From NCBI GenBank assembly GCA_009777935.1, contig WRKU01000012.1, positions 1 to 46,083 on the forward strand: a stretch of DNA of 46,083 nt. The letters run 5' to 3'. Positions 1 to 46,083 of the stretch are shown one piece after another (position 1 is the stretch's first letter; each line of letters opens with the position of its first letter). A program made the position numbers and the translations under genes. This stretch comes from Coriobacteriia bacterium. GTDB taxonomy: Bacteria > Actinomycetota > Coriobacteriia > WRKU01. The notes under the pieces were generated by a model. That model saw only the letters and a list, made by a program, of their open reading frames with translations. It was not told the origin of the DNA and did no database searches.

Positions 1-203
1 GCCCGTTTTTTTTGGCCCCCGGTTTTTGGGTCGGCGGAGCCGCGGGGGTGGCTTTTGGTTTGCGTTTGCGTGTTTTGGGCGGCTGGCGCGCGGCCCCCGC
101 CACATCTTTTGCCGGACTACTCGGCCTCTGTGATTGTTCGTTTTTCTGTCCTGTCATAGTACTCTTTCTCTTGTGGAGGAGCCTTCTGCTCCTTACGTGT
201 TAC
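1..203. other. Low-complexity contig edge, no gene
   Basis: The first ~115 bases are G/T-rich with T8, C5 and G5 runs, unlike the balanced sequence that follows. An open frame crosses the region on the plus strand, but it has no ribosome binding site, no recognisable protein and runs into dapA antisense. A perfect 6-bp hairpin lies at 177-193, just downstream of the dapA stop, but it has no T-run on the minus strand, so it is at best a weak 3' end. I see no gene here and suspect reduced base quality. Confidence 0.6.
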
Positions 204-1118
204 TTACTTCCGTCCGACGGCATCAAGCTGCGCGAACGTTTCATCCATCTGTGCCTTGAGGCGTGCGGTCTGCTCATCGGTTGCCTCAACGAGCGGTAGC
301 CGCAGGTTTCCGGCGGGAAAGCCAATAAGTTCAAGACCTTTCTTGACGAGAATGGGGTTCGTCGTCTCAAAGAGCGCATGAGCAAGTGGCATCAGCACCT
401 TCTCAAGTCGCTCGGCTGTCTCAATATCCCCCGCTGCAAACGCCGTAACCATCTCTCTGACCTGGGGTCCACACAGGTGCGAGAGTATGCTGACGACTCC
501 GGTGCCACCCTCTCGCATGAGCGGCAACGTAAAGGCATCGTCGCCCGAAAAGACCTCAAAATCATCGGGCATGTCGGCGATAATCGCACGCAGCTGTTCG
601 AGATCATCGGTCGCCTGCTTGAGTGCGACGATGTTTTCGACATCGTGTGCAAGACGCAAAATCGTCGCAGCATCGACGTTGACAACGCATCGTGTCGGGA
701 TGTTGTACAGGATGACCGGCACGTCGACGGCCTGTGCAACGGCACGAAAATGACGATAGAGGCCCTCCTGGGGCGGTTTGTTGTAGTACGGCGTAACGAC
801 CATCATCGCATGAACGCCAAGCGATTCAACTTTACGCGCAAACGCAACACTGTCGTGCGTACAGTTATCACCGACATTAGCGATGACCGGCACCTTACGC
901 TCCGTTGCACACAAGACCTCGTGAAAGAGCGCGATGCGCTCGCTTCGGTCAAGCGTAGGGCTCTCACCTGTCGTTCCATTAACGAGAAGCGCGTCGGTTC
1001 CCTGCTCGACAAGACGCACCGCCAGCTCGCCGGCACTATCGAGCATGAGTGCACCCGATTCATCGAACGGCGTAATCATCGCCGTTATAAGACGTCCAAA
1101 ACGTGGCTCAATAGACAC
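204..1118 (-). CDS. dapA: 4-hydroxy-tetrahydrodipicolinate synthase
   Basis: Condenses pyruvate with aspartate semialdehyde in the cytosol, the first committed step to diaminopimelate and lysine. The 304-residue length is normal for the DapA/NAL TIM-barrel family. Visible family motifs are the substrate-binding GTTGES (48-53), the VTPYYNKP segment (108-115) with the Tyr pair, YNIPTR with Tyr138, and the Schiff-base lysine Lys167 in ALKQATDD. The start is GTG, chosen because AAGGAGGG stands 5-7 nt upstream and the protein begins as the family does. It is the last gene of the pnp - M16 - dapB - dapA direction. A 142-nt gap separates it from dapB, so it may have its own promoter, although I could not define a convincing -35/-10 pair there. 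No lysine riboswitch is evident. Function is secure. Confidence 0.97.
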   Translation of the reverse strand: MSIEPRFGRLITAMITPFDESGALMLDSAGELAVRLVEQGTDALLVNGTTGESPTLDRSERIALFHEVLCATERKVPVIANVGDNCTHDSVAFARKVESLGVHAMMVVTPYYNKPPQEGLYRHFRAVAQAVDVPVILYNIPTRCVVNVDAATILRLAHDVENIVALKQATDDLEQLRAIIADMPDDFEVFSGDDAFTLPLMREGGTGVVSILSHLCGPQVREMVTAFAAGDIETAERLEKVLMPLAHALFETTNPILVKKGLELIGFPAGNLRLPLVEATDEQTARLKAQMDETFAQLDAVGRK

Positions 1119-1199
1119 CAGAGCCCTCCTTACGGATGATGGCTGTACCGTCTTTATTGTTCCACGTCATTTATTAAAACGCCGAGGTTGGGCAGTACT

Positions 1200-1219
1200 G
1201 TTGCGTGATGGTTGCGTGA
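1200..1219. repeat. 9-bp direct repeat, 11-bp period, upstream of dapA
   Basis: GTTGCGTGA occurs at 1200-1208 and again at 1211-1219. The copies are one helical turn apart, in the 142-nt dapB-dapA gap and about 85 nt upstream of the dapA start. The spacing would fit a protein-binding site, but no regulator is known to me for this motif and chance duplication is possible. The rest of the gap is AT-richer than the genes and holds no other clear signal. Confidence 0.35.
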
Positions 1220-1260
1220 GCGTAATATGAAGATGTGAGTGATAGGTTACTCCCGAAAGA

Positions 1261-1965
1261 CTATTCCATAAGATTTTCAAGGCCGACAACGAGTCCACTA
1301 CGTCCACCGACCTCACGACACGCATGCACGACCCCCGGCATGAATGAGGTGCGATCGATAGAGTCATGACGAATCGTCAGCGTCTGTCCTGCATCGCCAA
1401 AGATGACCTCCTGATGGGCAACAAGTCCAGGCAAGCGCACGCTGTGTATTGGAGAATCGCCCTCCATCAACGAAGCGGTGCGCAACGCCGTACCACTGGG
1501 GGCATCGAGCTTTTTGTCGTGGTGCAACTCAATGATTTCGGCCTTTGGCATGTAGTGTGATGCCTCGGCGGCAAAGCGCATCATGAGCACGGCACCTATG
1601 GCAAAGTTCGGCGCGAAGAAGAGACATGTTCCTTCGGGTGCCTGCGCGACAAGAGCGGCGAGTGCATCTTCGCCCAACCCGGTCGTGCCGACCACACAGT
1701 CCACCCCCTGCGTAAGTGCGGTGCGCAGGTTCGCTTCAACGACATCGGGACGCGTGAAGTCGACGAGCACATCAGGCGAGGTTGCTTCGAGAGCTTCGGC
1801 AAGATCGGTGAAGCTCCGGCACGACCCTTTTCCACAACAGCGCGATTCGTCGGAAAAACCCGGGTCAATGCAGGCGACCATCTCTAAACCATCGGCTGCT
1901 TCGACGGCACGCACGACCTCTTTGCCCATCTTGCCGAGCGCACCCGCTACCGCTACCTTAACCAT
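1261..1965 (-). CDS. dapB: 4-hydroxy-tetrahydrodipicolinate reductase
   Basis: NAD(P)H-dependent reductase acting directly after DapA in diaminopimelate synthesis. The start is ATG at 1965, giving 234 residues; the longer open frame upstream runs through the end of the M16 gene and has no family similarity. AAGGGA stands just upstream of this ATG. The N-terminus carries the Rossmann motif GALGKMG (8-14). The substrate/catalytic loop ELHHDKKLDAPSGTA, with the His pair, Lys and the SGT tripeptide, identifies DapB. At 234 residues it is slightly shorter than the usual ~245-270. It lies 4 nt downstream of the M16 peptidase stop, so the two are probably translated from one message. A dapB neighbour of pnp and an M16 peptidase is also seen in other actinobacteria. 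Confidence 0.96.
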   Translation of the reverse strand: MVKVAVAGALGKMGKEVVRAVEAADGLEMVACIDPGFSDESRCCGKGSCRSFTDLAEALEATSPDVLVDFTRPDVVEANLRTALTQGVDCVVGTTGLGEDALAALVAQAPEGTCLFFAPNFAIGAVLMMRFAAEASHYMPKAEIIELHHDKKLDAPSGTALRTASLMEGDSPIHSVRLPGLVAHQEVIFGDAGQTLTIRHDSIDRTSFMPGVVHACREVGGRSGLVVGLENLME

Positions 1966-1969
1966 CGCG

Positions 1970-3235
1970 TCACTTCCCTTCTTGGAATTCGTCGAATCCC
2001 TGCGCCGTATATGGCCCCACGACGGCAAGCGTTTTTTCGTCTCCGCCGATTCGCGCAGCAACCGCGTGTACCTCATCAAGTGTCGTGCCTTCATAGAGCG
2101 CAAGTGCCTCATCAAACGAATAGAGCTCGTTACCGTTGATGAGCGCCTCGGCGAGACGAATCATGCGCCGACTCGTCGACTCCATTGCAAGCGCCAACGC
2201 ACCTTTTACACTTGCCTTCGCACGCTCCAGCTCACTTGTGGTGATGTCGCTGGCGCTAAACCGCACAAATTCCTGCATAATCGTGTCGTAGACAAGCTGC
2301 CCGTTTTCAGGACGTGTACCGGCATAGACCGCGAACAGTCCTCCGTCACGTACCAGCATCGGATGGGAGTAGATTGCATAGACGAGGCCCCGCTTCTCAC
2401 GCACTTCTTGAAAGAGGCGTGAGCTCATCGAACCACCAAAGATGTTATGAGCGAGCATAAGCGCGTAGCGTTGCTCGTCATCTGCCGCCATCGCGGTCTG
2501 TCCGACAAACAGATGAGTCTGCTCAGTATCCTTATAGGTGAAGTGAGTCTGTGCGGTGTTTGGCCCCGGCGCCGTACGCGGTTGGCGCGCCGTCTTACGC
2601 GGGAGCGACGCGAGGTGCTGCTCAGCAAGACGTACGACTTCGTCGTGCTCGACGTTGCCGGCCGCAGCCACGATACAGTTCTCGGCCGCATAGTGTTTTG
2701 CACGATACGCGTGCGCCTCATCGTGGCCAAACGTCGAAACCGTCTCGATGCTACCGGCGATCGAACGACCGAGTGTATGCTGCGGCCATGCGAGTCGCGC
2801 AAACAGCTCGTGCGCGCAGTCCTCGGGATCGTCCTGCATACGCGCAATCTCCTCGATTACGACTTTGCGCTCCAACTCGCATGCAGATTGCTCAAGCGAC
2901 GCACTCGTCACCATGTCGCCGATAAGCTCAAAAACACCGGGGAGCGACTCGTCGATAAAATCGGCGTAGTAGCAGGTCACCTCTTTGCTCGTAAACGCGT
3001 TTTGACGAGCGCCGAGCCGGTCAAATGCTTCGCTCAGCTCAAGGGCACTACGTGTAGGCGTGCCCTTGAACATCAGGTGCTCCAGAAAATGCGACATGCC
3101 GGCCTCATGCGGCTCTTCGTCACGGCTACCGACGACAAACCAAACGCCAAGCGCAATCGAACGCACCCCGGCAAAACGTTCGGTGATAACCGTTACACCG
3201 TTGTCGAGCGTTGTCCGCTGAAACCCATCTTTCAT
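1970..3235 (-). CDS. M16 family zinc metallopeptidase (processing-peptidase-like)
   Basis: Predicted zinc peptidase of the pitrilysin/M16B family, 421 residues from the ATG at 3235. The upstream part of the frame overlaps pnp and is low-complexity Ala/Arg/Val, so it is not coding. The inverted zinc motif HxxEH is HFLEH at 49-53 and the third-ligand region reads VVIEEIARMQDD, as in the active beta subunit type. The protein starts with the family-typical segment TTLDNGVTVITE. No signal peptide is visible, so it is probably cytosolic. It follows pnp by 19 nt with a poor ribosome binding site and precedes dapB by 4 nt. M16 homologues next to pnp are common in Gram-positive genomes. The physiological substrate cannot be told from sequence. 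Confidence 0.9.
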   Translation of the reverse strand: MKDGFQRTTLDNGVTVITERFAGVRSIALGVWFVVGSRDEEPHEAGMSHFLEHLMFKGTPTRSALELSEAFDRLGARQNAFTSKEVTCYYADFIDESLPGVFELIGDMVTSASLEQSACELERKVVIEEIARMQDDPEDCAHELFARLAWPQHTLGRSIAGSIETVSTFGHDEAHAYRAKHYAAENCIVAAAGNVEHDEVVRLAEQHLASLPRKTARQPRTAPGPNTAQTHFTYKDTEQTHLFVGQTAMAADDEQRYALMLAHNIFGGSMSSRLFQEVREKRGLVYAIYSHPMLVRDGGLFAVYAGTRPENGQLVYDTIMQEFVRFSASDITTSELERAKASVKGALALAMESTSRRMIRLAEALINGNELYSFDEALALYEGTTLDEVHAVAARIGGDEKTLAVVGPYTAQGFDEFQEGK

Positions 3236-3254
3236 TGGTACGCGCTTATTGTCT

Positions 3255-5474
3255 CTAGCCCCTGCGACGTGGGGTGCGGTTGTCACGACCGCTGCTGCTG
3301 CGACCTCCGTCACGGCCACCGCTGCTGCGACGCGGTCCTCCCCCGCCCCCATCACGGCGCGGCGGACGTGATCCGCCTCCACCGGCACCCTCGGGTGCAT
3401 CGGGCTTATCAAGGCGGTCGAGCGATATCTTGCCACGATCATCGAGTTCGATGACCTCGACTTTGACGATGTCACCCTCACTCAGCACGTCTTCGACCGA
3501 GGCAACGCGCCCCTTCGCCACACGCGAGATATGCAGGAGGCCGTCTTTACCCGGCAGCAACTCAACGAATGCACCGAAGCTCTGGATCGAGACGACCTTG
3601 CCCTCATAGACTTCGCCGACCTCAGGGTCCTTAACGATAAGGTTAATGCGACGTGCCGCCTGCTCACCACCGGTATCCTTGCTTGCAATAAAGATGGTGC
3701 CGTCCTGATTGATGTCAATCTGTGCGCCGGTCTCTTCCTGAATTTCACGGATGATTTTGCCGCCGGTGCCGATAACGTCACGAATCTTATCGGTCGGAAT
3801 CTTGATGGTGATGATACGTGGTGCGTGCTCGGAGAGTTCTTCGCGCGTTACCGAAATCGTCTCCATCATCTTGCCCATAATATGCGCGCGGCCTTCTTTA
3901 GCCTGCATCATGGCATCGGTCAAGATTTGCAGCGAAAGCCCGCTCGCCTTGTTGTCCATCTGAAGCGCGGTGATGCCATCGGGTGTTCCGGCGACCTTGA
4001 AGTCCATGTCACCGAGGAAGTCTTCAAGCCCCTGGATGTCGCTTAGAATAGCAACGCGATCGCCTTCTTTGATGAGGCCCATCGCAATACCGGAAACCGG
4101 TGCCTTAATCGGCACACCGGCGTCCATAAGCGCAAGCGTCGAGCCGCAGACCGAACCCATTGAGCTCGACCCGTTCGACTCAAGCACCTCGCTGACGACA
4201 CGAATGGCATACGGAAAGTCATCCTCTACCGGCAGCACCGGCAGTAGCGCCTTTTCAGCGAGCGCACCGTGGCCGATGTCGCGCCGCTTGGGACCGCGCA
4301 TGAACCCGGTTTCGCCCGTCGAAAACGGCGGGAAGTTGTAGTGGTGGATGTAGCGTTTGCCCTCGGCCGGGTCGATGGTGTCGAGGCGTTGCCACTCGCT
4401 CAACATGCCGAGTGTAGCGACCGAGAGCACCTGTGTCTGGCCACGCGTAAAGAGGCCCGAGCCGTGCATACGTGGCACGTATGACACGGCGGTCGTGATG
4501 GGGCGAATCTCAGCGGCGGTGCGCCCATCGGCACGCTCACCTTCAGAGAGCACCATCTCACGCATCGTTCTCTTTTCGAGTGCCTTGAGCTCGGCCCGGA
4601 TATGTTTGCTGTGCTCGGCCGTCTCGTCCTCAGTAAAGAGCTCGGTGAGTTCTTCTTTGACGGCGGCAACATCAGCCATGCGCGCCTGTTTGTCGGGGTT
4701 GTGGAGAGCAGCGTTCATCTTCTCGGCTCCGTCGGCGATACGCTCGGTAATCCACGAAGGCGCCTCGTCGAGCACGACCTCCATCGGCGTAATGTCGAGA
4801 CGTGCGAGAAAACGCTCCTGCGCGGCGCAAAACTCGCCGAGCGCCTCCTGGGCGAAGGCCATCGCCGCAAGCATGACGTCCTCGGAGACCTCGTCGGCAC
4901 AGGCCTCAATCATATAGACGGCATCGCGTGAGCCACCGACGACGAGGTCGAGGTCGCTGCCTTCTTGCTCGTCGAAGGTGGGGTTGACGATGAACTCGCC
5001 GGTATCGGTGTTGCGCGCGATGCGCACGCCGGCGAGCGGCCCGTCGAACGGAATGCCGGCCGCCATAAGCGCGGCACTGGCACCCATAATCGAGATGGCA
5101 TCGGGCTGATGCTCTTGGTCGGCCGCGAGCGCGAGCACGATAACCTGTACTTCGTTGCGAAAGCCATCGGCGAATGCGCTGCGGATAGGACGGTCAATCA
5201 TACGCGCGGTCAGCGTCGCCTTCTCGGTCGCGCGACCTTCACGCTTCAGAAAGCCGCCGGGAATCTTGCCGGCCGCGTACATGCGCTCTTCAAAATCGAC
5301 GGTCAGCGGGAAAAAGTCGATGTCTCTGGCCTGGCGCGAAGCTGTGGCGGTAACGAGTACCATCGTGTCGCCTTGGCGCACGGTGACGGCACCGCCGGCC
5401 TGCCGGGCAAGCTCGCCGGTTTCGAGCGTGTATTCTTTCCCATATAGCTCGAATGTCTCTACTACTTTAGTCAT
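3255..5474 (-). CDS. pnp: Polynucleotide phosphorylase
   Basis: 3'-to-5' phosphorolytic exoribonuclease of RNA turnover, also able to add 3' tails. The 739-residue protein has the full order: first RNase PH domain, all-helical linker, second RNase PH domain with the conserved GETGFMRGPKRRDIGHG core, a KH domain (VIGTGGKIIREI), then an S1 domain (GEVYEGKVVSI ... GKDGLLHISRVA). A C-terminal tail of about 50 residues is Gly/Arg/Ser rich with RG and GG repeats; such basic tails are common in actinobacterial RNA-degrading enzymes. The ATG start is preceded by GAGGATAAC lying inside the end of rpsO, with one base between the rpsO stop and this start, so the two are coupled. The rpsO-pnp order is widely conserved. 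Confidence 0.98.
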   Translation of the reverse strand: MTKVVETFELYGKEYTLETGELARQAGGAVTVRQGDTMVLVTATASRQARDIDFFPLTVDFEERMYAAGKIPGGFLKREGRATEKATLTARMIDRPIRSAFADGFRNEVQVIVLALAADQEHQPDAISIMGASAALMAAGIPFDGPLAGVRIARNTDTGEFIVNPTFDEQEGSDLDLVVGGSRDAVYMIEACADEVSEDVMLAAMAFAQEALGEFCAAQERFLARLDITPMEVVLDEAPSWITERIADGAEKMNAALHNPDKQARMADVAAVKEELTELFTEDETAEHSKHIRAELKALEKRTMREMVLSEGERADGRTAAEIRPITTAVSYVPRMHGSGLFTRGQTQVLSVATLGMLSEWQRLDTIDPAEGKRYIHHYNFPPFSTGETGFMRGPKRRDIGHGALAEKALLPVLPVEDDFPYAIRVVSEVLESNGSSSMGSVCGSTLALMDAGVPIKAPVSGIAMGLIKEGDRVAILSDIQGLEDFLGDMDFKVAGTPDGITALQMDNKASGLSLQILTDAMMQAKEGRAHIMGKMMETISVTREELSEHAPRIITIKIPTDKIRDVIGTGGKIIREIQEETGAQIDINQDGTIFIASKDTGGEQAARRINLIVKDPEVGEVYEGKVVSIQSFGAFVELLPGKDGLLHISRVAKGRVASVEDVLSEGDIVKVEVIELDDRGKISLDRLDKPDAPEGAGGGGSRPPRRDGGGGGPRRSSGGRDGGRSSSGRDNRTPRRRG

Positions 5475-5475
5475 G

Positions 5476-5745
5476 TTATCCTCGGATTCCTAGTTTTTCG
5501 ATCAAAGCTCGATACCCCTCAATATCGCGTCTCTGCAGGTAGCGCATGAGACGACGACGTTGGCCGACGAGCATGAGCAGCCCGCGACGCGTGTGGTGGT
5601 CATGTTTGTGGTCCTGGAGATGCTCGGTGAGGTCCTTGATGCGCTGTGTGAGAAGCGCAATCTGTACCTCGGTCGAGCCTGAATCGTGCTCATTCTTGCC
5701 GTACTCGGCGATAATGCGAGCCTTCACATCCTTAGTGAGTGGCAT
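5476..5745 (-). CDS. rpsO: 30S ribosomal protein S15
   Basis: Primary 16S rRNA-binding protein of the small-subunit platform. The 89-residue length and start [12 protein letters not shown] match the family, so the ATG at 5745 was chosen over a longer frame that begins in the leader. Conserved S15 features are the [14 protein letters not shown] segment, [12 protein letters not shown] and the [12 protein letters not shown] block that contacts the three-way junction. The ribosome binding site is weak (TAGGTG). It is the first gene of the rpsO-pnp unit, one base ahead of pnp. The ~110-nt leader may carry S15 autoregulation, which is known in other bacteria; that is inference. Confidence 0.98.
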
Positions 5746-5864
5746 ACAACACCTACTTTCTGCCCGGCCGGCGATATCCACAGCCGATGCGTCCGCCTCA
5801 AGCCGAGAAGCGCGGGGGTGTAACCCGACAGCCCTCAGCATGAGGTAGTTACTGCAACCTATCT

Positions 5865-5873
5865 AGTATAACA
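5865..5873 (-). promoter_or_regulatory. Extended -10 promoter and leader of rpsO-pnp
   Basis: On the minus strand the sequence TGTTATACT gives a TGn extended -10 with a 5/6 hexamer; no good -35 is present at 16-18 nt. Transcription would start near 5858 and leave a leader of about 112 nt before rpsO. The leader contains a small perfect hairpin (CCTCA-GCA-TGAGG, 5833-5845 in plus-strand sense) and GC-rich segments able to pair further. A long structured leader on rpsO fits the known theme of S15 translational feedback. Confidence 0.55.
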
Positions 5874-5892
5874 GAACGTGTGAGTTTGTGCG

Positions 5893-7626
5893 TCAGTAGT
5901 AGAGCCAGCCGAGCATCGTGTTACGCCCCTCCATGTCCAACACCGTCTCGGCATCGAAGAACCCTTCGTACCGTCCGGGGAAGTTCATGAGCGTGCGGCC
6001 GTTAAGGAAGGAGCGCTCGTCGAGGCGCGCAAACGGCAGGTACTCTTCGTAGCTGTTGGGCCCCAAAGCCGAGAACGAACGAAAACCGAAGACGTCGCGC
6101 ATAATCTCAGCGCCGAGCGAATCCTGTGGCAACGCGTCACCAAACGGCCAGAAAAAGAGGGGGGTTTCGCCCACAAGCGAGGCCGTGCGATCTTGCCATA
6201 GCTGCATCTCATGCGTGACCTGCTCGGCCGTCATCCAGGCAAACGACTCATAGCTATACCCCAGTGACGCGAACGTGTACCCCCGCGATTTGAGCGCATG
6301 GGCCAGCTCGGTGACGGCAGCAACCTCGTGTTCGTCACCGGTCTGGCTTCGGTAGCCAAAGTGACCTCCGATACCGGTGACCGAAAGCGTTGCGCGCGCA
6401 CCGCGCCACGAGAAATCAGGGTTTTCCTCGATGAATGCTTCGAGAATCGGTACGACGTCGTTGTCGTACGAGGTGACATCGGCGTTCGCCCCCGCATGAC
6501 CCGCAATCGTCCAGGTACCGATATGCCCCTCATCGTCAAGAATCAGTTTGTCGACGATGCCATTATTTTGCATACGGGGCGAGTACGTCATATTTTCAAC
6601 GGAGAGGATAATCGGTGTTTTGTCACGAGGAATCTTGAGCTCGCGGCGAAATACCTCGCCACTCTTGTTTACCGTAAACAGCCTCGTCATGTCGACAAGA
6701 ATGTAGTTGTTGGCGTGAAGTTGCTCCAAAATACGCTTGAACTCTGTGGCTGTGATGTAATCGAGCCCGTAATCAAGTGCCGCCTTGTGCGGGAAAGCGA
6801 GCAGAGGGTTGACGGTAAAATGCTTGATAGGCAGCATCCAGACCATCATCTCTTCGGCGGCCTGCTGGCGCAATAGGGGAATCTGTTCGCGCGCGATGGC
6901 GTAGTTTTCTTCATCGATCTCTGCAACTTCTTCGAAGAGATCGGCCGCCTCATCGGCGCCGTACGGCTCCTTGGCGATACGCTGTGCCTCGGCAAACGCC
7001 CAACGCGAAGCTTCTAACGTGTCAAAAAGGCGCTTTGCCTCTTGGATTATCTCGTTGTCCGGTGCCGTCGCATACCCAATCGCCATATAGGCGCCTGCCG
7101 TGCTCTCGTCAATCAAAAGGTCTCGATACTGCTCGACCGCGCGCAAAGTACGCGGAACGATGACCTCATCGACGATGACCTCGGCGTTTTGATAGGTCTG
7201 TGCAAAGGCTTCGATAGCGCCTGAGTCCGGCTCGGCGTTCGCGGCACGACTATAGTCGTTGTTCACATAGGCGGTCGCCATCCAGAGAAAGAACAGCGAT
7301 GAGCCGGGCACGCGTGACGAGACACCGTTGCGATATGCGAGCGTTATACGTGCGCCATCACGCTCGGCAGCTGCGTTCGTAAAGGCACGGTAGTTCCACA
7401 ACGCAGCACCACCGACGATAGCGGCGAGAAGTACAAGTACGACGGCGGTGCCAATAAACGCCGGCAACCACGAGGGTGGGCGGCGGCTCAACGACGAGCG
7501 CAGCGCACCACTCGAAACGTACCCGTAGTCGCCGCGACGACTGGCACGCTTATTCGAGAAGATGTTACGTTCTTTTTTGTACGACCGCCGTGGCGGTCCC
7601 CCACCGATGTAGGTTGGCTTCGTCAC
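5893..7626 (-). CDS. Membrane-anchored polysaccharide-deacetylase-like protein
   Basis: 577 residues. A basic N-terminal cytoplasmic stretch (1-50) is followed by one transmembrane segment (about 53-77) and a large extracytoplasmic part. Residues 90-330 are mostly helical with no recognised domain. From about 335 the order of strands resembles the NodB/CE4 deacetylase fold: TPIILSVEN where catalytic members have T-F-D-D, then a TGIGGHFGYR block (417-426), GYTFASLGYSYESF (449-462) in place of the His-x-x-x-His region, and FFWPFGD (491-497) in place of the Pro-x-G motif. The Asp pair and zinc His pair are not recognisable, so it may be inactive or use other residues. GTG start with GAGGG upstream. 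Its role is probably at the cell wall. The fold call is moderate and the substrate unknown. Confidence 0.6.
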   Translation of the reverse strand: MTKPTYIGGGPPRRSYKKERNIFSNKRASRRGDYGYVSSGALRSSLSRRPPSWLPAFIGTAVVLVLLAAIVGGAALWNYRAFTNAAAERDGARITLAYRNGVSSRVPGSSLFFLWMATAYVNNDYSRAANAEPDSGAIEAFAQTYQNAEVIVDEVIVPRTLRAVEQYRDLLIDESTAGAYMAIGYATAPDNEIIQEAKRLFDTLEASRWAFAEAQRIAKEPYGADEAADLFEEVAEIDEENYAIAREQIPLLRQQAAEEMMVWMLPIKHFTVNPLLAFPHKAALDYGLDYITATEFKRILEQLHANNYILVDMTRLFTVNKSGEVFRRELKIPRDKTPIILSVENMTYSPRMQNNGIVDKLILDDEGHIGTWTIAGHAGANADVTSYDNDVVPILEAFIEENPDFSWRGARATLSVTGIGGHFGYRSQTGDEHEVAAVTELAHALKSRGYTFASLGYSYESFAWMTAEQVTHEMQLWQDRTASLVGETPLFFWPFGDALPQDSLGAEIMRDVFGFRSFSALGPNSYEEYLPFARLDERSFLNGRTLMNFPGRYEGFFDAETVLDMEGRNTMLGWLYY

Positions 7627-7659
7627 AGTCCCTCACCCCTTCACGAGGAGTTGGTGTGG

Positions 7660-8115
7660 CTAGCGTGTCGTCTTACCGGCCTGAAGGCGGTCGCGTCCAC
7701 GTTGAACCGCCGTGAGCATCTTGCCAAGGTTGACCTCGAGATTTGCCATAACTTCATCGGCATAATCATCGGCACCGAGACGTACCTCGCGCTCTGCTGC
7801 ACGCGCGTCGTCCATGATCTCCTGAGCACGCGCGTCGGCCTGGCGGACGACCTCCTGCTCATCGACCATTGCGCGCGCACGTTCCTGTGCGTCCTCAAGG
7901 ATGCGGTTCGCTTCGCGCTCAGCCTCTTCGACCATCTCTTGGCGCTGCTTGACGATCCAGCGTGCCTGCTTAAGGTCTTCGGGGAATTGATGGCGAATTT
8001 CGTCGACGATCTCGTAGATATCATCGGGGTTAACGATCTTGTTTTGGGTCATGGGAAGACCCTTCGCAGTGTCAACCACTTCTTCGATGCGATCGACCAA
8101 CTGAATAATGTCCAT
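7660..8115 (-). CDS. Coiled-coil protein, DivIVA/ATP-synthase-b-like
   Basis: 151 residues, almost entirely charged helix: the stretch 45-120 is rich in Glu, Ala, Arg and Gln in heptad-like spacing (EEAEREANRILEDAQERARA). A short N-terminal segment (MDIIQLVDRIEEVVDTAKG) precedes the coiled coil. There is no transmembrane segment, so it is not a true F0 b subunit despite the superficial likeness. Genes of this type beside coaD are widespread in actinobacteria, and some relatives are DivIVA-like cell-division proteins. A role in septum or polar-growth control is inferred from that only. ATG start with AAAGG upstream. It lies 21 nt after coaD. Confidence 0.75.
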   Translation of the reverse strand: MDIIQLVDRIEEVVDTAKGLPMTQNKIVNPDDIYEIVDEIRHQFPEDLKQARWIVKQRQEMVEEAEREANRILEDAQERARAMVDEQEVVRQADARAQEIMDDARAAEREVRLGADDYADEVMANLEVNLGKMLTAVQRGRDRLQAGKTTR

Positions 8116-8136
8116 GTTTCTACCTTTCAGCTTCGA

Positions 8137-8625
8137 TTACGGACACTTTCTTGCTAACGCCTCCTCAACGCATGTCGGCACAAGCCCTTTTACGCTCCCG
8201 CCATGACCTGCTATCTCCTTTACCGCGCTCGAACTCAGATACATATTCTCCGGGCTGGCCATAATAAAGAGAGTCTCAACCTGCGAGGCCATCTTCCAGT
8301 TCAACGCCGCCATCTGGAACTCATGCTCGAAGTCGGTAATGGCACGCAGCCCTTTCACGAGAACGGTAGTACCCTGATCTCGTGCAAAGGCTACTAATAA
8401 ATTATCGAATGACTTCGCCGAGACATTTTCTAAGTGTTGCGTGGCCGTTGAAATAAGTTCAAGTCGTTCTTGAACGTTGAAAAGCGTGCCGTGTCCGTTC
8501 TTTTCAGGCGAAACCGCGACAGCAACGGTGACCTCGTCAAATATCGCAGCTGCGCGCTCAACAACGTCGAGGTGGCCAGTGGTAAGTGGGTCAAAGGTGC
8601 CCGGTACTATCGCTTTGTTTTTCAT
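8137..8625 (-). CDS. coaD: Phosphopantetheine adenylyltransferase
   Basis: Transfers AMP from ATP to 4'-phosphopantetheine, the penultimate step of coenzyme A synthesis. Its 162 residues are the usual size. The nucleotidyltransferase signature TFDPLTTGH (10-18) and the C-terminal YLSSSAVKEIA segment, equivalent to the ISST-type motif, are both present, as is the VLVKGLRAITDFEHE region that binds phosphopantetheine. The ATG overlaps the rsmD stop by 4 nt, and rsmD-coaD adjacency is one of the most conserved gene pairs in bacteria. Confidence 0.98.
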   Translation of the reverse strand: MKNKAIVPGTFDPLTTGHLDVVERAAAIFDEVTVAVAVSPEKNGHGTLFNVQERLELISTATQHLENVSAKSFDNLLVAFARDQGTTVLVKGLRAITDFEHEFQMAALNWKMASQVETLFIMASPENMYLSSSAVKEIAGHGGSVKGLVPTCVEEALARKCP

Positions 8626-9239
8626 AACACTCCCTTATACTGCACGTATGAAACGGTAGTAGAACCGTACTCCTTTTCACGCAGAAGTGCAAATCCTGCC
8701 GGTGGCTCGAATGTTGCCAATGTTGATTGCGCGCTCGATACGCCACGCTCGTAGACCACAAGAGCGCCAACGGCGCAGACGCGCGTCGATGCGATATCTG
8801 TGAGGAGAGCGGCCACCTCCTGAGGTGCCGTATCGTAAGGTGGGTCGACAAAGATGAGGTCGGCAGCGCGCGGAAGTCGCGCCATCAAGGGCCCTATCGC
8901 AGCCGATGGTCTTGCAGGAGCAAGCGTGCCGGCCACAACCTCAACACGCTCTTCGCATCCAAGAGTCCCAGCGTTCGCGGCGATAACCCTCCGTGCGTCG
9001 TGATCACACTCGACCATCACGGCGTGTGCCGCACCACGCGACAGCGCCTCGAACGAAAGAGCGCCGCTCCCGGCGTACAGATCGAGTACCTGGAGCTCAG
9101 CGAGTGCACCGAGCATCGAAGTCAGCGAATTAAAGATCGCCTGGCGCACCTTGTCGGTCGTCGGGCGAGTCGTCGTCCCCCGCGGCACCTCAAGCCGCCG
9201 TCCGCGCCACGCGCCTCCGGTTATACGCACGCCACTCAT
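8622..9239 (-). CDS. rsmD: 16S rRNA (guanine966-N2)-methyltransferase
   Basis: SAM-dependent methyltransferase acting on the small subunit rRNA. The start is ATG at 9239 (205 residues), beginning MSGVRITGG as the family does; its ATG overlaps the recG stop codon in an ATGA, and GGTGAG lies upstream. Motif I is LDLYAGSGALSFEALSRGA and motif IV is VDPPYD, the N6/N2-amino methyltransferase signature. It is translationally coupled to recG upstream and coaD downstream through 4-nt overlaps. Confidence 0.96.
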   Translation of the reverse strand: MSGVRITGGAWRGRRLEVPRGTTTRPTTDKVRQAIFNSLTSMLGALAELQVLDLYAGSGALSFEALSRGAAHAVMVECDHDARRVIAANAGTLGCEERVEVVAGTLAPARPSAAIGPLMARLPRAADLIFVDPPYDTAPQEVAALLTDIASTRVCAVGALVVYERGVSSAQSTLATFEPPAGFALLREKEYGSTTVSYVQYKGVL

Positions 9240-11302
9240 CCTGCACTCACCCACGAGGCGTAGCGAGTACGTAGTTCTTCGATGCGTGCATTGAGCGCCC
9301 TGTGCGTAGGTGCGGCAAGCGTGGGGTCGGCCGCCACCAGTGCGGCAGCATCGGCCTTTGCCAGCTCAAGTATCGGCAAGTCCTCAACGAGATGCGCCAC
9401 GCGAAACTCGGCAAGCCCGTGCTGACGCGTGCCCATAACTTCGCCCGGCCCGCGAATCTCAAGGTCAACTTCGGCGAGTCGAAACCCGTCGGTCGTACTC
9501 TTGAGCGCCTCAAGCCGTTGTCTCGTGCGCGGCGCACGCGCTTCACTAATGAGCCACGCCTCACCCGGGTGCTCGCCGCGCCCCACGCGCCCCCTCAGTT
9601 GATGAAGCTGCGCGAGCCCGAAGCGTTCTGCGTTATAGATGAGAATCTCCGTTACGTTCTGCACGTCAACGCCGACCTCGATAACGGTCGTCGCCACCAA
9701 CACGTCGAGCTCGCCGGCGCGAAACCGACGCATAACCTCTTCTTTGTCGGCCACCGGGAGCGAGCCGTGCAAAAGACCGACTCGGTAGTCGCGGTACACA
9801 CTTTTCGCAAGCTTTTCAGCAAGCTCGGTCGCAGCGCGGGCCTCAACCTTCGTCGAACTTTCGATGAGCGCGCAGACGATGTAGGCCTGTCGCCCCGCCT
9901 TAAGCGCGTCTTTGACGGCGCGATGTGCGCGCTCATCGTTGGCCGGATGAATAAGATGCGTGGTCACCCCGGCTCCTTCGATGGGACGTTTGGTGATGAG
10001 CGTAACGGCAAGATCGCCGTAGATCGTCAGCGCCAACGAGCGCGGAATCGGTGTCGCCGTCATGACGAGTACATCCGGGTTGACGGCCTTTTCGGTGAGC
10101 GCTTTGCGCTGATCGACACCAAAACGATGCTGTTCGTCGATGATGGCGAGCGTGAGGTTAGCGTATTCGACCTCGGGCTGCATCAGCGCATGCGTGCCAA
10201 ACACCACGCAACACTCCCCCTCACGCACTGCCGTCAGTATCTCGCGGCGTTCGGCCTCTTTCGTAGCGCCCACAAGCACCCGCCACGCAATCCCGACCTC
10301 GTCGAGAATCGGTCCGAGCTTCTCGGCGTACTGGAGGGCAAGAATTTCGGTCGGTGCCATCATCGCGGCCTGCGTGCCCGACTCTGCCGCTGCGAACAGT
10401 GCACCGGCTGCCACGAACGTCTTACCGGTACCAACGTCACCAAGTAACAGCCGTTGCATGGGCACAGGTGCAGCCATATCCTGCCAAATACGGTCCAACG
10501 CCGCCGTTTGCTCATCGGTCAAGGTGACCCCAAGCGCCGCGATACCGCGCTCAACGAGCGAGCCGGTTACCGTATGGGCGTATCCAACACGCTCGACGGT
10601 TTCACTGCGACGCTGCATTTCCTTTAAGACGCTGAGCTCGAAAAATTCCTGATACGCAAGACGGTTGCGTGCCGCAGAGCTTTCGGCAAAGACCGTGGGC
10701 GCGTGCACGTCGTGAAGCGCCTGCTCCAACGTGCGCATACGATGGCGTACGCGCAGCTCATCAGGCAAGATTTCCTCGGCAAACGTGGTATCGGCGAGCA
10801 CATCGATAACGATACGACGCATCCACCCCTGCGAGAGGCCCTCGGTCAAACGATAGACGGGAAAGACGCGCCCTTGTGCCTCATCATCGACACCGAGCTT
10901 TTGGACGAACGGTGCCGCCATGCGTCGCATGCCGTACTGGTACGTCATCGTACCGGAAAAGGCACAGCGATCACCGACCTTGTAGACCGTCTCAACCCAC
11001 GGCTGATTAAACCACACACCGAGGACGGTACCGCTCCCATCGGTGAGTGCGACCTCGGTCACCTGTAGCTTCGGACGCGGTCGCTTCGTCTGCACCGATA
11101 CGACTTCACCGCTCACCGTTATGTCACCTTCGAGCTGATTGCCGATACGCGCCAGATTCGAAAGATCGATGTAGCGAAACGGCGCGTACATCAAGAGGTC
11201 ATAGACGGTTTCGAGCGAGAGTTTCTTCAGGAGCTTTTCGCGTGCACCATCAACGTGACGCGCGTGGCTCAGCGGAGTATCGAACGTCAACGCCACCTGC
11301 AA
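9236..11302 (-). CDS. recG: ATP-dependent DNA helicase RecG
   Basis: Double-stranded DNA translocase that remodels stalled replication forks. The 688-residue protein has the N-terminal helical and OB wedge region (about 55-150), then SF2 helicase domains with Walker A GDVGTGKT (288-295), DEQHRFGV (389-396), TATPIPRS and the final QLRGRVGRGEHPG motif VI, followed by the TRG-type C-terminus. The start is uncertain: TTG at 11302 is the first possible codon, and a GTG two codons later would also fit. No strong ribosome binding site is visible for either, but the degV stop is only 12 nt away, so coupling is likely. Neighbours rsmD and coaD follow directly. Confidence 0.96.
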   Translation of the reverse strand: MQVALTFDTPLSHARHVDGAREKLLKKLSLETVYDLLMYAPFRYIDLSNLARIGNQLEGDITVSGEVVSVQTKRPRPKLQVTEVALTDGSGTVLGVWFNQPWVETVYKVGDRCAFSGTMTYQYGMRRMAAPFVQKLGVDDEAQGRVFPVYRLTEGLSQGWMRRIVIDVLADTTFAEEILPDELRVRHRMRTLEQALHDVHAPTVFAESSAARNRLAYQEFFELSVLKEMQRRSETVERVGYAHTVTGSLVERGIAALGVTLTDEQTAALDRIWQDMAAPVPMQRLLLGDVGTGKTFVAAGALFAAAESGTQAAMMAPTEILALQYAEKLGPILDEVGIAWRVLVGATKEAERREILTAVREGECCVVFGTHALMQPEVEYANLTLAIIDEQHRFGVDQRKALTEKAVNPDVLVMTATPIPRSLALTIYGDLAVTLITKRPIEGAGVTTHLIHPANDERAHRAVKDALKAGRQAYIVCALIESSTKVEARAATELAEKLAKSVYRDYRVGLLHGSLPVADKEEVMRRFRAGELDVLVATTVIEVGVDVQNVTEILIYNAERFGLAQLHQLRGRVGRGEHPGEAWLISEARAPRTRQRLEALKSTTDGFRLAEVDLEIRGPGEVMGTRQHGLAEFRVAHLVEDLPILELAKADAAALVAADPTLAAPTHRALNARIEELRTRYASWVSAG

Positions 11303-11314
11303 ACCAATCGTCGT

Positions 11315-12169
11315 TTACGGCCGTTGGTAGAACGCCACCCCGAACGTCTCGGGTCCCGCGTACACGCCGACGGTCGGGCCGATACCGTGTACCCCCAAAC
11401 GCGTGCCCTCGACCTCGACGTTATCGAGCATGTTGCCGAATTCGTGCGCGAGTGCCGGATTGGTTGTATAGCCCAGCGTATAGTAAATATGACCGTTTTC
11501 TTTGGTGAAGTTTTTTACAATCTTCGCCATCTCGGTCATCGCTTTGTGGCGCCCCTTACACTTCTTGATGGGCACAAGTTCGCCCTCATCGTTGAGATCG
11601 AGTACCGGCTTAATCTTGAGCATCGAAGCCGCGAGCTCGGCCGTTTTGCGTCCGCGCCCACCCTTAACCAGATACTTGAGCGTATCCATCACGGCCAACA
11701 GGTGCGATGAGTCGATGGTGGCGTTTACGTGGGCGACCAGAGCGTCCATCTCCATGCCTTCATCACGTGCCCTCGATGCCTCGGCGACGATCTGTCCATA
11801 CGCGATGGTGACGGTGCGTGTGTCGATAACCGTCACGGGGATGGGGCTGTCCTTTGCCGCCATACAGGCGGTATCGTAGGTGCCCGAAAGCAGTGAAGAC
11901 AGAATGAGGCATAGTATCTCGGTACAGCCATCCTCGGCACACTGGGTAAAGGTCTCAAGAAGGCGCGCCGGCGAGGGCTGAGCCGTCACAGGAAGCGTCG
12001 GAGAGGTGACGAGTCGTCGATAGAACTCTTCGGCACTCAGATCCACACCGTCACGAAAGGTCTCGTCATCGAACGTGATAAGCGTCGGCAACGGCACGAC
12101 ACCGAGCGCCGCGTACTCCTCGGGATAGAGGTCGCACGCGCTATCTGCGATGATGCCAATCTTTGACAT
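11315..12169 (-). CDS. DegV family fatty-acid-binding protein (FakB-like)
   Basis: 284 residues of the DegV/EDD fold. Family signs are IIADSACDL near the N-terminus, the TAQPSPA segment where the fatty-acid carboxylate is held, LSSLLSGTYDTA, DTLKYLVKGGRG, and the C-terminal IGPTVGVYAGPETFGVAF block. In the known Gram-positive pathway FakB carries a bound fatty acid to the kinase FakA, which phosphorylates it for phospholipid synthesis. The gene is 9 nt downstream of a fakA homologue, which supports that pairing. It lies 12 nt upstream of recG. Which fatty acid is bound cannot be told from sequence. Confidence 0.92.
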   Translation of the reverse strand: MSKIGIIADSACDLYPEEYAALGVVPLPTLITFDDETFRDGVDLSAEEFYRRLVTSPTLPVTAQPSPARLLETFTQCAEDGCTEILCLILSSLLSGTYDTACMAAKDSPIPVTVIDTRTVTIAYGQIVAEASRARDEGMEMDALVAHVNATIDSSHLLAVMDTLKYLVKGGRGRKTAELAASMLKIKPVLDLNDEGELVPIKKCKGRHKAMTEMAKIVKNFTKENGHIYYTLGYTTNPALAHEFGNMLDNVEVEGTRLGVHGIGPTVGVYAGPETFGVAFYQRP

Positions 12170-12178
12170 ATCTCTCTC

Positions 12179-13813
12179 CTACTCGACCGCAAGAATGACG
12201 GGATAGAGCGGCTGCTCGCCCCGAAGCAACTCGATATCGAGAGCAGGAAACTCCTGCTCTATGGCGTGAGAAAGCGCTTCGCCCTCCTCAACGCTCAGAT
12301 CTTCGCCGATAAGAACGGTCAGCGTCTCCGCGTCCTCGGTGACAAGCTTTGTGAGCACCGTACGGGCAACTTCATCGACCGTCGAACCAATCGCCTCGAT
12401 ATCGCTTCCATTCACGACCGCGATGACCTGACCTGCCTGTATCGTGACCCCGTGCATCGTAGCATCTTTGATAGCCGTGGTAATCTCGGCCGTATTAACG
12501 GCGGCGATCTCTTCGGTCATCCCTTCGACCATCTCGGCACAGTCGCCATCGGGCTCAAAGCTGAGCATCGCCGCAAACGCTTGCGGCACCGAAGTCGTCG
12601 GCACCACAAACGCAGGCTGGCCGGACTCAGCAAGCACTTCGACGGCCGCGTTTGCTGCCATGATAATATTCTTGTTGTTTGGCAAAAAGATGACGTTATC
12701 GCAGTTGATTGAGGTAGCCGCTTTGACGAGGTCGGCCGTCGAGGGATTCATCGTCTGCCCGCCACTCACCACGCGATTGACACCGAGCGACTTCAAGATT
12801 TCAATGATACCTGACCCCGAAGCGACGGCAACGACTGCGACGGTGTGATGCGTCTCGTCGGCTTCGGCGGCACCGCCGGGACGCTCGGCCTGCTGGCGGC
12901 GCATATTATGAATGTGCACCTCAGCGACCTCACCGAGCGTAAGCGCAAAGCTCAGAATCTCTGCCGGATTGTCGGTGTGTACGTGAATCTTATACTGACC
13001 GCCATCGCCCACCACAAGCTCAGAGCCGCCGCGTGCTGCGATATAATCATGCGTCGCTTCACGGTCAATGCGGTCACCAAAGAGCAGGAATTCGGTACAG
13101 TAGAGGAACTCGTCGTCATCCCAGTCATCGACCACGGCAACGGTTAACTCGGCCGACAGCGTGTGCGCCGGGGCCGGTGCGACCTCGCGCCCCAGCAAGC
13201 CAGCAGCAAACGCATCACAGATAAGTGCGAGCCCATACCCACCGGCATCGACGACACCGGCTTCTTTAAGCACCGGCAGCAGTTCGGGCGTACGTGCCAC
13301 CGAGTCATGTGCTGCCTTGCAGATATGATCGAACGCATCCTCAAGCGTAAGGTTGCGGTCAGCCGCCTCACGTGCCGCGATACTGATGTCGGCACAGACC
13401 GTCAAAATCGTACCTTCGACCGGTTTGCGCACGGCCTGATAGGCAACGCGACGTGCCGACTCAAGCGCGAGAGCGATACGCTCAACAGGGTTCGTGTCGG
13501 CAATCTTAGTCGCCTCTTCACCGGAGAGACCTTCGCAGAGGCCCCGGATAATCTGTGAGGTGATAACACCCGAATTGCCTCGCGCACCCATCAGCGAGCC
13601 ATGCGTCGCTGCGCGACAGACATCGGCAAGCGACGCATCGAGCGGCAGCTGCGCGATCTCGTCGAGAACGGCGTCGAGCGTGAGCGACATATTCGTGCCG
13701 GTATCGCCGTCGGGTACCGGGAAGACGTTGAGACGATTAACCTCGTCGGCATGAGCCTTGAAGGTCGTGGTGACAAGCGCAACAATGTTGCGCGCAGGAG
13801 GATATGTCATCAT
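12179..13813 (-). CDS. fakA: Fatty acid kinase subunit FakA (DhaL/DAK2 domain protein)
   Basis: 544 residues. The N-terminal DhaL-type kinase domain carries FPVPDGDTGTNM (31-42) with the Mg-ATP binding Asp residues Asp35 and Asp37, and GSLMGARGNSGVITSQ, the ADP-binding loop. The middle and C-terminal parts carry the family-typical HIHNMRRQQAE, GSGIIEILKSLG, FLPNNKNIIMAA and VVPTTSVPQA blocks. This is the DAK2 - middle - DegV-like architecture of FakA rather than dihydroxyacetone kinase. With the DegV protein beside it, the pair is a plausible exogenous fatty acid kinase. Two ATG codons are adjacent at the start; either could be used. It is 5 nt after asp23. Confidence 0.94.
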   Translation of the reverse strand: MMTYPPARNIVALVTTTFKAHADEVNRLNVFPVPDGDTGTNMSLTLDAVLDEIAQLPLDASLADVCRAATHGSLMGARGNSGVITSQIIRGLCEGLSGEEATKIADTNPVERIALALESARRVAYQAVRKPVEGTILTVCADISIAAREAADRNLTLEDAFDHICKAAHDSVARTPELLPVLKEAGVVDAGGYGLALICDAFAAGLLGREVAPAPAHTLSAELTVAVVDDWDDDEFLYCTEFLLFGDRIDREATHDYIAARGGSELVVGDGGQYKIHVHTDNPAEILSFALTLGEVAEVHIHNMRRQQAERPGGAAEADETHHTVAVVAVASGSGIIEILKSLGVNRVVSGGQTMNPSTADLVKAATSINCDNVIFLPNNKNIIMAANAAVEVLAESGQPAFVVPTTSVPQAFAAMLSFEPDGDCAEMVEGMTEEIAAVNTAEITTAIKDATMHGVTIQAGQVIAVVNGSDIEAIGSTVDEVARTVLTKLVTEDAETLTVLIGEDLSVEEGEALSHAIEQEFPALDIELLRGEQPLYPVILAVE

Positions 13814-13818
13814 CGCGC

Positions 13819-14181
13819 CTACCGCACCTTCACGTCGACGACGTGGACGTCACAGCGCGCAACCTCGACCTGCGCGAGATGCTCGAGCGAATAGACGACC
13901 GCATCAGAAAGATTGCGTGAGACCTCGGCGAGATTGGTGCCGTACTCGATGACGACGTAGAGATCGATCTCGATAACCTCGTGCCCGTCATCGGTCGCCG
14001 AGATTGGCGTGATGTGGACACCTTTACGAAGCCACTGGCCGGGAAGAAGCTGGGCAGCATGCGCCGCGAGACCGCGACTCGCCATACCGACGACGCCATA
14101 GCTCTCCATCGCCGCAAACCCTGCAATGTCGGCAAGCACATCATGTGAAATATAAACCGATCCGTTCGTATGAACTGACAT
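13819..14181 (-). CDS. Asp23/Gls24 family envelope stress response protein
   Basis: 120-residue small protein of the Asp23 (DUF322) family. It contains the typical order: VYISHDVLADIAGFAAMESYGV, a middle basic loop, then DLYVVIEYGTNLAEVSRNL and HVVDVKV at the end. Family members are cytosolic and often membrane-associated; their mechanism is poorly known. It heads the asp23-fakA-degV-recG-rsmD-coaD run, an order shared with Firmicutes. ATG start with AAAGGAA 8-9 nt upstream, and a perfect TATAAT -10 a further 30 nt back. Confidence 0.93.
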   Translation of the reverse strand: MSVHTNGSVYISHDVLADIAGFAAMESYGVVGMASRGLAAHAAQLLPGQWLRKGVHITPISATDDGHEVIEIDLYVVIEYGTNLAEVSRNLSDAVVYSLEHLAQVEVARCDVHVVDVKVR

Positions 14182-14213
14182 CGACGTGTTCCTTTCGTTC
14201 GTTCAGCGTGACT

Positions 14214-14219
14214 ATTATA
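14214..14219 (-). promoter_or_regulatory. -10 element of the asp23-fakA-recG operon
   Basis: A perfect TATAAT on the minus strand. Transcription would start near 14207, leaving a ~25-nt leader that includes AAAGGAA. No good -35 is found; the best candidate, TGTGCA at 18 nt, matches 3 of 6. The promoter lies back to back with the rpmB promoter, and its upstream part overlaps the rpmB -35 region. Confidence 0.65.
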
Positions 14220-14226
14220 CCGTCAC

Positions 14227-14255
14227 TTGCGCATATCTGCACAGATGAGTACACT
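14227..14255 (+). promoter_or_regulatory. rpmB promoter
   Basis: TTGCGC (14227-14232), a spacer of exactly 17 nt, and TACACT (14250-14255) form a moderate sigma-70-type promoter, each box matching 4 of 6. The start would be near 14262, giving a ~28-nt leader with GAGGAG before rpmB. The spacer contains the dyad described at 14235-14246. Confidence 0.6.
14235..14246. repeat. Dyad ATCTG-CA-CAGAT inside the rpmB promoter
   Basis: A perfect 5-bp inverted repeat with a 2-nt centre, sitting between the -35 and -10 boxes of rpmB and within the upstream region of the asp23 promoter. A bound protein would affect both directions. A longer relative of the same sequence, ATCTGCAC/GTGCAGAT, occurs at 30572-30592. 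Confidence 0.4.
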
Positions 14256-14290
14256 AGACACCGTACAAATGAACACGAGGAGTTATCGAA

Positions 14291-14461
14291 ATGTCGAGAG
14301 TCTGTGCTATCTGTGGCAAGTCCCCGTCGGCGGGACGCAACGTCAGCCACTCCAATAGAGTCACGAATCGCGTCTTTCGTCCCAACATTCAGAAGGTGAC
14401 GACGAAAGCGGGACAGATTAATGCCTGCACCAAGTGTATTAAGGCCGGTAAAACGAGGTAA
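14291..14461 (+). CDS. rpmB: 50S ribosomal protein L28
   Basis: Small large-subunit protein of 56 residues. The sequence starts [12 protein letters not shown] and contains the [16 protein letters not shown] core typical of L28. Two CxxC pairs, Cys5/Cys8 and Cys46/Cys49, mark the zinc-binding (C+) form. ATG start with GAGGAG 8 nt upstream. Only 23 nt separate its stop from the stop of the convergent PASTA gene, and no terminator hairpin with a T-run is visible there. rpmB placed opposite asp23-fakA-recG is a conserved arrangement in Gram-positive bacteria. Confidence 0.97.
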
Positions 14462-14484
14462 GCTTACCTGCGCCCTATCGCACC

Positions 14485-15186
14485 TTACTCTCCTGAGAGG
14501 TTGCGAGCTACTCCCAAATAGATAGCACGTGCAATATTGTCGTTGTGACGTGCGTCGTCGATCGGCTCATCGATATAGTTACCGATAATCACGATTGCAT
14601 CAAAGGTGCCGTCTTCAGAGGTGTCTTCGGCGATACTTTCGAAGGTGACGGTCGAAGCCCCTGCTGCTCGAAAGAGCGATGCCAGACGAAGCGCGATGTC
14701 GTTCTCGATGGCGTTCGTTGCAACGATAGCAATGGTATGCCCGCTTAAGTCGTAGCGCACCAACGGCACCTCCGAGCGCGGTGCCCCCACGTGCAAAACG
14801 ACGACTTCACCGCTCCGTATGACACTGCCCACGCCCGGATTGACCGAGACAACCTCGCCCACACGGTCAGGGTTGCTCTCATACGCGATGCGGACGACGA
14901 GGTTGAGTTCCTCAAGCGCACGCTGCGCATCGTCCTCGCTCATGCCAACGACGGCCGGCACGTTCGTTGCGGGCTGCACCGCAATAGTGTCGGAGTCGAC
15001 AGGAGCCAAACGCACACGAACCGCAAGAAGCGGGATGGCCCCAGCCACGACAACCATCACGGCGACCGCACCGGCCAGAACCGCACGCGTGACGCGTTGA
15101 TCCCGCGACATACGCGACGACGGAGGACGTTCGCGCTCTATCGCGGGGAGTTCAAGAAGCTCTTTGAGAGTCAGGTCGGTTTTCAT
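14485..15186 (-). CDS. Single-pass membrane protein with PASTA domain
   Basis: 233 residues from the ATG at 15186; a TTG at 15213, 2 nt after the glpX stop, would add nine residues, and neither start has a good ribosome binding site. The order is a charged cytoplasmic head (1-34), one membrane segment (35-57), a PASTA domain (about 74-135, with VPAVVGMSEDDAQRALEELNL and VVSVNPGVGSVIRSGEVVVLHV), then a Rossmann-like module resembling LytR_C domains (TIAIVATNAIENDIALRLASLF, 151-172). PASTA domains bind peptidoglycan fragments in kinases and penicillin-binding proteins. Here neither a kinase nor a transpeptidase is attached, so a cell-wall sensing or scaffolding role is inference. Last gene of the def-fmt-rsmB-glpX run. 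Confidence 0.8.
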   Translation of the reverse strand: MKTDLTLKELLELPAIERERPPSSRMSRDQRVTRAVLAGAVAVMVVVAGAIPLLAVRVRLAPVDSDTIAVQPATNVPAVVGMSEDDAQRALEELNLVVRIAYESNPDRVGEVVSVNPGVGSVIRSGEVVVLHVGAPRSEVPLVRYDLSGHTIAIVATNAIENDIALRLASLFRAAGASTVTFESIAEDTSEDGTFDAIVIIGNYIDEPIDDARHNDNIARAIYLGVARNLSGE

Positions 15187-15215
15187 GCGCGCGAGAGCCG
15201 GTGAGTTGCGCAAGC

Positions 15216-16187
15216 CTACGAGAGCGCGAACGTCCCCTCGCCGTCGCCTCGGTAGATCGTCTCGACAAAACGTACGGTCTTCGTCCGGCAGTCCATGATG
15301 ACGCTATGCGCACGCCCATTGCCGTACACGCCACGGACACCACGCACCATCTCGCCGTCGGTCACCCCGGTCGCAATAAAGACGGCTTCATCGCTGCGCA
15401 CCAGGTCGTCCATGGCGAGCACGCCATCGATATCGACGCCTGAGGTCTTCTCGGCGCGTGCGCGCTCCTCGTCGTTGCGGAACCGGAAGCGTCCCATAAA
15501 TCCACCACCGACACACTTCATCGCAGTAGCTGCCAGTACGCCCTCAGGTGCCCCACCACTCCCCATGTAGAGGTCGATGCCGGTGCCCTCGATAGCGGTC
15601 GCAACCGAACCAAACACGTCGCCGTCGGTAATGAGACGAACGCGGGCACCTGCGGCGCGAATCGCGGCAATCATCTCTTCGTGACGTTCGCGTTCAAGCA
15701 CACAGACGACGAGGTCCTCAGCGTTCTTGCCGAGCGCCGCAGCGACTCGTGTCACGTTTTCTGCCGGCGTCGCATCGATATCGATGGCATCGCGCGCGGC
15801 CGGCCCGGCTGCAATCTTTTCCATATAGGTGTCGGGTGCATAGAGCAGCGCACCACGCGGGGCATAGGCCAGTACCGCAAGCGCATTCGGCTGAGCAAAG
15901 GCGCATAAGTTGGTTCCCTCAAGTGGATCGACGGCGATGTCGATCTCCTCACCGTCCTCACGTGCGCCACCGACCTCCTCGCCGATGTAGAGCATCGGGG
16001 CTTCGTCACGCTCGCCCTCGCCAATGACGATACGTCCCGAGAACGACATCTCGTTGAAACGGTCACGCATCGCCTCGACCGCTGCGGCGTCGGCACGGTC
16101 TTTCTGTCCCTTGCCGGTCCACGCGCCTGCGGCAAACGCCGCCGCTTCCGCCACGCTCAGCATCTCGTTGACTCGATTGGCTTCCAT
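15216..16187 (-). CDS. glpX: Class II fructose-1,6-bisphosphatase
   Basis: Hydrolyses fructose 1,6-bisphosphate in gluconeogenesis; Mn/Mg-dependent GlpX type, which is the usual FBPase of actinobacteria. 323 residues, normal length. Motifs seen are VIGEGERDEAPML (54-66), the metal- and phosphate-binding DPLEGT (87-92), ITDGDV, YMGSGGAPEGVLAA and the conserved EERARA segment. It follows rsmB by 3 nt and is probably expressed with it. The pairing with rRNA and formylation genes looks like operon convenience rather than pathway logic. Confidence 0.96.
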   Translation of the reverse strand: MEANRVNEMLSVAEAAAFAAGAWTGKGQKDRADAAAVEAMRDRFNEMSFSGRIVIGEGERDEAPMLYIGEEVGGAREDGEEIDIAVDPLEGTNLCAFAQPNALAVLAYAPRGALLYAPDTYMEKIAAGPAARDAIDIDATPAENVTRVAAALGKNAEDLVVCVLERERHEEMIAAIRAAGARVRLITDGDVFGSVATAIEGTGIDLYMGSGGAPEGVLAATAMKCVGGGFMGRFRFRNDEERARAEKTSGVDIDGVLAMDDLVRSDEAVFIATGVTDGEMVRGVRGVYGNGRAHSVIMDCRTKTVRFVETIYRGDGEGTFALS

Positions 16188-16190
16188 CGC

Positions 16191-17510
16191 CTACCCCTTC
16201 CGCTCCATCAGCGTCATGATGTGTCCGTCTTGGCCATGTTCGCCCAGACGAGTTCGTACCGTATTTGTGCGGGTGAACGTATCTCCGGCGACGTCGGCAA
16301 GAAACCTGCCAACGACACCGTCGTTTTCCCTCTCTGATATTGTACAGGTTGCATAGGCAACTGTCGTACCTCCCGTAGCAAACCGTGCGGCAGCCGATAC
16401 AATCGCACTTTGGAGCGCGACAAGACGGTCGATATCGTCGGGCTGTAGGCGCAGGCGTTTATCGGGATGGCGGCGCAAGGTACCGAGCCCGCTACACGGC
16501 GCGTCGATAAAGATGAGCGCTGCTGCATCGGACGCATCGAACGGTATGTCTTCGGGATTAAGATCGATGATGTCGGCGTGGTGAAATGTTACCTCGTCGT
16601 AGCCGAGTGCGGCGGCATCGGCGCGTGCACGCTCTATCTTATGTGCTCCGTTATCGACGGCGATGACCTGCGCGTGCATGCCTCGTCGGCGCGCCCTATC
16701 GGCGAGCAAAAGCGACTTGGTGCCTCGCCCACAGCACACGTCAAGGATGGTGCGTGGGTCTCCGTCGAGCTGTTCGATAAGACGCGAGACCGCAAGATCG
16801 GTCACGAGTACGGCACGACTCATCACGAGTGGGTGGGTGCGCACGTGCCCGAAGTGTTCGATGCGATAGGCATACGCGACGTCGGTCTCTTCCACGCGGG
16901 CTCCGGCTACTTCGAGCTGTGCGCGCCAGTCATCGGGTGCCACGGAGAGCACATGCACAAATACCGGCGGCTCCTCATTTGAGGCCCTCAGTATCGCTTC
17001 GGCCTCTTCGTAGCCTTGTTCGGCATCGAACATGCTGGCAAGCCAACCGGGAAATCCATAGCGTCGTGCAAGCCGTTCGACCGGCATGAGGTCGGGCGCG
17101 TCGAGCCACGTGGGTGCCTCATTGACGACGCGACGCAGGACCGCGTTCGCAAGCGAGGCGAGATGCGGGTAATGGGAGCGCATGAGCTCGACCCCTTGGC
17201 TGACGACGGCATAGGTATCAGTGTCGGTATAGAGGAGTTCGGTCGCGCTGACTGCGAGACAGTCGAAGGCGTGTGTGGGCAGCTTGTCGGGTCGCTCGAG
17301 AAAGGAGTTGAGGAGCGGCGAGATCGCGGTGAAGGTGCCAACGCTCATGCGTGCAAGTCGCGCGGCGTATCCGATATCGCGCTCAACGTGTGGTGTGCGC
17401 TCAAGCGTCGCCGAGAACGCTTCGGCAAAGTAGGCCTCGCGCTCGCGCACGACAGACAGCGTGGCACGCGCTATCTCGCGCGAGGCCGCCAGCGGCGCCG
17501 TTACCCCCAT
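16191..17510 (-). CDS. rsmB: 16S rRNA (cytosine967-C5)-methyltransferase
   Basis: RsmB/Sun family enzyme, 439 residues from the ATG at 17510, which overlaps the fmt stop by 10 nt; the longer frame extends into fmt and is not family-like. The N-terminal NusB-like RNA-binding domain (SREIARATLSVVRE ... LLNSFLERPDKLP) precedes the Rossmann methyltransferase domain with motif I DVCCGRGTKSLLLADRA. The two catalytic cysteines are in DAPCSGLGTLRRHPD and in YATCTISERENDG, the motif IV/VI pair of 5-methylcytosine RNA methyltransferases. The fmt-rsmB order is conserved widely. Confidence 0.95.
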   Translation of the reverse strand: MGVTAPLAASREIARATLSVVREREAYFAEAFSATLERTPHVERDIGYAARLARMSVGTFTAISPLLNSFLERPDKLPTHAFDCLAVSATELLYTDTDTYAVVSQGVELMRSHYPHLASLANAVLRRVVNEAPTWLDAPDLMPVERLARRYGFPGWLASMFDAEQGYEEAEAILRASNEEPPVFVHVLSVAPDDWRAQLEVAGARVEETDVAYAYRIEHFGHVRTHPLVMSRAVLVTDLAVSRLIEQLDGDPRTILDVCCGRGTKSLLLADRARRRGMHAQVIAVDNGAHKIERARADAAALGYDEVTFHHADIIDLNPEDIPFDASDAAALIFIDAPCSGLGTLRRHPDKRLRLQPDDIDRLVALQSAIVSAAARFATGGTTVAYATCTISERENDGVVGRFLADVAGDTFTRTNTVRTRLGEHGQDGHIMTLMERKG

Positions 17511-18463
17511 GGCATGCCGCTTGTGAGGCGTGCACCACGCGCCCAGTCGGCCGCGCTCATTGCACATCTGCCGGTGGGCTTTATCTGTTCAAGCCGCACG
17601 AGCTGCTCGGCAGCGTCTGCGGGTACCAGCAGCAGTTCACGTTTTGTCACCACGACCGTACCGGGCGTTATCGACGTGTCGTCGGGCACAACGGTAGCGT
17701 AATCATCGGTCTCGACGGCGGTGGCTTCAAGCACAACGATATCGTGTTCGGCAAGCTGTGTGCGCGCATAGGCATGACACGTCGATGCGCGCACTCGACG
17801 CACAATCTCTTCGGCCGCCATCTTACGCGTCAGTTTCATCTCATTTTTGGTAATCTTGTCGGCGTAGACGGCTTGTGCCTCGTCTTGTGCGATCCAGCGC
17901 ACCGTACCGGCGCCAAGCGCAGGAAGCATATCCTTCAATGTTTCTGCCCCCACCTGGGCTAACTCGTCTTCGAGCTGCGTACAGTCTTTGTCGGCGATAT
18001 CGACGACGACCTGTGGCCCATACGGCCCCGTGTCGAGCCCTTCGTCCATCTGCATAATCGATACGCCGGTCGTCGTGTCACCGGCAAGAATCGCGCGTGC
18101 AATCGGCGCTGCGCCGCGCCAGCGCGGTAACAGCGACGCGTGGACATTCACGCAGCCAAGACGCGGTATCGTGAGCACTTCGGGCGGCACTATCGCACCA
18201 AACGCAACGACAACGATAAGATCGGGGGCGCATGCCGCGAGATAAGCGATCTCGTCTTTATCACGAAGGCTGCAGGGAGTTCGCGTCGCATATCCACACG
18301 CCGCCGCATAAGCACCGACCGGCGTCTGAGTCGCCGTACTTCCCCGCGTACAGACGGCATCGGGGCGCGTATAGACCGCAACGAGTTCGACGGTATCATC
18401 GGCGTGCAACGCCTTAAGCGTCGGGACGGCGAAGTCAGGCGTTCCCATAAAGACAACCCGCAT
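17501..18463 (-). CDS. fmt: Methionyl-tRNA formyltransferase
   Basis: Formylates initiator Met-tRNA using 10-formyl-tetrahydrofolate. 320 residues from the ATG at 18463 (MRVVFMGTPDFAVPTL), with AAGGG in the tail of def as ribosome binding site. The formyl-transfer signature is clear: VNVHASLLPRWRGAAPI, with Asn and His of the active site, and GVSIMQMDEGLDTG downstream. The C-terminal OB-like domain is present. It lies 4 nt after def, the enzyme that later removes the formyl group, the classic def-fmt pair. Confidence 0.98.
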   Translation of the reverse strand: MRVVFMGTPDFAVPTLKALHADDTVELVAVYTRPDAVCTRGSTATQTPVGAYAAACGYATRTPCSLRDKDEIAYLAACAPDLIVVVAFGAIVPPEVLTIPRLGCVNVHASLLPRWRGAAPIARAILAGDTTTGVSIMQMDEGLDTGPYGPQVVVDIADKDCTQLEDELAQVGAETLKDMLPALGAGTVRWIAQDEAQAVYADKITKNEMKLTRKMAAEEIVRRVRASTCHAYARTQLAEHDIVVLEATAVETDDYATVVPDDTSITPGTVVVTKRELLLVPADAAEQLVRLEQIKPTGRCAMSAADWARGARLTSGMPWG

Positions 18464-18467
18464 CGAT

Positions 18468-19067
18468 CTACCCTTCTTCGTCGGTAATGGTGATGATATC
18501 GGGGCTCGTCGGATCGTGAGTCGAGAATGCACGAAGCGCCTTCGTGCGAATGTGCGGCTTTGCACGTGCGAGAATCATCACCCCGTCGAGATGATCTATT
18601 TCATGCTGCAAAACACGCGCCAGCATGCCCTCTGCATCTTCGATACGCACCTCTTTGCCGGCGAGGTCCTGCGCGACAACGGTAACCGTTGCAGGTCGCT
18701 CAACCGGAAAGTAGACGTTTGGAAATGAGAGACAGCCCTCTTCATCGGTTATCGACTCCCCTGCCGTTTCGACTATCCGGGGATTAACGAGCACCTGAGG
18801 CTCATCGCCCGGCCCACTGTCTTCACCGCTCACATCGTAGACGAGTATTCGTTTTGGTACACCGACCTGAATGGCCGCAAGACCGACGCCTTCGTATGCG
18901 CGCATCGTTGCAATGAGGTCGCGCGCAAGTGCAGCGGTGCTATCACGCTCGCCTTGCAGGTCAATTTCATCGCAGGCTTGGGTAAGCACCGGGTTAGGGT
19001 GCACGGCAAGTTCACGGACGCGCCCTTTCGCCGCGTTGCCCATGAGATTTTTGAGAAAGTAAGCCAT
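18468..19067 (-). CDS. def: Peptide deformylase
   Basis: Metal-dependent removal of the N-formyl group from nascent proteins. 199 residues. The three family motifs are all present: GVGLAAIQVG, EGCLSFP with the metal-binding Cys, and HEIDHLDG with the two His ligands and catalytic Glu. The C-terminal tail after HLDGVMI is about 30 residues, somewhat longer than usual. No ribosome binding site precedes the ATG at 19067; instead a good promoter ends so close that the mRNA should begin about 3 nt upstream, so the message is probably leaderless. An ATG eight codons in is an alternative start. First gene of a def-fmt-rsmB-glpX-PASTA unit. Confidence 0.96.
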   Translation of the reverse strand: MAYFLKNLMGNAAKGRVRELAVHPNPVLTQACDEIDLQGERDSTAALARDLIATMRAYEGVGLAAIQVGVPKRILVYDVSGEDSGPGDEPQVLVNPRIVETAGESITDEEGCLSFPNVYFPVERPATVTVVAQDLAGKEVRIEDAEGMLARVLQHEIDHLDGVMILARAKPHIRTKALRAFSTHDPTSPDIITITDEEG

Positions 19068-19076
19068 GGATTATGC

Positions 19077-19105
19077 ATTGTAGTATAGTTTCCGAGAGCC
19101 GTCAA
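19077..19105 (-). promoter_or_regulatory. Promoter of the def operon (leaderless)
   Basis: On the minus strand TTGACG (19100-19105), a spacer of exactly 17 nt and TACAAT (19077-19082) form a strong promoter, 5/6 at both boxes. The predicted start is near 19070, about 3 nt before the def ATG. It lies in the 46-nt gap after rlmB, whose codons end just upstream. Confidence 0.7.
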
Positions 19106-19113
19106 AAAATTTC

Positions 19114-19851
19114 TCACCCTGAGGACAACCCTGAGGACGACTGCCTCAGCCACTCGTATGAAAGCGCCGTACAGGCCTGCGCGACGTTGAGCGAGCCGAC
19201 CTCGCCCCTAACGGGCAGCTTGACGAGAAAGTCGCAACGCTCCTGCGTCAGCCGCGCAAGACCGCTTCCCTCTGAGCCCATCACGAGCGCAATTTTGCCG
19301 CTCAGCGGAGCATCCCACGCGAGTTGCTCGGCGTGTTCTGAGGCACCGGCGACCCAAAAGCCGGCGGCCTGTAGAGACTCGATCGTCTGCGCGATGTTGG
19401 TGACCTGCACAAGCGGCAGATGCGCGAGTGCACCCGCGGCCGCCTTGAATGCGGCAGGCGTCACGGCAGCGCTGCGTCTATCCGGCACAACGACGCATGC
19501 CGCACCGACGACCTCAGCGCTTCGCACAATGGCACCCAGGTTTCCGGGATCGGTGATGTGGTCGAGCACGATAATGAGCGCGGATGCCTCAATAGTGGCA
19601 AGCACCTCGTCAAGCTGCGCGTAACCGAACGGTGCAGCTTCGGCGATGACACCCTGATGGGCACCGCGCTCGCTCAGTTCATCGAGCTCACGTCGCGCCG
19701 GCTGCGTCACCTTCACCTGTTGGTTACGCGCTAACTTTGCGAGTAAGTCGAGCGCCTTGTCGGACTTCGTACCCTGTGCAATCAGGATACGCTTGAGCGG
19801 ATACTCTGCCTTGAGTGCCTCGATAACGGCGTTACGACCTTCGATATACAT
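19114..19851 (-). CDS. rlmB: 23S rRNA 2'-O-methyltransferase, TrmH/SpoU family
   Basis: 245-residue SPOUT methyltransferase. An N-terminal L30e-like substrate-binding domain begins MYIEGRNAVIEAL, and the knotted SAM domain has motif 1 TDPGNLGAIVRSA, motif 2 LVMGSEGSGL and motif 3 GSLNVAQACTALSYE. These identify the RlmB type that modifies G2251 (E. coli numbering) of 23S rRNA, although TrmH paralogues are hard to separate by eye. The final residues are a Ser/Gly stretch. The gene follows cysS by 14 nt, as in Bacillus and mycobacteria, and has a weak ribosome binding site. Confidence 0.92.
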   Translation of the reverse strand: MYIEGRNAVIEALKAEYPLKRILIAQGTKSDKALDLLAKLARNQQVKVTQPARRELDELSERGAHQGVIAEAAPFGYAQLDEVLATIEASALIIVLDHITDPGNLGAIVRSAEVVGAACVVVPDRRSAAVTPAAFKAAAGALAHLPLVQVTNIAQTIESLQAAGFWVAGASEHAEQLAWDAPLSGKIALVMGSEGSGLARLTQERCDFLVKLPVRGEVGSLNVAQACTALSYEWLRQSSSGLSSG

Positions 19852-19865
19852 GACTGCTACGCGCC

Positions 19866-21329
19866 CTACCCTGCGACAGACGCACGTACGACGCGCGCGC
19901 CTTGGGCGGTATCCTCTATTGTGTAGCCGCGCGCTTCAATCTCGTCGCGTAGCTCATCGGCACGTGTCCAGTCTTTATCGGCGCGCGCCTGTTGGCGTTG
20001 CGCGAGCAGTGCTTCTACGTCCGCATCGGCTGCGGTATTATTCTCGCCAGTCTCTGCCGGAGAAAGCTCGACACCGAGTGCGCCGAGGAGCTCGGTTATC
20101 TCGTCAACGGCACGACGCAACAGCACACCATCGGCGTCATCGAGCGTGCCTTCGTGAGCCGCAAGATACTCGTTGCCACGCTTAACGGCCTCAAAGATCG
20201 CGCCGAGTGCGCCGGCTGTGTTGAAGTCGTCGTCCATGTCAGCGATAAACTTCGCGCGCGCGTCATCGAGCGTCGCGGTAAACGTTGCCTTTGCTGCATC
20301 GTCAGGAGCCTTACGGCCAGAGACCTCGCCGTCGCCCACGTGTGCCGTCGCCCACGTTGCATTGCGCACAAACGTCACGATGCGTTCGTACGCCGCCTGC
20401 GCTTCATCGAGCCGCGCATCGGAAAAGTCGAGTGGGCTGCGATAGTGCGTCTGCAGCATCAGAAGCCGCACCACCGGTGCCGGATAGCGCGTCAGCACGT
20501 CTTTGAGCAGGGTAAAGTTGCCGAGCGACTTACTCATCTTTTCGCTATTGATTTGCAGCATGCCACCGTGCATCCAGTAGTTGGCCATCGGGGTGCCCGA
20601 AGCGGCCTCACTTTGCGCAATCTCATTTTCGTGATGCGGAAAGACGAGATCGACTCCCCCACCGTGAATGTCAAAAGGCAGCTCAAACTCGGCCTCGCTC
20701 ATTGCGGAGCACTCGATGTGCCAGCCGGGACGGCCCGCTCCCCAAGGGCTCGGCCAGCTCGGCTCTCCCGGCTTTGATGCCTTCCACAGCGCGAAGTCGA
20801 GGGGGTCGTGTTTGCGCTCATCGACCTCAACGCGTGCACCGCTACGCATGTCGTCAACGTCGCGGCCGGAGAGCTTGCCATACGCGGGAAAGCTGCGCAC
20901 CGCAAAGTAGACGTCACCGTCAACTTCGTAGGCGTGCTCTGAGGCAATGAGCCGCTCGATGAGCGCAATCATGTCGTCGATGGTCTCGGTCGCGTGCGGA
21001 CGAGTCGTCGGGTCGAGCACACCGACGGCACGCATGACATCGATAAACGCCTGCGTGTACTCGGCGGCAACCTCGCTCGCCTCACGCCCTTCTTCGGCGG
21101 CGCGTGCGATGATTTTGTCGTCAACATCGGTTACGTTTTGCACGAACGTCACGTCGTATCCGCGCCACATGAGGTAGCGGCGAATCGTGTCGAAGCTGAT
21201 AAAGGTACGTGCATTGCCAATGTGGATATCGTTGTAGACGGTCGGTCCACAGGTGTAAAGCGCAACCTTACCGTCTTCGCGCGGCACGAACTCCTCTTTG
21301 GTGCGCGTGAGTGTGTTGTAAACCTTCAC
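19866..21329 (-). CDS. cysS: Cysteinyl-tRNA synthetase
   Basis: Class I aminoacyl-tRNA synthetase charging tRNA-Cys. 487 residues from the GTG at 21329 (reads MKVYNTLTRTKEEF), 4 nt after the cysE stop; the upstream frame extension is inside cysE. Class I signatures are the HIGH-type HIGN (36-39) and KMSKS followed by LGN. Cys27 in TCGPTVYNDIH and the downstream His/Cys of the GWHIECSAM block bind the zinc that selects cysteine. The helical DALR-type anticodon region and the C-terminal tail are complete. The cysE-cysS pair couples cysteine synthesis and use. Confidence 0.97.
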   Translation of the reverse strand: MKVYNTLTRTKEEFVPREDGKVALYTCGPTVYNDIHIGNARTFISFDTIRRYLMWRGYDVTFVQNVTDVDDKIIARAAEEGREASEVAAEYTQAFIDVMRAVGVLDPTTRPHATETIDDMIALIERLIASEHAYEVDGDVYFAVRSFPAYGKLSGRDVDDMRSGARVEVDERKHDPLDFALWKASKPGEPSWPSPWGAGRPGWHIECSAMSEAEFELPFDIHGGGVDLVFPHHENEIAQSEAASGTPMANYWMHGGMLQINSEKMSKSLGNFTLLKDVLTRYPAPVVRLLMLQTHYRSPLDFSDARLDEAQAAYERIVTFVRNATWATAHVGDGEVSGRKAPDDAAKATFTATLDDARAKFIADMDDDFNTAGALGAIFEAVKRGNEYLAAHEGTLDDADGVLLRRAVDEITELLGALGVELSPAETGENNTAADADVEALLAQRQQARADKDWTRADELRDEIEARGYTIEDTAQGARVVRASVAG

Positions 21330-21333
21330 GCGA

Positions 21334-21915
21334 TTACGCGCTTTCAGCAACGGTTTCGCAGGCAACGTCCGGTGTGCTCGCTTCGGGCTTGGATGCCGCC
21401 GTGCCCGACGCAATAATCCGTCCCGGCACACCGACGACCGTGGCATAGGGCGGCACGTCCTCGATAACTACGGCTCCGGCACCCACCTTCGCGTACTCGC
21501 CCACCCGGATATTACCGAGTACGCTCGCACCGACGCCGACCACCACCCCATCTCCGATATCGGGATGACGTTTTTCGGCCTGCTTACCGGTACCGCCAAG
21601 CGTCACACCCTGGTAGAGTGTCACGTCGTCGCCGATAGTTGTCGTCTCACCGATGACGACACCGGCTCCGTGGTCGATAAAGAAGCGACGTCCGATACGA
21701 GCCGCAGGATGAATCTCGATGCCGGTCCAAAACCGTGCACAGTGCGAGCCGAGTCGCGCGAAAAAACAACATCTCGCACCTGCAATCGCATGGTTGATGC
21801 GATGCGCCCACAGCGCGTGCAGGCCAGGATAGGCAAATAAGGCCGTCATTGCCCCGCAGCAGGCCGGGTCGCGTTCTTGGATAGTGCGGATGTCTTCTCG
21901 CATGCGTGTTAGCAT
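21334..21915 (-). CDS. cysE: Serine O-acetyltransferase
   Basis: Acetylates serine with acetyl-CoA, the first step of cysteine synthesis. 193 residues, the short form found in Gram-positive bacteria. A helical N-terminus is followed by a left-handed beta helix with hexapeptide repeats; the catalytic block is [18 protein letters not shown] with Asp81 and His82, then VVIGETT and the GVTLGGTGK loop. The ATG at 21915 was chosen because GAGGAGG stands 5 nt upstream; it overlaps the ispF stop by 7 nt. cysS follows 4 nt later. The C-terminal 20 residues are a Ser/Thr/Glu tail after the GVPGRI end of the helix. Confidence 0.96.
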
Positions 21916-22409
21916 GCTGCCTCCTCTGTACGTTTCGTCAAAAGTGCCACGGCGTGTGCGCCGATGCCTTCCTCGCGGCCCTCAAATCCCAGACGTTCGG
22001 TCGTCGTCGCCTTTACGCCGATGGTATCGATCGCGATACCGAGCGCATCGGCAATCCGCGCGCGCATCGCCTCGCGGTGCGGCGCAATCTTCGGTACCTG
22101 CGCCACCACGACGCTGTCGATATCGACGATACGATAGCCGCGCTCGGCAACGAGTTTACCCACGATTGCCAGCAGTTCGAGCGAGTCGGCATCCTTAAAG
22201 CGTGCATCGGTATCGGGAAAGAGCTTGCCGATATCACCCTCACGCAAAGCTCCAAGAAGTGCGTCGGCAATAGCGTGAGTAAGTACATCGGCATCGCTGT
22301 GGCCGATAAGCCCGCGCTCGTGCGGGACCACCACACCACCGATAATGCACGTGCGTCCGTCGCCTGCCGCGGCAAACGCATGTACATCGTATCCGATACC
22401 TACTCTCAC
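21909..22409 (-). CDS. ispF: 2-C-methyl-D-erythritol 2,4-cyclodiphosphate synthase
   Basis: Forms the cyclic diphosphate of the MEP isoprenoid pathway. 166 residues with [11 protein letters not shown] (Asp8 and His10 zinc ligands), [19 protein letters not shown] with the third ligand, and the C-terminal [25 protein letters not shown] block. GTG start overlaps the ispD stop in a GTGA. It is coupled to ispD, the enzyme two steps earlier. Presence of ispD and ispF shows this organism makes isoprenoids by the MEP route. Confidence 0.98.
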
Positions 22410-23146
22410 GCCGTTCCAGTCTCCCCGTTTTCTCGTGTTTTGCGCTCCAAAATCGCTTCCGCTATCGTTACATCCTCAGATCGCGTAATCTTGATATTAT
22501 CACGCGGCCCTTCAAACATGATAACCGTACCGCCGTCGGCTTCGACGAGCGCCGCGTCATCGGTTGCATCGATGTTACGTGCCACGGCATGCTCGTAGGC
22601 CGCAAGCAGACGTTCAAAGCGGAAAATCTGTGGCGTCTGCACGGCCCAATAGCGGCTTCGGTCAGGTGTTTCACACACCACCTCGCCATCGACACGTTTC
22701 ATGGTATCGACCATAGGGTAGCCCACCGCCACACCGTCAACACCTGCTGAAAACAGTTTTTTGCATGCTGCCTGCACCGTTTCCGGCGCTATAAAAGGAC
22801 GTGCTCCGTCATGTATCGCTACAAGCCCATCACGCGCCGTAACGACATCGAGACCGCAACGCACCGACTCGCTGCGCGTCGCGCCACCTGCTACAAACCG
22901 TAGCGATACCTCATATGCTTCGATATCGATCTCATCGCACACGGCGCGCTCGTACTCATCGACACGAGCCGGATCACACACAACGACTATCTCATCGACA
23001 CAGGACGTGGCGGCAACGGCCTCGACCGTCCACGCCAAAAGCGGACGACCTGCCAACGCGAGCATCTGCTTACCACCGGCCATCTCAAGACGTGAGCCGT
23101 TGCCGCCAGCGGCAACGATCGCGGTGACGGCTACGTTACCGAGCAT
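22406..23146 (-). CDS. ispD: 2-C-methyl-D-erythritol 4-phosphate cytidylyltransferase
   Basis: CTP-dependent cytidylyltransferase of the MEP pathway. 246 residues, slightly longer than usual. The glycine-rich CTP loop [20 protein letters not shown] near the N-terminus, the [11 protein letters not shown] segment, [10 protein letters not shown] with the metal-binding Asp, [11 protein letters not shown] and the closing [14 protein letters not shown] are all family hallmarks. ATG start with GAGG about 8 nt upstream. The gene overlaps the end of radA by 16 nt. In Bacillus disA and yacL lie between radA and ispD; here they are absent. Confidence 0.97.
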
Positions 23147-24465
23147 GATATCTGCCTCACCGAATCGAGCGTATCGGCACCGATGATATTCGTCATGCCA
23201 AGCGCATGCGCCTCCTTGGTGCGCGCCGCAGCGGCCGGTGCCACACGCACCGCGCCTGTCAGCGATACCTCCCCGAAGGCGACAGACTGTGCCGAGAGCG
23301 GCCTATCCTTAAGCGCCGAGTACAACGCACAGGCAAGTGGCAGATCAAGGGCGGGCTCGGTAAGGCGAATCCCTCCGGCCACGCTCACGATAACATCGAG
23401 CCCGGCAAACGACACGCCACCATGACGTTCGAGTACCGCGATGACTTGAAGAAGTCGGTTGGCGTCGAGCCCGGTCGCTAACCGCCGAGGAAGTGGCTGG
23501 TAGCTTGGGGTCACGAGTGCCTGAATCTCTACGAGGAGAGGGCGCGATCCTTCCATCGCAGCAAAGAGTGCGCTCCCCGCAACGCTTTCATCGCGCGCCT
23601 CGACGAAGGCTTGGCTCGGCGATGCGACCGGGGTGAGACCCTTCTCGCCCATCTCGAAGATGCCGATCTCATCGGACGCACCGAAGCGATTTTTTACCGC
23701 ACGAATGATACGAAACGCATAGCTCGCATCGCCTTCAAAGTACAGGACCGTGTCGACCATATGCTCAAGTACGCGCGGGCCGGCGAGCGAGCCGTCCTTC
23801 GTGACGTGTCCAACCACGACGACCGTCATCCCGTGCTCTTTGGCGAGGCGCATGAGACGTGCGCAGGTCGCCCGTACCTGATTTACGCTGCCCGGTGTGC
23901 TCTCGATATCGGGATCGGTTATCGTCTGAATCGAGTCGATGATGATGAGGTCAGGACGATATTCGAGCGCCGCACGTTCGATGAGTACCCCATCGGTCTG
24001 CGGCAACAGCGAGACAGTCTCTGCGTCGAGCCCGAGCCGTGAGGCACGCAGCCCGATCTGTGCCGGTGACTCCTCTCCGCACACATACATAATCTTTGCG
24101 CCGCTTCGTGCCAGCGAGTCGGCGGCCTGCAAAAGCAGCGTCGATTTACCGACGCCCGGCTCTCCGCCAAGCAGCACAAGCGAGCCTTCGACAAAGCCGC
24201 CGCCCAGTACGCGGTCGAGCTCGGTGAGGTTCGTCGGCTGGCGACGTGGTTCATGACCGCACGCGTCTTTGAGCGTCGTAACTTCGGGTACGGGGCCGCC
24301 GTGTGCCGCACGCGCCGAGCCGCCGGCCGAGCCAAGCGCACCTGCCCCGATAGACGTCTCCTCGCTGAGCGTGCCAAACTGTCCACACTCGTTACAGCGC
24401 CCCTGCCAGCGCGGCGCCTGCGCATCGCAGTTCACACACACCCACACGACCTGTTGGCGCGCCAC
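23131..24465 (-). CDS. radA: DNA repair protein RadA
   Basis: RecA-like branch-migration helicase of recombinational repair. 444 residues. An N-terminal four-cysteine zinc finger (Cys10, Cys13, Cys24, Cys27) precedes the ATPase core with Walker A GGEPGVGKST (100-109), Walker B LIIIDSIQT and the RadA-specific KNRFG motif. The C-terminal Lon-protease-like domain is present (LPLACALYSALKDRPL). The GTG start shares its first base with the last base of the clpC stop, and AGGCGG lies just upstream inside clpC, so translation is coupled. Confidence 0.97.
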   Translation of the reverse strand: MARQQVVWVCVNCDAQAPRWQGRCNECGQFGTLSEETSIGAGALGSAGGSARAAHGGPVPEVTTLKDACGHEPRRQPTNLTELDRVLGGGFVEGSLVLLGGEPGVGKSTLLLQAADSLARSGAKIMYVCGEESPAQIGLRASRLGLDAETVSLLPQTDGVLIERAALEYRPDLIIIDSIQTITDPDIESTPGSVNQVRATCARLMRLAKEHGMTVVVVGHVTKDGSLAGPRVLEHMVDTVLYFEGDASYAFRIIRAVKNRFGASDEIGIFEMGEKGLTPVASPSQAFVEARDESVAGSALFAAMEGSRPLLVEIQALVTPSYQPLPRRLATGLDANRLLQVIAVLERHGGVSFAGLDVIVSVAGGIRLTEPALDLPLACALYSALKDRPLSAQSVAFGEVSLTGAVRVAPAAAARTKEAHALGMTNIIGADTLDSVRQISCSVT

Positions 24466-27017
24466 TATCCGCCTGCCTCATCGCTTCCACGCGTGCGCGA
24501 GCGCTTGCTGGGGATACGCGACACTTGCGTCTCTTCCGTGCGTATGCTCGGCCGCTCAATCTCGCCCGGTCGCGCCTTGCGTGCACGTTTGAAGATGAGC
24601 TTACCTTCGTGCTCGTCAACCTTTATCACCGATTGAGGCTTATAGGCACCGGCAAGAATCTTCTCACTGATACCATCTTCGATGTAGCGTTGGATTGCGC
24701 GACGCAGCGGACGCGCGCCGGCCGCCTCGTCAAAGTCGACATCGACGAGGAACGTGCGCGCGGCATCGGTGAGCTCGATTTTGAGCTCGTGGGCTGCGAG
24801 TCTCTCCTGCGTATGCTCCACCAAAAGATCGACGACGAGCATCAGCTGCTCGCGTGTCAAGGTATCGAATACGACGACCTCATCGATGCGATTAAGAAGT
24901 TCGGGCCGGAAGAGGTCTTTGAGCTCCTCGGTCACGTTTTCCTGCATAAGCTTTTTATCGATACCCTCATCGGAGGCCGAAAAGCCGATACCGAGTGCCT
25001 TTTTCGCAATTTTGCGCGCGCCGACGTTGCTCGTCATGATGACAATCGTGTTACGAAAGTCAACCTTGCGGCCCTGGCTGTCGGTAAGGCGCCCCTCTTC
25101 AAGTATCTGAAGCAGCACATTAAAGACATCGGGGTGCGCCTTTTCGATTTCGTCGAACAAAATGACGCTATAGGGATGGCGACGGATACGCTCGGTGAGC
25201 TGTCCGCCTTCGTCAAAGCCGATATAGCCCGGCGGCGAGCCGATAAGCCGCGAGACGCTATGTTTCTCCATGTACTCGCTCATATCGAGCGAGACGAGCG
25301 CCGATTCGTCGCCAAAGACGACGGCAGCAAGTGACTTTGCGAGTTCAGTCTTGCCGACGCCGGAGGGGCCGAGGAAGATGAATGAGCCGGCCGGACGCGT
25401 CGGATCTTTGAGACCGGCGCGCGCGCGTCGAATTGCACGTGAGACGACCGTGATGCCTTTGTCTTGGCCAACGACGCGTTTGTGCAGTTCGTCTTCCATG
25501 TTGAGGAGACGGTCGGCCTCTTCGCTCGTCAGCTCGGCGACGGGGATTCCCGTCCAGACGCTGAGCACCTCGGCGATTTCACGTGGTGTGACGGTCTCGC
25601 CCGCTTCAGACTGGTTCTTCTGCGACTTTTCACGCCATGCGGCAACGAGTTCACGACGCTCTTCGGAGAGCGTACGCACGGTATCACGATGGCCGGCCGC
25701 CTCGTCGTACTTGTGCTCGAAGATGGCAGCCTCACGTTTGGAGACCGCGTCCTTAATCTTCTGGTCGAGCGCGAATATCTCTTCGGGTACCGTGGCATGA
25801 CGAATGCGCATCTTGGCACCGGCCTCATCCATAAGGTCGATAGCCTTATCGGGCATGAAGCGATCGCTGATGTAGCGGTCGGCGAGTGTCGCAGCGGCGG
25901 CAAGCGCTTCGTCAGAGTACAGCACGAGATGAAACGCCTCGTATTTGTCACGCAGCCCTTCAAGAATACGCACCGTCTCCTCGAAGCTCGGCTCGGGTAC
26001 GAGCACGGGCTGAAAGCGGCGCTCAAGCGCGGCGTCTTTTTCGATGTACTTACGGTACTCGGATATCGTCGTTGCGCCGATAACACGCACCTCGCCGCGT
26101 GCGAGCGCCGGCTTGAGGATGTTAGCGGCATCCATCGAGCCCTCGGCGCTCCCCGCACCGACCATAACGTGCAGCTCATCGATGAAGAGAATAACATCGG
26201 AGCGCGTGCGTACCTCCTCGATGACGCGACGGATACGCTCCTCGAACTCGCCGCGATATTTCGCGCCGGCGACAAGCCCGGTCAAGTCAAGCGTGTAGAG
26301 TTGCTTGCCTTGGAGCGTCTCAGGTACAAGATCGGCCGCGATGAGCTGCGCGATTCCTTCGACGATGGCGGTCTTACCCACGCCCGGCTCGCCGATGAGT
26401 ACCGGATTATTTTTGGTGCGCCGCGAAAGAATCTGCGTGACGCGTTCTATCTGGGGTACGCGCCCGATGACCGGGTCGAGCTCTGAGTCAAGCGCGGCCT
26501 GCGTGAGGTTGCGCCCGAATTCATCGAGCATCGACATCTTCGCCCGACGCGCAGATCGATACGGCCCACCGGCATGCGCAAGAGTAAGACGCTGAACGAT
26601 GCCGACACGTACCTGCTCAAGCTCAAGACCAAGTGCGAGGAGAACCTGTGCGGCTGCGCTCTGAGGCGTGCCGAGCATCCCGAGCAATATGTGCTCGGTG
26701 CCGATAAACGCGTGCGCGAACTGCTGTGATTCACGAAACGCGAGTTCAAGAACGGCCTTTGTTTCATCGGAAAACGGCAGCTGGTGTGGCGGTGTAGCAG
26801 TCTTTTTAGTCGCATCGGTGAGCTCGTTGACCTTCGCGCGTACGGCATCGACGGTCAACCCGATATGCTCGAGTACCTCGGCGGCGATGCCTTCGGGTTC
26901 ACGCATGAGGCCGATGAGCAGATAGTCGGAACTTACCGCAGACGCATGGGCAAGCCGCGTCTCTTCTTGCGCAAACGCGACACTGCGGCGTGCATGGGCT
27001 GAAAAATTATCAAGCAT
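24465..27017 (-). CDS. clpC: ATP-dependent Clp protease ATP-binding subunit ClpC
   Basis: AAA+ unfoldase that feeds ClpP and general proteolysis. 850 residues with the double Clp N-domain (1-145), first AAA module with Walker A GEPGVGKT (209-216), the UVR-like middle region ([15 protein letters not shown]), and a second AAA module with [10 protein letters not shown] and [13 protein letters not shown]. The C-terminal tail is Arg/Ser/Thr-rich and about 45 residues long. ATG start with AGGTGAT at good distance. No ctsR, mcsA or mcsB lies upstream in this window, so control differs from Bacillus. It heads the clpC-radA-ispD-ispF-cysE-cysS-rlmB run. Confidence 0.97.
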
Positions 27018-27034
27018 GTATCATCATCACCTCA

Positions 27035-27070
27035 GTTACCAGTATAACCAAACAAGATGGATTCGGTAAC
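27035..27070 (-). promoter_or_regulatory. clpC promoter with flanking dyad
   Basis: TATACT on the minus strand (27041-27046) is the likely -10, with a poor -35 (TTACCG, 17 nt away). Transcription would begin near 27034, leaving a 17-nt leader with AGGTGAT. The -10 and spacer lie between GTTACC (27035-27040) and GGTAAC (27065-27070), an inverted repeat with a 24-nt centre that could be an operator. I do not see CIRCE, HAIR or CtsR-type boxes. Confidence 0.45.
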
Positions 27071-27096
27071 GGTTCCCCTCACCGGTGCGTCATCGG

Positions 27097-27729
27097 CTAC
27101 CGAGGCCAGAAGGGGTTTACCTGCTGCTCTCGTTCGATAGTCGTCACCGGGCCATGACCGGGATAGACCTGCGTTGTCGACGGCAGGTTCGCGGCAAGGC
27201 GCTCAAGCGAAGGTTCCATCTCTTCAGGTATTGAGCCAGGAAGATCGGTGCGCCCGACGCTTCCAGCAAAGAGCATATCGCCACTGAAAAGATGCTGCTC
27301 ACCGGTCTGAGGGTCAGCGACGAGTAGGCACATCGAGCCCGGAGTATGGCCGGGGGTATGGAGTACTTCAAAGCGCAGGCCTCCGGTCTCGATAACGTCA
27401 CCGTCGATGACGGTACGGTCGATCTTAGGCTTCGTAATCTCGACTCCGAAGAGCTCTCCGCCCCGCCCAAGCTCTCCCTCAAGCGCGGTGACTTCGGTCT
27501 CGTACGCCCACACAAACGATGAGTTATCGTCGGCGACCTCATCGGCTGCCCCCACGTGGTCGAAGTGTCCATGTGTCAGGATAACAGCGTGGACAGGACG
27601 CTCGGCGATTGCCTCGTTAATGGTGTCGGTGTCATCGCCCGGATCGATAACGACGACGCCCCCATCGGGACACTCGATAATCCAGCAGTTAGTCTCTAGC
27701 ACGCCGACCGGCACACGAACAACATCCAT
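27097..27729 (-). CDS. Metallo-beta-lactamase-fold hydrolase (glyoxalase II-like)
   Basis: 210 residues from the ATG at 27729 (MDVVRVPVGVLETNCWII), chosen because GAGGA stands 6 nt upstream; the longer frame has no family match and an ATG at 27735 would have no room for the site. The binuclear metal motif THGHFDHVG, HTPGHTPGS, SGDMLF with the bridging Asp and PGHGP are all present, as in YcbL-type hydroxyacylglutathione hydrolases. Since actinobacteria generally lack glutathione, the true thiol-ester substrate is open. It is divergent to ade, with 84 nt between the starts. Confidence 0.9.
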   Translation of the reverse strand: MDVVRVPVGVLETNCWIIECPDGGVVVIDPGDDTDTINEAIAERPVHAVILTHGHFDHVGAADEVADDNSSFVWAYETEVTALEGELGRGGELFGVEITKPKIDRTVIDGDVIETGGLRFEVLHTPGHTPGSMCLLVADPQTGEQHLFSGDMLFAGSVGRTDLPGSIPEEMEPSLERLAANLPSTTQVYPGHGPVTTIEREQQVNPFWPR

Positions 27730-27787
27730 CGCCATTCCTCGTTTCTTGTACCTGAGCTTCGCAGCGACATACTTAGATGTGCTCTGG

Positions 27788-27806
27788 TATGCTCGTACGT
27801 TACAAT
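27788..27806 (+). promoter_or_regulatory. Candidate ade promoter(s), no Shine-Dalgarno
   Basis: Two overlapping choices exist. TACAAT at 27801-27806 would start RNA near 27813, exactly at the ade ATG, giving a leaderless message but with a poor -35. TATGCT at 27788-27793 has an upstream TGG extension and GCGACA 18 nt away, giving a ~14-nt leader. In neither case is there a Shine-Dalgarno sequence before the ATG. Confidence 0.5.
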
Positions 27807-27813
27807 AGTGACT

Positions 27814-29511
27814 ATGATAAAGCCAACCAACAAACTTGTCGAGGTAGCCACCGGACGCACACCAGCCGACGTCGTGTTTAGCAACGCACAGTACCTCAAT
27901 GTATTTACGCGCCAATTTGAAACGGGCGACCTCGCCATCGTCGACGGCTACATCGCCGGTATCGGTGAGCCCGGTGACTATCGCGGCGCACGAGAGATTG
28001 ACTGCCGCGGTCAGGCCATCGTTCCCGGCTTCATCGATGCGCACATCCACCTCGAATCGACACAGGCTCCCATCGTCGAGACGACGCGGGTCATGGCTGC
28101 ACACGGCACGACCGCACTCATCGCCGACCCACACGAAATGGCGAACGTACTGGATCTTGAGAGCGTCGCGTATCTGCTCAGCGTCATCGAAGACGCGGCC
28201 GTCACCTGCTTTTTAATGGCCCCGTCGTGCGTGCCGTCGTGTCCGTTCGACGAGACCGGCGCCGTGCTGGACTCCCATGAAGTCGCCGAACTGCTGAGCC
28301 ACAAGCGCGTCATCGGCCTGGCCGAAGTCATGAACTATCCGGGCGTCATCGGCGGGGACGTCGAGGTTCACCAAAAGATACAGAACGCACAGAAGCTCGG
28401 TAAGGTAATCGATGGGCATGCACCGTGTCTGAGCGGCCTCGATCTTAACGCCTACGTTGCGGCGGGACCTACGACCGACCACGAATCGACGACCTACGCC
28501 GAAGCGTACGAGAAGCTGCGGCGCGGCCAGTACGTCCTGATTCGTGAGGGCACCGCCGGACGCAACCTCGCCGCACTCCAGGGGCTTCTGACGCCGCAGC
28601 TCTCCGACCGCTGCCTGTTTTGCTCCGACGACATCGCGGCGAGTGACCTTCTGGCGCGCGGTCACCTCGATTATCTCATTCGTCGCTGCATCGAGCTGGG
28701 TACCGCGCCGGAGATCGCCTACGCGGTCGCCTCGTTCAACGCCGCAAAGACCTATCGCTTGGCCGACTACGGAGCCCTTGCGCCGGGATATCGCGCTGAC
28801 CTCGTGCTGCTTAACGACATCGAGACTGTCGATATCGCGGCCGTGTGGCACGCCGGTGTCGAGCTGGCCGAGACGGAGAGCGCGACCAAAATACCACCAC
28901 GAGAAGACGACTTCCCCGCCGTCTTCCACTCTGTTCATATGGCCCCGTTTAGCGTGCAAGATATCGCAACCGACGACACGCCGCGACCGCTCATCGGCAT
29001 TGTCGGCGGTGAAATCATCACCGAGAACAAGGGCACGGCGACGGGTATCGATGTCGAACGCGATATCCTCAAGCTCTGCGTCGTCGAGCGTCACAAAGCA
29101 ACGGGCCACATCGGCATCGCGTACGCGACCGGCTATGGGCTCAAACGAGGAGCCATCGCAACGAGCGTGGCCCACGATGCACACAATATTATTGCAATTG
29201 GCACCAATGATGCCGACCTTGCCGCCGCCATCGAACGCGTACGCGACCTGCAGGGTGGACACGTACTCGTCGAGCACGGACAGGTCATCGCAGAGCTACC
29301 GCTGCCCATCGCCGGCCTCATCAGCGATGTACCCATCGAGGAAGTGGCACGACTCCATCATGAACTCGACACGGCCGCACACGAATGTGGCGTCCTACCC
29401 AACGTATCGCCGCTGATGACGCTTTCGTTCCTTGCACTACCGGTGATACCGCACCTCAAGTTGACGACGCTCGGCGTCGTTGATGTCGATACCTTTAGTC
29501 TGATGAACTAA
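27814..29511 (+). CDS. ade: Adenine deaminase
   Basis: Deaminates adenine to hypoxanthine in purine salvage. 565 residues from ATG 27814; a GTG six bases upstream is in frame but would lie at or before the transcript start. The amidohydrolase barrel has the metal motif DAHIHLEST, PHEMANVLD, the GHAPCLSGLDLNAYVAAG block and CSDDIAASDLL with the catalytic Asp. The C-terminal domain typical of Ade (GIAYATGYGLKRGAIATSVAHDAHNII) is complete. It is the only large plus-strand gene in the window and stands alone between a divergent hydrolase and a convergent exported-protein gene. Confidence 0.96.
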   Translation: MIKPTNKLVEVATGRTPADVVFSNAQYLNVFTRQFETGDLAIVDGYIAGIGEPGDYRGAREIDCRGQAIVPGFIDAHIHLESTQAPIVETTRVMAAHGTTALIADPHEMANVLDLESVAYLLSVIEDAAVTCFLMAPSCVPSCPFDETGAVLDSHEVAELLSHKRVIGLAEVMNYPGVIGGDVEVHQKIQNAQKLGKVIDGHAPCLSGLDLNAYVAAGPTTDHESTTYAEAYEKLRRGQYVLIREGTAGRNLAALQGLLTPQLSDRCLFCSDDIAASDLLARGHLDYLIRRCIELGTAPEIAYAVASFNAAKTYRLADYGALAPGYRADLVLLNDIETVDIAAVWHAGVELAETESATKIPPREDDFPAVFHSVHMAPFSVQDIATDDTPRPLIGIVGGEIITENKGTATGIDVERDILKLCVVERHKATGHIGIAYATGYGLKRGAIATSVAHDAHNIIAIGTNDADLAAAIERVRDLQGGHVLVEHGQVIAELPLPIAGLISDVPIEEVARLHHELDTAAHECGVLPNVSPLMTLSFLALPVIPHLKLTTLGVVDVDTFSLMN

Positions 29512-29567
29512 GCAAGGCATTCAAAGGCCGTCCCCCTGCACGAGAGACGACCTTCGAGTGCCTTGCT
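29511..29567. terminator. Long bidirectional hairpin between ade and the exported-protein gene
   Basis: AGCAAGGCA (29511-29519) pairs perfectly with TGCCTTGCT (29559-29567), and pairing continues inward with two mismatches to a 22-position stem and a ~13-nt loop. It starts at the last base of the ade stop and ends 6 nt before the stop of the convergent gene. No T-run follows on either strand, so it would be a U-less terminator or a 3'-end stabiliser serving both genes. Confidence 0.65.
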
Positions 29568-29573
29568 CTAACT

Positions 29574-30518
29574 CTACTGGCTGGTGTCGAGGTCTCTGAC
29601 GACCTCCCAGCCATTGGGGCCTGCCTTACTCATTACCAGATCGGGCTGGTTGGTGGGATGGGTAAGATGTGGGCGCGCAGGATCCCATACCCCCACATCG
29701 TCGAGCGAGAGGACTTCCATCTTAAGATCGATAGCGTAGTAGAAGGCCCGACTACGCAACCGCTCGCTACCAAAGGTAACGCCGTTCATGAGCAGCGCGG
29801 TGTCGTTGGTCGGGGCAACCTCTGAAGAGTAGTAGAAGTAGCCGTCTTCGCACAGCACCCAGGTATCGGCGGGACGCGTATTAGGACCGGGCGCGTCCCA
29901 CTGAGCAAAGGTCATGACGCTCACACTCAGATCGGTACGTGTCGGGCCGGCCTGTCCATTTATCTGGCCCCAACTCCAGTACATGCCAAACAGGTCAGGA
30001 GGGGTAGCCGCAGGCCATACGGTACCGTGAGCGGTCCACGAGGTATCAGGTATGACAAACCAGGGGTTTGCCGTATCGGTGTCGATGAAAGAACCCCAAT
30101 TGCCTTCCGCAAACGTTGACTCCATCTCATCCATCGCATCTTGATTGCCTTCATTGAGCGGCGCAAACGGAATCGGAACACGAGAATCTTCTACACTCGT
30201 CAGATGCTCATTGAGCATGTTTCGACCCTCCATGCCATCTGCCGCATCGAGCCACTGCATGAACTCTCTGGCTTGAATACGCGCGATAAAGGGCACGTTA
30301 CCCGTGTTTTCGACCCAGACCTCTTTGTTCCAGGTATCTTCGTCTTCGCGTGAAAAGAAGTCATGGAGCTGGGCTTCGGGAGCCGCAGCGTTCGCAAATT
30401 GATTGATTGCGGTCTGGATGGCGCCCCACGCAAAGGCACCCAAAAGAAGGAGGAGTAAGGCGACAATTATGGCAATGGCAGTGTTAGTGCGCTTGTGAGA
30501 GCGACATGTCTCTGGCAT
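29574..30518 (-). CDS. Exported protein resembling SipW-dependent TasA/camelysin-like proteins
   Basis: 314 residues from the ATG at 30518 (GAGGG 5 nt upstream). A Lys/Arg head is followed by one hydrophobic segment (14-33) that could be a signal or an anchor. After it come LHDFFSREDEDTW and VWVENTGNVPFIARIQ (67-82), the pattern of matrix and camelysin-like proteins exported with SipW-type signal peptidases. The second family-like part is WVLCEDGYFYYSSEVAP (220-236). The middle is Trp/Asn/Asp-rich with no other domain seen. No SipW peptidase, sortase or pilus gene is nearby. It is an orphan transcription unit downstream of rel. Family assignment is by pattern only and moderately sure. Confidence 0.55.
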   Translation of the reverse strand: MPETCRSHKRTNTAIAIIVALLLLLLGAFAWGAIQTAINQFANAAAPEAQLHDFFSREDEDTWNKEVWVENTGNVPFIARIQAREFMQWLDAADGMEGRNMLNEHLTSVEDSRVPIPFAPLNEGNQDAMDEMESTFAEGNWGSFIDTDTANPWFVIPDTSWTAHGTVWPAATPPDLFGMYWSWGQINGQAGPTRTDLSVSVMTFAQWDAPGPNTRPADTWVLCEDGYFYYSSEVAPTNDTALLMNGVTFGSERLRSRAFYYAIDLKMEVLSLDDVGVWDPARPHLTHPTNQPDLVMSKAGPNGWEVVRDLDTSQ

Positions 30519-30571
30519 AGTACCCTCTTTCTCTCTGTGCGCCGACCATCCGCACACAATCCGCGTATACT

Positions 30572-30592
30572 ATCTGCACGTGCTGTGCAGAT
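30572..30592. repeat. 8-bp perfect inverted repeat upstream of the exported-protein gene
   Basis: ATCTGCAC (30572-30579) and GTGCAGAT (30585-30592) are separated by 5 nt. The repeat lies in the 163-nt gap after rel and ~55 nt before the start codon at 30518. A CATAAT -10-like hexamer on the minus strand stands just upstream of it at 30602-30607, so it could be an operator in the leader or near the start of transcription. No T-run follows, which argues against a terminator of rel. The rest of the gap is AT-rich and without a gene. Confidence 0.5.
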
Positions 30593-30681
30593 TTGCTTCA
30601 TTATGCGCGAGAGAGAAAGCTCTCCACAAAATCTCCATATTACCTGTTAGATTTATGTTTTCAGAGTGTTAGCGAATGCTG

Positions 30682-32484
30682 TTAGCGAGGCTCTGTTGCG
30701 TTCGGAGTGTCCTTTGACATGACGCGGCGAACCTCAAAGACACCGGGCACCCGGCGCAAGTCATCAAATAAGGCCTCAAGGCGCGTCAGATCGCCCATCT
30801 CAAAGAGAAAGCGCATGTCAACGACGCCGTCGGGGTGTGCGTACGACGACGACTCGATGATGTCGACTGACGCGCCGGCAACCTGCATCGTGACGTCTTG
30901 CAAGAGGCGCAAACGGTCGGTCGCACGCACAGCAATCTCAGCGCGCGGGGCCAGCCCCTTTTGACGCTTGCGCTTCTTCGCCGGCTTCGGCGCCGGGACG
31001 AACGGGGCGCTTTCGTCGGTCGTACCGGCCTCACCGAGAAGACGGCTCTCTTTGCGCGCTTCGCGGGCGAGAAACGAACGTATCTTCGAGCGCGCCGAGC
31101 TCGTCACCACGATGTCGAGCCACTCGCGTGTCGGCGCCGCGCTCTGTTGGGTCAGCACTTCGATACGGTCGCCGTTTTGTAGCTCGTAGGTGCGCGGTAC
31201 GATCTCACCGTTAACCTTTGCACCTACATAGTGGATGCCAATCTCGGTATGAATATGGAAGGCAAAGTCGAGCGGTGTTGAGCCACGCTTTAATGATTTG
31301 ACCTCGCCTTTCGGGGTAAAGACAAAAACCTCTTCCTGAAAGAGATCGATCTTTAGCTCCTCCATGAATTCGCTGGGATCTTCGAGCTCGGTCTGCCATT
31401 CGAGCATCTGGCGTAGCCACGAAAGTCGTTCGTCAAAGTCATCATCGTGACCTTTATAGCGCCAGTGCGCTGCCACACCATATTCGGCCGTTCGGTGCAT
31501 CTCATGAGTGCGAATCTGCACCTCAAGAGGATTTCCTGCCGGCCCAATGACGGTCGTGTGCAACGACTGGTACATGTTGAACTTTGGCATCGCCACGTAG
31601 TCCTTAAAACGTCCGGGAATCGGCGTATAGAGACTGTGCACGAGGCCGAGCACGCTGTAGACATCGGGGATTGTATCGACGACGATACGCAGGCCGAGCA
31701 GGTCGTATATCTCGCTAAAGTCCTTACCCTTGGCAATCATCTTTTGATAGATAGAGTAGAGGTGCTTCGGGCGCCCCTGAATCTCGGCCGTGATATCGTG
31801 CTCGTCGAGCACCGCCTGAATCTCGGCCATGACCTGCATGGCGTATTCATCGCGTTGCGCGCGAGACTGGTGCACCATCTGCGCTACCATCGAGTATTTG
31901 ACCGGGTCAAGATAGCGAAACGCAAGATCCTCAAGTTCCCACTTAATCTGCGAGATGCCGAGGCGATGCGCAAGCGGTGCAAAGATCTCCATCGTCTCGC
32001 GCGATTTTTCTATCTGCTTGTCTTGAGGCAACGCCGAGAGCGTGCGCATGTTGTGGAGGCGATCGGCAAGCTTGATAAGAATCACGCGAATATCACGCGC
32101 CATTGCGATAATCATCTTGCGCATCGATTCGGACTGTTGCTCGGTATAGGTATCAAACTCGATCTTGCGCAGCTTCGTAATGCCGTCGACGAGCAGGGCA
32201 ACCTCGGCACCGAACCGGCGCTGTACGTCGGCAAGCTCGATACCGGGACAGTCTTCTACGGTGTCGTGGAGAAGCGCCGCCTCTATCGTGCGGAAGTCGA
32301 GACGCAGGTCGGCGAGTATCGTCGCAACCTCAAGCGGGTGCGTGATGAACTCATCGCCCGACTCGCGCAGCTGACCTTCGTGTGCGAGAAGCGAAAACTC
32401 GTAGGCCTCGACGACCGAGGCAATCTCGTCGGCGTCGTGGTTCTCGGCAAGGCGAGCAGCGAGTGCTTCGATCGTTACGCTCAT
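30682..32484 (-). CDS. RelA/SpoT-family (p)ppGpp synthetase/hydrolase, shortened C-terminus
   Basis: Makes and degrades the alarmone (p)ppGpp. 600 residues against the usual 730-790. The HD hydrolase domain is intact (His49, HDTVED 73-78, Asp141-Arg142). The synthetase domain has GRPKHLYSIYQKM (237-249), YDLLGLRI and RFKDYVAMPKFN (292-303) with the RxKD form of bifunctional enzymes; the next motif reads NMYQSLHT where the family has NGYQSLHT. A TGS domain (about 385-447) and a C-terminal ACT domain (about 512-590) are present. Only ~65 residues lie between them, ending in a Lys/Arg linker, so most of the helical and all of the zinc-finger/RIS region is missing. The ATG overlaps the recJ-recQ stop in an ATGA. 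Confidence 0.95.
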   Translation of the reverse strand: MSVTIEALAARLAENHDADEIASVVEAYEFSLLAHEGQLRESGDEFITHPLEVATILADLRLDFRTIEAALLHDTVEDCPGIELADVQRRFGAEVALLVDGITKLRKIEFDTYTEQQSESMRKMIIAMARDIRVILIKLADRLHNMRTLSALPQDKQIEKSRETMEIFAPLAHRLGISQIKWELEDLAFRYLDPVKYSMVAQMVHQSRAQRDEYAMQVMAEIQAVLDEHDITAEIQGRPKHLYSIYQKMIAKGKDFSEIYDLLGLRIVVDTIPDVYSVLGLVHSLYTPIPGRFKDYVAMPKFNMYQSLHTTVIGPAGNPLEVQIRTHEMHRTAEYGVAAHWRYKGHDDDFDERLSWLRQMLEWQTELEDPSEFMEELKIDLFQEEVFVFTPKGEVKSLKRGSTPLDFAFHIHTEIGIHYVGAKVNGEIVPRTYELQNGDRIEVLTQQSAAPTREWLDIVVTSSARSKIRSFLAREARKESRLLGEAGTTDESAPFVPAPKPAKKRKRQKGLAPRAEIAVRATDRLRLLQDVTMQVAGASVDIIESSSYAHPDGVVDMRFLFEMGDLTRLEALFDDLRRVPGVFEVRRVMSKDTPNATEPR

Positions 32485-35400
32485 CGCGGACCTTGCTCGG
32501 TAGGGAGAATCGGCTTATTGAACCGATCGAGAAGCTCCTCGGCGCTCGCCTGCATGACCCACTCTTTGAAGTCGGTAAAATCGATCATCTCTTCTTTGCC
32601 TTCGAGATAACGTATGCTGCGCTCAAGCTCGACGCGCTCAGGACGTGGTGTCAAGGTAATGCGGCGTGCGCTGCTGCGTCCGTCGGTCGTCAGGAAGCCA
32701 AGCTCACGAAAGACCGCGACGACGGCACTCACTGTTTTGTCGGTAACGCGCATCGGCAACGGCCCCTGCTGTTTAAGAATCTCGGTCGTGCGCAGGGCGA
32801 TTTCGTCGTTGGTTATCGAGAACGGCTGACCCTGCTCGCCCGCTAGATCGCCGGCCACTGCGTGAAGTGCCTGATAGACGGCGGCGCATACTTCGCGCGG
32901 CGGCGCTAACGACGCGAGGATGTGGTCGTTGATGGCAGCGTCTTTTTCGCCGAAGAGAAGATGGACGGTCGCACGAGCGCCGTCGCGCCCGCTGCGCCCC
33001 GCCATTTGGTTGAACTCGACGGCCGAAAACGGCAGGTGATAGAGGACTACATGGCGGATATCGGGGATGTTGACGCCTTCGCCAAAGGCGCTCGTCGCAA
33101 CGACGACCTGCACACGTCCATCACGAAACCGTCGCTCGATTTCATGACGCGCGCTCTTTCCCAGACCCCCGTTGTAGAAGACGGTCTTCCACGCGAGCTC
33201 CGGTATCGATTGGCGAATCGTACGCGCGATTTTTACCGACTCATGACGCGAGTTAACGTAGATGACAACCTTCTCGCCTCGGCCCACGAGCTCAAGTACA
33301 TAGCTCATCTTCTGTGCGCAGCCACGCTCATCGGCAACGCAGAGATTGTCGCGCATCGAGTGGTCGAGCACCCGATTGTCGATAGCGAGCGCCTCGCAGA
33401 TGGCGTCGGCGACCTCATCGTCGGCCGTCGCGGTGACCGCAAGGGCCGTGGGATTGCCGAGCTTTTCGGTCGCGGCGCGCATCGCCGCATAGGCCGGGCG
33501 ATTGCCCGCCTTCGCCTGTCCGATATGATGCGCTTCATCGACGACGACAAAACCGATGCGCGCACCGACGGCGAACTTCTCGGCGTGAAAGTGAAGGAAC
33601 TCAGGCGTGGTAAGGATGACATCGAGGGTGCCTTCTCGCAGGGCCTCGAAGCTCTCGGCGCGCGCCGTACTTGAGCTCTCCCCCGTCACAATTGCGACAG
33701 AGAGCCCAATCTCGGCGAAGGCATTTTCGAGATGATAGGCTTGGTCTGCCACGAGCGCGCGCAGCGGATAGACGAATATCGATGCCTTCTTTTGCAGCAA
33801 CGCCGTTTTAGCTGCGTGCATATGAAAGATGAGCGACTTGCCACGCCCCGTCGCCATAACGGTCAAGGTGTTGAGCCGTTGCTCAAGCGCCTCAAGCGAG
33901 CGCTTCTGTGCATCGTGAAGCTCGAAATCGCCGATAAAGTGTCGAGCGAGTGCCTGTTCGAGCTCACGGGGGCTCATCTGCTCGTATCGTGCGCGCTGCA
34001 TGATGCGATATGAGCCACGGCGCTCCTGTGTAAAGCCGTCACTGTGTCGCACCACGATGTTCAGGCCACGCGCGCGCTCCGGACCGCTTTCCGCACCCGC
34101 GCCTTCCGTACGCACGCCTTCGACATCCGGACCACCGGTAATCGAAGCGATCTCGGCGAGATAGACTGTTCCCTCGTCGATGGCCGGTGCGAGCACCACG
34201 GCGAGATCTCGATTGAGAAAACCGAGCTGTGCGGAGTCAAAGTAGGCGCTCAAACGCGGGGCGACGACCGCAATGGCGTTCGGATCGTATGCGTTGTTGA
34301 CATCGCGTACGAGCTCAATTTCGTCGTCTTCACGAAGCTGCGCCAGTATCTCTTGACGCCCCTCGAACGTCACGCCGGCGAGCTTGGTAAAAAACGACGA
34401 CGCATCAAGGATACCGTCGTAGTCACGGCGCGTAAGTGTCTCGTCGGCGTGCTCAAAGAGCTCGGAGACGAATTCGCTGCGCGCGGGGTCGTGTTGGCTT
34501 GGATCGGTGAGCGGTTCGAGCCGCTGCACAACCATATGAGGACAGCGCCGCCCACTCCACTCGTCGGCCTCGAAGGTAAAGATGACGTTGGCCACCGTAA
34601 TAGCAGCCGTATCCTTGATCTCGGGCGGGCAGCGAAAATAGATAGCTGCGACCTTCCTGTCGCCTTGAACGGCGGAAAACTTGAGATGTGTGCCCTCTTT
34701 GCCCACCAGGTTGATGTCGGCAATCTGCACGTTACGTGCGAGGAAGAGTGGGCGCTCGTTCGCTTCACCGAACGGTTCGAGCTGCGCCAGCTCGTCGACG
34801 AGCTCCAGCGTTAATTCATCGATATCGACGAGCGCATCGGTATGATCGACGGGGGTAAAGCTCTCGGCGTCGAGCTCGTCGAGGTGCGCAAGAAGCGCGG
34901 TACGAAAGGCATCGATGTTCTCCTCTTTGAGCGAAAGACCAGCGGCGGCATAGTGGCCCCCCCAGCGTTCAAGGTAGGGGCTGCATGTCTTAAGCGCCGT
35001 GAAGAGATCGACCTGCCCAACGCTTCGTCCCGAACACGAGGCGATGCCATCCTCGATAGAACAGAGAAACGCCGGGACACCATAACGCTCTGCAAGACGT
35101 GACGCAATGATTCCCTTGACGCCATCGTGATAGTCGGCATGTGCCAACACGATAGCGCGCTCGCCTCGATATGATTCATCGAGCTCGGCCGTGGCCATCT
35201 CCATCAGGTCGCGTTCGATACGTCTGCGTTGACGGTTGCACTCATCGAGAAGCGACGCGTAGCGCAGCGCCTCACCGTAGTCGTCGGTCAGAAGCAGGTT
35301 GAGTGCTTCAAGAGGCGTGCCGATACGTCCGGCCGCATTGAGGCGCGGCGCGAGCGAAAACGAGATGCGCTCGGCCGTTGCGCTCGCAAGGTCGACGGCG

Positions 35401-36176
35401 GCAGAAGCGGCGAGCGCGGTGATGCCGACGCTGGGGTTCTGTGCCAGCTTGGCAAGCCCCGCCTTAACGAGCGCGCGATTCTCGCCCCGCAGTGGCATGG
35501 CGTCGGCGACGGTGCCGAGCGTCGCAATATCGAGATATTCACGCCAGAGTTCGGGCTGGCCCAGCGCGGCCCCAAGCGCCTGTATTACCTTAAGTGCGAC
35601 GCCGGCACCGGCAATCTCCGGGCCACAGCCGCCCTCATCGAGGGCGACGCCATAGGCGGCATCGAGCTTCGGGTTAACGACCGGGATATCTTCGGGAACA
35701 CGGTCGGACGGCTCGTGGTGGTCGGTCACGATGACATCGATGCCGCGGGCCCGGAGTTGCCTCACCTCGTCGCGCGCGCTGATGCCGGTGTCGACCGTCA
35801 CCAGCAGATGCGGCTCGGTTGCAACGATACGCTCAATCGAAGTATCGGAGAGGCCGTATCCATCTTCGATACGATGAGGCAGTATAGGTACTGCATCGAT
35901 ACCGAGCGCACGCATGCCACGCACGAGAATCGCCGTCGCGCTTATACCGTCGAGGTCGTAGTCGCCAAACACACAGACGCGCTCGCCGACCTCTGCCGCC
36001 GTCGCCATACGCGCAACGGCCGCCTCCATCCCGTCGATCAGATACGGATCGAGCCAATCACGTTCAAGGTTCGCCGTCAAAAAGTATTCGACGGCCTCAG
36101 GGGTCGTCAGACCGCGTTGCGCTAAGATCTCGGTAAAGATACGCGAAGGCGCCGCAGGTGAAGTAGCCTTATCCAC
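32481..36176 (-). CDS. RecJ exonuclease - HIRAN - RecQ-like helicase fusion
   Basis: A single 1231-residue frame. Residues 1-560 are a full RecJ: DYDLDG (72-77), DHH (152-154), the DHHA1 GGHYAAAG motif (406-413) and an OB-type part (455-555). Residues 592-685 form a HIRAN domain, with LVRDVNNAYDPNAIAVV (622-638). Residues 750-1230 are an SF2 helicase close to RecQ: Walker A TGRGKS (776-781), DEAH (880-883), TAT (915-917) and QMAGRSGRDG (1057-1066), with a winged-helix-like end but no recognisable zinc cluster or HRDC. RecJ degrades single strands 5' to 3' and classically works with RecQ in RecF-pathway resection, so the fusion makes mechanistic sense. GTG start overlaps the smpB stop by 8 nt; the stop overlaps rel by 4 nt. 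No frameshift or stop interrupts it. Confidence 0.93.
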   Translation of the reverse strand: MDKATSPAAPSRIFTEILAQRGLTTPEAVEYFLTANLERDWLDPYLIDGMEAAVARMATAAEVGERVCVFGDYDLDGISATAILVRGMRALGIDAVPILPHRIEDGYGLSDTSIERIVATEPHLLVTVDTGISARDEVRQLRARGIDVIVTDHHEPSDRVPEDIPVVNPKLDAAYGVALDEGGCGPEIAGAGVALKVIQALGAALGQPELWREYLDIATLGTVADAMPLRGENRALVKAGLAKLAQNPSVGITALAASAAVDLASATAERISFSLAPRLNAAGRIGTPLEALNLLLTDDYGEALRYASLLDECNRQRRRIERDLMEMATAELDESYRGERAIVLAHADYHDGVKGIIASRLAERYGVPAFLCSIEDGIASCSGRSVGQVDLFTALKTCSPYLERWGGHYAAAGLSLKEENIDAFRTALLAHLDELDAESFTPVDHTDALVDIDELTLELVDELAQLEPFGEANERPLFLARNVQIADINLVGKEGTHLKFSAVQGDRKVAAIYFRCPPEIKDTAAITVANVIFTFEADEWSGRRCPHMVVQRLEPLTDPSQHDPARSEFVSELFEHADETLTRRDYDGILDASSFFTKLAGVTFEGRQEILAQLREDDEIELVRDVNNAYDPNAIAVVAPRLSAYFDSAQLGFLNRDLAVVLAPAIDEGTVYLAEIASITGGPDVEGVRTEGAGAESGPERARGLNIVVRHSDGFTQERRGSYRIMQRARYEQMSPRELEQALARHFIGDFELHDAQKRSLEALEQRLNTLTVMATGRGKSLIFHMHAAKTALLQKKASIFVYPLRALVADQAYHLENAFAEIGLSVAIVTGESSSTARAESFEALREGTLDVILTTPEFLHFHAEKFAVGARIGFVVVDEAHHIGQAKAGNRPAYAAMRAATEKLGNPTALAVTATADDEVADAICEALAIDNRVLDHSMRDNLCVADERGCAQKMSYVLELVGRGEKVVIYVNSRHESVKIARTIRQSIPELAWKTVFYNGGLGKSARHEIERRFRDGRVQVVVATSAFGEGVNIPDIRHVVLYHLPFSAVEFNQMAGRSGRDGARATVHLLFGEKDAAINDHILASLAPPREVCAAVYQALHAVAGDLAGEQGQPFSITNDEIALRTTEILKQQGPLPMRVTDKTVSAVVAVFRELGFLTTDGRSSARRITLTPRPERVELERSIRYLEGKEEMIDFTDFKEWVMQASAEELLDRFNKPILPTEQGPR

Positions 36177-36657
36177 GCGTGCGCTCTTTCAGGGCGCGCT
36201 CGATATCACGCTGTGCATCCCGGGCGGCGATTGTGGCACGCTTATCGTAGAGTTTTTTACCCCGGCAAACCCCGACCTCTACCTTGACGCGATTGCTCGG
36301 CGAAAAGTAGACGCGCGTCGGCACGAGCGTATAGCCCTTCTCTTTGACCTTGGCCGCAAGCGCGCGAATCTGGCGTTTGTGTGCGAGGAGCTTACGATCG
36401 CGCACCGGGTCGACGTTGGCCATCCCTCCATGGCTATACGGCTTGATATGGACGCCGATAAGCCACAGCTCGTTGCGGCGAATCGTGACGTAGCTCTCGC
36501 GCAACGAGAGACCGTGCGCACGAATCGATTTAATCTCGGTGCCGGTTAAGACGACGCCACACTCGATCGTCTCTTCGACGTGATAGTCGTGGTACGCCTT
36601 TTTATTGGTGGCGATACGCCGGTCGTGCCGGCCGGTCTCTTGTGCGCGTTTTGCCAC
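36169..36657 (-). CDS. smpB: SsrA-binding protein SmpB
   Basis: Partner of tmRNA in ribosome rescue. 162 residues with the family blocks NKKAYHDYHVEETIECGVVLTGTEIKS, HGLSLRESYV, the HIKPYSHG loop and the basic helical tail KKLYDKRATIAARDAQRDIERALK. GTG start with GGAGGT about 7 nt upstream, and the M42 peptidase stop is 15 nt away. The tmRNA gene itself is not in the window. The start codon of the recJ-recQ fusion lies inside the smpB 3' end. Confidence 0.97.
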   Translation of the reverse strand: MAKRAQETGRHDRRIATNKKAYHDYHVEETIECGVVLTGTEIKSIRAHGLSLRESYVTIRRNELWLIGVHIKPYSHGGMANVDPVRDRKLLAHKRQIRALAAKVKEKGYTLVPTRVYFSPSNRVKVEVGVCRGKKLYDKRATIAARDAQRDIERALKERTRG

Positions 36658-36672
36658 CGGGAGACCTCCGCC

Positions 36673-37740
36673 CTAGCGCGGCGTGAAGTCGATACCGGAG
36701 GTAAGATCGAGCACGAACCTCGTCAACAGAGCGACCGCAGCCTCAAGATCGCTCAGAGCAAGCACCTCGGTAGGAGTGTGCATGTAACGCTCCGGGATCG
36801 AGATAAGGCCGGTAACTTTGCCCCCTCGTGAAAGTTGCATAGGGTTGGCATCGGTGCCGGTACCACGCGGCTCGGCCTGTATGTTGTAGTCGACTTTTGC
36901 CTTCTTAGCGGCGGCCACAAGACGATCATGTAATATCGGGTTTATGTTGGGACCGCGCGCAATCATCGGGCCTTTACCCACTTCAACACAGCCATGCTCG
37001 CACTTGTCGATACTGGGATAGTCGGTTGCATGCGTTACCTCAACGGCGATGGCGATGTCGGGGTTTATCGTATAGACAGCCCCCTCGGCACCACGGGTAC
37101 CGAGCTCCTCCATCGTCGTACCGACGGCGTAGAGATCACCCGGACTCCCCCCGGACTTCTTGACCTCTTCGAGCACACGCATCGCAATCCACGCGCCTAT
37201 CTTGTCGTCGAGCCCCCGCGAAAGCACGAGCCCGTCGCCAAACTCTTCGAAGCCGACGCCGTACGTGATAACATCACCGATAGTGACACGTTTTTTAACC
37301 TCTTTGCCGCTCATCCCTACGTCGATAAAGAGCTTATCGAGCTTTGTGACGCTCTTGCGCTCTTCTTCGTTGATGAGATGCACGGGCTTGCGCCCCATCA
37401 CGCCACGCACGACACCGTCCTTTGTGTGGATATCGACGCGCATACCGGGCAAAATCGCTGCATCGATGCCGCCAACGGCCTTAACGCTGATGAAACCATC
37501 ATCGTTGATGTAATGCACCATCATGCCAATCTCATCGATGTGGCCGGCGAGCAGCACGCTCGGCGCACCCTCGACCTTCCCGTTGAGCTTGACGTGTACT
37601 GAGCCGAGAACGTCGGTCGTAACCTCGTCGGCGATCGGTGTCATGCGGTCACGCAGCACGGTCGCGGCCGGCTGCTCGTAGCCCGACGGTGACGGCGCTT
37701 CGACCAGTTCTTTTAGGAAGTGTAACTCATCACGCTTCAT
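36673..37740 (-). CDS. M42 family aminopeptidase
   Basis: Dinuclear metal aminopeptidase of the M42 (glutamyl aminopeptidase/FrvX/YsdC) family, 355 residues. Ligands and catalytic residues are visible in GHIDEIG (His67, Asp69), SRGLDDKIG (Asp178/Asp179), the Glu pair in TMEELGTRGA (211-212), VEVTHATD (Asp240) and RYMHTPTEV near the C-terminus. The family forms large tetrahedral dodecamers that trim peptides after the proteasome or Clp. No signal peptide. It lies 11 nt after the S41 protease and 15 nt before smpB, so it is probably part of the ftsE-ftsX-ctpA line. Confidence 0.93.
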   Translation of the reverse strand: MKRDELHFLKELVEAPSPSGYEQPAATVLRDRMTPIADEVTTDVLGSVHVKLNGKVEGAPSVLLAGHIDEIGMMVHYINDDGFISVKAVGGIDAAILPGMRVDIHTKDGVVRGVMGRKPVHLINEEERKSVTKLDKLFIDVGMSGKEVKKRVTIGDVITYGVGFEEFGDGLVLSRGLDDKIGAWIAMRVLEEVKKSGGSPGDLYAVGTTMEELGTRGAEGAVYTINPDIAIAVEVTHATDYPSIDKCEHGCVEVGKGPMIARGPNINPILHDRLVAAAKKAKVDYNIQAEPRGTGTDANPMQLSRGGKVTGLISIPERYMHTPTEVLALSDLEAAVALLTRFVLDLTSGIDFTPR

Positions 37741-37751
37741 CTGAGGGCCCC

Positions 37752-38975
37752 TTACTGTTCGCGCAGTACGCGCAACGCTTCTTGAAGCTGTATGTCTTCG
37801 TTGAAGTTCTCGCCTCTTGAGGGATTGAACTGACGGTCAAGCGGCATGCCAATGATATAGTCCGGCTCGACGCCCACGTTGTTGATAACCTCACCGTTGG
37901 GACCCAGATAGTGCGCTGTCGTCAGAAAAACGGCGCCGGTGCCGAACGGTATCTGCGACTGCACGCTCCCCTTACCAAAGGTGTTCATGCCGACGAGCTT
38001 GCCGCGTCCGTGGTCTTTGACAGCGGCAGCCACAATCTCGGCAGCCGACGCACTGTTTTCATCGACGAGAAGCACGAGCGGCACATCGGGCTCGATCGCA
38101 TCGCCACTCGCCTTGTAGATCGTCTCACCATCGACACGTGATTCAACCTTGACGATGATACCTTCATCGACAAATATTGAGGCGACAAGCAAGGCCTGTC
38201 TGAAGTCACCGCCCACGTTACTACGCAGGTCGAATACGAACTTCTCGGCACCTTGTGCCCGCAGTTTTTCGATATCTGCGCGAATTTCATCGTTTGCGTT
38301 GCGGTTAAAGCTAAAGAGACGGATATAGCCCACATTACCGTCGATAATCTCGTAGCGTGTAATCGGTACTTGGATAGTATCGCGCTCGATGGTAACCGTA
38401 TACGGCACGCCCAGTGGATGGCGCATATTTATGGTATCGCCCTCTTGGTATGGGCGCGCAAAGGTAATCGTCACGTCGGTGCCAGGCTCACCACGCACGA
38501 GCAGCTGGAGCTCGGTCGAGGTCCATTCGTCGCGTTGGTCGTCACCGACGGCGTAGAACCAGTCGCCCGGCTGCACACCGGCGGCCTCGGCCGGCGAGTC
38601 CTCATAGACCTGCACGACCTGCACGTTTCCGTCCTTTTCCTCCATCACGACCCCGATGCCACCGAACGTACCCGACATCGACTCGGTGTACTTCTCGAAG
38701 GATTCCTCAGGCAGATAGCGCGCGTAGATATCGCCGTTACTTTTGAGTATGCCGTCGATGACACCTTCGGTCGCGGTCTCGACGTCGGGCGGGTCAAGAG
38801 CCTCTTTCTGCATGAGCCGGAAGGTGCGCTCGGCCGAGGCCGCCAGGCTCGACGAATAGATGGGGATAAGCCCCATCTTGGCCGTTGCCACCATACCGAC
38901 GATGAAGCCACCGGCGATACCGATGAGGCACACGCAGGTGACGATAAACCATTTAACCGTTCGTGAAAGACGCAT
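37752..38975 (-). CDS. S41 C-terminal processing peptidase (CtpA-like)
   Basis: 407 residues from ATG 38975, preceded by AAGGAGGTCGTG, one of the best ribosome binding sites in the window. An N-terminal membrane segment (8-31) anchors the protein outside. A PDZ domain follows (about 100-175, SGTFGGIGVVMEEKDG ... DSPAEAAGVQPGDW). The S41 core has FDLRSNVGG, the Ser motif ENSASAAE (306-313) and the Lys motif FGKGSVQ (333-339), the Ser/Lys dyad. Next to ftsEX, which activates cell-wall hydrolases, such a protease commonly tunes division or wall enzymes; that link is inference. Confidence 0.94.
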   Translation of the reverse strand: MRLSRTVKWFIVTCVCLIGIAGGFIVGMVATAKMGLIPIYSSSLAASAERTFRLMQKEALDPPDVETATEGVIDGILKSNGDIYARYLPEESFEKYTESMSGTFGGIGVVMEEKDGNVQVVQVYEDSPAEAAGVQPGDWFYAVGDDQRDEWTSTELQLLVRGEPGTDVTITFARPYQEGDTINMRHPLGVPYTVTIERDTIQVPITRYEIIDGNVGYIRLFSFNRNANDEIRADIEKLRAQGAEKFVFDLRSNVGGDFRQALLVASIFVDEGIIVKVESRVDGETIYKASGDAIEPDVPLVLLVDENSASAAEIVAAAVKDHGRGKLVGMNTFGKGSVQSQIPFGTGAVFLTTAHYLGPNGEVINNVGVEPDYIIGMPLDRQFNPSRGENFNEDIQLQEALRVLREQ

Positions 38976-38988
38976 CACGACCTCCTTG

Positions 38989-39903
38989 TTATACCTTGAG
39001 GTATCGACGCATTGCGATAACGGCACCGATGATACCGATGGCGATACCGCCGAGAATCAGCGTAAGTGATATCCCCAACATCGTCGCGTTCGGGACCGAA
39101 ATTGTCATGAACGCCACGGCCTGGCGAATGCGCGGAAGCCCCCATACATGAAGCGCGCTCAGCGCAACGATCGCCAAAAGAGCGCCGATAAGTGCCTGAA
39201 TGACGCCTTCGAGCATAAACGGTGCACGAATGAACCAGTTCGACGCGCCGACGAGCCGCATAATAGCAATTTCGTTGCGCCGGGCGTAGATAGCGAGGCG
39301 AATCGTATTGTTGATAAAGATAAGCGACACGATAGCCAACATAATCACGAAGACGATACCGATGGCGCGCAGCGCATTCGTAAATGCGAAGAGACGCCTG
39401 ACCGTCTCCTGCCCGTAGCGTACCGAGCGCGACGGATCGTCGGGACGATCGGCGATGCGCTCAAAGGCCTCGGAGGCCATAATTTGCTCGACGACCTCTT
39501 CGACGTCCTGTGCGTTGATGAGCTCGATGTCGAGCGAGGCCGGCAACGGATTACCTTGAATCGACTCGATGACCTCAGGTGACTGCTCCATCGTCCGCTT
39601 GAATATCTCGAAGGCCTCCTCTTTTGAGGTAAAGTTCACCGACCTCACGAGCGGATTCGACTGCATCTGACGTTGGAGCACCTCAATGTCTTGCGACGAT
39701 GCGTCATCGGCGATGAAGACCTGAATCGACACGCGCGACTCGATGTCTTCCACCAGCGAGTTGATGGCCGCGCCCCCGTAGAGCGAGACACCCATCAGGA
39801 GCAGCGAGAGAAATATCGTGATGATGGCGCCGAGGCTCATCACCCAGTTGCGGCGAAAGCTCGTCGTCGCCTCACCGACAAGGTAGAAGGGATTAATCGA
39901 CAT
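38989..39903 (-). CDS. ftsX: Cell division protein FtsX
   Basis: Permease-like partner of FtsE that transmits ATP hydrolysis to periplasmic or wall hydrolase activators. 304 residues from ATG 39903 ([20 protein letters not shown]), which overlaps the ftsE stop by 11 nt; the earlier frame is inside ftsE. There is one membrane helix near residues 22-45, an external loop with the [12 protein letters not shown] and [13 protein letters not shown] segments, then three helices in the C-terminal half including the [24 protein letters not shown] motif. All are typical of the Gram-positive FtsX. Confidence 0.96.
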
Positions 39904-40756
39904 AGCCGTACACCCCCCTCGCCTGGTCGCGTGCGATATGACCGCCCTCAAGTGCGATAACGCGTCGACGCATCGAGTTAACCATCTCGCGGTCGTGCGT
40001 GGCAATCAGTATCGTCGTACCTGTTTTGTTGATGCGGTCGAGCAACTTCATAATACCCAGCGAAGTCTGCGGGTCAAGGTTACCGGTCGGCTCGTCACAC
40101 AGCAGCAGCGGCGGACGGTTGACGAACGCGCGTGCAATGGAGACGCGCTGTTGCTCGCCACCGGAAAGCTGGCTGGGGTAGTTGTTGATTTTCTCTTCGA
40201 GACCGACGAGGCGCAAGACCTCGGGCACCTGCGTATTGATAACGTGCTTTGACTTGCCGATAACCTGCAGCGCAAAGGCGACGTTTTCAAACGCTGTTTT
40301 GTTCGGCAGAAGTTTGAAGTCCTGAAAGACGCAGCCGATGTTGCGACGCAGATACGGAATCTTGGAATTACGCAGCTTGTCAAGGTCGTGACCGGCCACC
40401 ACAATCTGGCCCGACGTCGGGATGACCTCGCGCAAAAGCGCCCGTATAAACGTCGATTTGCCCGAACCGGAGTGTCCGACGATGAAGACGAACTCGCCGG
40501 CATCGATGTCGACGCTGACATCTTCAAGCGCCGCCTTCTCAGAGCTGTAGCGCTTCGTGAGATGGCGCACCGAAATCATCTTAGGGCCGGCAACGCGCGG
40601 TGCCTCTACGACGGGTGCGGCGAGCTCGGCGTATCCGCGCGCAATCTCATCCATCTCAGGATCGTGCGGCGCGCCCGAAACACCGGGCGGCACCGACGGC
40701 GGCGCGTTCGGCGTGACGGCACCGAAGTCGAGGTCGAAATCGTTTATATCAGCCAA
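39893..40756 (-). CDS. ftsE: Cell division ATP-binding protein FtsE with N-terminal extension
   Basis: ABC ATPase of the FtsEX complex. The core is normal: HSGSGKST Walker [30 protein letters not shown] signature and [12 protein letters not shown] Walker B. Before it stand about 59 extra residues rich in Asp, Pro and Ala ([20 protein letters not shown]). The start is best placed at TTG 40756 because AAGGAG lies 6 nt upstream; the GTG at 40771 has that AAGGAG inside its own second and third codons. A conventional start at the core (Met at 40579) would leave the extension unread, but the good site argues that it is translated. Length is 287 against ~230 usually. Confidence 0.93.
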
Positions 40757-40786
40757 GATGAACTCCTTCACATATTCATAGCTATT

Positions 40787-41710
40787 TTACACCAGTTCGC
40801 GGGCGGCCGCAGCTATGGAGGGGGCATCGAGTCCGAAGTGTTCAATAAGCTCTGCCGGGCTGCCGCTCGTGCCGAAGGTATCGGCCACACCGATACGACG
40901 CGTCGGCACGGGACAGACCTCGCTCAAGACCTCTGAAATTGCCGAGCCCATGCCACCGAGCACCGAGTGCTCCTCACAGGTGACGATGCGTCCGGTCTTG
41001 CTGACGCTAGCCACGAGGGTCTCGACGTCGAGCGGCTTGATGCACGCGACATCGATGACCTCGGCGCTGATGCCGTCTGCAGCGAGTAGGTCGGCGGCTT
41101 TCAACGCCTCAGCGACCTCGATACCGCACGCGGCGAGCGTCACGTCGGTGCCTTCACGCAGCACGTAGGCACGTCCCAGCTCGAAGACAAAATCGGATGC
41201 GTGCACCTCGGCGACTTCGGCACGCCCTAGCCGGATGTAAAACGGCCCGGGGGTCGCCGCAGCGAGCCGAATCGCCGCGCGCGCCGCGTTGAAATCTGCC
41301 GGGACGAGCACGTGCATATGCGGCAGGACGCGCATGAGCGCGATGTCCTCGAGCGCCTGATGGCTGCCGCCGTCAGGGCCCACGGTCACGCCGGCGTGCG
41401 TTGGTGCCAGCTTGACGTTAAGGTCGTTGTAACAGACGGTGTTGCGTACCTGCTCCCACGCGCGGCCCGTGCCAAAGATAGCGAACGAGCCGGTAAAGGC
41501 GATGTTTCCCTCCAGCGCGAGCCCGGCCGCGACGTTCGTCATGTTCGCCTCGGCGATGCCGGCGTTGTAGAAGCGGTCGGGATAGCGCTCGCCAAACTTG
41601 CTGAGCGTCGTGGAGCCCGAAAGATCGGCCTCGACGGCGGTAATCGGCAGGCCTTCATCGGCGAGCTCGATAAGCGTGGCGCCGTATGCGGCGCGCGTCG
41701 CCTTACCCAT
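40787..41710 (-). CDS. Transketolase, C-terminal subunit
   Basis: 307 residues from ATG 41710 (MGKATRAAYGATLIELA) with AAGGGGGG upstream. It holds the pyrimidine-binding domain of transketolase (ITAVEADLSGSTTLSKF, FYNAGIAEANMTNVAAGLAL, THAGVTVGPDGGSHQALEDIALMR) and the C-terminal transketolase domain (VLREGTDVTLAACGIEVAEAL). It pairs with the N-terminal subunit gene upstream, which it overlaps by 8 nt, to form the split enzyme of the non-oxidative pentose phosphate pathway. ftsE starts about 30 nt downstream. Confidence 0.95.
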   Translation of the reverse strand: MGKATRAAYGATLIELADEGLPITAVEADLSGSTTLSKFGERYPDRFYNAGIAEANMTNVAAGLALEGNIAFTGSFAIFGTGRAWEQVRNTVCYNDLNVKLAPTHAGVTVGPDGGSHQALEDIALMRVLPHMHVLVPADFNAARAAIRLAAATPGPFYIRLGRAEVAEVHASDFVFELGRAYVLREGTDVTLAACGIEVAEALKAADLLAADGISAEVIDVACIKPLDVETLVASVSKTGRIVTCEEHSVLGGMGSAISEVLSEVCPVPTRRIGVADTFGTSGSPAELIEHFGLDAPSIAAAARELV

Positions 41711-42581
41711 GATGCCCCCCTTCGCTCGACACACTATCGCGCGCACGGTCGCGCGCTTCGTTGCCGGCACATTCGATCTCAGCGCACGCCTCACGCGCCT
41801 GTTTCTCGCACGGCGTAACACCATGCCACGAGGCCACGCCTTCCATGAACGAGACGCCCTTGCCCTTCTCGGTATGCGCGATAATCGCACGAGGCTTGTC
41901 GGCGCACGGTGCCGCACTCAAGACGGCGTGAAGCGCGTCGATATCGTGTCCGTCGACCTCACAGGCATCCCACCCAAACGCGCGAAACTTCCCTGCAATA
42001 TCGCCGAGCGCCATGACATCGCAGCACGCACCATCTATCTGGAGCCCGTTGCTGTCGATGATTGCGACAAGGTTGTCGAGCCGGTAGTGCGGGGCAAAGA
42101 GCGCTGCCTCCCACACCTGGCCTTCTTGAAGCTCGCCATCGCCCAGAAGCGTAAAGACACGCTGCGGGCCACCGGCGGCCTTAAGCGCTGCCGCCATGCC
42201 ACAGGCAATCGAGAGCCCCTGGCCGAGCGAGCCGGTCGAGACCTCGACGCCGGGTGTTTTCAATGCGTCAGGGTGGCCCTGGAGCATCGCACCGAGTTTG
42301 CGCAGGTTGAGCAGCTCTTTCTTGTCAAAATAGCCGGCCTGCGCGAGTGCCGCATAGAGCACCGGTGCCGCATGGCCCTTACAGAGGACGAAGCGGTCAC
42401 GTGCCGGATCTTGGGGATTCTTGGCATCGAAGTTAAGAACATCGCCAAAGTAGAGCGTCGCCACGATATCGGCCGCCGAGAGCGAGCCGCCGGGATGTCC
42501 GGAGCCGGCCGCAGCAAGCATCGTAATGATGTCGAGCCGTATCTTTACGGCCTGCTCACACACGCGCGTGCGATTGTACAT
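41703..42581 (-). CDS. Transketolase, N-terminal subunit
   Basis: Thiamine-diphosphate-binding half of a split transketolase, 292 residues. Motifs include AAAGSGHPGGSLSAADI, CKGHAAPVLYAALA, STGSLGQGLSIACGMA and the diphosphate/Mg motif GDGELQEGQVWEA ending in the conserved Asn of IIDSNGLQ. The tail after residue 265 is Glu/Ala/Arg-rich and overlaps the start of the partner gene. Weak AAGGCGGA stands upstream of the ATG. A TG-extended -10 (TACGAT) is possible in the 129-nt gap before it, which otherwise holds no gene. Confidence 0.95.
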   Translation of the reverse strand: MYNRTRVCEQAVKIRLDIITMLAAAGSGHPGGSLSAADIVATLYFGDVLNFDAKNPQDPARDRFVLCKGHAAPVLYAALAQAGYFDKKELLNLRKLGAMLQGHPDALKTPGVEVSTGSLGQGLSIACGMAAALKAAGGPQRVFTLLGDGELQEGQVWEAALFAPHYRLDNLVAIIDSNGLQIDGACCDVMALGDIAGKFRAFGWDACEVDGHDIDALHAVLSAAPCADKPRAIIAHTEKGKGVSFMEGVASWHGVTPCEKQAREACAEIECAGNEARDRARDSVSSEGGHHG

Positions 42582-42700
42582 GTAAGATTCCGCCTTCTTG
42601 AATCGTCTTAGATTGTCTCTGTTACCACACGAGGCTATCGTATCAGCAAATGCCGTCGCTGTAGGTGACGATTCTGTTACACCGGATGTGGAGCTAGTGC

Positions 42701-42720
42701 TTACGCCAGATTACGCCAGA
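42701..42720. repeat. 10-bp tandem duplication at the stop of the ABC ATPase gene
   Basis: TTACGCCAGA occurs twice, head to tail. On the minus strand the first copy reads into the TAA stop of the ATPase gene and the second copy repeats codons and stop just beyond it. It looks like a recent slip duplication with no effect on the protein. Confidence 0.6.
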
Positions 42721-43478
42721 TGTCCGAGAAAGTCTTTTGTGCGCTCGTGCTGGGGATTGTCGAAGATCTGTGTCGGCGTGCCTTCCTCGACGATGACGCC
42801 CTCGTCCATGAAAATTACACGATCGGCCGCCTCACGCGCAAAGCTCATCTCATGTGTCACGACGATCATCGTCATGCCGCCCTCGGCGAGGTTGCGCATA
42901 ACGTCAAGAACGTCGCGCACGAGCTCCGGGTCGAGCGCGCTCGTCGCCTCATCGAAGAGCATGACGTGCGGGGCAAGCGCGAGCGCGCGCGCAATCGCCA
43001 CGCGCTGCTGTTGGCCGCCGGAGAGCTGCGACGGATAGTATTCGGAGCGGTCGGCCAACCCAACACGCTCAAGCATCTCACACGCAATGTCCTTGGCCTC
43101 GTCCTTCGACTTCTTCTGGACCTGACGAAGCGCTAGCTCGACGTTGCCGCGTGCCGTCAGATGCGGAAAAAGATTGAACTGCTGAAAGACCATACCGATA
43201 TGCTCGCGCATCTTGTTGATGTCGGTGCCCTTAGCGTTGACCTGCGTGTCCTCGAACCAGACCTCGCCGGAGGTCGGGGTCTCCAACAGGTTAATGCAGC
43301 GCAGTATCGTCGATTTTCCGCTGCCGCTGGGTCCTAATATACAGACGACCTCGCCACGGTCAACCTCAAGATTGACGTCTCGGAGTACCACATTATCGCC
43401 GAACGCTTTCTTGAGGCCCTTGATGCGTACAACGGGCTGAGCAAACTCGGCGTAGGACGTGGTGTTGCGCGTACTCAT
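42711..43478 (-). CDS. Polar amino acid ABC transporter ATP-binding protein
   Basis: GlnQ-type ATPase of the polar amino acid uptake family, 255 residues. Walker [10 protein letters not shown] (49-57), [36 protein letters not shown], Walker [13 protein letters not shown] and the [16 protein letters not shown] switch region. About 15 extra residues precede the core. ATG overlaps the permease stop in an ATGA, so the two are coupled. With the permease and lipoprotein genes it forms a complete importer; substrate class cannot be narrowed beyond polar amino acids. Confidence 0.95.
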
Positions 43479-44206
43479 GCGGCATCCCCCTCAGACTCAG
43501 CGAGACGATTCTCCATATATGAGACGAGCCGTCCCAGCGGGATCGTCAGCAGCAGATAGAAGCACGCTGCCACCACGTAGCTCGACTGGTTGAACACACG
43601 CCCGGCGATGATCTTCGAGGCAAGCGTCATCTCCATGACGGCGACCGACGCGAGCAACGCGGTGTCCTTGAACAGCAGGATGAATTCGCTCATCATCGTG
43701 GGCAGGATACGGCGAACCGTCTGCGGCAAGATGACGAACGCCATCGATCGAGGCAGAGAAAGTCCCAGCGAGCGTGCTGCCTCCATCTGGCCGCGCGGAA
43801 TCGATTGAATGCCGGCGCGAAATATCTCGCATAGATACGCCGACGAGTTGAGCGACAGAATGAGCAGACCGCGCAGATAGACCGTTGCGTTAATGCCGAG
43901 CACATCGATACCCGAAAGCGGGGCTGCTATCACATTATAGATGGGTAAAAACGGCAGACCAAAGTAGAGGATAAGTATCTGGAGTGCGAGTGGTGTGCCG
44001 CGCACGACATCGACGTAGACGGTCGCCGGCCAGCGTAGCAGACGGTAGCGCGCCATCTTCATAAACGCAAGCGTCAAACCGCCCGGGATTGCGAGAAGGA
44101 AACCGCCAAAGCCGAAGATAAGCGACACGGGAAACGCGGCTGCCACGATCGGCAGCGCTTGCTTCATAACCTCGAGGTTAAAGAATACGTGAAGAATCGT
44201 TTCCAA
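43475..44206 (-). CDS. Polar amino acid ABC transporter permease
   Basis: About 243 residues. The His/Glu/Gln/Arg-type permease pattern is clear: several membrane segments, the [23 protein letters not shown] block, [27 protein letters not shown] (the EAA loop that meets the ATPase) and [17 protein letters not shown]. The start is uncertain: no ATG fits; TTG 44206 has a GGAT 5-6 nt upstream, and TTG 44221 would add five residues. Either way translation starts just after a strong hairpin. It follows the substrate-binding gene by about 150 nt of structured sequence. Confidence 0.92.
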
Positions 44207-44229
44207 CGAACATCCAATCAAAGGTGTCG

Positions 44230-44258
44230 GGGGTCAGGGCGTATCGTGCTCTGACCCC
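44230..44258 (-). promoter_or_regulatory. Hairpin just upstream of the permease start
   Basis: An 11-bp stem (44230-44240 with 44248-44258, one G-U pair) with a 7-nt loop, including GGGGTCAG/CTGACCCC. It ends about 10-24 nt before the candidate permease start codons and has no T-run. It may limit read-through or ribosome access. Confidence 0.6.
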
Positions 44259-44279
44259 ACGACGATGCTACGTCTTGGT

Positions 44280-44360
44280 TAAGTCTTGCGTAAGGAGGAG
44301 TTGTAAGGCGACTCGTACACCGTACTCGAGCCTTACAACGACAATGTTACGCGAGACTTA
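44280..44360 (-). promoter_or_regulatory. Compound stem-loop at the 3' end of the substrate-binding gene
   Basis: An outer 14-bp stem (44280-44293 with 44347-44360, one G-U) encloses a perfect 10-bp stem (44300-44309 with 44330-44339) and a small GTAC/GTAC tip. The stop codon of the binding-protein gene is part of the outer stem. Such structures commonly protect the upstream mRNA or cause partial termination, so that the binding protein is made in excess over the membrane parts. No U-tract follows. Confidence 0.75.
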
Positions 44361-45176
44361 GGGCATTATAGGGGTGGCGCCATCGAACCATTTTGCATAG
44401 ATAGTGTCATACGTACCATCAGCGATAACCGCTGCAAGCGCAACGTTGACGCGATCACGAAGCTCCTCGTTACCCTTCGGGAAGGCGATGCCGAACTTCT
44501 CAGCCTCTGCAACGTCGATTTCGCCAAGGTTCACTGCCTTGAGCTCCGGCTGCGCAGCGTACTTGTCGGCAACGGGACCATCGATGATAACTGCATCGAC
44601 CTCGCCAGCTGCCATCGCGGTGAAGCAGTCGTTGCCACCCGGATACGGCATAATGACGATGCCTTTGTCCTCAAGCTCGTCCTCGACCCAGAAGTGGCCG
44701 GTCGTCCCGTTCTGAACCGCAACCTTCATACCTGGCTGCAGGTCCTCGACCGAGGTAATGTCGGACCCTTCGGGCACCGCAAGCGCCTGCACCGAGACAA
44801 AGTACGGATCACTAAAGAGCATAACCTCTTCGCGGTCAGGCCTGATGGTGATCGAAGAGATCGCGCAATCGGCCTCGTCTGAACCGCTGGACATCGCAAA
44901 TATCAGCGCATCCCACCCTTTGTTCACGAACACGACCTCGTCGCCCATCTCTTTGACGATGGCCTCCATGAGATCGATATCGAATCCGGCGAAATCGCCA
45001 TTTTCATCCAAGAACTCCATCGGTGCAAATGTCGGGTCAGTCGCCGCACGAATAACGGTACTGTCCGATACCACCTGCGTCGTCGTCTCGTTTGCATCGT
45101 TCGAGCCACAGCCAACGAGCACTGCAACGCTCAGCGCGAGTACGCACGCTAACACAATCAGCAATGTCTTCCTCAT
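44358..45176 (-). CDS. Polar amino acid ABC transporter substrate-binding lipoprotein
   Basis: 272 residues from ATG 45176; AAGGGAG at 5-6 nt selects this ATG over one five codons earlier. A lipoprotein signal peptide ends at the lipobox LVGC with Cys23. The mature part is an SBP_bac_3 domain: TDPTFAPMEFLDENGDFAGFDIDLMEAI, the Ile/Thr-Arg-Pro-x-Arg segment ITIRPDREEVMLFSDPYF that holds the ligand carboxylate, VAVQNGTTGHFW and EKFGIAFPKGNEEL. The Arg and Asp ligand contacts typical of polar amino acid binders are there. First gene of the importer unit. Confidence 0.95.
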   Translation of the reverse strand: MRKTLLIVLACVLALSVAVLVGCGSNDANETTTQVVSDSTVIRAATDPTFAPMEFLDENGDFAGFDIDLMEAIVKEMGDEVVFVNKGWDALIFAMSSGSDEADCAISSITIRPDREEVMLFSDPYFVSVQALAVPEGSDITSVEDLQPGMKVAVQNGTTGHFWVEDELEDKGIVIMPYPGGNDCFTAMAAGEVDAVIIDGPVADKYAAQPELKAVNLGEIDVAEAEKFGIAFPKGNEELRDRVNVALAAVIADGTYDTIYAKWFDGATPIMP

Positions 45177-45262
45177 AATACTCCCTTTCATAGTAAAACA
45201 GCCGACAGACTTCCACGATACGTCATGCCGGATAATCTTGCAAGCACTCTTCAGTTTTATGC

Positions 45263-45268
45263 AGTATA
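45263..45268 (-). promoter_or_regulatory. Likely -10 of the amino acid importer operon
   Basis: TATACT on the minus strand in an AT-rich stretch after hicB; a second choice, TATAAA, lies about 20 nt further upstream. Neither has a clear -35. The start near 45256 would leave an ~80-nt leader, in which I see no riboswitch or obvious leader peptide. Confidence 0.4.
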
Positions 45269-45295
45269 TAAGCCTCTAACCAACATTTTATACAC

Positions 45296-45703
45296 TTATG
45301 CTGCGCCCAACTTATCTCTCAACGCCTCTTGTAGTGTTGAAGAGTAGCTAATGTGCACCGCGTCGGCCTCCGCTGCGAGCCAGCTAGGAATAGTCACATT
45401 TTTACGTACAGCCTTATTGCTTTGGCGCAATCTATAGTTAGTGAGATTAGCGGATACGAGGGTTACGATATCGCCCTTATTTTGAGCAAGATCAGAAGTA
45501 TCAGATGGTACCGGTAGCGCAATACCCTTATCCTGATACTCGATAGCGAGTATTGAGATCAAGTCCTTAGCCATCTCCAGAGCATCTGCCAAATCATTGC
45601 CCTGTGTGCTTCTGCCAAAGTCAGGTACATCGACAAAATACGGAACCGAGTCGTTTTCGTCTACACTCAGCACTACGGGATAGATTACGCTATCGGCTTT
45701 CAT
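45296..45703 (-). CDS. hicB: HicB-type antitoxin
   Basis: 135 residues. The N-terminal half is the HicB partial RNase H-like fold (YPVVLSVDENDSVPYFVDVPDFGRSTQGNDLADALEMA is spread over residues 8-46, with the Pro-Asp-Phe-x-x-x-x-x-x-Gly pattern). The C-terminus ends in a ribbon-helix-helix-like DNA-binding segment (KNVTIPSWLAAEADAV ... LQEALRDKL). It would neutralise HicA and repress the shared promoter. ATG lies 1 nt after the hicA stop; GGAGG stands ~11 nt upstream inside hicA. Local GC is lower than in the rest of the window, a sign of recent acquisition. Confidence 0.9.
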   Translation of the reverse strand: MKADSVIYPVVLSVDENDSVPYFVDVPDFGRSTQGNDLADALEMAKDLISILAIEYQDKGIALPVPSDTSDLAQNKGDIVTLVSANLTNYRLRQSNKAVRKNVTIPSWLAAEADAVHISYSSTLQEALRDKLGAA

Positions 45704-45704
45704 G

Positions 45705-45878
45705 CTATCTCAGCCTCCATCTCTTAATCATTGTCTTTGCCAACCGCTCGTTGACTTCGCGTCCTCGTGGTATTTGTTCGGAGTCATTTCCCTTTTTCCA
45801 AATGTCATGCTTTCCTCCATGACGGTCAAATACCCAGCCGTTTTGTTTGAATAGCTTTTCTAAGTCGCGCTTTTTCAT
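45705..45878 (-). CDS. hicA: HicA-type mRNA interferase toxin
   Basis: 57 residues from ATG 45878, with AAAGGAA upstream; the longer open frame runs into the poly-C edge and is not coding. The dsRBD-like HicA fold shows in KKRDLEKLFKQNGWVFDRHGGKHDIW, carrying the catalytic His24 after Gly-Gly-Lys, and IPRGREVNERLAKTMIK. HicA cleaves mRNA and tmRNA when free of HicB. Toxin-first order, low GC and an autoregulated-looking promoter are typical of mobile toxin-antitoxin pairs. Confidence 0.9.
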   Translation of the reverse strand: MKKRDLEKLFKQNGWVFDRHGGKHDIWKKGNDSEQIPRGREVNERLAKTMIKRWRLR

Positions 45879-45890
45879 TGTGTTCCTTTC

Positions 45891-45914
45891 ATACGCATAA
45901 TTATACGCATAATT
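45891..45914. repeat. Perfect tandem 12-bp repeat over the hicAB -10
   Basis: ATACGCATAATT occurs twice without a gap (45891-45902, 45903-45914). The second copy begins inside the -10 box of the hicAB promoter. Direct repeats over a promoter suit binding by a ribbon-helix-helix antitoxin such as HicB. Confidence 0.75.
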
Positions 45915-45928
45915 GAGTACTCTGTCAA
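45900..45928 (-). promoter_or_regulatory. hicAB promoter, perfect consensus
   Basis: TTGACA (45923-45928), a 17-nt spacer and TATAAT (45900-45905) on the minus strand. This is the only promoter in the window with both boxes at 6/6. RNA would start near 45893, leaving a 15-nt leader with AAAGGAA before hicA. Confidence 0.85.
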
Positions 45929-45946
45929 TCGTCGAGAAATGTATGT

Positions 45947-45952
45947 TACACT
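45947..45952 (+). promoter_or_regulatory. Extended -10 (TGT-TACACT) reading into the right edge
   Basis: TACACT with an upstream TGT lies 7 nt before an ATG at 45960. RNA would start at or next to that ATG, a leaderless arrangement like the def one. It is back to back with the hicAB promoter. Confidence 0.4.
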
Positions 45953-45959
45953 GTGTGTT

Positions 45960-46083
<124 letters not shown>

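Follow-up and report, generated by a model that had tools for sequence, protein, structure and literature searches.

Diversity-generating retroelements (DGRs) and slippage switches are each already known, the latter from Neisseria and Campylobacter, in which surface-protein genes are switched by homopolymer slippage. For most DGRs, 75% or more of the mismatches are described as facing adenine (PMC8144416). Two to seven DGR target genes per isolate are given for Treponema denticola (PMC4891356), and the CLec genes of cyanobacteria are described as dispersed target paralogs (PMC7517822). In gut phages, the variable region (VR) of DGR targets is carried by DUF6273 domains, which are described as resembling C-type lectins (PMC10743442, PMC11792537). 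Among the matrix proteins that depend on the signal peptidase SipW, processed TasA is described as joining its subunits into fibers by donor-strand exchange (PMC9674648).

The gene considered here lies on a contig of 46,083 nucleotides (the window, by which we mean that whole stretch) in the draft genome of a Coriobacteriia bacterium (G000; 1,106,534 bases, 21 contigs, 86% complete, 1% contamination). An earlier note on the window had described it as an orphan SipW-type exported protein, possibly a surface fiber subunit. We put at about one in two the probability that the gene encodes a constant subunit of a phase-variable, hypermutated surface-protein system.

The open reading frame runs from an ATG on the minus strand (Table 1), and an alternative GTG start 39 nt upstream could lengthen it. 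The membrane or signal segment and the two motifs pointed out before, VENTGNVPFIARIQ and later DGYFYYSSEVAP, are all present in the 314-aa frame. Across the 24 paralogs described below, F29 and A30 of the signal segment are invariant and L22-L26, G27, and W31 nearly so; N71, G73, R80, and I81 are invariant in the first motif, as are D225, G226, F228, Y229, and Y230 in the second. The operator-like dyad upstream also held up, as a perfect inverted repeat with ATCTGCAC and GTGCAGAT as its arms, 5 nt apart. It is the sole zero-mismatch copy genome-wide, the other matches having two or three mismatches, and its use as a family-wide operator is unsupported for want of a second exact copy in the genome. 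Downstream of the gene, the 100-nt stretch with the terminator-like hairpin folded at -48.6 kcal/mol.

Table 1. Positions of the features discussed (window coordinates unless a contig [C] or locus [L] is named)
Feature	Position	Strand	Basis
Short SipW-type surface protein gene, putative constant family member	29574..30518	(-)	ORF of 314 aa (ATG, 30518 to 29574), TIGR04090 match, 23 further paralogs
N-terminal hydrophobic/signal segment, residues 12-36 (LLLLLLGAFAWGA)	30411..30485	(-)	Sequence, helix in model, paralog conservation
VENTGNVPFIARIQ motif, residues 69-82	30273..30314	(-)	Within TIGR04090 match 20-91
DGYFYYSSEVAP motif, residues 225-236	29811..29846	(-)	Sequence and paralog conservation
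Perfect 8-5-8 dyad ATCTGCAC-5-GTGCAGAT, operator-like, upstream of window gene	30572..30592	.	Genome-wide motif search
Strong terminator-like hairpin between window gene and convergent adenine-deaminase-like gene	29511..29567	.	Sequence and fold
rsh-like neighbor gene	30682-32484	(-)	Name from sequence
Adenine-deaminase-like neighbor, convergent	27808-29511	(+)	Name from sequence
Two small adjacent ORFs resembling a HicB/HicA pair	45296-45877	(-)	Name from sequence
C29 run and G-rich low-complexity sequence, extreme contig end	45984-46083
SipW-type signal peptidase	G000:C8:46066-46530		TIGR02228
1122-aa pilin-like protein between SipW and two short family members	L041 6397-9765	(-)	Pfam
Reverse transcriptase ORF	G000:C10:2392-3537	(-)	RVT_1

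The neighbors of the gene are, judging by their sequences, presumably rsh and an adenine deaminase. Relatives of the rsh-like gene were found widely, the best named ones belonging to Coriobacteriia or unplaced Actinomycetota (58 to 69% identity). In 80 rsh-bearing loci with flanks of up to 4 kb, often less, no ORF of at least 60 codons matched the family at an E value of 1 or below, and conserved synteny of a family gene with rsh was rejected. Elsewhere in the window, two small ORFs resemble a HicB/HicA toxin-antitoxin pair, and the extreme contig end, a C29 run with G-rich low-complexity sequence, is probably an assembly artifact.

A profile search against SipW-dependent families, one of the checks suggested earlier, gave a single NCBIfam match for the window protein, to TIGR04090 (BsaA family SipW-dependent biofilm matrix protein). 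The match spans residues 20 to 91, behind the N-terminal helix; its E value of 1.9e-7 places the similarity beyond chance, and its score of 31 bits is about half the curated cut-off of 60. All 24 family genes matched the same model at an E value of 0.01 or below, with scores of 23.9, 31, and 36.6 bits among the matches listed. In Pfam, including the Camelysin and TasA families, nothing matched the window protein at an E value of 1 or below. A single-sequence AlphaFold2 model, built with the jelly-roll beta-sandwich of the BsaA family in mind, had a mean pLDDT of 36.8; it has a helix at residues 4 to 52, and residues 11 to 40, at block pLDDT values of 76 to 90, are its only confident part. The family profile gave three matches in the PDB (E values of 0.2 to 0.99), of which the best two, to the pilus chaperone CsuC, are unconvincing, and a protein scan of collections of genome contigs and viral contigs, from which the protein's own records may have been excluded, returned no named relatives.

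The genome search for SipW and paralogs altered the picture of an orphan. The genome holds 24 genes with the shared domain, the window gene included (a 25th match row is the second piece of a gene on contig C8, at 40208), and contig C8 encodes a SipW-type peptidase; for these two reasons the window gene is not an orphan. It does stand alone within the 46-kb window, as first described, but genome-wide it is one of 24. The absence of an export partner nearby was correctly observed, TIGR02228 matches occurring on contigs C8 and C16 only and not on the window contig, so the gene shares no operon with SipW. The C8 peptidase scored 78.5 bits against TIGR02228 (cut-off, 51.85) and 61 bits against the narrower SipW model NF046067, under the cut-off of 190; the C16 match fell below the TIGR02228 cut-off. 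The same row on C8 includes two short members of the family (388 and 375 aa) and a 1122-aa pilin-like protein with matches to DUF7601, DUF5979, FctA, SpaA, and Cna_B. The presence of this peptidase near two paralogs, together with the TIGR04090 similarity, supports the description of the window product as a SipW-type exported protein.

Among 59 genomes surveyed, four had a family match, the source genome included. One genome of the same order (G008) had 14 matched stretches, one of the same family (G001) had a single match, and G021 had one at an E value of 9e-4. At three loci of G008 (L066, L072, and L074), ORFs that look SipW-like by our reading of the sequence lie immediately upstream of family genes. 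Three other family genes of that genome (L059, L068, and L070) have tracts of 11 or 12 G behind a shared CGCAAAAATGTA, apparently untranslated and roughly 290 to 325 nt upstream of the start codon.

Within the source genome, 21 of the 24 members continue well past the shared domain, two of them (C1_1127 and C6_675) running off their contigs. The three closest paralogs of the window gene are open frames of 709, 857, and 571 aa with extra C-terminal regions, and the window protein ends where the linker of its nearest paralogs starts. It would thus not be a DGR variable protein, since it stops before the linker; the gene has no poly-G tract upstream, no linker, and no variable domain. In the family tree it clusters with two long members, C1_1127 and C15_2194, as a group of three (support, 97/93), and it matches C1_1127 at 71% over 241 columns. 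The gene appears to be under purifying selection, because dN is 0.24 against a saturated dS of 2.43 in the comparison with C15_2194; dS against C1_1127 was not computable. We read the window gene as a constant subunit because it lacks tract, linker, and variable domain, because its nearest relatives are long, and because of this apparent purifying selection.

The same features could belong to a free-standing fiber or matrix subunit that homopolymerizes like TasA and is unconnected with the long paralogs. The SipW-type N-terminal region, the gene's own dyad and terminator-like hairpin, the missing poly-G tract, and the donor-strand exchange described for SipW-processed TasA (PMC9674648) would all suit such a subunit. 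We nevertheless think it unlikely, since the nearest relatives, C1_1127 foremost, are long, domain-extended members, the common module argues for common assembly, and the main shaft would more plausibly be formed by the two short members encoded near SipW.

The long members carry what the window gene lacks. A linker that looks Ig-like on reading occurs in 15 of the 21, and a C-terminal domain was recognizable by motif in 20, the motif having missed C6_675. Eighteen of the 20 domains were aligned, leaving out C1_1127 (contig end) and C18_15973 (aberrant tail). Pfam DUF6273 matched 11 of these 18 at an E value of 0.1 or below, weakly even at best (2.1e-5); one whole long protein searched against Pfam had no match.

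Codon variation near the end of this domain has the form expected of DGR targets. We compared the VRs of 11 genes, namely, ten of the 24 and one truncated gene with which contig C17 begins; C1_1127, with only 94 nt, was left out, and the VRs of other poly-G genes, which align less well, lie outside the scored set. All 11 aligned gap-free over the region's last 54 codons, of which the first 50 were scored. Five or more residues were seen at 20 of the 50 codons; at these 20 the first two bases vary, whereas a C or T occupies the third position in 206 of 220 cells, a pattern expected from AAC and AAT codons mutated at adenine in the template. A comparison of four genes over 277 codons (C14_4172 was left out for an indel) gave three or more residues at 18 of 54 codons in the VR versus 9 of 223 elsewhere. 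Extra bases by codon position numbered 53, 33, and 177 outside the VR, mostly at the third position, versus 33, 30, and 23 inside it.

A reverse transcriptase (RT) frame on contig C10 matches RVT_1 and is 27% identical over 337 aa to the Brt of BPP-1, with GNQSSQ for the GSLTSQ of the latter. Its best NCBIfam match is a group II intron model (71 of 300 bits, far below cut-off), and the others, to antiviral or retron RTs, are likewise all far below cut-off. A 182-aa ORF overlapping the RT start matches Avd weakly (NF033474; E value of 0.0072, 16.6 bits, cut-off 80) and has no Pfam match. Among RT relatives in IMG/VR, of which the best 80 of 173 were used, 60 had an adenine-biased repeat pair, meaning one in which at least 80% of the mismatches face adenine, versus none of 80 control rsh loci. 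Bias to C or to G was found in 1 of the 80 viral relatives each, T bias equals A bias because both strands are read, and the rsh loci passed for no base. We assign the C10 RT to the DGR group. Of 14 genomes searched from the order, the source genome alone had it.

At the same threshold, no adenine-biased pair was seen in ten stretches of the source genome, the RT stretch among them, or in the window, and the 86%-complete draft yielded no template repeat for the main VR type. Contig C10 opens inside a second VR type; an 83-nt stretch there and the end of C6_675 are 85.5% identical. Contigs C6 and C10 both break in this VR type, at their starts, and may derive from a single gene split by VR diversity in the population.

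The second VR core also occurs between genes, in eleven complete VR-like elements and one partial element. In these, a TGYTACACTAG resembles a promoter and the 3' part is conserved, and their cores vary among themselves; the consensus fold, from an alignment of 11 of the 12 (the partial C7:52804 was omitted), has 90 pairs, 7 of them with compensatory changes. Mismatches to two gene VRs faced adenine in the element in 111 of 279 and 94 of 321 cases, flanks included. Since this is not a clear adenine bias, the elements are unsupported as classical template repeats. Rfam gave no match at the gathering threshold for loci L249 and L015. In L249 (G000:C7:51500-57800), four of the elements, one of them partial, alternate with small ORFs, some resembling toxin-antitoxin genes, and one repeat pair of 226 nt is 100% identical.

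The other feature of the long members is a tract of 10 to 15 G close to the 5' end of the reading frame, present in 17 of the 24 family genes; all tract lengths come from one draft assembly. Thirteen of these genes have the leader ATG within the contig, and in 12 it is out of frame (ORFs of 15 to 17 aa); the one in-frame gene, C18_1441, has 11 G and encodes 774 aa. No in-frame ATG, GTG, or TTG precedes the shared domain in 7 of the 17. Of the rest, five have an in-frame GTG behind the tract and four have an in-frame TTG within the leader, so that reading of some poly-G genes might not depend on switching. For 8 of the 17, the contig breaks off 108 to 216 bases before the shared domain, and additional leaders with 12 G were seen twice, at the end of contig C9 and at the start of C16; the true number of poly-G genes may therefore be higher.

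An account without an active DGR would explain the variability of the long paralogs by recombination or gene conversion with positive selection and the poly-G tracts as assembly noise. It could draw on the missing template repeat for the main VR, on the lack of adenine-biased pairs in the scanned stretches of the genome, on intergenic elements that are not clearly adenine biased against the gene VRs, and on the C29 run with its G-rich flank at the end of the window contig, which shows that homopolymer artifacts may occur. We consider this account improbable, because the variation falls on the first two positions of AAY-type codons and leaves the third base nearly fixed, whereas changes outside the VR are mostly at third positions, and because the RT belongs with those of DGRs. 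Several tracts, moreover, follow a conserved leader well away from contig ends, and the seven genes devoid of an in-frame start before the shared domain speak against noise. More doubtful still is that the window gene is a decaying relic, a long paralog minus its linker and variable domain, as its place in the tree among long relatives might suggest, given its intact 314-aa frame, the strong hairpin soon after its stop, and a divergence from C15_2194 that is mostly synonymous.

The reading that we prefer, a constant subunit within a variable system, can be set out as a model. The window gene would supply a constant, always readable SipW-type surface subunit whose precursor is probably held by the N-terminal helix and then cut by the C8 SipW-type peptidase, and the mature protein would be displayed or polymerized outside the cell. 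The long paralogs would use the same export and assembly module to present a C-terminal, probably lectin-like domain, mostly behind the Ig-like-looking linker. Two switches, both presumably still active, would act on them: slippage in the poly-G tracts, bringing the start codon into frame or taking it out, and mutagenic retrohoming by the DGR, rewriting about 20 codons at the C-terminal end. Beside these variable tips the window protein would most likely be an invariant partner or shaft subunit, and we infer for it the surface fiber role that had first been suspected. More tentatively, we envisage a two-layer system of surface variation in a reduced genome, in which at least 17 SipW-exported fiber or adhesin genes are poly-G switched, with just one or a few being read at any moment, at least 10 lectin-like tips are rewritten by one DGR, and the window gene, SipW, and the two short C8 members build a common shaft.

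By summed lengths, the family genes take up about 4% of the genome. If the model is true, a 1.1-Mb genome devotes that share of its sequence to a surface repertoire with almost no limit, whose members may be displayed singly, and the binding target of the surface (host mucus, partner cells, or phages) is directly testable by expressing single family members.

We know of no family with both a DGR and a slippage switch on the same genes and of no DGR targets built on a SipW-type module. A literature search found no work joining "diversity-generating retroelement" with SipW or with "slipped-strand" and, among the best matches, nothing that links SipW-type proteins to either DGRs or phase variation. 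A review mentions DGR, "phase variation," and "homopolymer" together, works mentioning DGR with "phase-variable" exist under titles mostly on phages, and there are comentions of DGR and "Coriobacteri."

With the SipW-dependent matrix proteins (TasA, camelysin/CalY, and the BsaA family), the window protein shares a hydrophobic N terminus ending in GAFAW, an NQF followed by a VENTGNVPFIARI-type stretch within the TIGR04090 match, and a SipW-type peptidase encoded in the genome. It differs in scoring under the family cut-off, in sharing no operon with SipW, and in having two dozen family copies in 1.1 Mb, 21 of the 24 extended past the shared domain. The poly-G genes resemble the slippage-switched surface genes of Neisseria and Campylobacter in opening the frame with a long G tract and in having most copies out of frame, although here the switching is read from one assembly. 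Like DGR families with several dispersed targets, this genome combines one RT found with many scattered genes that have a C-terminal VR and AAY-type codon variation; unlike them, it sets these on a SipW-type module with poly-G tracts, the template repeat for the main VR was not found, and the likeness concerns the paralogs and not the window gene. The DUF6273 targets of phages, the tentaclins (PMC10743442) and those of Faecalibacterium prophages (PMC11792537), are described as bearing the VR on the same kind of domain, whereas here the match to DUF6273 is weak, the N-terminal module is of the SipW type, and the contigs are chromosomal. The tentaclins are described as having Ig-like domains as well, but with the lectin domain at the N terminus (PMC10743442).

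Follow-up and report, generated by a model that had tools for sequence, protein, structure and literature searches.

A single-chain RecJ nuclease with HIRAN and RecQ-like helicase domains, and the apparent helicase ancestry of domain IV in Bacillota RecJ

The recJ fusion locus

The window analysed here, the whole 46,083-nucleotide stretch of DNA from a Coriobacteriia bacterium, encodes on its minus strand a RecJ-type nuclease, a HIRAN domain, a RecQ-like helicase and a winged helix within one gene, placed between smpB and a relA/spoT-type gene:

36169..36657, minus strand: smpB (PRK05422.1, 202.6 bits; cut-off 130)
32481..36176, minus strand: recJ-HIRAN-helicase-wHTH gene, 1231 codons (GTG start at 36176, stop at 32481-32483)
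35511..35981, minus strand: DHH phosphoesterase domain, residues 66-222 (Pfam PF01368, 77.1 bits)
34890..35156, minus strand: DHHA1 domain, including GGH, residues 341-429 (Pfam PF02272, 47.7 bits)
34524..34841, minus strand: RecJ OB domain (RecJ_OB), residues 446-551 (Pfam PF17768, 91.4 bits)
34158..34397, minus strand: HIRAN domain, residues 594-673 (Pfam PF08797, 34.3 bits; gathering cut-off 24.7)
33405..33911, minus strand: helicase RecA lobe 1 (DEAD), residues 756-924 (Pfam PF00270, 78.9 bits)
32979..33311, minus strand: helicase RecA lobe 2 (Helicase_C), residues 956-1066 (Pfam PF00271, 88.7 bits)
32493..32924, minus strand: C-terminal winged-helix module, residues about 1085-1228 (module alone against the end of Bacillota RecJ domain IV, ssDNA-exonuc_C: hhalign 3.9e-14)
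30682..32484, minus strand: relA/spoT-type (p)ppGpp synthetase-hydrolase (Pfam HD_4, RelA_SpoT, TGS, ACT)

The original prediction had described an uninterrupted frame of 1231 residues at 32481-36176 that combines all RecJ motifs, a HIRAN domain and a complete RecQ-like SF2 helicase. This was confirmed on the minus strand (the strand had been left unstated, and the plus strand of the same interval is interrupted by stops): DHH, DHHA1, HIRAN, DEAD and Helicase_C, the domains it had named for a search, were each matched above their Pfam curated cut-offs, as was RecJ_OB, and the motifs are kept in 68 relatives. The part that had been overlooked is the conserved C-terminal winged helix. The gene is tightly packed between its neighbours, with the end of smpB overlapping its start by 8 bases and the start of relA/spoT overlapping its stop by 4 bases. 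A relA gene lies directly downstream in 59 of the 65 class loci with room for it, in 32 of the 33 fused loci from Bacillota and in 51 of 79 other named RecJs; fused and plain recJ thus occupy the same locus.

The N-terminal half contains DHH, DHHA1 and OB domains together with the RecJ catalytic motifs (GDYDLDG, VTVD, TDHHEP and ATLGTVAD in the DHH domain, conserved in the 68 relatives), and the protein scores 478.4 bits with the recJ equivalog TIGR00644 (cut-off 396.9). A second recJ, for which the original prediction had suggested looking, was not found in the draft genome (86% complete). Judged by these profiles and motifs, the protein is the organism's only recognisable RecJ, probably the ordinary one passed on vertically, with a RecQ-like helicase attached, and a role as 5'-3' exonuclease is predicted. 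As to other recombination genes, RecO is encoded in the window genome and in 19 relatives, RecG is encoded within the window itself, and the AddA cut-off (AddAB/RecBCD) was passed by no genome examined, with weak matches seen in long frames.

Conservation and character of the helicase half

Matches to the fusion protein were found in 295 of 300 genomes of the class, and 67 of the 69 loci read from other class genomes hold the complete fusion in one frame, the two exceptions being one locus cut by a contig end (L074) and one that is frame-split (L075). The claim of one protein, free of frameshift or assembly join, is thereby upheld. Within the class the helicase half is no less conserved than the nuclease half, with a mean identity of 55% against 53% (68 members); between the window protein and that of L007 the values are 73% for the helicase and 57% for RecJ. 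RecJ and helicase distances are correlated both across 43 fused proteins (Mantel r 0.60) and across 24 intact ones from outside the class (r 0.86; 0/999 permutations in both tests).

All SF2 helicase motifs I-VI are present and are conserved in 68 class proteins: in lobe 1, TGRGKS, TTPEF, DEAHH and TATAD are invariant across the class, and lobe 2 of the window gene carries YVNSR, TSAFGEGVN and NQMAGRSGRDG. Scores with the RecQ models TIGR00614 and TIGR01389 remain below the cut-offs (173.9 against 219.8 bits and 173.4 against 640.2 bits). The absence of a zinc cluster and of HRDC had been predicted and was borne out: RQC and HRDC gave zero Pfam matches in the window protein or 12 relatives, and residues 1067-1231, after lobe 2, contain a single cysteine (1097) and no RecQ zinc cluster, which, in contrast, is visible in the RecQs of Bacteroidales. 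The aromatic-rich loop that follows DEAH in RecQ (DEAHCxSQWGxDFRPxY) is not conserved either, the window protein reading DEAHHIGQAKAGNRPAY, and DNA binding must hence be coupled to ATP use in another way than in RecQ. The fused helicases form one clade beside but outside RecQ with a support of 100, in a quick tree that carries a long-branch warning and includes 7 RecQs only. A Foldseek search with the modelled helicase half returned a bacterial RecQ as first match; the model of the HIRAN-helicase half has a moderate mean pLDDT of 65 and leaves HIRAN unfolded, so that we draw nothing from it on domain arrangement. On the basis of its own clade and the scores below the RecQ cut-offs, the fused helicase is RecQ-like and nearest to RecQ, yet no RecQ proper, and 3'-5' unwinding is predicted.

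It is possible, if unlikely, that the helicase half instead acts as an ATP-driven translocase or clamp that clears SSB, RNA primers or protein and renders RecJ processive without true unwinding. Such a role would fit the missing zinc and aromatic-loop features of RecQ as well as the repeated loss of ATPase motifs from lobes that persist, which shows tolerance of a non-catalytic function; against it, the set of SF2 motifs is complete throughout the class and in the 29 fused loci of Bacillota that have Walker A. We also considered the fusion as a stand-in for a missing RecQ, which proved only partly true: a separate recQ, the search for which had likewise been proposed, was not found at scores above the family cut-off when the draft genome (86% complete) was searched, but 69 of 120 class genomes also encode a separate true RecQ. 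The fusion is thus not simply a RecQ substitute and does something that RecQ does not replace.

Decay of the fused helicase and RecJ domain IV

A taxonomic survey, as called for by the original prediction, located the fused helicase not only in the window's class but also in 7 of 36 genomes from another class of the same phylum and in Bacillota (31 of 399 genomes). Among the Halanaerobiia loci read, 7 are intact, 7 are full-length with dead motifs and 16 are stump forms of 190-297 residues: judged by its motifs, the fused helicase decays here in steps from intact via full-length dead to stump, an unusually complete record of the change from motor to scaffold.

RecJ proteins from Bacillus, Listeria and Staphylococcus end in a tail, the ssDNA-exonuc_C domain. 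In profile-profile comparison, 32 Bacilli RecJ tails matched the class helicases with an E-value of 9.8e-13 and all helicases with 3e-15; the RecA-like part alone gave 7.5e-5 against all helicases and 1.4e-6 with Halanaerobiia-type tails added, compared to 0.43-0.86 for five column shuffles as control. The Pfam model of this domain (PF10141) falls below gathering on the window protein (14.2 against 26.4 bits, E 0.038) and matches 4 of 13 relatives at E-values up to 0.01, the best being 6.8e-5. The domain IV profile recovers S. aureus RecJ (8y30) at 8.4e-41. A fold search with a Bacilli tail likewise returned S. aureus RecJ first, followed weakly by SF2 helicases and winged helices (E 0.008 and up), which is consistent with a helicase origin without being decisive; the claim of a fossil helicase rests on the profile comparison. 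Deinococcus RecJ (5f54) was not among the matches of the tail profile. The Deinococcus counterpart of domain IV is reportedly without recognisable homologue. From these profile matches, the ssDNA-exonuc_C tail of Bacillus and Staphylococcus RecJ appears to be a homologue of the decayed stump, a fossil helicase. We consider it likely that the RecJ shared by an ancient lineage, to which Bacillota and basal classes of Actinomycetota belong, had the form of a one-chain RecJ-HIRAN-RecQ-like helicase. The window would keep this form intact, and the dead remnant of its helicase would survive as domain IV in RecJ from Bacillus and Staphylococcus.

As an alternative to a single ancient fusion that decayed repeatedly, several independent fusions of recJ with a HIRAN-helicase seem improbable to us. 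They could account for the RecJ core tree, in which fused Bacillota are scattered over six changes (FastTree only), and for a stand-alone HIRAN-helicase gene found in one genome (L242). However, the recJ of that same genome (L267) still holds a dead copy, domain order and locus are constant everywhere, the helicases constitute a single clade, and the dead and shortened forms represent loss under way.

Proposed function and relation to known systems

The HIRAN domain passes the gathering cut-off of PF08797 in the window protein and is matched in 12 of 13 relatives, but it is cleanly absent from 18 of 68 class proteins with an intact helicase, whereas all of these proteins retain a winged helix at the C-terminus. 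HIRAN is thus an accessory and dispensable domain. The suggestion that DNA recognition had passed to HIRAN is therefore not supported, and HIRAN as an essential DNA reader is ruled out by these losses. They also weigh against fork remodelling, in which HIRAN would act as in HLTF and bind the nascent 3' terminus of a stalled fork, the helicase would regress the fork and RecJ would trim the nascent lagging strand. Although the HIRAN family profile matches the solved HLTF HIRAN (E 1.3e-12, 49 columns) and N, D and A are invariant in the stretch RxxxNxxDxNA, the motor is RecQ-like, not SNF2-like, and the same window encodes the dedicated fork helicase RecG, so that we regard this role as doubtful. 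A nuclease-helicase for anti-phage defence is very improbable: the best PADLOC matches are the DpdF and PsyrT helicases, and the DpdF match (1.4e-58) covers the helicase region only and is explained by the common RecQ-like helicase fold, whilst universality in the class, a housekeeping recJ-relA locus and the lack of adjacent defence partners led us to reject a defence island. On viral contigs the whole protein as query gave one meaningless 24-residue match and the helicase profile distant helicases only, and the full-length fusion was not found in plasmid and phage collections. An assembly chimera, frameshift read-through or chance two-gene join, favoured by nothing except that textbooks rarely show this architecture, is rejected with near certainty, since 67 of 69 independent loci of the class have the whole fusion in a single frame and the same fusion recurs in other classes and in Bacillota.

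RecQ and RecJ, which have been studied as separate enzymes, form the two-protein resection pair known from textbooks. In E. coli both act in gap widening within one epistasis group (PMC9203016), and blunt or 3'-overhang ends require RecQ (PMC4846377). For the gene described here, intact RecJ and SF2 motifs, HIRAN, winged helix, class-wide conservation and the recJ position before relA are established by sequence; the strand-passing mechanism is drawn from the RecQ and RecJ families. Taken together, the gene probably encodes a one-chain nuclease-helicase in which 3'-5' unwinding feeds RecJ and whose helicase half decayed repeatedly in Bacillota. As its best reading we infer a self-contained resection or gap-processing machine: the helicase would travel 3'-5' on one strand, separating the duplex in front of it, and the 5'-ended strand displaced in this way would enter the channel of the RecJ half, which accepts ssDNA only, to be degraded 5'-3'. 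Post-replication gaps would be widened and ends resected for RecA loading by RecFOR, with the dispensable HIRAN, as in HLTF, probably gripping either the 3' end or the junction of single- and double-stranded DNA, and the winged helix providing a contact to duplex or partner; in Bacillota, the domain IV stump left by decay was presumably retained for DNA or protein contacts.

A literature search found no publication on a single-chain RecJ-helicase fusion or on a helicase origin of RecJ domain IV. With a naturally fused chain found throughout one class, the physical coupling of RecQ and RecJ becomes directly testable in one construct; homology to domain IV offers a first origin for this RecJ domain of Bacillus, Listeria and Staphylococcus, and predicts that it folds like RecA2, has no ATPase and presents an ancient contact surface to DNA or partners.

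Compared to known RecJ (TIGR00644; E. coli, Thermus, Deinococcus and S. aureus 8y30), the fused protein shares the DHH-DHHA1-OB core with all motifs, and with RecJ of many Bacillota also the place before relA, but continues beyond OB with HIRAN, an entire helicase and a winged helix. Domain IV of Bacillota RecJ (PF10141; residues 556-756 of 8y30) is homologous to RecA lobe 2 and the winged helix; it is without lobe 1 and ATPase motifs and spans about 210-250 residues, against about 500 in the fused helicase. Among solved structures, bacterial RecQ (4tmu/1oyw) comes closest in both sequence and fold and has in common the R-x-N, DEAH and TATA motifs and a winged helix that follows the lobes; the fused helicase differs in its sub-cut-off scores, its own clade and its lack of zinc cluster, HRDC and conserved aromatic-rich loop. 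The adjacent but separate recJ and recQ genes of Bacteroidales link the same pair of activities genetically, though as two chains, with a true RecQ bearing a zinc cluster and without HIRAN. In HLTF, whose HIRAN (2mzn, 4xzf) is matched by profile, the domain precedes an SNF2 motor, whereas here it lies between nuclease and RecQ-like helicase and is often lost. DinG with an exonuclease domain (PMC12345164, PMC12525004) is also a bacterial helicase-exonuclease fusion, but unlike the RecJ-RecQ-like chain it joins an unrelated DEDD 3'-5' nuclease to an XPD-like 5'-3' helicase.

Architecture and locus of the fused gene

The original prediction of a single uninterrupted RecJ-HIRAN-helicase frame was borne out by one open reading frame:

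32481-36176, minus strand: fused recJ-helicase open reading frame, 1231 codons, GTG start

The product exceeds the curated Pfam cut-offs for DHH, DHHA1, RecJ_OB, DEAD and Helicase_C and for HIRAN, so that the profile search suggested for HIRAN and the helicase recovered both; with NCBIfam models it passes the RecJ cut-off and is RecQ-like, below the RecQ cut-off. The gene order is ftsE-ftsX-ctp-M42 peptidase-smpB-recJ-relA, with recJ overlapping smpB by 8 bases at its 5' end and its stop sharing 4 bases with the start of the relA/spoT-type gene. relA directly follows the fused gene at 59 of 65 class loci and 32 of 33 fused Bacillota loci, as well as 51 of 79 other named RecJs: this neighbour is common to fused and plain RecJs, and hence marks an ordinary recJ locus, with or without helicase. 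The same 46 kb encode further recombination proteins, RecG (9236-11302, minus strand) and RadA/Sms (23131-24465, minus strand). As to separate copies, whose possible presence had been raised with the prediction, neither a second RecJ (E 0.001) nor a RecQ above the family cut-off was found in the draft genome, which measures 1.1 Mb and is 86% complete; a true RecQ occurs alongside the fusion in 69 of 120 class genomes.

The objection that read-through or an assembly join had united two genes fails, with a join ruled out by matches to the protein in 295 of 300 class genomes and by RecJ and helicase lying complete in one frame at 67 of 69 loci from other class genomes. The two exceptions are L074, which ends at a contig end, and L075 (genome G238), which breaks into two frames near residue 383, either an assembly frameshift or a recent pseudogene. 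Across 68 proteins the two halves, nuclease and helicase, are equally conserved, with little variation in the RecJ motifs (GD[FY]DxDG, TVD, DHH, PRLNAAGR, GGH) or the helicase motifs ([AG]TGRGKS, DEAHH, TATA, SAFGEG, GRxGRD).

The helicase half and its accessory domains

The RecQ-like assignment stood in part: the closest solved structures, by sequence and by fold, are bacterial RecQs, but the window's helicase scores below the RecQ cut-off, and the fused helicases form one clade (support 100) outside seven true RecQs in a quick tree that carries a long-branch warning. The predicted lack of the zinc cluster and HRDC was confirmed and extends to RQC; also absent are the aromatic residues that RecQ carries in the loop after DEAH. 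We infer that the fused helicase acts like RecQ, without classing it as one.

The HIRAN family profile matches the HLTF HIRAN of solved structure (E 1.3e-12). The proposal that DNA recognition had passed to HIRAN was not supported, as 18 of 68 proteins lack this domain and still have an intact helicase, the OB-helicase stretch being 51-103 residues there versus about 190 in the window. HIRAN presence changes five times on a FastTree tree, at least two of these on strongly supported branches, and the domain is accessory. The C-terminal winged helix, overlooked originally, is a conserved piece. Several HIRAN-less relatives (L038, L042, L046, L048 and others) have cysteine-rich OB-helicase linkers (for example CCCEAQKRE, CQDCQCNGDKNLWDQEC), which may perhaps form a small metal site.

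Domain IV of Bacillota RecJ

From profile comparisons, domain IV, the C-terminal RecJ tail of Bacillota, is probably a fossil helicase. In Bacilli it spans about 210-250 residues, and a profile of 32 such tails matches the class helicases (E 9.8e-13) and all fused helicases (E 3e-15) in an alignment that takes in lobe 2 and the winged helix (each hhalign E-value being a single pairwise comparison). Once Halanaerobiia-type tails are added, 217 columns align at E 5.4e-18; for the RecA-like part by itself the value is 1.4e-6 with these tails and 7.5e-5 with Bacilli only, and five column shuffles gave 0.43-0.86. The tail profile also matches S. aureus RecJ (8y30, residues 556-756, E 8.4e-41), and the Pfam ssDNA-exonuc_C model matches 4 of 13 fused proteins (best E 6.8e-5). 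When the B. mojavensis tail is modelled by AlphaFold (pLDDT 90.8), a winged helix comes after an alpha/beta lobe; for this model Foldseek returned 8y30 first and DDX3, Hel308 and winged-helix regulators weakly. Many Clostridia have the winged helix only, others no such tail.

The Halanaerobiia loci read form a decay series: the helicase is intact in seven genomes (tail 682-688 residues) and long but dead in seven (G814, G841, G963, G1068, G1099, G1101, G1102), with Walker A reading, for example, SVNSSDILP or APLGIEAKS and motif VI RERSQLICSD or KSLLTGLGKET; even so, these forms give helicase-profile matches between 1e-45 and 1e-88 or were otherwise aligned. Sixteen loci carry short tails (190-297 residues), most matching lobe 2 and winged helix only. 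Locus L269 has a helicase branch of 2.19 versus 0.043 in its sister L237, against RecJ branches of 0.41 versus 0.23, which points to relaxed constraint on the motor alone. In G814 the motor seems to have moved into its own gene: a stand-alone intact HIRAN-helicase-winged-helix gene (L242, 657-residue frame) accompanies a recJ with a dead copy (L267). Many Halanaerobiia (G300, G814, G963, G1099 and others) have a second, shorter RecJ paralogue of about 765-795 residues.

Origin, mechanism and known counterparts

Beyond its own class, among 397 genomes of the phylum, the fusion occurs in seven (families f30, f83 and f92), all of one other class (7 of its 36 genomes). The helicase is matched at E < 1e-100 in 31 of 399 Bacillota genomes; 29 of the loci read there have RecJ and helicase in one frame with Walker A intact, 27 including HIRAN. 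On trees from FastTree or quick searches, an ancient fusion followed by loss is more probable than either a series of fusions or gene transfer. The halves are co-inherited (Mantel r 0.60 for 43 fused proteins and 0.86 for 24 intact ones outside the class, uncorrected for shared descent). No description of a RecJ with HIRAN, a RecJ-RecQ fusion or ssDNA-exonuc_C turned up in open-licence full texts, an absence that is not proof.

RecQ (3'-5') aids RecJ (5'-3') in enlarging gaps at the 5' side, within one epistasis group (PMC9203016); RecJ alone suffices at 5' overhangs, with RecQ required at blunt and 3'-overhang ends, and direct RecJ-RecQ interaction was not observed in Deinococcus (PMC4846377). 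The helicase half of the fused enzyme would hand the 5' strand that it displaces to the nuclease half of the same molecule. Since the window genome and its relatives encode RecO, the products would then go to RecFOR. For Deinococcus RecJ, the C-terminal domain is reported to bind HerA and SSB and to lack any defined homologue (PMC4663267, PMC4846377), and we do not equate it with Bacillota domain IV. A natural two-gene counterpart of the fusion is the adjacent recJ-recQ pair of Bacteroidales, where separate genes overlap by 8 bases (Bacteroides finegoldii, L076) or lie 9 bases apart (Parabacteroides distasonis, L077), and this arrangement is independent support for a functional pair.
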